This document shows positions 1-32,857 of a stretch of 32,857 nucleotides of DNA, piece after piece. Position 1 is the stretch's first letter. Every line of letters begins with the position of its first letter. The DNA comes from Opitutales bacterium. Lineage in GTDB: Bacteria > Verrucomicrobiota > Verrucomicrobiia > Opitutales > JABSRG01. The position numbers and the translations under genes are program-made. The stretch is taken from positions 1-32,857 of the forward strand of contig JANQKZ010000052.1 of NCBI GenBank assembly GCA_028280845.1, given 5' to 3'. The notes under the pieces are model-generated. The model saw only the letters and a list, made by a program, of their open reading frames with translations. It was not told the origin of the DNA and made no database searches.

Positions 1-3000
1 ACCCCGGTATTAGCCGTGACTCCGTCCAAGGTGGTGCTCGGAATCGGGGTGGTAGTAGAATCCAGATTGGAGCGTTGAACGGTTCCCGCCACACTGCCGA
101 GGGTGATTCCATCGGTCTCGTAAAGGTATAGGTTTGATCCCGCAAGCGCGGCAAGGGTCGTGACCTCGATATCCAAGGGATTGCCAGCGGTTCCAATATC
201 GGCGACAGCCTCAAGGCGAAGCTCATTGGCAAATACATTCACGGTCCGACCGGAATTGGTGGCAAACCCGGTTCCATCGATTCCCACCGTATCCGACTGT
301 GCATCGAGAATGCTTCCTCCGGATACCAGGCTGATCGTTCCTGCTCCGGCATTGATGATACCGACAGTTAGATCGCTTCCCGACTCCAGACGGACATTTC
401 CGCCGTTGCTTACAAGGGAAGCTCCCGGGTCCTGAACAATGTTCCCATCCGTGGCGTAGAGATACAGAGTCCCGCCGGGCGCAGGAGAGCTGGTAACATC
501 TGCATTGACAGCGACATCGTCGGTAGCCCGAAGCGAGATATTGCCCGAACTGGTACTGTCTATCGTGGCGTCCACGGTCAGATCATTACTGGTTCCCTTG
601 GCCGCGAGAATAATATCGGTACCGGCGCTCACCGCTTGGGAAATCGTCATGGCTCCAGCCAGGGTCTCGGCCTTGATCACACCCGTCGTCGCCGTCAATC
701 CATCCAGGGTGGTGGCACCGGTTATGGTGGTTGTGCCGGAAGGATCAGTATTCACCGCTTCCACCGAGTATGTGGTGGATCCCACAGTTACTCCATCGGA
801 TTCCAGAATATAGATATTTCCGCCGGCGGACGCAGCCAGCGTGGTGACATCCGTATCAACCGGGTTGCCCGCAGCACCCAAATCAGTCCCTGCTTCGAGA
901 CGGGTCGTCCCGGCCACGATGTTGGCGACTCGGGCACTCCCCGTTTCCACGGTAAATCCATTGGCGTCCGTTCCGGAAACCGTATCACCCTGGGCATCCG
1001 TGATGGTCGTGGTAGCCAGGACGGCTACGTTTCCGGTTGATGCATTCAGCACACCCAGAGTTGCGGCCTCACCGGATGCGAGCAGGATATCGCCACCCCC
1101 CGTCGTCACGGAGGCTGAGCCATCCATCGTTAATGTTCCGGCGGTGCTGGCATCGGCATCGGAGGCCACGTAAACCGTTCCCGCTCCAGTGGTGGAAATC
1201 ACACTCTCTGCCGTAGTCATCAGCAGGTCGTTGTCGGCCTCGACGGAGATGTGGCCTGTTCCAGAAGTAACGCCCGCGGCGATCGTGATATCACTTTGAC
1301 TCCGCAGCAAGATGTTACCTGTTGTATCAGCAGTGATCGCGGTGGCGTTATCCGTGGTCGTGCCATCGTTCAAGATAATGGACCCTGCGGTTGTATTCAG
1401 AAAGATGTTACCGCCATTAGTCGTAACCACATCACTTTGGTTAATGGTCACATCACTGGTGGAGGCATCCGCAGCAACAGTAGTAATAATGACGCTCACC
1501 TCGTCTACGGTGAGACCGTTGGCGCCGGTCGTATCCAGTTCGTCGATAAAGATATCATCACTGCCGGCGACCGCAGTCAGGGTCGTGATATCGGTATCTA
1601 AAGCATTAATGGTGGTGCCATCATGCCCAATACCTCCATCGGTGCCGGCAGCCTGGAGGATGACTCCGGTAGCGGTGATGTCATTATTAGAATCTCCTGC
1701 ATCCAGGATGTCACCCGTGCCCGAAACGATCCCTGCGTTTCCGGTTGCGCTAAGTCCGGTTAACGTGATGTCTCCATTTGCCGCAAATTGAATGTCGCCC
1801 CCGGCGGTGGTCGTTGCCCCATCCGTCACCGTGATCGTGGAACCGGTAGATTCGATCGAAACATCTCCAATTCCGCCGGTGCTGATTACACCTGCCGTCT
1901 GGGTAACAGCCTGGGCGCCGACGAGGGTGATGTTTCCGGTTCCGCTAGTCACCCCGGAATTGATGGCCAGGGTATCAGCGCTGTTTACGTGAATTTCAGA
2001 TCCATTGGCGTTGATAGCTTCGCCGGCGTTGGTGGTCGTACCATCGTTCAGGATGATGCTGCCCGCCACGGTTGAGAGGGCTATATCTCCACCGTTCGTG
2101 GTGACTAAATCACTTTGGGCCACGACGGCATCCACACTGATCGTTCCATCAGCAGCCACCCGGCTGAGGGTAGCTGAGGTTTCGTCGACGGTGACCCCGT
2201 CCTGCTCGGATATAAAGATCCCGTCTGACCCGGAGGTCGCAGAGAGGGTGGTGGCAAAGACCTCGAGGGCATTCACCGTTCCATTGCTGCCGATGCCTCC
2301 GGCCGTTCCGTTAGCCTGGAGAATGACATCCAGACCGCCCGTAACATCAGTGAGGAAGTCACCTCCATCCAGGATGTCTCCCGTGTTCGAAATAACCAGG
2401 GTGTCCTCGTTTGAGGCGATCCGAGACACGGTAACATCTCCGTTGGCCTGAACTCGCACATCGCCACCAAGCAGAGATTCGATTACAGAGCCGTCGGTGC
2501 CCGAGTCGGTCTGAATCACGGCGCCCGCACTGGACTCTACAATGATGTCCGCGCTGGTGGTTTGAATGTCCGCGGCAGCGGCCTGGGTAAAGTCATTTAC
2601 CGTGAGGAGGGTGATGTTACCAGCGGTTCCAGCATCAATGTTTGCGTTCACGCCCAGGGTGTCGGCACTGCTGATATAGATATGTCCGCCTCCGGCGCTG
2701 ATAGCATTACCAGCGTTGATAGTCGTTCCATCATTGAGGACAATACCTCCACTGGTGGTGGTGAGGGAAATGGTCCCTGCATTGGCGGTGGTCAAATCAC
2801 TCTGTGCCACAGCCGCGTCGTCGGAAGTGCTGGCATCGGCCGCCACCCGGGTGATTACTGTGCTGACCTCACCAACGGTTATCCCATTACCACCAGTGGT
2901 ATCCCGCTCATCGAAGAACATGCCGTCGCTGTCGGCTGCAGCGGTCAGGGTGGTGGCATCGGTTTCGAGGGCATTTACCGTGCCATTACTTCCGATTCCA

Positions 3001-6000
3001 CCTCCGGCGGCGGTGGCCTGCAGGGTAGCTCCAACTGCCTGAATATCATCATTCGTATCCCCTGCGTCGAGAATGTCGCCAGTCGTGGAGGTCACCAGAA
3101 CATTACCAGAGGCATTCAATCCGGTCAAAGTCACATCTCCATTGGCTTCGAAAAGAATATCTCCGCCAGCCGTTGTGGTGGCGCCATCGGTCACAGTAAT
3201 ACTGGAGGCGGTCGAGCTGAGCACGATATCTCCATTACCTCCGGTGCTGATCGCCCCGGCCGTCTGGGTCACGGCGCTGGCCCCCACCAGGGTAATATTC
3301 CCGGTTCCACTGGCTATACCAGAGTGGATGGCCAGCGTGTCGGCGCTGTTGATATAAATTTCAGATCCAGCCGCATTCACCGCTTCATTGGCTCCCGTAA
3401 CAGTTCCGGCATTCAGGATGATACCGCCAGCCACGGTCGTGAGGGAAATGTCTCCACCACTTGCGGTCACCAGGTCACTTTGTTGGACCGTGGCATCATC
3501 GGAGGTGGTGCTATCCAGAGCAACCCGGGTCATTGTGATGCTCACATCATCCACGGTGATCCCATTCGCTTCCGAAACAAAGATTCCGTTGCTTTCAGCG
3601 TTGGCCGCCAGGGTATCGACCGAAATATCAATGGCGTCCACCGTGCCATCGTTTCCGATTCCACCACCCGTTCCGCCAGCCTGCAGAAGTAAGTTCGTGG
3701 TCACGATATCCGTTGCAAAATCACCAGCATCGAGAATTTGGCCTGCCGTAGAATTCACGATCACTCCGCCGGGTGCGCTCAGGTTAGACAGGGTGATATC
3801 GCCGTTGGCGGATACTCGGATATCGCCTGAAGTTCCAGTCAGGATAGACGTGTCGTCCGTTCCACTGTCACTCATGGTGATAGCCCCAGCGGTGGATTCC
3901 ACGATAATGTCAGCGGTGGAAGTGGCCACATCACCGAGCACCCCAAAAGTCATATTATTGGTAGATTGCAAATTAATATGAGACCCCCCCGAGACTACGC
4001 TGGAATTTACATTCAAGGTGTCCCCTGCTGAGATAAAGATGGGGCCATCGCCTGCAGCAGTTACGGCAAACAGGGCATTATTCAGGGTCCCATCATTCAG
4101 GGTAATGGCATTTGTTGCCTCCAGACTGATCGCACCGGCATTGGCCGTGGTCAGATCACTGCGGCTACCCGTAGAGGTGCCCGAAGTCGTGCCATCCGTA
4201 ATCACATTGTTCACGGATACGCTGACATCGGTCACGGTGACGCCGGCCGCACTCGTGTCGGAAATGAACATTCCACCGGAATCGGTTACCGCAGCCAAAT
4301 TTGAAACATTGGTAGTGATTCGGGAGGCACCCGTTCCAATCCCAGCTCCACCGGACGCAGCATTAAAAATGACTCCAGATCCTGTGGCGTCGGTGGCTGT
4401 ATCCCCCGCATTGGTGATACTACCAGTTGAGGCGTTCACCAGAATACTCCCGGTTGAGGCATCTAATCCGGTCACATCTACGCTGGTGCCATTATACAGA
4501 ATATCGCCCCCTGCAGTGATACCTGATGCACCATCCGCCATATCAATGGCCCCGGTGGCATCGACCTGGATCGTTCCTGTCCCTGAGGCCACCACGATAG
4601 CCGCTTCGGAAGTGCCCTGGTTAATATCTCCTCCGGCGAGGGCATGGATGCTGCCGTCCGTCGTACCAACCGCTGCGTTGACATCCAATTGACCTGTAGC
4701 GTCGAGGCGAATATTTCCTCCAGCTGTAGCAGCCACGGCAGCTCCATCATCCGTCGCTGTTCCGTCGTTCAGGATGATACCATTGGCAGAAGTGATCACG
4801 ATGTTACCCCCATCTGAGACCCGCACATCGCTCTGGGTTCCCTCGGTATCATTCGTGGAAGCAATGTTGGCCGCGAGGCTGTTCACTGTCACGGTGACAT
4901 CATCCACGGTGACACCATTCGCGCCTGCATCGGTTTCATTGATAAAAAATCCTCCCGATCCGGCCCGACCACTCAGGGTCGTGACATTGGTATCGATCGC
5001 GTTGGCCCCGGTGCCTACCCCGCTGGTCGCAGCACGGCCATCGATGATGACTCCACCCCCAACCACATCCGTGTGGGCATCGCCCCCGTCGATGACGTTG
5101 CCACCAGTAGCCACGACCGCCACGTTACCGGTTCCCGCATTGAGGCCGCCCAGGGTGACGTCGGTAGCGGCACGGTAGAGAAGATTACCGGATGTAGTAG
5201 AGCTCAGGGCTCCATCAGCCATGGTGATATCAGCAGAAGTAGAGACTACCCGAATCGTTCCTCCCGTGGTGGTGACATCCGCCGTAGCGGTAGCCTGATC
5301 CAAGGTCGTATCTGCAATCAGATTAATGTTTCCGGAGCCTGAGGTCACACCAGTGTTAATCGTGAGACTTGTTCCGGCATTCACCCGGATGTTTCCTGCA
5401 CCATTCGCATTGATGGCCTCCCCGGCATTGGTCACCGTGCCGTCATTCAGGGTAATGGATCCCGTGGCCGCGAGGGAGATGTTTCCACCTGAGGCAGTAA
5501 CCAGGTCGCTGCGTGGTCCCTCGGTCAGGGTAGAGGTGGCCAGGGAAGAATCGACTTCGGTTCCCGAGACGATGACGTCATCGATCGCAACATTGGTCCC
5601 CTCACTAAAGAACATGCCACCCGCCCCGGCAGAGGCCGCCAGGCGGTCTACATCGATTTCTAAGACATCTACGGTTCCGTCGTTTCCTATACCGTCTCCG
5701 GCTTCAAAATATCCGTAGCGGGCCACAACATTGGTGTCCGTATTCCCGGCATCCGTAATATCGCCAGTGGTTGTTGTGACCGAAACATCGCCACCCCCGG
5801 CATTCAGACCGGCAAGGACAACTCCGTTTCCAGCTACATACAAAATATCATCCGTGGCCGCACCAGCGGTGGTCGTCGTGGCCCCATCGGTCATAATGAT
5901 GGCGCCTGCTCCATCCATGTCGGCATCTGCGCGAACGATAATGGATCCTGCCGTAGAGTTGGATAGATCCCCTGCAGCAGCCTGGGTTACATCGGTATTC

Positions 6001-9000
6001 GCTTCAATCGTCAGGTTCCCATCAGTCAGGGTGACCCCCGAATTTACATCCACACCGGCGCTACTTCCTATATAAGCACTTCCGGTTCCACCCACAGCAA
6101 TGGACGAGCCATCGGCGGTGCTTCCATCAGCCAGGGTGACTTGACCGGTTGAGTCTATAGACAGGTTATTCGTGACCGAGGTATCTCCAATCGAAAGGGT
6201 GCCACCGGTAGTAATCGTGAGATCATTCGTCGCGGTGGGCGCATTTCCTCCCACGGTATCAACAACCAGGTTGTCGACGTCATTCAGGGTGACGTCGGCC
6301 CCATTAAAGGTAAGGGCTGACCCGTCATCATCATCGTCAAAGTCGTTATTGGCCTCCAGCAGGGTAATGTTACCGGCACCGCTGTTGGCATTGAGAAGGG
6401 TCGACCCACTAATCGTGATGGTACCGATCTGGGTAATGTTTCCGCCGGAATTGAGGACCACATCACCGGTAGCCGTGGAAGCACTGATCTGGGTGGCCGA
6501 ATCCTCTGTGATGGTCACATCATTGGAATTAAAGGCCAGAGTGCCGAAATTGGTTGTATCCCCACCGTTATCTCCCAGGAGGATATCATCGGTGCTGGTA
6601 TTGCCCACGCTCAGTTGGGCCAACCCGGTAACCACAATCTCGGTCGTAGACGAATCGGTGATCGCCCCACCCGAATTGAGAACCAGGTTATTGTTGATGT
6701 CGTTCGTTCCGGCAAATTCCGTGCCTGAGTCTTCGGTAATGGTCACATCATTGGCATCCACCGTCAGGGTGCCAAAGTTGATGGTATCAGTTCCATCATC
6801 CCCAAGCGTAATGGCCTGGGTGGTATCATCTCCCACTGCCAGGTCGGCATTGCCGCCCACATTCAAGGTAGTTCCGACGGAATCGGTGATCGCCCCGCCT
6901 GAGATGAGGTCCAGGTCGGTCGTCACCGTGCTGGCTTCGGCAAACTCGGTGGCGGAATCCTCGGTAATAAGCACATTGTTACCGTCTACTGTCAGGGTGC
7001 CAAAGTGGGTCGTATCCGTCACGTCATCACCAAGAGTAACATCATCTACAGTATTATCGCCTACCGTTAGAGCAGCATTACCCATGACGTCCAGGGTCGT
7101 TCCCACGGCATCGGTAATCGCTCCGCCTGACACGAGGACCAGGTTATTGTTGATGTCATTGGTTCCGCTAAACTCAGTCGCAGAGTCCTCGGTAATGGTC
7201 ACATCATTGGCGTCCACCGTCAGGGTGCCAAAGTTGATGGTGTCAGTCACATCATCCCCAAGGGTGATGGCCTGGGTCGTATCATCGCCGACAGCGAAGT
7301 CAGCATTGCCGCCGACTGCCAAAGTCGTTCCTACGGAATCGGTGATGGCTCCTCCTGAATTCAAATCCAGGACGGTGGTGACCGTGCTGGATCCGGCAAA
7401 TTCGGTAGCGGAGTCTTCAGTGATGGTCACATTATCACCATCAACCGTTAAAGTACCGAAGTTGGTCGTATCTCCGCCGTCATCTCCAAGGATAATATCA
7501 GCATTCGTGGTAGAATTAAAACTTGCATTTCCACTAATGGCAAAAGTCGTAGAAGCTGCATCGGTGATAGATCCAGCCGATTGGAGGGCCACACTGGTAG
7601 CATTATTAATACCCGCAAATACCGTTCCATCCGACTCAACAATGGAAACAGCCCCAGCATCAATTGTCAAAGTGCCAAAGGCATAGGTATCATCCAAAGT
7701 GATCGCCTCGTCGCCGGTCGTATTGAAGTCCGCGTTGCCGGTCACCGTGACAGTCGCGGTCATGTCATCCGTAATCGTTCCAGCCGTATCCAGGTCCAAG
7801 CTTGTCGCATTGCTCGTCCCGCTGAATACCGTTGCATCGGACTCCGCAATCGTTACCACACCCCCATCAAAAGTCAGACTGCCAAAGGCATAGGTATCGT
7901 CCAGGGTAATCGCCTCATCGCCGGTCGTATTGAAGTTCGCGTTGCCGGTAACCGTGACAGCAGCGGTCGTGTCATCCGTAATCGTTCCGGCGGTATCCAG
8001 ATCCAGGCTCGTCGCATTGCTCGTTCCGCTGAAGACCGTCGCATCCGACTCTGCGATCGTTACCGCACCCCCATCGAAGGTCAGGCTGCCGAAGGCGTAG
8101 GTGTCGTGCAAGGTAATCGCCTCATCGCCAGTCGTATTAAAATCAGCATTACCCGTTACTGTGACGTTGGCTGTCGTGTCATCCGTGATCGTTCCGGCCG
8201 TATCCAGATCCAAACTCGTCGCATTACTCGTTCCACTGAACACCGTCGCATCCGATTCTGCAATCGTTACCACACCCCCATCGAAGGTTAGGCTGCCAAA
8301 GGCGTAGGTGTCGTCTAGAGTGATTGCCTGGTCGGAAACCGTATTGAAATCGGCGTTGCCGGTCACCGTCACATTGGCGGTCGTATCGTCGGATATAATT
8401 CCATCGGAGTCCAGGTTCAAGCTGGTCATCGTGCTCGTTCCGCTGAACACGGTCCCATCGGACTCTACCAGTATGACCGCTCCAGCATCCAACGTCACCG
8501 AACCAAAAGCGTAGGTGTCGTCCAGGGTAATGGCTTCATCGCCGGTCGTATTAAAATCAGCATTACCCGTTACTGTGATGTTCGCTGTCGTGTCATCCGT
8601 AATCGTTCCACCTGTATCCAGGTCCAGGCTCGTCGCATTGCTCGTCCCCCTGAACACCGTCGCATCCGACTCTGCAATCGTTACCACGCCCCCATCGAAG
8701 GTCAGGCTCCCGAAGGCGTAGGTGTCGTCCAGGGTGATCGCTTCGTCTCCGGTCGTATTAAAATCAGCATTACCCGTTACTATGACGTTGGCTGTCGTGT
8801 CGTCCGTGATCGTTCCGCCTGTATCCAGGTCCAGGCTCGTCGCATTACTCGTCCCGCTGAAGACCGTCGCATCCGACTCTGCAATCGTTACCGCACCCCC
8901 ATCGAAAGTCAGACTGCCAAAGGCGTAGGTGTCATCCAGGGTGATCGCTTCGTCTCCGGTCGTATTAAAATCAGCATTACCCATTACTGTGACGTTGGCT

Positions 9001-12000
9001 GTCATGTCATCCGTGATCGTTCCGCCTGTATCCAGGTCCAGGCTCGTCGCATTGCTCGTCCCACTGAATATCGTTGCATCGGACTCCACGATTTGCACCG
9101 CACCCCCATCGAAGGTCAGACTGCCAAAGGCATACGTATCATCCAAAGTGATGCCCTCGTCACTCGTCGTATTAAAATCGGCATTGCCCGTGATCGTCAC
9201 ATTGGCCGTAGTATCGTCCGTGATCGTTCCGCCTGTATCCAGGTCCAGGCTCGTCGCATTGCTTGTTCCGCTGAAGACCGTGGCATCGGACTCCACGATC
9301 TGCACCGCGCCTGCATCGAAAGTCAGGCTCCCGAAGGCATACGTATCATCCAAGATGATATCCTGATCACTGGTCGTGTTGAAATTTGCATTTCCAGTCA
9401 CGGTGAGGTCGGCCGTACCATCATCGGTAATGGTTCCTGCAGTATCCAGGTCCAGGCTGGAAACCGAGCTGGTTCCACGGAAAACCGTGGCATCGGATTC
9501 CGCAATAGAGGTGCTCCCAGCCGTCACAGTCAGTGAACCAAAGGCAGCGGTCGTTCCATCGCCTAAGGTCACCCCGCCGGTATTGTTCGTGTTGACCGTG
9601 TTAAAGGAAGCATTGCCTATAGCCGAAACATTACCGCTATCGGTGATGTCACCACCCCCGTCTGCGGCATTTGAAGTAACCACCAGGTTGGTAGCCGCGA
9701 CGACTGTGCCGAGGTCAATGGTATCCTGATCTACCAGCGTAATGGTGTCTCCGTCTGCGCTGACTGCGCCTCCGTTGTCATCGCTATCAAAATCATTGCC
9801 CACCGAATCGAGGGTGATATCCCCGGTCGATCCGGTATTATCCGTGGTGAAGGAAGAAGATCCTGCGACCGTAATCACTCCGGTGTCCGTAATGGTGCCG
9901 CCTCCATCTGCCGCGTTGGCGATGATGATCAGGTTCCCACCGTCAGTAACAGTCCCCAGCTCGATGCTGTTGGCATCAGTTAGCTGAATGCCGCTACCGG
10001 TAGCATTCACCGTGGATTGGAAATCGTTGGATGTGTCGGTAAGGACGATCGTATTCCCCGTTGCACTCAGGGTCGTTGTCCCCGTGATGGTGACCCCGCC
10101 GGCAGCCTGGGAAATCCCGGCCGCCGTCAGGTTCAAGGTTCCCGTGCCCCCGAAAGATGCTGGCAGCTGCAGGGCCGTCGTATCGACCAGGGTCAGGTTG
10201 GCCGGGTCCTGGGTAAAGGCAATCGCCCCGGTAAAGGTGTTAGCCGAATTGGTGAGGCTGATGTCACTGTCGGTATTAAAGGTCGTGGTTCCCCCGACAT
10301 TCACCTCGGTGGTTCCGGTAATGCTACCTCCAGCTCCGGTGTTCAGAGTCAGGTTTTGCCCGATGTCGACATCGCCAAGCGTGACGCCCGCCCCATCCAC
10401 AGTGATGGCTACATTATTGAGCCCATTGTTCTGTAGCCCGAGTGCCCCGGAAATCGAATTGGTAGCGACATCCAGGGTGATGCCGTTAGTCTGCGCATTC
10501 AGGGTGGTGGCTCCAGTCAACCAGGCGGTGTTGTCCGTGATCGCATCATTTTCCGTGATTTGCACCGTGTCCCCGGTCACCGTGAGATCGCCAAAACTGT
10601 TGGAGGTGTTCGTCAGCGTGATGTCACCCGTTCCAGCGTCCAGGGTAGTGACCCCACCTGCAGAAAGCGCCCCACCCGTCTGGGCAATCCCTCCTCCAGC
10701 ATCGATGGACAGGGTCCCACTGACCGTTCCGGAAACATCAGCCGCATTCGTGCCCACGTCGATGGCCGCATTCCCGCTTCCGCCACTGACATCAGTCAAG
10801 ACAAAGGCGAGATCCGTGGTATTGTTGACCGAATTCACAACCAACCCCCCTACATCGAAGGTCAGGGAGTCACTCGTGGTGGCGGTATCGATATCCGATT
10901 GGGCGGTTAAAGACACATTGCTGTCGATGGTGAGCCCGCCGTCCGGAATGGTGATATTCTCCACAGCCCCACCTCCGCCAATCGTGACATCGCCGATGGT
11001 GCTGACAATGCCACTCGTGAGATTCACCGTGTCCGTATTCGCTCCACCCGTGACGGTCAGGGTATGCGTGGCCGAGGCGTCGATACCGGTAAGATTCACC
11101 GTGTTGGTGCCGTTTCCGGGATTGATGGTTAAACTGACCGACGGGTTAGTAAACGTGACCATTTCCCCGCCGACATCCGAATCGATGGTGGAGTCTCCCG
11201 CCGCGACCGCATTTGTCAGGCTGATGACTTCATCCGCTGCGCTGAAATCAAATACCCGGTTGGCTGCATCCAGGTTATCACTGATAGGCTCCAGGCCCGT
11301 ATAGTTGATGGTGACATTGTTCGTCCCCGCCGTCGTATCCCGGTCGATGACGATACTTCCATCGGTATTGTTAATAAAGGTATAGGTTGTGGAATCCACC
11401 GTCAGGGTATCGGGAATTTCAATCGAATCGCCTGCCGTTTCGCCCCCGGAACCGCCGTTAAAGGTGATATTCGACAGGTTGGTGACATCCTGAACCGAGA
11501 AAATATCATCGCCTGCTCCCGCATTGATAACCCCGGTAAAGGTAGACCCGGTGCTCTGAGTAAAGAGATCATCTGCATTTCCACCGGTCAGGGTATTGAC
11601 ATTGGAAAAGTTGATTAAATCCAGGCTCAAGCCGGTCGTGTAGGCACTGTAATCGAAGGAAGCGCCCCCGGCTCCACCATCCAGGGTCCCCGACAAATTG
11701 ACTCCATCACCAAAGATGAAGGTATCGGTCTGCGTGGCCCCGCCTACGATGTTTTCGATAGAGCTGAAAGTGTAGGCTCCAGAACCCCAGTTACCTGCGT
11801 CATTGGAAGTGATATTCACCGTGAGACCCAGATCAGGGAGTTCCAGGGTATCCGTTCCGGTTCCACCCCCGTAAGCCTCAAACCCGGTGAAATCGATCAG
11901 GTTCCCGACCCCGGTTTCAGTGAGCGTTCCGTCGGTGTTGTTACTCAGGGTAAAGGTGTTGTTGACGGTGTCACCGGATAGGCTATCGGTGGTAGCCGTC

Positions 12001-15000
12001 CCTGCGTTGATGGTTTCTATACTGGTAAAGCCTCCTGAGATCCCGGTCGCGGTTCCACTTCCTACCCCGGTCACCACCACGGTGCTCACGGTGTTATCCA
12101 GTGTCAGGGTGTCGGTCCCGGTGTCCCCGGCGATGCTTTCAAAAGACGTGAAGGGGATCAGATCAGCAGTCCCTGAAGCTGTGCCGTTCAAGACAAAGTC
12201 ACTCCCAGTCCCGGTCGCGGTGAGCGTATCCGAATTGCCCGAACCGGTCAGTCCTTCAATGTTACTGATCGTGTCCAGGTCCAGGTTTACCCCCGAGGCG
12301 GCCCCCGCAAAGGTCATGCTGTCACTCGTTCCTCCGGCTCCATCGAAGGACTCAAACCCGGTAAACGAGATCAAGGTCGCTGGAACTGTGGTGGTCAGGT
12401 CCCCGTCGTTCACGTTATCCATATTGAAGACGTCGTCACTACCCGTCCCGGTCAGGCTGTCATCCGTCGCCGAACCCGCATTGACCGTTTCCACGCCGGT
12501 GAACCCGCCCGTGATGCCCGTGGCCGAACCGGCTCCTGTGCCTGAGACGGTCACCGCGTTGGTCACATCGTCGAGGATCAACGTATCGGTTCCGCCTCCA
12601 GCGTCCAAGGCATTGGCGAGCGTGCCGCCATTCAGATCAAAGCTGTCGTTGCCTCCCGCTCCAGTCAGGGTTTCAAACGAGGTGTAGGGGATCGAATCGG
12701 CATTGCCTGCTCCACTTCCGGTCACTTCAAAAGAGCTCCCGGTTCCGCTCGCGGTCAGTGTATCGGTATTCGACGAACCGGTCAGTCCTTCGATGTTGCT
12801 GATCGACCCCAGATCGAGATTTACCCCGGCGGTGGCCCCGGCAAAGGTCATGCTGTCGCTCGTTCCTCCGGCTCCATCAAAGGACTCAAAACCGGTAAAC
12901 GAGATCAGGGTGGCTGGCACCGTGGTGGTCAGGGCACCATCATTCACGGTATTCATATTGAAGATGTCATCACTGCTCGTCCCGGTCAGGCTGTCATCCG
13001 TGGCCGAACCCGCGTTGATCGTTTCAATAGAGGAAAAGCCGGTCGTCAGGTCCGTGGTGGTTCCCGCGCCAGTCCCGGTGATGACTGTGGCGTTGGTCGA
13101 ATTGCTCAAATTCAGGGTGTCATTTCCACCGCTTCCCCCTTGAAGGGATTCAACAGAAATGAAGGCGATCTCACCGCTCGCGAGGGTTCCGGCATCAGTC
13201 CCGGTCAGCACAAAGTTTTCTCCGGTATTAGACCCTACTAGGGTGTCACTCCCTCCCCCACCGGTAAAGGTCTGGGTAAAGGAATTATCGATCGCCCCTC
13301 CCCAAGTCAGCCCAGACAGATCCAATTGGCCGCCGGTTCCATCGCCCCCAAAGTTCACGATAAGGTTGCCGATATTTCCTCCTCCGGCATTCACCGAGAG
13401 GTCTCCCAGATCCACATTCCCCTGGGCGGTGAGATTCAGCGCGGCTGGATCGGCCAACGATCCGCTTTCCTGCAACTCAAGTCCAGGCGTTCCGGAAAAA
13501 GTGATATTCTGGCCGGACAGGGTGAGGGAACCCGAGTTCGTTCCGTCATCCAGGTCGATACTGGCCCCGTTGATCAGGACATCCCCGGTATTGTCTTCAA
13601 CGGTGTCCCCATTGATGAAATCATAATCCGCCCGGAGGGTGACCGCCCCTTCCGAAGTGATCCCTGCGTTCAGATTCACATCAATCGAGGCCCTGCCTTC
13701 CAGAGATTCCGTCGTAGCGATGTCTACATTGCTGCTCAGGGTGAGGTCGCCCCCATCTGCACCGATGATCCGAGTGCCGGTGACCACGATTTGCTCCCCG
13801 CCACTCGAGTCGGTGTCGCTTTCCAAGGTGAGGTTTCCTCCGGCCGTCAGGTCACCACTCAGATCGATGGCCCCATCGCTCTCCAAGCTGACCGAAGTCG
13901 TGAAGGAAGAACTGGCCCCCGACACCGTCAAGGTGCCCGCGCCGCCCGCGTCAAAGGTGATCTCCCCCGATATCGTATCTCCTGCATCGGATACCCCTTC
14001 GATATCAATTGCTTGGCTCGAACGGATATCCAGATTGGCCGCTGTCATCGCATCCAACTCGGCGCTGGATATATTAAAGGTGCTGCTGCCATTCGCCGTG
14101 GAAGCTCCAACCCCAATGCCCCCGGTAGAATCCGTCACCGAAATGGTCCCGGTTCCCGCATCCAACGTGGTCGATCCTGTCGGCGTGATCACGACATCAG
14201 CAGCCGTGATGTTGATATTATTATTGGAGGCGTTCAGCGATCCACTGGCCCCAACCGTAAAAGCGCCTCCATCCATATCGGTATCGGCATCAATTGAGGC
14301 GAGTCCGCCCGTGGTCATGGAATCATTAATGGAAACGCCTGCGGTGGCATTCAGGGTCACGGCCCCGGCGTTTCCATCGATGCCTCCTGTGGTGGCATCC
14401 AGCGTGATCGCCCCGCCCTCTGCGGTTAATACCACTGCTGCCGGCAAGGTAATGTCATCATTTGTGTCTGCAGAATTGTTCGAGTCCCCTTCGATGGCGA
14501 TACCTCCGGCAGCGGTAACATTATCCGCGAGCACCACCCCATCTGCCCCGGATAGTTTAATGTCTCCGGTTCCGCCTGAATTGGAAAGCGCAGCGGTGGT
14601 GGTGACCGATCCCCCCGAACTGGCCAGGTCGATGACCTCGGAGCCGGAAACGGTCCCGAAGGACACATCCCCAGTGGAAGTAATCCCGATTTCTCCTCCC
14701 GAGGAGACATTCACGGTTCCGCTGACGGATACATTCAGATTGGAGGCGTCGGTGCCCACATCTCCGGTTCCGCCGGTGGTGTTCAGATCCAGGTTGCCGA
14801 AACTGGCCAGGGTGCCGCTTCCGCTGATTCCAGTGGACCCATCCGCGTTGATGGTCAGGTTTTCCGCATCCGACCCACTGCCGGTGGTCACCGCGGCATT
14901 AAAGGTCGCATCCCCGGTCACATTCATTACCACGTCAGAACCAAAGGTGGCCGCACTGGTGGAGGAATCCAGGTCCCCACCGACCGTCAGGGTTGTGGTC

Positions 15001-17702
15001 GTAAATTGATCCGTGTCCGTGATAGCCAACCCCCCGAAGGTCAGCGCATTGGAAGTGGACAACGTCAGGGTAGACCCGGTGATGAGATTGATTTCCGTAT
15101 CGGAGATCTCGAAACCGCCACTGCCTCCCGAAACGATGGACCCCGCTACAATGCCCACCCCGCTGTTGTCCGTCAGCGTGACCGCCCCGGTCCCGGCATT
15201 CAACGTGCCCCCCAATGTGATGTCATTCCCGGTTAATGCAGCATTTCCTCCACCTGTAGACCAGGTGTTGTTGATGGTGATAGCTCCATCCCCATCCGTA
15301 TCCGCATCCGCCGTAAAATCAAAGGAGGCAGCCGACAAGTTGCCCCCGGATCCGCTATCCGAAATCCCCTGATTGGCGGAGATCACCAGGTTGGGAGTAA
15401 AAGCATTCCCCGAGTTACTGAAGAATACGTCCTGGGCCGCATCCAAGGTGAGATTGCCGGTAATATTAGCAGCGCCGCTTGTCACATTGTTGGACCGGAT
15501 GCGCCCCACACTGACGATATGCAGATTGGCGGCCGTAATGGCATCCAGCTCGGCATTCGAGATGTCCATGGCATCTAAGGTAAAGTCGCCCAAACCAATT
15601 CCTCCCGAGGTATTGGTAAGGCTTACATCGCCCGCGCCCGCATCGATGGAGACCGCCCCATCGATATCGAAATTGCTCCCCATAATAGCCACCGCGCCCC
15701 CGCCGACGCTGGTATTCACATTGGTGTTGACGTCGACCAGGCCGCCACTCACCAGGGTAAGCGATGCTCCACTGAAACTCTGGAGGTCGATTCCATCGAT
15801 TTCGGTCACCGAGATGGCGCCACCGGATACATTAAGGGATCCAAAAGCGTTGGAGTTGTCCAAGGTAATACTGCTGCTTCCGGCATCAAAAGTGGCCGAA
15901 CCTCCGACACTCAGATTTCCATTGTCCACAATAGATTGAGCCGCAGTGATATCTAAAGTCGTGGTCACGGTCATCGCTCCCAGCGTCGTGGTTCCTGCGC
16001 GATTATTGACGATGGTGACATTGTCCCCGGACCCGGAAATGGAAACGAATTCATTCGATGCATTCGTTAAGGTCACGTCTCCAGTGATATTCAGGCTCAA
16101 ATCATCGACTTGAATGAATTCCGTCTGAGTCAGGTTTCCTCCCGCATTGATGGCCAGGTCTCCAGAACCGGTTCCCTGCAACCGCCCGTTAATCTCCACA
16201 TTACCATCTGCCGTCAGAGTAAGGGTGTTGGTCGTCCAATCCAAAGCTCCCGGACTCACTAAGTTCACGATTATGTTTCCGGCTTCACCAGGATCCGTTT
16301 GCCCGGAGGGAATTGCAGTAGAGACCTCCACATTGCCAAGCCCTAGAGCGTTTTCCAAATTCGTTACGTCCAGGATTGAAGGATTGATACCTAAGTCGTT
16401 GTCCTGGAACAGAGAATCCGTTGACCCGTCAAAATCAACGAGGTCTACATCCGTAGCGGAATTTTGTTGGATCGTGATATTTGCCGGATCCAGCAACAGG
16501 GTTCCGTTGGCTCCGTTGCTCCCAAGGAGATTGGCCGTCCCTCTGAAGTCCAACTGGTTTTTACCGGACACCTCAACAAAGCCACCGGCGTTGCCAGTTG
16601 CGGAAATAGATCCTAAATACCGGGTAACGGCATCGGCCCAGACGATAATGTTGCCTCCGTCCCCATGGGTTCCGCCATCAGCTAAGATCCGAGCGCCTTC
16701 CAGAATTATCGTTTGGGAGGCATTCCGGATATCGGGGTCGTTTCCTTGAAACCCACCGCCAACATTCACCTGCCCTCCGTCACTAACGTCACCAGAAGCA
16801 TCAATCAGTGAGCCATCCATCAATCCAACCCGGTCGCCCGTTATCTGAACCTTACCCCCGGTTTCTCCGGATGCATCCAACGTTCCAGAAACCAACACGG
16901 TTCCATCCGCGCCAGCATCGACAACAATCTCATCCGCCTCGACCAGACCGCCCACATCCATGGCCATGGAATACAGGTCACCGGAGCCGAGAAAGACTTG
17001 TCCCCCGGGAGCAGAAAGTTCGCCTTCATTTTTGATCGCAGCTCCCGGATCCACCTGATCCTCGCTAAAGCTAACAAAGAGATTTCCCTCCTCTTCACCA
17101 AGCCAGACTTCATCCCCCGCAAGCATCATAATGGTTCCATCCGGCGCGGAGATGGAGCCATAGTTCTCTACGTGTTTCCCAAGGAGCGCGATCAACCCTC
17201 CCGATATCCGACCGTAGTTAACCACATCCCCGCTGAGGTCGGTAAAGCGGTTGATACCAGCCAAAAAGTCCTGATTGCTCATAGCACCCGCGGCCGCATA
17301 CAGCTGGCCTACGTCGATAAAAGCGTCCTGCCCAAAAATAACCCCGGCTGGGTTCACCAGGAAAACAATTCCGTTAGACGAAAGGGAACCCAGAATCTGA
17401 GTGGGATTATCGGTTCCCATGATCCGGTTCAATACCGTAGCCGTCACCCCGGGCTGAATAAACCGGACCGACTCATTGGTGTGAATATCGAAACTGTGAT
17501 ACTGGATAATACTCTTATCCGAAGCGGTGATATCCGTATGCGTCCCCTGTTGGTTAAAGTTGACACTTCCCGATACCACCTGATCGACAACCGGAGCCGC
17601 ACTTAGACGAATCGGAGATATGGTGAAGAGACAAAGCGCCAGGACGGGCCCTCCCCTGGGGAGGACCTGCAAGCCTTTATCCAATGTTCTCCAAATTTTC
17701 AT
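1..17702 (-). CDS. Giant TpsA-family filamentous haemagglutinin-like exoprotein (3' end beyond window)
   Basis: Reading the minus strand from ATG at 17702 gives one open frame to the left edge: 5,900 complete codons and no stop. Residues 1-37 form a signal peptide (MKIWRTLDKG start, hydrophobic core, LSAAP end). Residues about 38-300 are the TPS/haemagglutination-activity domain, with NPAGVIFG at 117-124 followed by a VGQLYAAAG segment; this family's domain engages TpsB POTRA domains and starts beta-helix folding. A LLLDPANITI element lies near residue 400, as in many such adhesins. The rest is Gly/Thr/Asp/Ala/Val repeats: mixed beta-strand repeats (about 400-1470), an acidic part with GGND-like turns (about 1470-2150), 69- and 76-residue tandem repeats (about 2720-3720), then a roughly 226-residue super-repeat towards the edge. 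Likely a surface-exposed or released fibre; adhesion is inferred from the family. Start chosen for the signal peptide and for lying one base after the tpsB stop. Confidence 0.95.
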   Translation of the reverse strand, partial: MKIWRTLDKGLQVLPRGGPVLALCLFTISPIRLSAAPVVDQVVSGSVNFNQQGTHTDITASDKSIIQYHSFDIHTNESVRFIQPGVTATVLNRIMGTDNPTQILGSLSSNGIVFLVNPAGVIFGQDAFIDVGQLYAAAGAMSNQDFLAGINRFTDLSGDVVNYGRISGGLIALLGKHVENYGSISAPDGTIMMLAGDEVWLGEEEGNLFVSFSEDQVDPGAAIKNEGELSAPGGQVFLGSGDLYSMAMDVGGLVEADEIVVDAGADGTVLVSGTLDASGETGGKVQITGDRVGLMDGSLIDASGDVSDGGQVNVGGGFQGNDPDIRNASQTIILEGARILADGGTHGDGGNIIVWADAVTRYLGSISATGNAGGFVEVSGKNQLDFRGTANLLGSNGANGTLLLDPANITIQQNSATDVDLVDFDGSTDSLFQDNDLGINPSILDVTNLENALGLGNVEVSTAIPSGQTDPGEAGNIIVNLVSPGALDWTTNTLTLTADGNVEINGRLQGTGSGDLAINAGGNLTQTEFIQVDDLSLNITGDVTLTNASNEFVSISGSGDNVTIVNNRAGTTTLGAMTVTTTLDITAAQSIVDNGNLSVGGSATFDAGSSSITLDNSNAFGSLNVSGGAISVTEIDGIDLQSFSGASLTLVSGGLVDVNTNVNTSVGGGAVAIMGSNFDIDGAVSIDAGAGDVSLTNTSGGIGLGDFTLDAMDISNAELDAITAANLHIVSVGRIRSNNVTSGAANITGNLTLDAAQDVFFSNSGNAFTPNLVISANQGISDSGSGGNLSAASFDFTADADTDGDGAITINNTWSTGGGNAALTGNDITLGGTLNAGTGAVTLTDNSGVGIVAGSIVSGGSGGFEISDTEINLITGSTLTLSTSNALTFGGLAITDTDQFTTTTLTVGGDLDSSTSAATFGSDVVMNVTGDATFNAAVTTGSGSDAENLTINADGSTGISGSGTLASFGNLDLNTTGGTGDVGTDASNLNVSVSGTVNVSSGGEIGITSTGDVSFGTVSGSEVIDLASSGGSVTTTAALSNSGGTGDIKLSGADGVVLADNVTAAGGIAIEGDSNNSADTNDDITLPAAVVLTAEGGAITLDATTGGIDGNAGAVTLNATAGVSINDSMTTGGLASIDADTDMDGGAFTVGASGSLNASNNNINITAADVVITPTGSTTLDAGTGTISVTDSTGGIGVGASTANGSSTFNISSAELDAMTAANLDIRSSQAIDIEGVSDAGDTISGEITFDAGGAGTLTVSGASSSFTTSVSLESDGAIDLSGDLTAGGNLTLESDTDSSGGEQIVVTGTRIIGADGGDLTLSSNVDIATTESLEGRASIDVNLNAGITSEGAVTLRADYDFINGDTVEDNTGDVLINGASIDLDDGTNSGSLTLSGQNITFSGTPGLELQESGSLADPAALNLTAQGNVDLGDLSVNAGGGNIGNLIVNFGGDGTGGQLDLSGLTWGGAIDNSFTQTFTGGGGSDTLVGSNTGENFVLTGTDAGTLASGEIAFISVESLQGGSGGNDTLNLSNSTNATVITGTGAGTTTDLTTGFSSIETINAGSATDDSLTGTSSDDIFNMNTVNDGALTTTVPATLISFTGFESFDGAGGTSDSMTFAGATAGVNLDLGSISNIEGLTGSSNTDTLTASGTGSSFEVTGSGAGNADSIPYTSFETLTGAGGNDSFDLNGGTLANALDAGGGTDTLILDDVTNAVTVSGTGAGSATGITGGFTGVETVNAGSATDDSLTGTGSDDVFNMDNVNDGDLTTTVPATLISFTGFESFDGAGGTSDSMTFAGAASGVNLDLDTISNIEGLTGSGNSDTLTATGTGSDFVLNGTASGTADLIPFTSFESIAGDTGTDTLTLDNTVSTVVVTGVGSGTATGISGGFTSIETINAGTATTDSLSGDTVNNTFTLSNNTDGTLTETGVGNLIDFTGFEAYGGGTGTDTLELPDLGLTVNITSNDAGNWGSGAYTFSSIENIVGGATQTDTFIFGDGVNLSGTLDGGAGGASFDYSAYTTGLSLDLINFSNVNTLTGGNADDLFTQSTGSTFTGVINAGAGDDIFSVQDVTNLSNITFNGGSGGETAGDSIEIPDTLTVDSTTYTFINNTDGSIVIDRDTTAGTNNVTINYTGLEPISDNLDAANRVFDFSAADEVISLTNAVAAGDSTIDSDVGGEMVTFTNPSVSLTINPGNGTNTVNLTGIDASATHTLTVTGGANTDTVNLTSGIVSTIGDVTIGGGGAVENITIPDGGLTIDSNVSLTAQSDIDTATTSDSLTFDVGGLVVNSVNNTTDLAFVLTDVSGGSGNAAIDVGTNAADVSGTVSGTLSIDAGGGIAQTGGALSAGGVTTLDAGTGDITLTNTSNSFGDLTVTGDTVQITENDAITDNTAWLTGATTLNAQTNGITLDVATNSISGALGLQNNGLNNVAITVDGAGVTLGDVDIGQNLTLNTGAGGSITGTTEVNVGGTTTFNTDSDISLTNSANTFTGAIAFTQDPANLTLVDTTALQLPASFGGTGTLNLTAAGISQAAGGVTITGTTTLSATGNTIVLTDTSNDFQSTVNATGSGIQLTDANSIELGTVTDGGNLIIIANAADGGGTITDTGVITVAGSSSFTTDNTGSTGDITLDSVGNDFDSDDNGGAVSADGDTITLVDQDTIDLGTVVAATNLVVTSNAADGGGDITDSGNVSAIGNASFNTVNTNNTGGVTLGDGTTAAFGSLTVTAGSTSIAESDATVFRGTSSVSSLDLDTAGTITDDGTADLTVTGNANFNTTSDQDIILDDTYAFGSLTFDAGAVQIVESDATVFSGTSNATSLDLDTGGTITDDTTANVTITGNADFNTTSDEGITLDDTYAFGSLTFDGGAVQIVESDATIFSGTSNATSLDLDTGGTITDDMTANVTVMGNADFNTTGDEAITLDDTYAFGSLTFDGGAVTIAESDATVFSGTSNATSLDLDTGGTITDDTTANVIVTGNADFNTTGDEAITLDDTYAFGSLTFDGGVVTIAESDATVFRGTSNATSLDLDTGGTITDDTTANITVTGNADFNTTGDEAITLDDTYAFGSVTLDAGAVILVESDGTVFSGTSTMTSLNLDSDGIISDDTTANVTVTGNADFNTVSDQAITLDDTYAFGSLTFDGGVVTIAESDATVFSGTSNATSLDLDTAGTITDDTTANVTVTGNADFNTTGDEAITLHDTYAFGSLTFDGGAVTIAESDATVFSGTSNATSLDLDTAGTITDDTTAAVTVTGNANFNTTGDEAITLDDTYAFGSLTFDGGVVTIAESDATVFSGTSNATSLDLDTAGTITDDMTATVTVTGNADFNTTGDEAITLDDTYAFGTLTIDAGAVSIVESDGTVFAGINNATSVALQSAGSITDAASTTFAISGNASFNSTTNADIILGDDGGDTTNFGTLTVDGDNVTITEDSATEFAGSSTVTTVLDLNSGGAITDSVGTTLAVGGNADFAVGDDTTQAITLGDDVTDTINFGTLTVDANDVTITEDSATEFSGTNDINNNLVLVSGGAITDAVGTTLDVMGNAALTVGDNTVDDVTLGDDVTDTTHFGTLTVDGNNVLITEDSATEFAEASTVTTDLDLISGGAITDSVGTTLNVGGNADLAVGDDTTQAITLGDDGTDTINFGTLTVDANDVTITEDSGTEFAGTNDINNNLVLNSGGAITDSSTTEIVVTGLAQLSVGNTSTDDILLGDNGGDTTNFGTLAFNSNDVTITEDSATQISASTATGDVVLNSGGNITQIGTITISGSTLLNANSGAGNITLLEANNDFDDDDDGSALTFNGADVTLNDVDNLVVDTVGGNAPTATNDLTITTGGTLSIGDTSVTNNLSIDSTGQVTLADGSTADGSSIAVGGTGSAYIGSSAGVDVNSGVTLTDGNLTIEANTDVTQAAAGDLSNSTAGSIIVRADADMDGAGAIIMTDGATTTTAGAATDDILYVAGNGVVLAGLNAGGGDVSVTTTTGDITDAGNTDTNVVARYGYFEAGDGIGNDGTVDVLEIDVDRLAASAGAGGMFFSEGTNVAIDDVIVSGTEVDSSLATSTLTEGPRSDLVTASGGNISLAATGSITLNDGTVTNAGEAINANGAGNIRVNAGTSLTINTGVTSGSGNINLIADTTLDQATATADVTTTGGTIRVVSTSADITMADGALSSTTSGNLLYRAATDVTLGGLNAGTGNVAVVATGGNVIDGGDAHTDVVGGGVIIDGRAATSGVGTGANAIDTNVTTLSGRAGSGGFFINETDAGANGVTVDDVTVTVNSLAANIASTNDTEGTQSDVRVSDGGNIVITSANGIILNDGTATDDGAAVAATAGGNIRLDATGQLDVNAAVGTTDGSIHALAGGDINQGTSEAAIVVASGTGTIQVDATGAIDMADGASGITAGGDILYNGTSVDVTGLDASTGSILVNASTGSITNAGDTATDATGSGVIFNAASGGAGIGTGASRITTNVSNLAAVTDSGGMFISDTSAAGVTVTDVSVSVNNVITDGTTSGTSTGSRSDLTTANAGAISLEATNAITLNDGTLNNALFAVTAAGDGPIFISAGDTLNVNSSVVSGGSHINLQSTNNMTFGVLGDVATSTADIIVESTAGAITMSDSGTDDTSILTGTSGDIRVSANGDITLSNLSAPGGVIVNSTAGQILDAGDFATDIVTTNLLLQAGGTGGGIGNDGTVDAIDISVDTLAANAESNGIFVSEANGITVDDVSITMTRVALDSTTSDDATVQQSDLVTASGGDISLTTVAGGIILNAGTVTGANEAVNAAGSEIYINSADTLAIHSGIASGTGNITLVGASAVTQTAGAISTGGNGDIVLSSTASSITVTDGATTTAGGDILFEANGDVTLTGLNASGNVLVTSTTGDILDAGDTNDDIQAVGATLQATAAGGGIGSNGTVNALETDATTLTAAADSDGMFFDERDTTGGNGITVGEVSTVITRVAADASTSDDAAVAQSDLTTANAGTISLTTTSGGIVLNDGTTINAGNAISAGGGHIYISSADTLGVNANIDAGTAGNITLLTVNDFTQAAAADIQTTSADIIVESSAGAVIQTDSGTDGSVIESLLGGDVRVQANGDVTVSRIASNEDTLVISNTGDILDGGDFLTDVTGGLDVILQANGTAGGIGSNGTVNALEVFATTLSATSGSDGIFISEQDGVTVDETSATLSRVAADGTISVDAVVAQSDLVTTNGGDIALSTVAGSIILNDGTTTNAGEAINANGSEIHVNSADTLAINSGVTSGTGNITLVGAQAVTQTAGVISTGGIGDVSIESTGSTITVTDGATTTAGGDIQFAANGDITLTGLSATGNAGIVSGTGDILDAGDSNNDITATGVILQAAGTDGGIGHDGTTINALDTDITTLTAVAGSDDIFIDELDTTGANGLTVDEVSVIITTVAADASTSDVTINQSDVVTTNGGNIFLNTTAGSIILNDGTTTDNATAITADTTGNILLRSQSDITIAAGVTSGTGHISVEADNDLLMTTAESVISTTGAGTVYVASDADASTAGTLTMDGSASVTTGGGDILLASGEAATLGVLNASTGNVAVLATTTITDAQGDTVSGTDANGFTVETGSARVANIVAGTTRLEAGTDLGAAGNPVDTDVTTLAASAGGNIYILESDGVTVGSTTYSVEAVNTDPSGTTTITGATTLDGLTATTGVIKAETLAGAMTISQAVSAGTDIILAAKGTSNDLTVDATIDSTSSGNISLRATDDVAVNADVTSSPAPGGTLYLYATDGNIVQDPGASLVSNGGNVRLESGSDLTVGIINAGAGTISLVSGGSILDAQSDTVGIDGTGFATNSGRTVNVFANELRLEAVADIGTAGNPLDIEVTTLAALAGSNLYLYETDGITLGSVAGTVQRSNLDSTTTPIPSTTLDGVTANTG
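1363..6123 (-). repeat. Seven ~678-bp (about 226-residue) super-repeats inside the tpsA-like gene
   Basis: A marker phrase (plus-strand CC[AG]TC[AG]TTCA[AG]G-like, sometimes degenerate) recurs at 1363, 2041, 2728, 3406, 4090, 4762, 5440 and 6124. Spacings are 678, 687, 678, 684, 672, 678 and 684 bp, all multiples of three, so the protein frame is kept. Each unit also carries the same order of internal phrases. The copies are diverged, not identical, so this is an old duplication series kept by selection on the protein rather than a recent expansion. Further degenerate copies probably continue left of 1363. Confidence 0.85.
6543..7454 (-). repeat. Four 228-bp (76-residue) tandem repeats in the tpsA-like gene
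   Basis: The phrase coding NFGTLTV-type strands recurs at 6543, 6771, 6999, 7227 and 7455, exactly 228 bp apart each time. The unit is related to the adjoining 69-residue repeat but has about seven extra residues in a GDD.TDT-like turn. Each unit also carries VTI.EDSATEFSGT-like and SGGAITDA-like segments. Confidence 0.85.
7681..9543 (-). repeat. Nine exact-length 207-bp (69-residue) tandem repeats in the tpsA-like gene
   Basis: The plus-strand phrase GC[AG]TA[GC]GT[AG]TC recurs at 7681, 7888, 8095, 8302, 8509, 8716, 8923, 9130 and 9337, with a degenerate form at 9544: nine intervals of exactly 207 bp. The coded unit contains DDTYAFGSLTFDGG, then VTIAESDATVFSGTS, then SLDLDTGGTITDD, then ITVTGNADFNTTGDEAITL. 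Neighbouring copies from about 7860 to 9130 are nearly identical, so this block is the most recently amplified or homogenised part of the gene. A 219-bp transitional unit (about 7455-7674) joins it to the 228-bp series. Confidence 0.9.
11976..13517 (-). repeat. Large acidic repeats (474- and 534-bp spacing) in the tpsA-like gene
   Basis: The phrase GG[AT][TC]AGGCT[AG]TC recurs at 11976, 12450 and 12984 (474 and 534 bp apart, both multiples of three). A second marker, CCGGTCAGTCCTTC, recurs at 12244 and 12778, again 534 bp apart. The protein reads TGFESFDGAGGTSDSMTF, then NIEGLTGSSNTDTL, then LTGAGGNDSFDLNGG and similar. The Gly-Asp turns recall RTX-type calcium-binding repeats, but the strict GGxGxDxUx nonapeptide is not seen, so calcium binding is only a possibility. 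The right-hand boundary is approximate. Confidence 0.7.
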
Positions 17703-17703
17703 A

Positions 17704-19644
17704 TTAGTATGACAGGGTCACGACTACGTGTCCACGCATGTCACCACGCTGGGCATCCGCTATCGGTTGTCGGCCACCCGTGGAGGCGTCGAATTCATCC
17801 AGAGAATCCAGCACCACCCCGAGGTCGCCACGAATCCTAAGGTTGTTTAAGATGTAGAGTTCGAGGCCTCCGCCTGCCCCCCAAACGGTCTGGTCCGTTT
17901 CAAAAATCGGAATCGATCCGTTGTTCGGGTTGTCCGGATCATCCTCCAGGTTGACCTCCTGGTTCTTGGTCTGACCAAAGTCGGTGAAGAGGCGAAAGAT
18001 GAGGTCCCAGTCTGGATTTGTTAAAGGCCGTGGGGGACGGACATTCCAGCGATCCCATAGAAGCTCCGGTTGCTCGTCCTTAGCAAAGGCAGAGTAGGGC
18101 TTAAAAAGTCGGGGAATATGCAACCGATACTCCGATTGAATGTACCATCCATGGTCGGCGGCAGCCACGTTTTCGGGATAACCCCGGACGGAATAGATCC
18201 CCCCCATCACAAATTGCGCCGCGGGAATGACCCGGTTTTCCGACACGATATACTGCCCCCGGGTCGTAAACGATATCTCATGGGCCAGGGTCGAGCTCTC
18301 CCAAGTGTCCAGGTCCTTCCACTTGTTTGAGTTAAACACGGGCTCCAGGTAAAAGCTCTGGTTGATATCCCAATTGAGTTTCACCCAGGACGGGTCGGCA
18401 AACAGTCGCCCAAGGCTATCAATCGCATCGGGATCCACGGGATTCACGTTCCAGGAGCCTGTCACCGTGACATTGGTCATCATCTTTCGGGTATTCCGCG
18501 AAAAACTATAACCCAAATTTCCATAACGAATCTGATCGCGGCCTATGGTCGGTTCCAAGTCAGCAATCTGTTGCTCCACTTCCATGTCATCATACTTGAA
18601 GCCAACGAAAAAGTCGTGAGCGAAACCCCAGGTAGAAAACGGCGAGGTTCGAATCTCGAATCCGGCTTGCTTCGACGTTCCGCCAAAGGTGAGCAATGTA
18701 TTTTGGGCAAACTGATCCCCGGTAAACGTGCTGAAAATTCCATAGACGTTTGCTTTTAAATAATCGGGAAATACCAGAGGGACGGAATAACTGACCACAC
18801 CGGTATAACTCAGTTTGGGATCCGCCACTACATAGTCCACTGCCGCAATATCATCCCGGCCAAATACCTGGTAATGGTTAAACCCAACCCGGGTCTGCCA
18901 TTCCCCCACCGAGGCGGTCCCCGTATTGGCGACCTGGGCATAAGCTATCCAGGGTTTATTTTCGGTCACCAGGTAGTGGAGATCGATTTCTCCAGGAGTC
19001 CCCGAGGACGCGATCGTTGCGTCGACCCGCCGGCCGGGATGCCGATTTAAGCGCCGCAGATAATCATCCAATTTCTTCTTCCGGAAGAGAAAGGGTTCGC
19101 TCACATCTTCGATCGGACGTAGCGGGGAGTATTTAATGATCGGAGAATGCTTGGGATGATCGATAGGTTTGTCCGAGCCCACCCGTGTCCCTTTCGCCAC
19201 CGATTGGATATCCTGGATCTGCCCCACATGAATATCAATCTTAAGCGTCGTGTCCCCGGCCCGGCGACGATCTCTTCCGTTCCGCGGATCAATCTGGAAC
19301 CGGTCCGGTGAGACATAAACACTATGGACGTCTTCCTCATTGAGATACTTTACAATCGCATTCAGTACTTCCTGGACTGCCTCGCTGGTCAAGATGGCCC
19401 CCTCCGGCAATCGCCCCACTTCGATGGTGACACCCTCACCCTCCACTAGCACAGAATCATAAAATCCGTCCTTAATCGTCAGCGGGATCCTTAAGGTTTC
19501 CAAGCTCTCAACAGGGGGAAGATCATCCCGGGGTGTGGAGTATTCTACAACGAATTCACTGATCGGATATTCCAATGCAGACAACACAGCGATTCCGAAA
19601 AAGACGCCGCTGCTTAGGATGCTCTGGATCCGAAAAAAACTCAT
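17704..19644 (-). CDS. TpsB-family (ShlB/FhaC-type) outer-membrane transporter for the giant exoprotein
   Basis: 646-residue Omp85-superfamily two-partner-secretion pore. The ATG at 19644 begins MSFFRIQSILSSGVFFGIAV, a good signal peptide; the frame stays open upstream to a TTG at 19728, but that would bury the signal sequence. Residues about 35-200 hold the POTRA region (strands such as DSVLVEGEGVTIEVG and helices such as SEAVQEVLNAIVKYL). The remainder is a predicted beta-barrel with the conserved YSVRGYPEN motif (VRGY/F of the loop-6 family) and a C-terminal strand ending VVVTLSY. The stop codon is followed after one base by the tpsA-like ATG (TAATATG), so the two are one operon and likely translationally coupled. 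It should recognise the TPS domain of the partner in the periplasm and thread it through the outer membrane. Confidence 0.93.
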   Translation of the reverse strand: MSFFRIQSILSSGVFFGIAVLSALEYPISEFVVEYSTPRDDLPPVESLETLRIPLTIKDGFYDSVLVEGEGVTIEVGRLPEGAILTSEAVQEVLNAIVKYLNEEDVHSVYVSPDRFQIDPRNGRDRRRAGDTTLKIDIHVGQIQDIQSVAKGTRVGSDKPIDHPKHSPIIKYSPLRPIEDVSEPFLFRKKKLDDYLRRLNRHPGRRVDATIASSGTPGEIDLHYLVTENKPWIAYAQVANTGTASVGEWQTRVGFNHYQVFGRDDIAAVDYVVADPKLSYTGVVSYSVPLVFPDYLKANVYGIFSTFTGDQFAQNTLLTFGGTSKQAGFEIRTSPFSTWGFAHDFFVGFKYDDMEVEQQIADLEPTIGRDQIRYGNLGYSFSRNTRKMMTNVTVTGSWNVNPVDPDAIDSLGRLFADPSWVKLNWDINQSFYLEPVFNSNKWKDLDTWESSTLAHEISFTTRGQYIVSENRVIPAAQFVMGGIYSVRGYPENVAAADHGWYIQSEYRLHIPRLFKPYSAFAKDEQPELLWDRWNVRPPRPLTNPDWDLIFRLFTDFGQTKNQEVNLEDDPDNPNNGSIPIFETDQTVWGAGGGLELYILNNLRIRGDLGVVLDSLDEFDASTGGRQPIADAQRGDMRGHVVVTLSY

Positions 19645-20131
19645 GCAGACAAGGGCGCAGAGCGGCCTGGGGTAGAGGATGGCACAGAGACATACCGGCC
19701 CATCGCCCACAAGTTTGGGCGACAACAAAAAACCAACGCGTGGTGGTGTAGCGCTAGATCAGTCAAACGAGGAGAAAGAAGAAGCTAGGTAAGTATGAGA
19801 TGGAAACAATATTCTCGAAGTTCAGATTGACAATAAAGAATCATTAAAACGCAAGGGGAAAACCACTTACAAAACGAATCCCCGGATTAAAGTCACAATC
19901 CCTGTCCCACCATTTCTCAATCCTCGCCGGGGTTCTTCGGGAGCAATTCTCTTGACCATAGAATCCTGGATTGCCTCTCCGGCACCCTATTCCCAGGTAA
20001 GTGAATCTACTTCTGGGGGTTCCGCGCTGTGCGTTTCCTACTTTTTGCTGGGAACAATGCCTAAAATTTGCTTTATCCACCCTTTTAGGCTTCTTTTCCA
20101 CACGCCGAAGTCGTCATTTTTCCAAGTTTCC
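19645..20131. other. Divergent intergenic region between tpsB and the importer operon
   Basis: About 490 bases separate the tpsB ATG from the first importer permease. The region holds the candidate tps promoter and must also hold the importer promoter; I see no convincing -35/-10 pair for the latter (a TTGACC at 19952 lacks a good partner). Reading frames extend into it from both sides (TTG at 19728 minus, TTG at 19952 and ATG at 20058 plus), but the extra peptides look non-native. No hairpin-rich RNA was recognised. Confidence 0.5.
19806..19833 (-). promoter_or_regulatory. Candidate sigma70-type promoter for the tpsB-tpsA operon
   Basis: On the minus strand TTGTCA (19833-19828) and TATTGT (19811-19806) are separated by 16 bases, upstream of the tpsB ATG at 19644. 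This would give a leader of about 155 nt. It is the best match seen in the divergent spacer, but it is a motif match only. Confidence 0.35.
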
Positions 20132-21178
20132 ATGCGTGACTATTTCATCAGGCGCTTTCTCCTGATTCCCCCCACCTTAATTGGCATCACTTTAATTGTT
20201 TTTTTCATCACCCGTATTGTTCCAGGTGGGCCCTTAGAACGTGCAATCATGGAAATGCGTCAGGTCGACGCCGCATCGGGTGCCTCCTCCGGAGGATCAC
20301 AGGCCGGTGAAGGCCAGGCCCTCTCTGAGGAGCAGCTCCAACAGCTGAAGGAGTATTATGGGTTCGATAAACCCTGGTATTTGGCCTACTTCGAATGGCT
20401 CGGAAAACTGGCACGGGGAGACCTGGGGAACTCCACCCGATACAATGATCCCGTCCTCGGGATGATCAACCAGGCCCTTCCTGTCTCCGTCTTTTATGGG
20501 CTCATTACCCTGGTGCTCACCTATTCGATTTGTATCCCGCTCGGCATCGTCAAGGCGATCAAGCATCGAACCTTCGTCGACAATGTTTCCTCCATCCTGA
20601 TCTTTGCCGGATACGCGATCCCTGGCTATGTCCTCGGCGCCCTGCTCCTGTTGTTCTTTTCGGTGAATAATGAATGGTTCCCTATCGGTGGATTTGTGGA
20701 CTACCAATATGCCTATCTCATGCCCTGGGGCGTCTTTAAAGATCCGGAGGCTTTGATGAGCATCCTCCACCATGCCGTTCTCCCCCTGGCCTGTTACTTG
20801 ATCGGCAGCTTCGCCGTAACGACCCTGCTCATGAAAAATCATCTCATGGACAATCTGGCCGCGGACTACATGCGAACCGCCGTGGCCAAGGGGGTCCCCT
20901 TCCGCATAGCCGTGGTGAAACATGCGATGCGCAACTCCCTCATCCCCATTGCGACCACTTTCGGGCAGAACATTGTACTCTTTGTCGGAGGCTCTTTCCT
21001 CATCGAGTTTCTCTTTGATATCAATGGTTTCGGCCTGTTGGGCCTGACTGCCATTTTCGACCGGGATTACCCTGTGGTGATGGGGGTCATCACCTTGGGT
21101 AGCTTCCTGCTCCTCATGGGCAACATCATCTCAGATGCCCTTGTCGCCGTGGTCGATCCCCGCATCCGGTTTAAATAA
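20132..21178 (+). CDS. yejB: Peptide ABC transporter permease, YejB/OppB family
   Basis: 348-residue inner-membrane permease. It begins MRDYFIRRFLLIPPTLIG and continues into a FFITRIVPGGPLE segment, the first transmembrane helix and periplasmic start typical of YejB/DppB proteins; this fixes the ATG at 20132 over upstream alternatives (TTG 19952, ATG 20058). A 30-residue Ser/Gly/Ala-Glu-rich insert follows (about 45-70), then LKEYYGFDKPW and GDLGNS as in the family. The cytoplasmic EAA loop that docks on the ATPase reads YMRTAVAKGV ... HAMRNSLIP (about 250-275), and the C-terminus is ISDALVAVVDPRIRF. No Shine-Dalgarno site is visible. First gene of the five-part importer; resemblance to YejB rather than OppB is judged from the IVPGGP region and the YejE-like partner. 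Confidence 0.9.
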   Translation: MRDYFIRRFLLIPPTLIGITLIVFFITRIVPGGPLERAIMEMRQVDAASGASSGGSQAGEGQALSEEQLQQLKEYYGFDKPWYLAYFEWLGKLARGDLGNSTRYNDPVLGMINQALPVSVFYGLITLVLTYSICIPLGIVKAIKHRTFVDNVSSILIFAGYAIPGYVLGALLLLFFSVNNEWFPIGGFVDYQYAYLMPWGVFKDPEALMSILHHAVLPLACYLIGSFAVTTLLMKNHLMDNLAADYMRTAVAKGVPFRIAVVKHAMRNSLIPIATTFGQNIVLFVGGSFLIEFLFDINGFGLLGLTAIFDRDYPVVMGVITLGSFLLLMGNIISDALVAVVDPRIRFK

Positions 21179-21191
21179 TTATCTTACCCTT

Positions 21192-22514
21192 TTGAGCCAG
21201 CAATCCACAGAAGCCCTTACCGACAATAAGCCGCCTCAACCGGAGAATGCTCAAGCGGACCCCACCCTTTCCGGCGACCCCGATCCTGGTTCTGAACAAC
21301 CCCACTTTCCTTTGAAGCGCGCGGTGACGCTGGGAGCGATTGGGCTCTTCGGCCTCTATGGGCTCGTCCAGCTGAATTTCTTTTTTGGCCTGGGTATCCT
21401 CATGATTGGGGCCATCGTCGCCTCGAGAATTCTGCCCTACCGGTTGAATCCCCTTACCTCCAAAAAGCTCAAACGCTTCCGCGAAATTCGACGCGGCTAT
21501 GTCTCCTTCCTTATCCTGGGTGTCTTGACTGTGGCCTCTATGTTTGCCGAGCTGTTAGTCAATAACCGCGCCCTCATCGTGAGCTATGAAGGCAAGCTAT
21601 TCTTCCCCACTTACTCCAAGGTCTATCTGGGAAATGAGTTCGGCCTGACCGGCGTTGAAGGCAGTATCCCCATCGACTTCAAAGCCCTCGATGAGAAGTG
21701 GGAGAGCGAGGACTCCTCCAACTGGGTCCTCATGCCCTTTGTCCCTTACGGCCCGAACGAACAAAATCTCAACGAAGAGGGCTTCCTCAAATATTCTCCC
21801 CCCAGCGCCTCCTTAAAGCACTTCCTCGGCACCGATACCATCGGTCGGGACATCCTCGCCCGACTCGTCTACGGCTTCCGCATCGCCATCATGTTCGCCG
21901 TCGCCTTCATGCTGCTGACTTACCTCATCGGCATCACGATCGGCTGCCTGATGGGATTCTTTGGTGGAGTCTTCGACATGCTGGTCCAGCGTCTCATCGA
22001 GATCTGGTCCAACATCCCTTTCCTCTACATGGTGATCATTATATTTTCAGTAATACCAAGTAGCTTCAGCATCACCACCCGCATCCTCATTCTGCTCTCC
22101 ATCATGGTCCTCTTCTCCTGGACAAGCATGACCTATTACATGCGGACTGCCACTTACCGGGAAAAAGCCCGGGATTACTCTGCTGCGGCCACCGTGCTTG
22201 GAGCCAGCACACCTCGCGTCATCTTCCATCATATCCTGCCCAATACCATTTCGACCATTGTCACCTTCATGCCGTTTACCGTAGTCGCGGCCATCACCGC
22301 CATCACGGCTCTCGACTTTCTTGGTTTTGGCCTTCCCCCTCCTACGCCGAGTATGGGGGAACTTTTAAAGCAGGGCCGGGACAACCTCAGGGACGCTCCC
22401 TGGATTGTCTCCAGCGCCTTTTCCTCCCTCGTTGTCCTGCTTTGCCTAGTTTCCTTCGTCGGGGAAGCCGTCCGCGAAGCCTTCGACCCACGCAAATTTA
22501 CCACTTACAAATAA
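21192..22514 (+). CDS. yejE: Peptide ABC transporter permease, YejE/OppC family
   Basis: About 440 residues from a TTG at 21192, 13 bases after the yejB stop; an ATG at 21135 is also possible but would overlap yejB by 44 bp and add an unlikely peptide. A hydrophilic Pro/Asp-rich tail and two extra hydrophobic segments precede the conserved part, which starts FREIRRGYVSFLILG and has a periplasmic stretch with YEGKLFFPTYSK and NWVLMPFVPYGPNE, both hallmarks of YejE. Then come HFLGTDTIGRDILARLVYG, several membrane helices, the EAA loop YSAAATVLGASTPRVIFHH, LDFLGFGLPPPTPSMGELL and GEAVREAFDPRKF. It pairs with YejB to form the channel. The downstream ATPase gene also starts with TTG after a similar short gap, which supports the TTG choice. 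Confidence 0.9.
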   Translation: MSQQSTEALTDNKPPQPENAQADPTLSGDPDPGSEQPHFPLKRAVTLGAIGLFGLYGLVQLNFFFGLGILMIGAIVASRILPYRLNPLTSKKLKRFREIRRGYVSFLILGVLTVASMFAELLVNNRALIVSYEGKLFFPTYSKVYLGNEFGLTGVEGSIPIDFKALDEKWESEDSSNWVLMPFVPYGPNEQNLNEEGFLKYSPPSASLKHFLGTDTIGRDILARLVYGFRIAIMFAVAFMLLTYLIGITIGCLMGFFGGVFDMLVQRLIEIWSNIPFLYMVIIIFSVIPSSFSITTRILILLSIMVLFSWTSMTYYMRTATYREKARDYSAAATVLGASTPRVIFHHILPNTISTIVTFMPFTVVAAITAITALDFLGFGLPPPTPSMGELLKQGRDNLRDAPWIVSSAFSSLVVLLCLVSFVGEAVREAFDPRKFTTYK

Positions 22515-22520
22515 ATCAAC

Positions 22521-24650
22521 ATGATCCACCACAAAAAGAACATGAGACCCTTAGCCCCCATCAGCCTCCTGGCGCTGGCTGTTTTCCTTTGGGGATGCGG
22601 AAAAAAAGACGCCGATACCAGCGAAGACTTTCCCCCCATCGACAACACCGCCGAAGTCGAAGAGTACTACCGCACCAAGGTTGTTCTTCCTCCAGAGATC
22701 TTTGAAGATCTCGAGCGCGGTGTCATCACCCAGGATGACCTCGACGCACGCATTGAAAATGGAGAATTTCCCCGCTTCTTCCGCTTTGCCACGCCAGATG
22801 ATATCCCGGACAACCTGGTGTGGGACGACGGCATGCACCTGCCCGAAATCGGGGACCCCGATGCGAAAAAAGGAGGCACCTTTTATGGCGCCCTGCCGGA
22901 TTATCCACGGACGCTCCGGATCGTAGGCCCGGATGCCAACGGAAGCTTTCGCCCCTTCCTCCTGGATTGGGCTAGCATGCAATTCGCCTGGAGACACCCC
23001 AATGTCACTTCAATCGGAGAGTATGGGCACCAGTATTTTCCCGGAGTGGCCAAGGAGTGGGCCGTCGATAAAGCAAATAAAACAGTTTACGTGCGCCTGT
23101 TTGAGGACGCCACCTGGTCCGACGGTGTCCCCATCACCACCGATGATGTCATGTTTATGTTCTACATGTATCAGAACGAGTACATCAATGCGCCCTGGTA
23201 TAACAATTGGTACAATCGCAACTACACCAATATCACGAAATACGACGACCACACCTTCTCCATCTCCGTCCCCGAGGCCAAACCGGATATGAATGCCCGG
23301 GTGCTCGAGCTTCGCCCCATGCCGCAGCACTTCTACAAAGAAATGGGGGACGATTTCGTCCAGCGCTACCAATGGCGCTTCCAACCCACCTCCGGCCCTT
23401 ATATCGTATCCGATGATAACCTTCAAAAAGGACGCTTCATCCGGCTGACGCGCAATGAGGATTGGTGGGCCAAAGATAAGAAGTTTTGGCGCTACCGCTA
23501 CAATTACGACACCATCCACTTTTCCGTAGTCCGCGACTCCGAAAAGGCCTTCGAGATCTTTAAGAAGGGGGAGCTCGACCGCTTTGGCATGAACCTGGCC
23601 AAATATAATTATGATAAACTGCCCGACAGCGATCCGCTCGTGGAAGACGGCTATATAGCCAAATACAAGTTTTACAATAATAGGCCCCGCCCGACTTACG
23701 GACTCTGGATTAATCAGGCTCAGCCCTTGCTGAACAACCTCGATGTCCGCTTGGGAATCAACTATGCGAGCAACTGGCAAAAAGTCATCGATGAGTACTT
23801 TCGCGGAGATTATGTCCGCATGCGGACGACCGCAGATGGCTTTGGCGAATTCACCCATCCCACGCTGAAAGCCCGCCCCTTCGACGTGGAGAAGGCCTTA
23901 GCCCATTTCGCCAAATCTGGATTCGTGGAACGTGGACCCGATGGAATCCTGGTGAATGCCAACGGAACCCGCCTCTCCTTCGCCATCACCACGGGCTATG
24001 AGTCCCTGGAAAACTTACTCATTATCTTAAAGGAAGAAGCCGTGAAAGCGGGCTTGGAATTCCGGGTCGAAGTGCTAGACAGCACCGCGGCCTGGAAAAA
24101 GGTCCAGGAAAAGCAGCACGAAATCCAGTTCAGCGCGTTTAGTGTGAGTGCTGAGATGTATCCCCGGTATTGGGAGACTTATCATAGCGTCAACGCCTAT
24201 GACAGTGCCTTCCTCCCGGATGGATCCGTCAACCCGGATCGGAAACCGAAAACGCAGACCAACAATCTTCAGGCCGTCGCCGATCCCAAACTGGATAAGT
24301 TGATTGAAGCCTACCGCGCCAGCGAAGACGCGGATGAGATGATTCGCTTGGCCTTTGAAATGGAGGAAATTCTCCATGAGGATGCATCCTTCGTTCCAGG
24401 CTTTGTCGAACCCTTCTTCCGTTGGGCCGCCTGGCGCTGGCTGAACTATCCGGACGATGGAGGTGTCAAAATTGCCCGCCGCCCCGGCAGCTCATACCCG
24501 GGTGAATACTTCCTGGGCTGGATCGATACCGAGATGAAAGAAAAAGTCCAACAGGCCATGCGGTCCGGAGAAACCTTCCCCAAGAAAATCGAGGTTTACG
24601 ATCAATACAACGTTTACAAAGAGCCCGAGACCGTCGCCTCCCACAACTAA
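22521..24650 (+). CDS. yejA: YejA-like family 5 solute-binding lipoprotein of the peptide importer
   Basis: 709 residues, longer than a typical OppA (about 540). The N-terminus is a lipoprotein signal (core [16 protein letters not shown]), predicting Cys26 as the lipidated residue; a second in-frame ATG at 22542 would also leave a usable signal. A charged extension of roughly 70 residues after the Cys precedes the SBP_bac_5 fold, which starts near [18 protein letters not shown], the same KGGT entry seen in YejA. Later family landmarks are [51 protein letters not shown] and [11 protein letters not shown]. It should capture oligopeptides and hand them to YejB/YejE. It begins six bases after the yejE stop. 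Confidence 0.92.
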
Positions 24651-24660
24651 TCTGACCCGC

Positions 24661-25662
24661 TTGGATACCGAAAATATACTGGAAGTTCGCGATCTCGTGA
24701 CCGCCTTCGATACCGATGCGGGGCGGGTCACTGCGGTGGATGGCGTCAGCTTTGACGTCAAACAGGGCAAGACACTCGGCATCGTCGGGGAGTCCGGCTG
24801 CGGAAAGAGTGTCACCGCCCTGAGCGTCATCCGGCTCCTCCCCCAACCCATGGGGGTCATCCTTGACGGGCAGGTCAACTTCAAGGGCAGAGACCTGCAG
24901 CAGGTGTCCGAGGAGGAAATGTACAAAGTCCGGGGTGGCCAGATTGGTATGATTTTTCAGGAACCGATGACCGCCTTAAACCCGGTCCATCGTATTGGAA
25001 AACAGCTCAGCGAAGTCTTCCTCCTCCACATGGATATTTCCAAAAAAGAAGCCTGGGACCGGTCCATTGATATTCTCCAGAAAGTCGGTATCCCGTCTCC
25101 TGAGATTCGGGTCAGCGAATACCCCCACCAGCTCTCCGGGGGCATGCGGCAGCGAGTCGTCATCGCCATGGCCCTTGCCTGCAAACCCGACCTGATTATC
25201 GCCGACGAACCTACCACCGCCCTCGATGTCACTATCCAGGCCCAGATCCTTGAACTCATTGTCGAGCTCCAGGAAGAGATGGGAATGAGCGTAATCCTGA
25301 TTACCCATGACCTCGGGGTCATTGCGGAAACCTGCGATGACGTGGTCGTCATGTATGCCGGCCGGGTCGCCGAAAAGGGGACCGCCGACCAGATTTTCCA
25401 CAATCCTCAACACCTCTATACAAAAGGTCTCCTCAACAGTATTCCACGGCTGGAAAATGAGCGGAAAACCCTCCTGCAAACCATTCCTGGCATGGTGCCC
25501 GGTTTGATGGATTTGCCTGTCGGTGCGCGCTTTGCCCCGCGCAGCCCTCATCCGGATGTAACGGCCTATATGCAGTCCGAAGCCTACCAGACGGTTCGCC
25601 CCGGCTTAGTCGAAGTAGAACCCGGCCACTGGGTCGAAAACGAACGGGTGGTGCGCGTATAA
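24661..25662 (+). CDS. Oligopeptide ABC transporter ATPase, OppD/DppD family (first Yej ATPase)
   Basis: 333 residues from a TTG at 24661, ten bases after the yejA stop; the next in-frame ATG would remove the start of the nucleotide-binding domain. Walker A GESGCGKS is at 43-50, Q-loop [10 protein letters not shown] near 100, signature LSGGMRQRV near 157, Walker B LIIADEP near 180, and H-loop ITHDLGV near 215. The C-terminal oligopeptide-transporter extension is present ([18 protein letters not shown] ... EPGHWV), but the cysteines usual in the CxFxxRC region are absent (GARFAPRS). In Escherichia coli YejF two ATPase domains are fused; here they are separate genes with another gene between them. 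Confidence 0.92.
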
Positions 25663-25705
25663 GCCAAAATCTCCCTCACCATCTTCATCTTCCTTTTCTC
25701 TTTCC

Positions 25706-25728
25706 CCATCTTTTTCTCTTTCCCTTCC
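25706..25728 (+). repeat. Pyrimidine tract, left arm of a possible long-range stem around the four-helix-bundle gene
   Basis: The spacer between the first ATPase gene and the four-helix-bundle gene is almost purely pyrimidine from about 25670. The stretch 25706-25728 is nearly complementary to 26138-26160 at the other end of the gene: 19 of 23 positions pair as Watson-Crick and one more as G-U. Low-complexity pyrimidine/purine tracts pair easily by chance, so this is tentative. Confidence 0.35.
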
Positions 25729-25732
25729 ATCG

Positions 25733-26176
25733 ATGCTCGCTCACGAAAAGTTGATCGCCTACCAGAAAGCAATTTCTTTTTCGGCTTGGAGCGGACAGAT
25801 ATTAGAATCCGTTCCTTCAAGGATTTCAGCGAAAGATCAACTAGATCGGGCATCTACCAGCGTTCCCCTGAATCTTGCAGAGGGTAATGCAAAATTCAGT
25901 GTCAAAGACAAAGCCAGATATCTACAAACTGCGTATGGTTCCGCCCTGGAGTGTTCCGCCTGTCTGGATGTTCTTGAGGCAAGGTCCCTCATCACCCCTG
26001 ATCTATGCGCGGAAGGAAAGCAGCAAATTGAAGGTATCGCCTACCTCATCATGGGACTTCTGAATCGATTAGGTTATCGCTTCAATGAAGAGCAGGCACC
26101 TTACAATGAAAGCCGTATCCTCGAGGAAATGGATAAAGAAAAGGAAAAAGAAAGAGATGCTACGTACTCTGGCTAA
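25733..26176 (+). CDS. S23/IVS-type four-helix bundle protein inserted between the importer ATPase genes
   Basis: 147 residues, mostly helical: LIAYQKAISFSAWSGQILES, then ISAKDQLDRASTSVPLNLAEGNAK, then KARYLQTAYGSALECSACLDVLEA, then GKQQIEGIAYLIMGLLNRL. The order RAS.S.P.N.AEG and the A.GSA.E...L..... segment match the four-helix-bundle family first known from ORFs within 23S rRNA intervening sequences. The role of free-standing members is not established. The C-terminal tail (MDKEKEKERD) is encoded by a purine tract complementary to the pyrimidine tract before the ATG. The gene lies 70 bases after one ATPase gene and three bases before the other, so it is probably co-transcribed. It has no evident link to peptide import and looks like an insertion. 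Confidence 0.85.
   Translation: MLAHEKLIAYQKAISFSAWSGQILESVPSRISAKDQLDRASTSVPLNLAEGNAKFSVKDKARYLQTAYGSALECSACLDVLEARSLITPDLCAEGKQQIEGIAYLIMGLLNRLGYRFNEEQAPYNESRILEEMDKEKEKERDATYSG
26138..26160 (+). repeat. Purine tract, right arm of the possible stem around the four-helix-bundle gene
   Basis: This lies inside the 3' end of the four-helix-bundle gene. Its reverse complement aligns with the 25706-25728 tract. If paired in RNA, the two arms would enclose almost the whole gene, as the ends of rRNA intervening sequences do. Confidence 0.35.
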
Positions 26177-26179
26177 ATC

Positions 26180-27358
26180 ATGACTCCAAAAGAAGCATTC
26201 CAATTCTTCGATCTCTCTACCGAGGCCTCCCCGGAAGATGCCTTCCATGCCTTTGAGCAGCTGAAGACCGAGAAGGCCACCGCCCCGGCTTCGGAAATCA
26301 AGCAGATCGACGCAGCCTATGCGGTACTGGAACGGCACTTTGAATCCCGCAGCTCCAACGACCATCCACCGCCGCTCCTCGAGGTGAAAGACCTGAAGAT
26401 GTATTTCCCCGTCAAAGGCGGCGTCTTCAATACGGCCAAAGCCCAGTGTAAAGCCGTCGACGGAGTGAGCCTCAATATTTTACCTGGGGAAACACTTGGC
26501 CTGGTGGGCGAGTCCGGATGTGGCAAATCTACGCTGGGTAAGTGTGTCGTCAGGCTCAATCAGCCCACTGCGGGCACTATTCAATACAAGGGCAATGACC
26601 TCACGCATTTGAAGCGCGGAGCGCTCAAACCTTTTCGGCGTGATATCCAGATGATTTTCCAGGACCCCGCCGAATCCCTCAATTCCCGGCACTCGATCGC
26701 CAATATTCTGGAAGAGCCTTTTATCATTCACAAGATTGGTACTCCTGCCGAGCGCAGGAAGAAGGTAAAGGACCTCCTCGATGTCGTGGGCTTACCCCAG
26801 AGTGCCGCCGACCGATTCCCCTTTGAATTCTCCGGGGGGCAGCGGCAACGCATCGGTATTGCCCGGTCCCTGGCGCTCAACCCCAAGCTGATTGTCTGCG
26901 ATGAGCCCGTTTCGGCTTTGGACGTCTCGGTCCAGAGCCAGATCCTCAACCTGCTCATGGATTTGCAGAAGGAGTTTCACCTCTCCTACCTGTTCATCGC
27001 CCACGACCTGGCAGTCGTAAAACACATCAGCGATCGTATCGCCATCATGTATCTCGGGAAGATCGTGGAAATGGGTCCTGCTGATGAAATCTATCGGAAC
27101 CCCTTACACGCCTATACCCGGGCTCTGATTTCTGCCATCCCCATCCCGGACCCCCGGACGAAATCCGAGCGGATTATCCTGAAAGGAGATGTTCCCTCCC
27201 CCATCGATCCACCTGAAGGATGTGCCTTTGCCCAACGCAGCTGGATGGAGTGCACCGAAGAGGAGAAAAAACAGCCGGGAGTGTTCAAAGAGGTAAAACC
27301 CGGGCATTGGGTAGAGTTGCATCCGGCTACCGTGGAGAATTATCAGGATTACCTGTAA
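26180..27358 (+). CDS. Oligopeptide ABC transporter ATPase, OppF/DppF family, with extra N-terminal helical domain
   Basis: 392 residues. The OppF-like part begins LLEVKDLKMYFPVKGG near residue 68; Walker A GESGCGKS is at 110-117, Q-loop FQDPAESLNSR near 160, signature FSGGQRQRIGIARSLALNP near 215, Walker B LIVCDEP, and H-loop IAHDLAVV. The C-terminal extension GDVPSPIDPPEGCAFAQRSW ... KPGHWVELHP fits the family. Before it lies a segment of about 60 residues, not normal for OppF (EAFQFFDLSTEASPEDAFHAFEQL ... IDAAYAVLERH), whose spacing resembles a degenerate J-domain without a visible HPD. The ATG is four bases after the preceding gene's stop. It partners the first ATPase to energise YejB/YejE. 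Confidence 0.9.
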   Translation: MTPKEAFQFFDLSTEASPEDAFHAFEQLKTEKATAPASEIKQIDAAYAVLERHFESRSSNDHPPPLLEVKDLKMYFPVKGGVFNTAKAQCKAVDGVSLNILPGETLGLVGESGCGKSTLGKCVVRLNQPTAGTIQYKGNDLTHLKRGALKPFRRDIQMIFQDPAESLNSRHSIANILEEPFIIHKIGTPAERRKKVKDLLDVVGLPQSAADRFPFEFSGGQRQRIGIARSLALNPKLIVCDEPVSALDVSVQSQILNLLMDLQKEFHLSYLFIAHDLAVVKHISDRIAIMYLGKIVEMGPADEIYRNPLHAYTRALISAIPIPDPRTKSERIILKGDVPSPIDPPEGCAFAQRSWMECTEEEKKQPGVFKEVKPGHWVELHPATVENYQDYL

Positions 27359-27406
27359 CCCAAGGCTGTAAGACCGGGAAAGGCCGTTACCCCCATTAAA
27401 CCCATA

Positions 27407-27432
27407 CGCGGAGGACCGAAACCTTATCCGCG
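27407..27432. terminator. Possible hairpin between the convergent importer operon and the small membrane-protein gene
   Basis: CGCGGA (27407-27412) and TCCGCG (27427-27432) form a perfect 6-bp inverted repeat around a 14-base loop. It straddles the stop codon of the minus-strand gene and lies about 50 bases after the last ATPase gene. No U-tract follows on either strand, so termination is uncertain. Confidence 0.3.
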
Positions 27433-27639
27433 CTGATTCGGCGTCGACAGCTCGTTGAACTTCGATTGGATCATTTCCGAGTTCTCAGAGAATACCCAGA
27501 CACTCAATCCCACAACGAGCAGGGCCACCGTGGTCTTTGGTTTTTTCGATAAACCGATCACCAAGCCAACCACGCCTAGCAACAGTAACCCCAAGGCCGC
27601 TTCAGGGGGAAGTTCTGCGAAATTGATAAGGGAATGCAT
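27424..27639 (-). CDS. Small hypothetical membrane protein
   Basis: 71 residues. Two hydrophobic stretches are separated by a short basic loop: AALGLLLLGVVGLVIGL, then SKKPKTT, then VALLVVGLSVWVF. This is a credible helical hairpin in the inner membrane. A GAGG sits immediately before the ATG, closer than a normal Shine-Dalgarno site. It is convergent with the importer operon and shares no operon partner. I recognise no family; the hydrophobic pattern is the main support, and a spurious frame cannot be ruled out. Confidence 0.5.
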   Translation of the reverse strand: MHSLINFAELPPEAALGLLLLGVVGLVIGLSKKPKTTVALLVVGLSVWVFSENSEMIQSKFNELSTPNQRG

Positions 27640-27958
27640 ACCTCAATTATCGGTATATGCCCGTATACTTTAAGAACTAAATTGTAAAGGAACTGTGAAA
27701 GCATCGGCTCCTGGGGGGTTAGACCCCCACCACCTAGGGTCAATCCCATGTTTCCCTATCATCCCCATCCGCCTGATCTTACTCCCCCCCTCCAACCATG
27801 AATTGTTCGCCCACGAGAGGCAGATGGAGATTAAGATAAAGAGGAAGATCCCAACCCAACTGTAGGGGCTCCGCTCGCGGAGGCCCTTTCCCCAAAGAAA
27901 AAGCGGCGCAGCCACAAGAGCCACGCCGCATAATCCAAGAAGAGAGGAAAGGGAAACC
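27640..27958. other. Spacer downstream of glutamine synthetase; no convincing gene
   Basis: It holds the glutamine synthetase terminator and a second inverted repeat at 27865-27886 (CTCCGC, TC, GCGGAG, extended by GGG/CCC beyond a G-G mismatch). A minus-strand frame with hydrophobic residues (APLFLWGKG ... IFLFILISICLSW) runs through the terminator but lacks a good start, so I do not call it. Confidence 0.5.
27894..27929 (-). terminator. Intrinsic terminator of the glutamine synthetase gene
   Basis: On the minus strand, 30 bases after the stop, GCGGCGTGGCT pairs with GGCTGCGCCGC-type sequence (27929-27903: six G-C pairs, then pairs including three wobbles, loop about five bases). TTTTTCTTT follows (27902-27894). 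This is a textbook rho-independent terminator. Confidence 0.8.
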
Positions 27959-28972
27959 TTACTCGGTGGGCACCTCGGAGATAGTCTTGAGCACCCGGGA
28001 GGCAATGCGGTAGGGGTCACCCTGGGAGTTCGGGCGACGATCTTCCAGGTATCCTTTGTAGGCGTCATCTTTGACAAAACCGTGCGGCACCCGGATGGAC
28101 GCACCGCGGTCAGCCACACCCCAACTGAACTTGTCGATCGATTGAGTTTCGTGAAAACCGGTCAAGCGCATGTGATTGTCGGGGCCATAGGCGGCGATGT
28201 GCTCGTCCTTGTTCTTTTCAAACGCATCCATCAGCTTGAGGAAGTACTCTTTACCTCCGACCTCGCGCATGAACTTGGTGGAGAAGTTACAGTGCATGCC
28301 GGAACCATTCCAGTCCCCGCTGAAGGGCTTACAGTGGTATTCGACATCCACTTCATATTTCTCGGTCAGGCGTTCCAGCAGATAACGGGCGACCCAGATA
28401 TCGTCGGCACACTTGGCCGATCCCTTGGCAAAGATCTGGAACTCCCATTGGCCCTTGGCCACTTCGGCGTTAATACCTTCATGGTTGATTCCAGCAGCCA
28501 GGCAGAGTTCGAGGTGCTCTTCCACGATTTCCCGGGCAATGGCTCCTACATTACTGAATCCGACTCCAGTATAGTACTCACCTTGTGGATCGGGATAGCC
28601 TTTCTCCGGCCAACCCAGGGGACGCCCATCCTGGAAAAGAAAATACTCTTGCTCGAATCCAAACCAGGCATCCTCGTCATTGATAATGGTGGCCCGCATA
28701 TTGGAGGGGTGTGGATCTCCATTGGGTAACATGACCTCACACATCACGAGAAATGCATTGGAGCGGGAGGCATCCGGATAGAGAGCGACCGGCTTCAGCA
28801 TACAGTCGGAATCGCTTCCGTCTGCCTGCAGGGTCGAGCTGCCATCAAATCCCCACATGGGGCAATCCTCGACGGATTCTGGGGCTTCAGACAAGATTTT
28901 GGTCTTGCCGCGGAGGTTAGGCACGGGCTGGTATCCGTCCAGCCAGAGATATTCGAGCTTATATTTTGCCAT
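27959..28972 (-). CDS. glnA: Glutamine synthetase, eukaryotic-type GSII (beta-grasp/catalytic)
   Basis: 337 residues, the length of GSII and well short of the roughly 470 of bacterial GSI. It makes glutamine from glutamate, ammonia and ATP in the cytoplasm. Landmarks in order: LEYLWLDGYQ and LRGKTKI (beta-grasp N-terminus), MWGFDGSST, FGFEQEYFLF (metal-binding glutamates), GVGFSNVGAIAREIVEEH, INAEVAKGQWEFQI, DWNGSGMHCNFSTK, NHMRLTGFHET, WGVADRGASIRVPH and GYLEDRRPNSQGDPY. All expected GSII blocks are present, so the enzyme should be active. The ATG at 28972 has no Shine-Dalgarno site. The leader contains a small GCCC-TTCG-GGGC hairpin (29010-29021). Single-gene unit ending in a strong terminator, divergent from the kinase-like gene. 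Confidence 0.95.
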   Translation of the reverse strand: MAKYKLEYLWLDGYQPVPNLRGKTKILSEAPESVEDCPMWGFDGSSTLQADGSDSDCMLKPVALYPDASRSNAFLVMCEVMLPNGDPHPSNMRATIINDEDAWFGFEQEYFLFQDGRPLGWPEKGYPDPQGEYYTGVGFSNVGAIAREIVEEHLELCLAAGINHEGINAEVAKGQWEFQIFAKGSAKCADDIWVARYLLERLTEKYEVDVEYHCKPFSGDWNGSGMHCNFSTKFMREVGGKEYFLKLMDAFEKNKDEHIAAYGPDNHMRLTGFHETQSIDKFSWGVADRGASIRVPHGFVKDDAYKGYLEDRRPNSQGDPYRIASRVLKTISEVPTE

Positions 28973-29118
28973 ATTGGGTCAATTTTATATGTTGGTGTCT
29001 CTTTAAATAGCCCCGAAGGGCATATGGTTAAATATGGATATACGATTGCAGCAGAGCACGGGCCAAGTTTCTACTTTCCGCCAAATTGGTCTAAAATTTT
29101 CACAGGAATGGGGAGCGT
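28973..29118. promoter_or_regulatory. Divergent promoter region of glutamine synthetase and the kinase-like gene
   Basis: About 146 AT-rich bases lie between the two start codons. For glutamine synthetase a weak minus-strand TTGGCC with a TATATC about 18 bases downstream is possible. A UUCG-capped hairpin lies at 29010-29021 in that leader. For the plus-strand gene, GGGGAG lies just before ATG 29119 as a ribosome site. No known operator was recognised. Confidence 0.35.
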
Positions 29119-29556
29119 ATGAGAGAAATTAAGGACACCAAACAGGCCACCGTCCACATCAAGTTTGATGGTACGGTCCACAAGACCTATAACGGCCCCA
29201 AGGCGAGGGAACGATTTGAAAACGAGGTCCGGGTCCTGCGCTATCTGGAGGAAAAGGGATGCCCGTTCGTTCCGGTCTTAAAAGAGGTTCAACCCGATGA
29301 ACTCTCCATCATGACCTCCAATTGCGGTCATGTGGTGGACCGCATCAGCGAAGACAAAATGAAAGCCCTCTACGAGGAACTCGAAACCACCTATGGGGTA
29401 CGCCATGAAGATGCCTTTGCCCGCAACGTGACCTACTCCCCCCAGATGGGCCGCTTTTGCCTGATCGACTTCGAGTTCGCCACCATTTTAGAAACCGGAG
29501 AAGGCCTCACGGTCGATGCGGTGGCCATGCGGGGCCGGGATAAAACCAACCTCTGA
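29119..29556 (+). CDS. Minimal protein-kinase-like protein
   Basis: 145 residues, about half of a normal kinase domain. An N-lobe-like stretch reads VHIKFDGTVHKTYNGPKARERFENEVRVLRYL in two pieces, with candidate nucleotide Lys (K14 or K22) and Glu (E36). Catalytic-loop-like HEDAFARN (His96, Asp98, Asn103) and a metal-site IDFEFA (Asp117) follow, matching the HxD...N and DFG-like order of Bud32/RIO/lipopolysaccharide-kinase-type proteins, with the middle of the C-lobe missing. A GGGGAG ribosome site precedes the ATG. The stop overlaps the next start (TGATG), coupling it to a PP2C phosphatase; this supports a phosphorylation role. Activity and substrate are unknown; a pseudokinase or regulator is the alternative. 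Confidence 0.75.
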   Translation: MREIKDTKQATVHIKFDGTVHKTYNGPKARERFENEVRVLRYLEEKGCPFVPVLKEVQPDELSIMTSNCGHVVDRISEDKMKALYEELETTYGVRHEDAFARNVTYSPQMGRFCLIDFEFATILETGEGLTVDAVAMRGRDKTNL

Positions 29557-30383
29557 TGCCAATCCCCAAGCAAGGTTTTAAATGGAGCGCGGGCTCGGAT
29601 GTCGGGCGCTTCCGCAAGAACAATGAAGACGCCTTTCTCGCGCTGACTTTTGATGCACACCAGGTGCAGTATCTCGGCAAGTACGGAACCGCGGATTTCA
29701 CCTCGGGGGATTTTGTCTTTGCCGTCAGCGACGGGATGGGGGGCGCCAATGCCGGAGAGTTTGCCAGCCGGATCGCCGTCCAGAAAATTACGGACATCAT
29801 GCCCAAAAGCTTCCGCCTGGGTGTCGAAGGCTTCGAGCGGGGCGAGCTGGACTTCCTGGTCGAATTGATTTCCTCCATCCACAAGGAGATGGTGTGGATG
29901 GGAATCAACTATGAAGAAGTACGGGGGATGGGAGCGACCCTGACCTTATGCTGGCTTACTCCGGACAAGTCGTTTTTTGCCCATGTCGGGGATTCCCGAT
30001 TGTATTATCTGCCCACCGGAACCCATACCATCACTCAGGTATCGGAAGATCACACGCATGTCGGATGGTTGTTCCGCCAGGGGAAAATTACGGCGTTCCA
30101 GGCCCGCACCCATCCCGGGAAAAACCTGCTCCAGCAATCCCTGGGCGGGGAGTCCCAGCACATCGACCCTCAGCTCGGCAGCTTCGAATTCGAGAGCGGG
30201 GATAAGTGGGTGCTCTGTTCTGACGGGATCTCCGACGGCATTTCCGATACCCGCATCGAAACCTTAATTAACACCCCCCCACCCCCTTTCCAGAACATGG
30301 AGCCGGCTGACCGCCTCATCCGGGAAGCCCGCGACGAGTATGGGAAAGATAACCTCACCGCCATCGTCATCGAGGTCATGTAA
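29556..30383 (+). CDS. PP2C-family (PPM) serine/threonine protein phosphatase
   Basis: 275 residues forming one complete PPM domain, cytoplasmic, with no membrane segment. It removes phosphate from Ser/Thr with two bound metal ions. Motifs in order: SDVGRFRKNNEDAF (E24-D25), VFAVSDGMGGANAGEFASR (metal Asp59-Gly60), GMGATLTLCWL, FFAHVGDSRLYYL, ITQVSEDHTHVGWL, LCSDGISDGISD and DNLTAIVIEV. All metal-ligand aspartates appear present. Its ATG overlaps the stop of the kinase-like gene by one base (TGATG), so the two are made together and probably act on the same target in opposite directions. Confidence 0.93.
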   Translation: MPIPKQGFKWSAGSDVGRFRKNNEDAFLALTFDAHQVQYLGKYGTADFTSGDFVFAVSDGMGGANAGEFASRIAVQKITDIMPKSFRLGVEGFERGELDFLVELISSIHKEMVWMGINYEEVRGMGATLTLCWLTPDKSFFAHVGDSRLYYLPTGTHTITQVSEDHTHVGWLFRQGKITAFQARTHPGKNLLQQSLGGESQHIDPQLGSFEFESGDKWVLCSDGISDGISDTRIETLINTPPPPFQNMEPADRLIREARDEYGKDNLTAIVIEVM

Positions 30384-30384
30384 A

Positions 30385-30434
30385 CCCCCTGCACCCCGTC
30401 ATTGCGAGCGAAGCAAAGCCATCCCCCTGCACCC
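30385..30434. repeat. Dispersed GTCATTGCGAGCGAAGC-type repeat between 12-bp direct repeats
   Basis: GTCATTGCGAGCGAAGCAAA with the following GCCATC (30398-30423) matches a short palindromic-type repeat scattered through many environmental bacterial genomes. It is bracketed by perfect copies of CCCCCTGCACCC at 30385-30396 and 30423-30434. The element follows the phosphatase stop codon directly. Recognition of the core is from memory; the direct repeats are seen directly. Confidence 0.6.
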
Positions 30435-30452
30435 TCTACCGATACCCCCTCC

Positions 30453-30661
30453 AAAAAAAAACCGCCGGGCGGTGGAGACACCTTCACACACGCCCAACGG
30501 CCAGAAGTTGGAAAACCAACAACCTGTGAAGTAGCAGGATAGATACCACCGTCTCCTCCATGCCCGGATTTGATCACCGATTTTTCAAACCCAGCTAGCC
30601 CGTCGGTAACCTTCACTTCCTCGCCATTAAATCCTACTAGGGAGCACCCTCCGCTTCCTCC
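30453..30661 (-). ncRNA. Candidate structured RNA ending in an intrinsic terminator
   Basis: On the minus strand a TATAAT box (30673-30668) precedes about 208 nt with nested inverted repeats. Domain 1: 30629-30634 with 30566-30571, and 30603-30611 with 30572-30580 (7 of 9 pairs plus one wobble). Domain 2: GGAGAC/GTCTCC (30556-30551 with 30479-30474), a 7-bp helix (30531-30525 with 30488-30482) and a 5-bp hairpin with four-base loop (30520-30507). Then ACCGCCCGGCGGT (30473-30461) and a T9 run (to 30453) form a terminator. It could instead be the 3' UTR of the minus-strand gene at 30886, or a decayed coding fragment, since one minus frame reads protein-like here. No known RNA family recognised. 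Confidence 0.35.
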
Positions 30662-30885
30662 ACCGATATTATAATATATGCAGTACGACCCCTTTTGAGC
30701 CCTTGATATCTATTCCACTCGGAAAAATGTCTTTCGAATATTCTCCTGGAATGAGAGAGTGAATTCCTCGTTATTTTAAATTAATAAGGTTAAAAATATC
30801 CTCCAGCAGAGGTCGAAGGCGGCAGTCTCTCATCACGCCCCTTCCCCAAAGCGTAGGCAGTAACCAAAGCAGTGAGATTGGTTGA

Positions 30886-31311
30886 TCAATTTTTCTTAAT
30901 CAATGATACTAGATCAAAATATTCTTCGGTTTTCCAGTCATTCTCATCGCAGATATCTAAGGCTTTTCGAGCTGCAGCAAAAACCTCGGCCTTAATTTCA
31001 TTCAAAGATACATTTTCCGAATCTGTCTCGGCCTGATTGCTAAAACTGTTCTTCCCAAAGATTTCGCATTCTCCAAAGTTCTGTTTTACATCAACGGAGA
31101 ATGGGCCATCCATAAATTTTAGATCAAAAACTGATCTATCATTAGATTCACCTGCTTCAACAGCCTTCACCCACCAGGCTAAAAGAACCAAGACAAAATC
31201 GTTCCAGTGATCGTCAGGGAAACCTCGATTCCCGATCATCAAGAAAATTTTCCCAGTTAAGCTACCACTGCTGGATAGGTCAAAGGATGATGGCTCCATA
31301 CTTATTTTCAT
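30886..31311 (-). CDS. Small acidic hypothetical protein, possible orphan immunity protein
   Basis: 141 residues from ATG 31311 (a second ATG at 31299). Recognisable pieces are LTGKIFLMIGNRGFPDDHWN, then DFVLVLLAWWVKAV, then FMDGPFSVDV, then a helical, charged C-terminus (EVFAAARKALDICDENDW). It has no signal peptide or membrane helix. Its size, acidity, low G+C and position two genes downstream of an Rhs-type toxin tip fit the habit of polymorphic-toxin loci to collect orphan immunity genes. I do not recognise the family, so immunity is an inference from context. Confidence 0.65.
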   Translation of the reverse strand: MKISMEPSSFDLSSSGSLTGKIFLMIGNRGFPDDHWNDFVLVLLAWWVKAVEAGESNDRSVFDLKFMDGPFSVDVKQNFGECEIFGKNSFSNQAETDSENVSLNEIKAEVFAAARKALDICDENDWKTEEYFDLVSLIKKN

Positions 31312-31510
31312 AATTCAATCAGGGAACAGGAAATCCAACGGTATTTAAATTCAATGTTGGACCTCCTAGCCATCCCAAGGGATATCGGGACGCACGTGAG
31401 CCTGCTCCCTGGCATGTCCCGCCATAGAACTCGAAGAGCGAAAGTTGCGTACCGCATGGATGGAACCATCCCTTCCCCGAGCAGAGGCGGCAGCCGGAGC
31501 GGCGGGAGGA
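31312..31510. other. GC-rich spacer between two small immunity-like genes
   Basis: About 200 bases, clearly richer in G+C (31380-31500) than the AT-rich genes on either side. Both strands have short open frames, but none has a supported start or family. The word AGCAGAGG...CGGCAG occurs here (31479-31494) and in longer form at 30805-30825, so related words flank the 30886-31311 gene. It may be a remnant of an older toxin tip or a recombination site. Confidence 0.35.
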
Positions 31511-31969
31511 TTAATTCCTTCTGTTGTGAAAGATCTCTTCTATACTGCTGCGTGCGAGAGGAGAATATGGAGAGTTCCACTTAGGATTAATAATATCAAC
31601 TTGGTGGTTATTTGCTTCTGAGACATTCACCTTTTTACAGGTGATGAAAATTTCTGGTGACGGGCTTACTCCTAGTAATTCAATCTTCATAAACCCTGAT
31701 TTTTGAGAAATGGAAAATTCAAATATTGTCCACTGACAATGGTGTTTGGGGGAATCAAGCTGAATGCCTAAATGATTTGATTTCCATCCGATTTCAGAGA
31801 CTTCAACAAAATCTATATTAAATAAGGGAAACCGGCCTTCGTTGTCGGAAGGAAACAACTGCCCCACCACTACAAGACGAACAAATTTATCCCATTTAGA
31901 AAAATCAAAATCAATGACATGGGCTTCTTGGAATATAATTTCAAAGAGTCTTTTGCTTTCTCTATCCAT
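31511..31969 (-). CDS. Probable immunity protein for the adjacent Rhs-type toxin
   Basis: 152 residues from ATG 31969, overlapping the called 3' end of the toxin frame by 100 bases. It begins MDRESKRLFEIIFQEAHVID and continues with KWDKFVRLVVVGQLFP and beta-rich stretches (CQWTIFEFSISQ, FMKIELLGV, IFITCKKVNV). It is soluble, with no signal peptide. Placement directly after the toxin-coding tip is the standard arrangement of toxin-immunity pairs, and the start lies seven bases after the stop the toxin would have in the alternate frame. The family is not recognised; the function is inferred from position. Confidence 0.75.
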   Translation of the reverse strand: MDRESKRLFEIIFQEAHVIDFDFSKWDKFVRLVVVGQLFPSDNEGRFPLFNIDFVEVSEIGWKSNHLGIQLDSPKHHCQWTIFEFSISQKSGFMKIELLGVSPSPEIFITCKKVNVSEANNHQVDIINPKWNSPYSPLARSSIEEIFHNRRN

Positions 31970-32857
31970 GCAATCATCAATCTCCGGGTATATGTTTGCC
32001 CCCCCATTGGAGGATTCGGACCAGATACTGGGCGGCCAGACCTATCGTAAAATTGTCCTCCTCTGTCTTGAATTGTCCAGTGTGGTTTTTGCCCTGCACC
32101 TAGAGCTCTTCCTGAATCATAAGTTACTGTAGCTCCGGTTCGTGGGTTCACAAATATTCTTCGGCCGGTATCAGTCGTACGAACGAGCTTAAATCCAGCA
32201 GCTTCTAATTGCTTCCGACCGGCGTTATATGACTTTCCAGCAAGTTTGACACTAATTAACCCCATCCTTTTCAAATGCTTCATCCCTTGGAATTTCATGC
32301 TTCCTATTCGATAGGCCAGCAGAGAGCCAGAAAGAGCAGGTGAGTGTTTATTAGCAAAATCCGGATCAATAACAGCCCGGACCATCCAATCGTTTAAAGG
32401 ATGCCCCGGGGGAACTAATTCTTTTAGCTCTTCAAAATATCGGTCGTCCCCAGTTAGAAACCAGTTTGCCAATAACACCTCTGCATTATTTCGAAAAACA
32501 TCCCCTCCATCCAAAACAATAAAACTACCAGCAGATTCATCGTAAATAAGTGAAATACTACCACTACCTATTCGATTTTGAAGCCAACCTGGAACGGAAG
32601 GCTCCCCCCCTTGGGCCTTAGCATGCTCGAATATCTGGTTTTTCCCATCCATTTCATGGGAATCGAAGGATCCGACTTCTAACGTGGGAGGAGGAAGAGG
32701 CTCTTCCTGTATAATATCATGCCCATAAAGGAACGTAAGCAAAGCCTCAATGGCTCCGCCAATGTTAATATTGCGGTCATTGAGCATCCGGTCCCATATG
32801 GAGCCCCACTGCCGATTATCATCCGATAAACCGAGATAGTCCCAGCGGTTGGGCATA
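31870..32857 (-). CDS. C-terminal part of an Rhs/YD-repeat polymorphic toxin (start beyond the window)
   Basis: At least 328 residues; the frame enters from the right edge, so the internal ATG at 32856 is not the real start. NRWDYLGLSDDN near the edge resembles the DPLGL-type junction closing the Rhs core shell, after which the variable toxin tip begins. The tip has a linker (about 10-200), then a compact domain: KSYNAGRKQLEAAGFKLVRT, then GRRIFVNPRTGATVTYD, then KPHWTIQDRGGQFYDRSGRP. The G..V.YD...PHW.I.D..G..YD..G layout is seen in several small nuclease-type polymorphic toxin domains, but I cannot assign a family. The last 33 residues after a G7 tract look unlike a toxin end and may be read in the wrong frame. 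Delivery to neighbouring cells is inferred from the family. Confidence 0.75.
   Translation of the reverse strand, partial: MPNRWDYLGLSDDNRQWGSIWDRMLNDRNINIGGAIEALLTFLYGHDIIQEEPLPPPTLEVGSFDSHEMDGKNQIFEHAKAQGGEPSVPGWLQNRIGSGSISLIYDESAGSFIVLDGGDVFRNNAEVLLANWFLTGDDRYFEELKELVPPGHPLNDWMVRAVIDPDFANKHSPALSGSLLAYRIGSMKFQGMKHLKRMGLISVKLAGKSYNAGRKQLEAAGFKLVRTTDTGRRIFVNPRTGATVTYDSGRALGAGQKPHWTIQDRGGQFYDRSGRPVSGPNPPMGGQTYTRRLMIAWIEKAKDSLKLYSKKPMSLILIFLNGINLFVL

Follow-up and report, generated by a model that had tools for sequence, protein, structure and literature searches.

The S23 (IVP) protein is encoded in intervening sequences (IVSs) of rRNA genes, where its presence has long gone unexplained. In the 23S rRNA IVS of Coxiella, a 28-bp terminal stem encloses the S23 ORF, which is preceded by three tandem heptamers (GACAGAT), and RNase III cuts the element in vitro; the S23p encoded there is treated as probably not expressed (PMC4990558). 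The S23p of Xanthomonas is described as a homopentamer of four-helix bundles (PMC4990558), and the corresponding protein family, PF05635, is similar to Avd, a protein of diversity-generating retroelements (PMC10053308). Heptameric G-rich repeats, in Xanthomonas often arranged as convergent inverted pairs, have been reported from Xanthomonas and Nostoc (PMC4692102); they resemble the heptads considered below but were described as repeats only, with S23 or four-helix genes unmentioned in the text. In the open-access literature, no link was found between S23-type genes outside rRNA and complementary repeat arms; subscription papers lay outside the scope of the search, so earlier notice is possible. 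Here, we describe S23-type units with complementary arms, so far known mainly from rRNA genes, which insert at the junctions of operon genes in several bacterial phyla.

The locus from which the analysis started lies in the window (the whole stretch of DNA analyzed, 32,857 nt). The preliminary description, made from the sequence alone, recognized in it a gene of the rRNA IVS family lodged between two ATPase genes, and profile searches bear this out: the ORF scores 72.8 bits against PF05635 (cut-off 33.8) and 65.7 bits against TIGR02436 (cut-off 24), and its neighbors are of the OppD and OppF types (Table 1). A profile built from 17 relatives of the encoded protein matches the structures 2gsc (XCC0516, E=4e-34) and 2rld. 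All three genes share one strand within an oligopeptide transporter operon of the oppB/C-SBP-D-F type, in which two permease genes and a substrate-binding gene precede them, and the oppF start codon is situated 3 nt past the stop of the S23-type ORF. The nearest named relatives of this OppF are Opitutales records. Its N-terminal extension of about 60 aa (26180-26370, MTPKEAFQFFDLSTEASPEDAFHAFEQL...), lacking a Pfam match, precedes the part alignable with the relatives.

Table 1. Features at the oppD–oppF junction of the window.
Feature	Coordinates	Strand	Remarks
oppD-type ATPase gene, left of the insertion	24661..25662	+	PF00005 and oligo_HPY; best NCBIfam match OppD, under cut-off
5' arm, pyrimidine-rich degenerate hexads, from the oppD stop to the ORF	25663..25732	+	6-nt self-match 57%; best-paired part 25697-25733
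S23-type four-helix-bundle (23S_rRNA_IVP) ORF	25733..26176	+	147 aa, stop included; PF05635 E=3e-20, TIGR02436
3' arm, purine-rich, within the C-terminal codons of the ORF (EEMDKEKEKERD)	26121..26157	+	27/37 Watson-Crick pairs with 25697-25733
oppF-type ATPase gene, right of the insertion	26180..27358	+	PF00005 and oligo_HPY; NCBIfam dipeptide/oligopeptide OppF-type, under cut-off

The unit shares with the 23S rRNA IVSs of Coxiella and Leptospira carrying an S23/IVP ORF the protein family, the complementary ends enclosing the ORF (moderate in the window, strong in the family as a whole) and the size of about 0.4-0.5 kb. With its stem and the tandem heptamers upstream of its ORF, the Coxiella IVS has the same layout, the clade of the window being distinguished by hexad arms. 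At the same time, the rRNA IVSs occupy helix 9, 25 or 45 of 23S rRNA, whereas the unit in question sits between oppD and oppF and, like the ten other PF05635 loci of its genome, yields no Rfam match in the searched DNA, the window included. Since it resides in a protein operon, we call it a variant of the 23S IVS and not a member of that class. Nor does it qualify as an autonomous transposon, because the PF05635 ORF is its only gene and a transposase gene is absent from it.

The tracts around the gene were initially noted as nearly complementary between 25706-25728 and 26138-26160, and this pairing comprises 18 Watson-Crick and one G·U of 23 pairs. The best longer gapless pairing, that of the arms listed in Table 1, adds one G·U to its Watson-Crick pairs, and the 5' tract displays a clear 6-nt period, its self-match still reaching 54% at lag 12. 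Taken on its own, this complementarity is moderate (score 17, z 3.4, shuffle p=0.015), being equaled or passed by 8% of the same-geometry control windows from related loci, and could partly be explained by plain pyrimidine/purine composition. In the minimum-energy fold of the 536-nt element the two tracts pair with each other, and shuffled sequences fold about as stably as the whole element (z -0.46). With local significance and fold stability of this order, a verdict from the window alone was set aside as too weakly founded.

In relatives whose OppF is up to 81% identical, oppD and oppF adjoin and the junction is empty. Among 102 measured oppD–oppF junctions elsewhere, 97 are devoid of a large insert and none holds a PF05635-type gene, so the empty site sought in relatives does exist; the possibility that the gene is fixed here in all of them, with flanks that are not conserved as complementary, conflicts both with these junctions and with the family-wide co-varying flanks documented below. 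Divergence from even the nearest relatives prevents the exact ends of the insert in the window from being fixed. The other five junctions, found in four genomes (L047 and L073 apparently belong to one contig), carry different small genes: HicA-HicB, HicB-HicA, PDDEXK_3 (GxxExxY) and an Unstab_antitox gene followed by a short ORF (L045, L073, L079, L081). The short ORF lacks a Pfam match and is read as ParE-like. Because four other genomes carry other small genes at this place, the oppD/oppF junction evidently tolerates various inserts. Flank complementarity is weak at these inserts, the GxxExxY one excepted.

The diversity of the inserts (pairs of the HicAB, HicBA or antitoxin-led kind and a PD-(D/E)XK gene) is in line with the S23-type gene being an ordinary small gene gained by recombination and its tracts low-complexity sequence with no role; the modest local significance in the window agrees with this as well. 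Still, such an explanation was already disfavored, and we regard it as highly improbable in view of the complementarity seen across the family against every control applied (cross-locus, direct-repeat, shuffle, control-window and HicA), of the co-variation of the arms and of the link between their period and the protein clade.

The genome that harbors the window (4.8 Mb, 97.7% complete) contains eleven PF05635 matches, several of which lie at operon junctions (argF/argG, upstream of gcpE, and between CysD-like and CysN-like genes); in one related family, at least one PF05635 gene is present in 81 of 100 genomes. The flanks of these genes are complementary across the gene, and their sequence differs from copy to copy, even within one genome. 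Over 144 distinct PF05635 loci, the mean complementarity score of the 5' versus the 3' flank amounts to 22.3, compared with 12.9 when the same flanks are scored as direct repeats, 12.1 across loci and 12.3 in same-geometry windows of the same loci; the shuffle p value is at most 0.005 in 104 of the 144. The same arms accompany most copies on cyanobacterial plasmids and the Riemerella copy; the Gemmatirosa copy examined lacks them. As a control for small inserted genes, HicA genes of the same genome set displayed no flank complementarity (mean 12-13, median z about 0). Simple low complexity as the cause of the flank pairing is ruled out by the cross-locus, direct-repeat and control-window comparisons. 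Likewise, the arms are no generic trait of small inserted genes, as judged from the HicA control and from the low scores of all other oppD/oppF inserts but the GxxExxY one. The initial observation is thereby confirmed, and on a larger scale than the preliminary description assumed: what sits at oppD/oppF is an IVS-like mobile element housed in an operon of protein-coding genes, and one of many.

Complementary quasi-repeat flanks, often built of CACGGAG units, were also encountered around GxxExxY (PDDEXK_3) genes (L182-L185, L290-L319; median z 7.1 over 34 loci, p of at most 0.005 in 28 of them). These genes resemble the PF05635 loci in having such flanks, but their protein family is unrelated and their repeat units differ (CACGGAG type).

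The complementarity is preserved while the sequence of the arms changes. At eight shared junctions (49 loci), 5' arms match their own 3' partner more closely than the 3' arms of sisters (mean 23.0, permutation p<1/5000), e.g., 27.7 versus 20.5 at a thrC junction and 24.9 versus 18.5 at a liv junction; taken singly, four of the eight junctions are significant at p<0.05. These data support the view of flank complementarity as a conserved property of the family maintained by co-variation. The repeat period of the arms is tied to the protein clade: it equals 6 nt in all 13 scored members of the clade including the window and 7 nt in 91 of the 108 loci outside it, where four period-6 exceptions group together in the tree. 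The Fisher test returns 1e-13 for this association, a value that overstates the certainty because related sequences are not independent.

The best-resolved insertions come from cyanobacterial plasmids. The Nostoc plasmids pC052_D and pNsp_c (about 90-99.7% identity) possess the gene at two neighboring junctions, each empty in the other plasmid; the inserts measure about 417 nt (arms of the GGAGTCA type) and 506 nt (arms of the GGGAAAA type), and both are placed between a stop and a start codon. Three further sites were resolved by comparison with empty plasmids, one insert being located near the 3' end of the upstream gene. The filled and empty plasmid sites show that the arms enter stop/start junctions together with the gene, as a single unit. 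The proposal of a mobile element is supported by the presence or absence of the gene with its arms at single sites of near-identical plasmids, along with the empty junction in relatives of the window. A target-site duplication, the criterion for a DDE-type transposon, was not seen at the filled and empty cyanobacterial sites, a few nucleotides being replaced instead. In eight of the nine annotated plasmid loci, both neighbors point in the direction of the gene; where the strand of the neighbors was judged by ORF length, both were longer in the sense direction in 76 of 144 loci, the annotated plasmids being the better evidence.

Orthologous sites were delineated by strict clustering, and the largest group, which mixed several sites, was split by flanking genes and the tree. 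Some of the sites are monophyletic in the protein tree, i.e., old and vertically inherited, and one shallow, young clade occupies several junctions. Since many of the shared-site insertions are old and inherited vertically, movement is not frequent. The median dN/dS of PF05635 genes between unsaturated pairs is 0.06-0.19 (dS is high), hence the protein is maintained by purifying selection. The members of one site group (S4: L002, L035, L259 and L265) are scattered to four positions in the tree; judging from the flanks, they apparently represent one CysD-like/CysN-like junction and possibly repeated insertion at a single site.

One rival reading is an mRNA version of the rRNA IVS, in which RNase III cuts the stem and the insert is removed from the oppD–oppF message without religation, selection for the cut keeping the arms complementary. 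In its favor, gene family and layout are those of the Coxiella 23S IVS, which RNase III excises in vitro (PMC4990558); genes of one direction surround the clear insertions, so that cutting would do no harm there; and the two tracts are paired with each other in the RNA fold of minimum energy. On the other hand, the fold of the whole element does not surpass shuffles. If selection acted on a sense-RNA stem, G·U would be tolerated more often than A·C. However, an excess of G·U over A·C mismatches in sense-strand arms was not found (75 versus 115), and counting by protein cluster (10 versus 21, p=0.07) weakened the A·C preference of the first pass (p=0.002). The bias is reversed relative to that of a sense-RNA stem in the period-7 clades (112 G·U versus 199 A·C, p=1e-6), and the clade of the window exhibits none (15 versus 13). 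The strand bias in duplex energy is partly shared by control windows. Overall, RNase III cutting may occur but gains no support from the wobble pattern; we consider the mRNA reading possible but rather unlikely. Because the mismatches show no sense-RNA preference for G·U, the pairing of the arms may be important in the DNA, whether in place of the mRNA or in addition to it.

A DNA-level role would be in line with a hairpin element mobilized in trans by Y1 (HUH) transposases, as in REPIN/RAYT or IS200/605 derivatives, with the arms acting as a single-strand DNA fold. Those elements are likewise non-autonomous and hairpin-ended, and the number of PF05635 copies follows that of Y1_Tnp matches in 100 genomes (rho 0.47, or 0.44 with genome size removed, p=5e-6), which is only a hint, as the correlation may mirror the general load of mobile elements. 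Reverse transcriptase counts do not correlate with the gene copy number (rho 0.03), no target-site duplication was seen at the resolved junctions, and the arms bear no wobble signature of sense RNA. Nevertheless, six genomes have the gene but no Y1 match, and the PF05635 unit holds a conserved protein gene in its loop. REP hairpins retain a tag sequence, whereas the arms vary among the copies of one genome. On balance, mobilization specifically by these enzymes seems unlikely.

The affinity of PF05635 to Avd, which has a related four-helix-bundle fold (PMC10053308), raises one more option, a retro-mobile relative whose RNA would be copied by a reverse transcriptase with the four-helix bundle as an accessory protein. 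We deem it very unlikely: no RVT_1 match was obtained in the genome of the window, other parts of a diversity-generating retroelement were not seen there, and 56 of the 81 gene-bearing genomes lack RVT_1. The RVT_1-free genome and the lack of correlation between the counts rule out retro-mobility via a resident reverse transcriptase.

In our opinion, the window probably features one copy of a small mobile unit consisting of a 5' arm, an S23-type gene and a 3' arm, inserted in the sense orientation at oppD/oppF, mobilized in trans and encoding a protein that serves as an arm-binding factor. According to this scheme, the unit, itself devoid of a transposase, would depend on enzymes supplied in trans, and its self-complementary arms, presumably forming a hairpin in the cell, would be recognized as a structure and not as a sequence, with the encoded four-helix bundle (a homopentamer in the solved relative) as the putative binding factor. 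The unit would survive at the stop/start junctions of operons because an insertion at such places disrupts no gene. Once transcribed, the arms could enclose the ORF in a fold that might be cut like the 23S rRNA IVSs, both neighboring ORFs staying intact.

More tentatively, the rRNA IVSs could represent a special case of widespread minimal mobile elements residing mostly at operon junctions and possessing self-complementary arms that evolve in concert, their period (6 or 7 nt) but not their sequence being set by the encoded protein; we see this as slightly less likely than not. The armed layout at operon junctions throughout genomes, together with the empty sites, points to a likely origin of the IVSs and makes both mobility and the role of the protein testable, for instance in harmless laboratory cyanobacteria. 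If true, recognition would be of an unusual kind, with arms whose pairing outlasts changes in their sequence and whose period follows the protein.

Two minor observations concern plasmid records. The Riemerella record labeled as a plasmid (L276, NZ_CP081930.1) contains lepA and sufB, with the four-helix-bundle gene between neighbors, and may be chromosomal DNA. In pNsp_c of Nostoc (L280, 730-980), both arms (GGGAACAG-type) are apparently present without an ORF, suggesting a remnant or an arms-only derivative.
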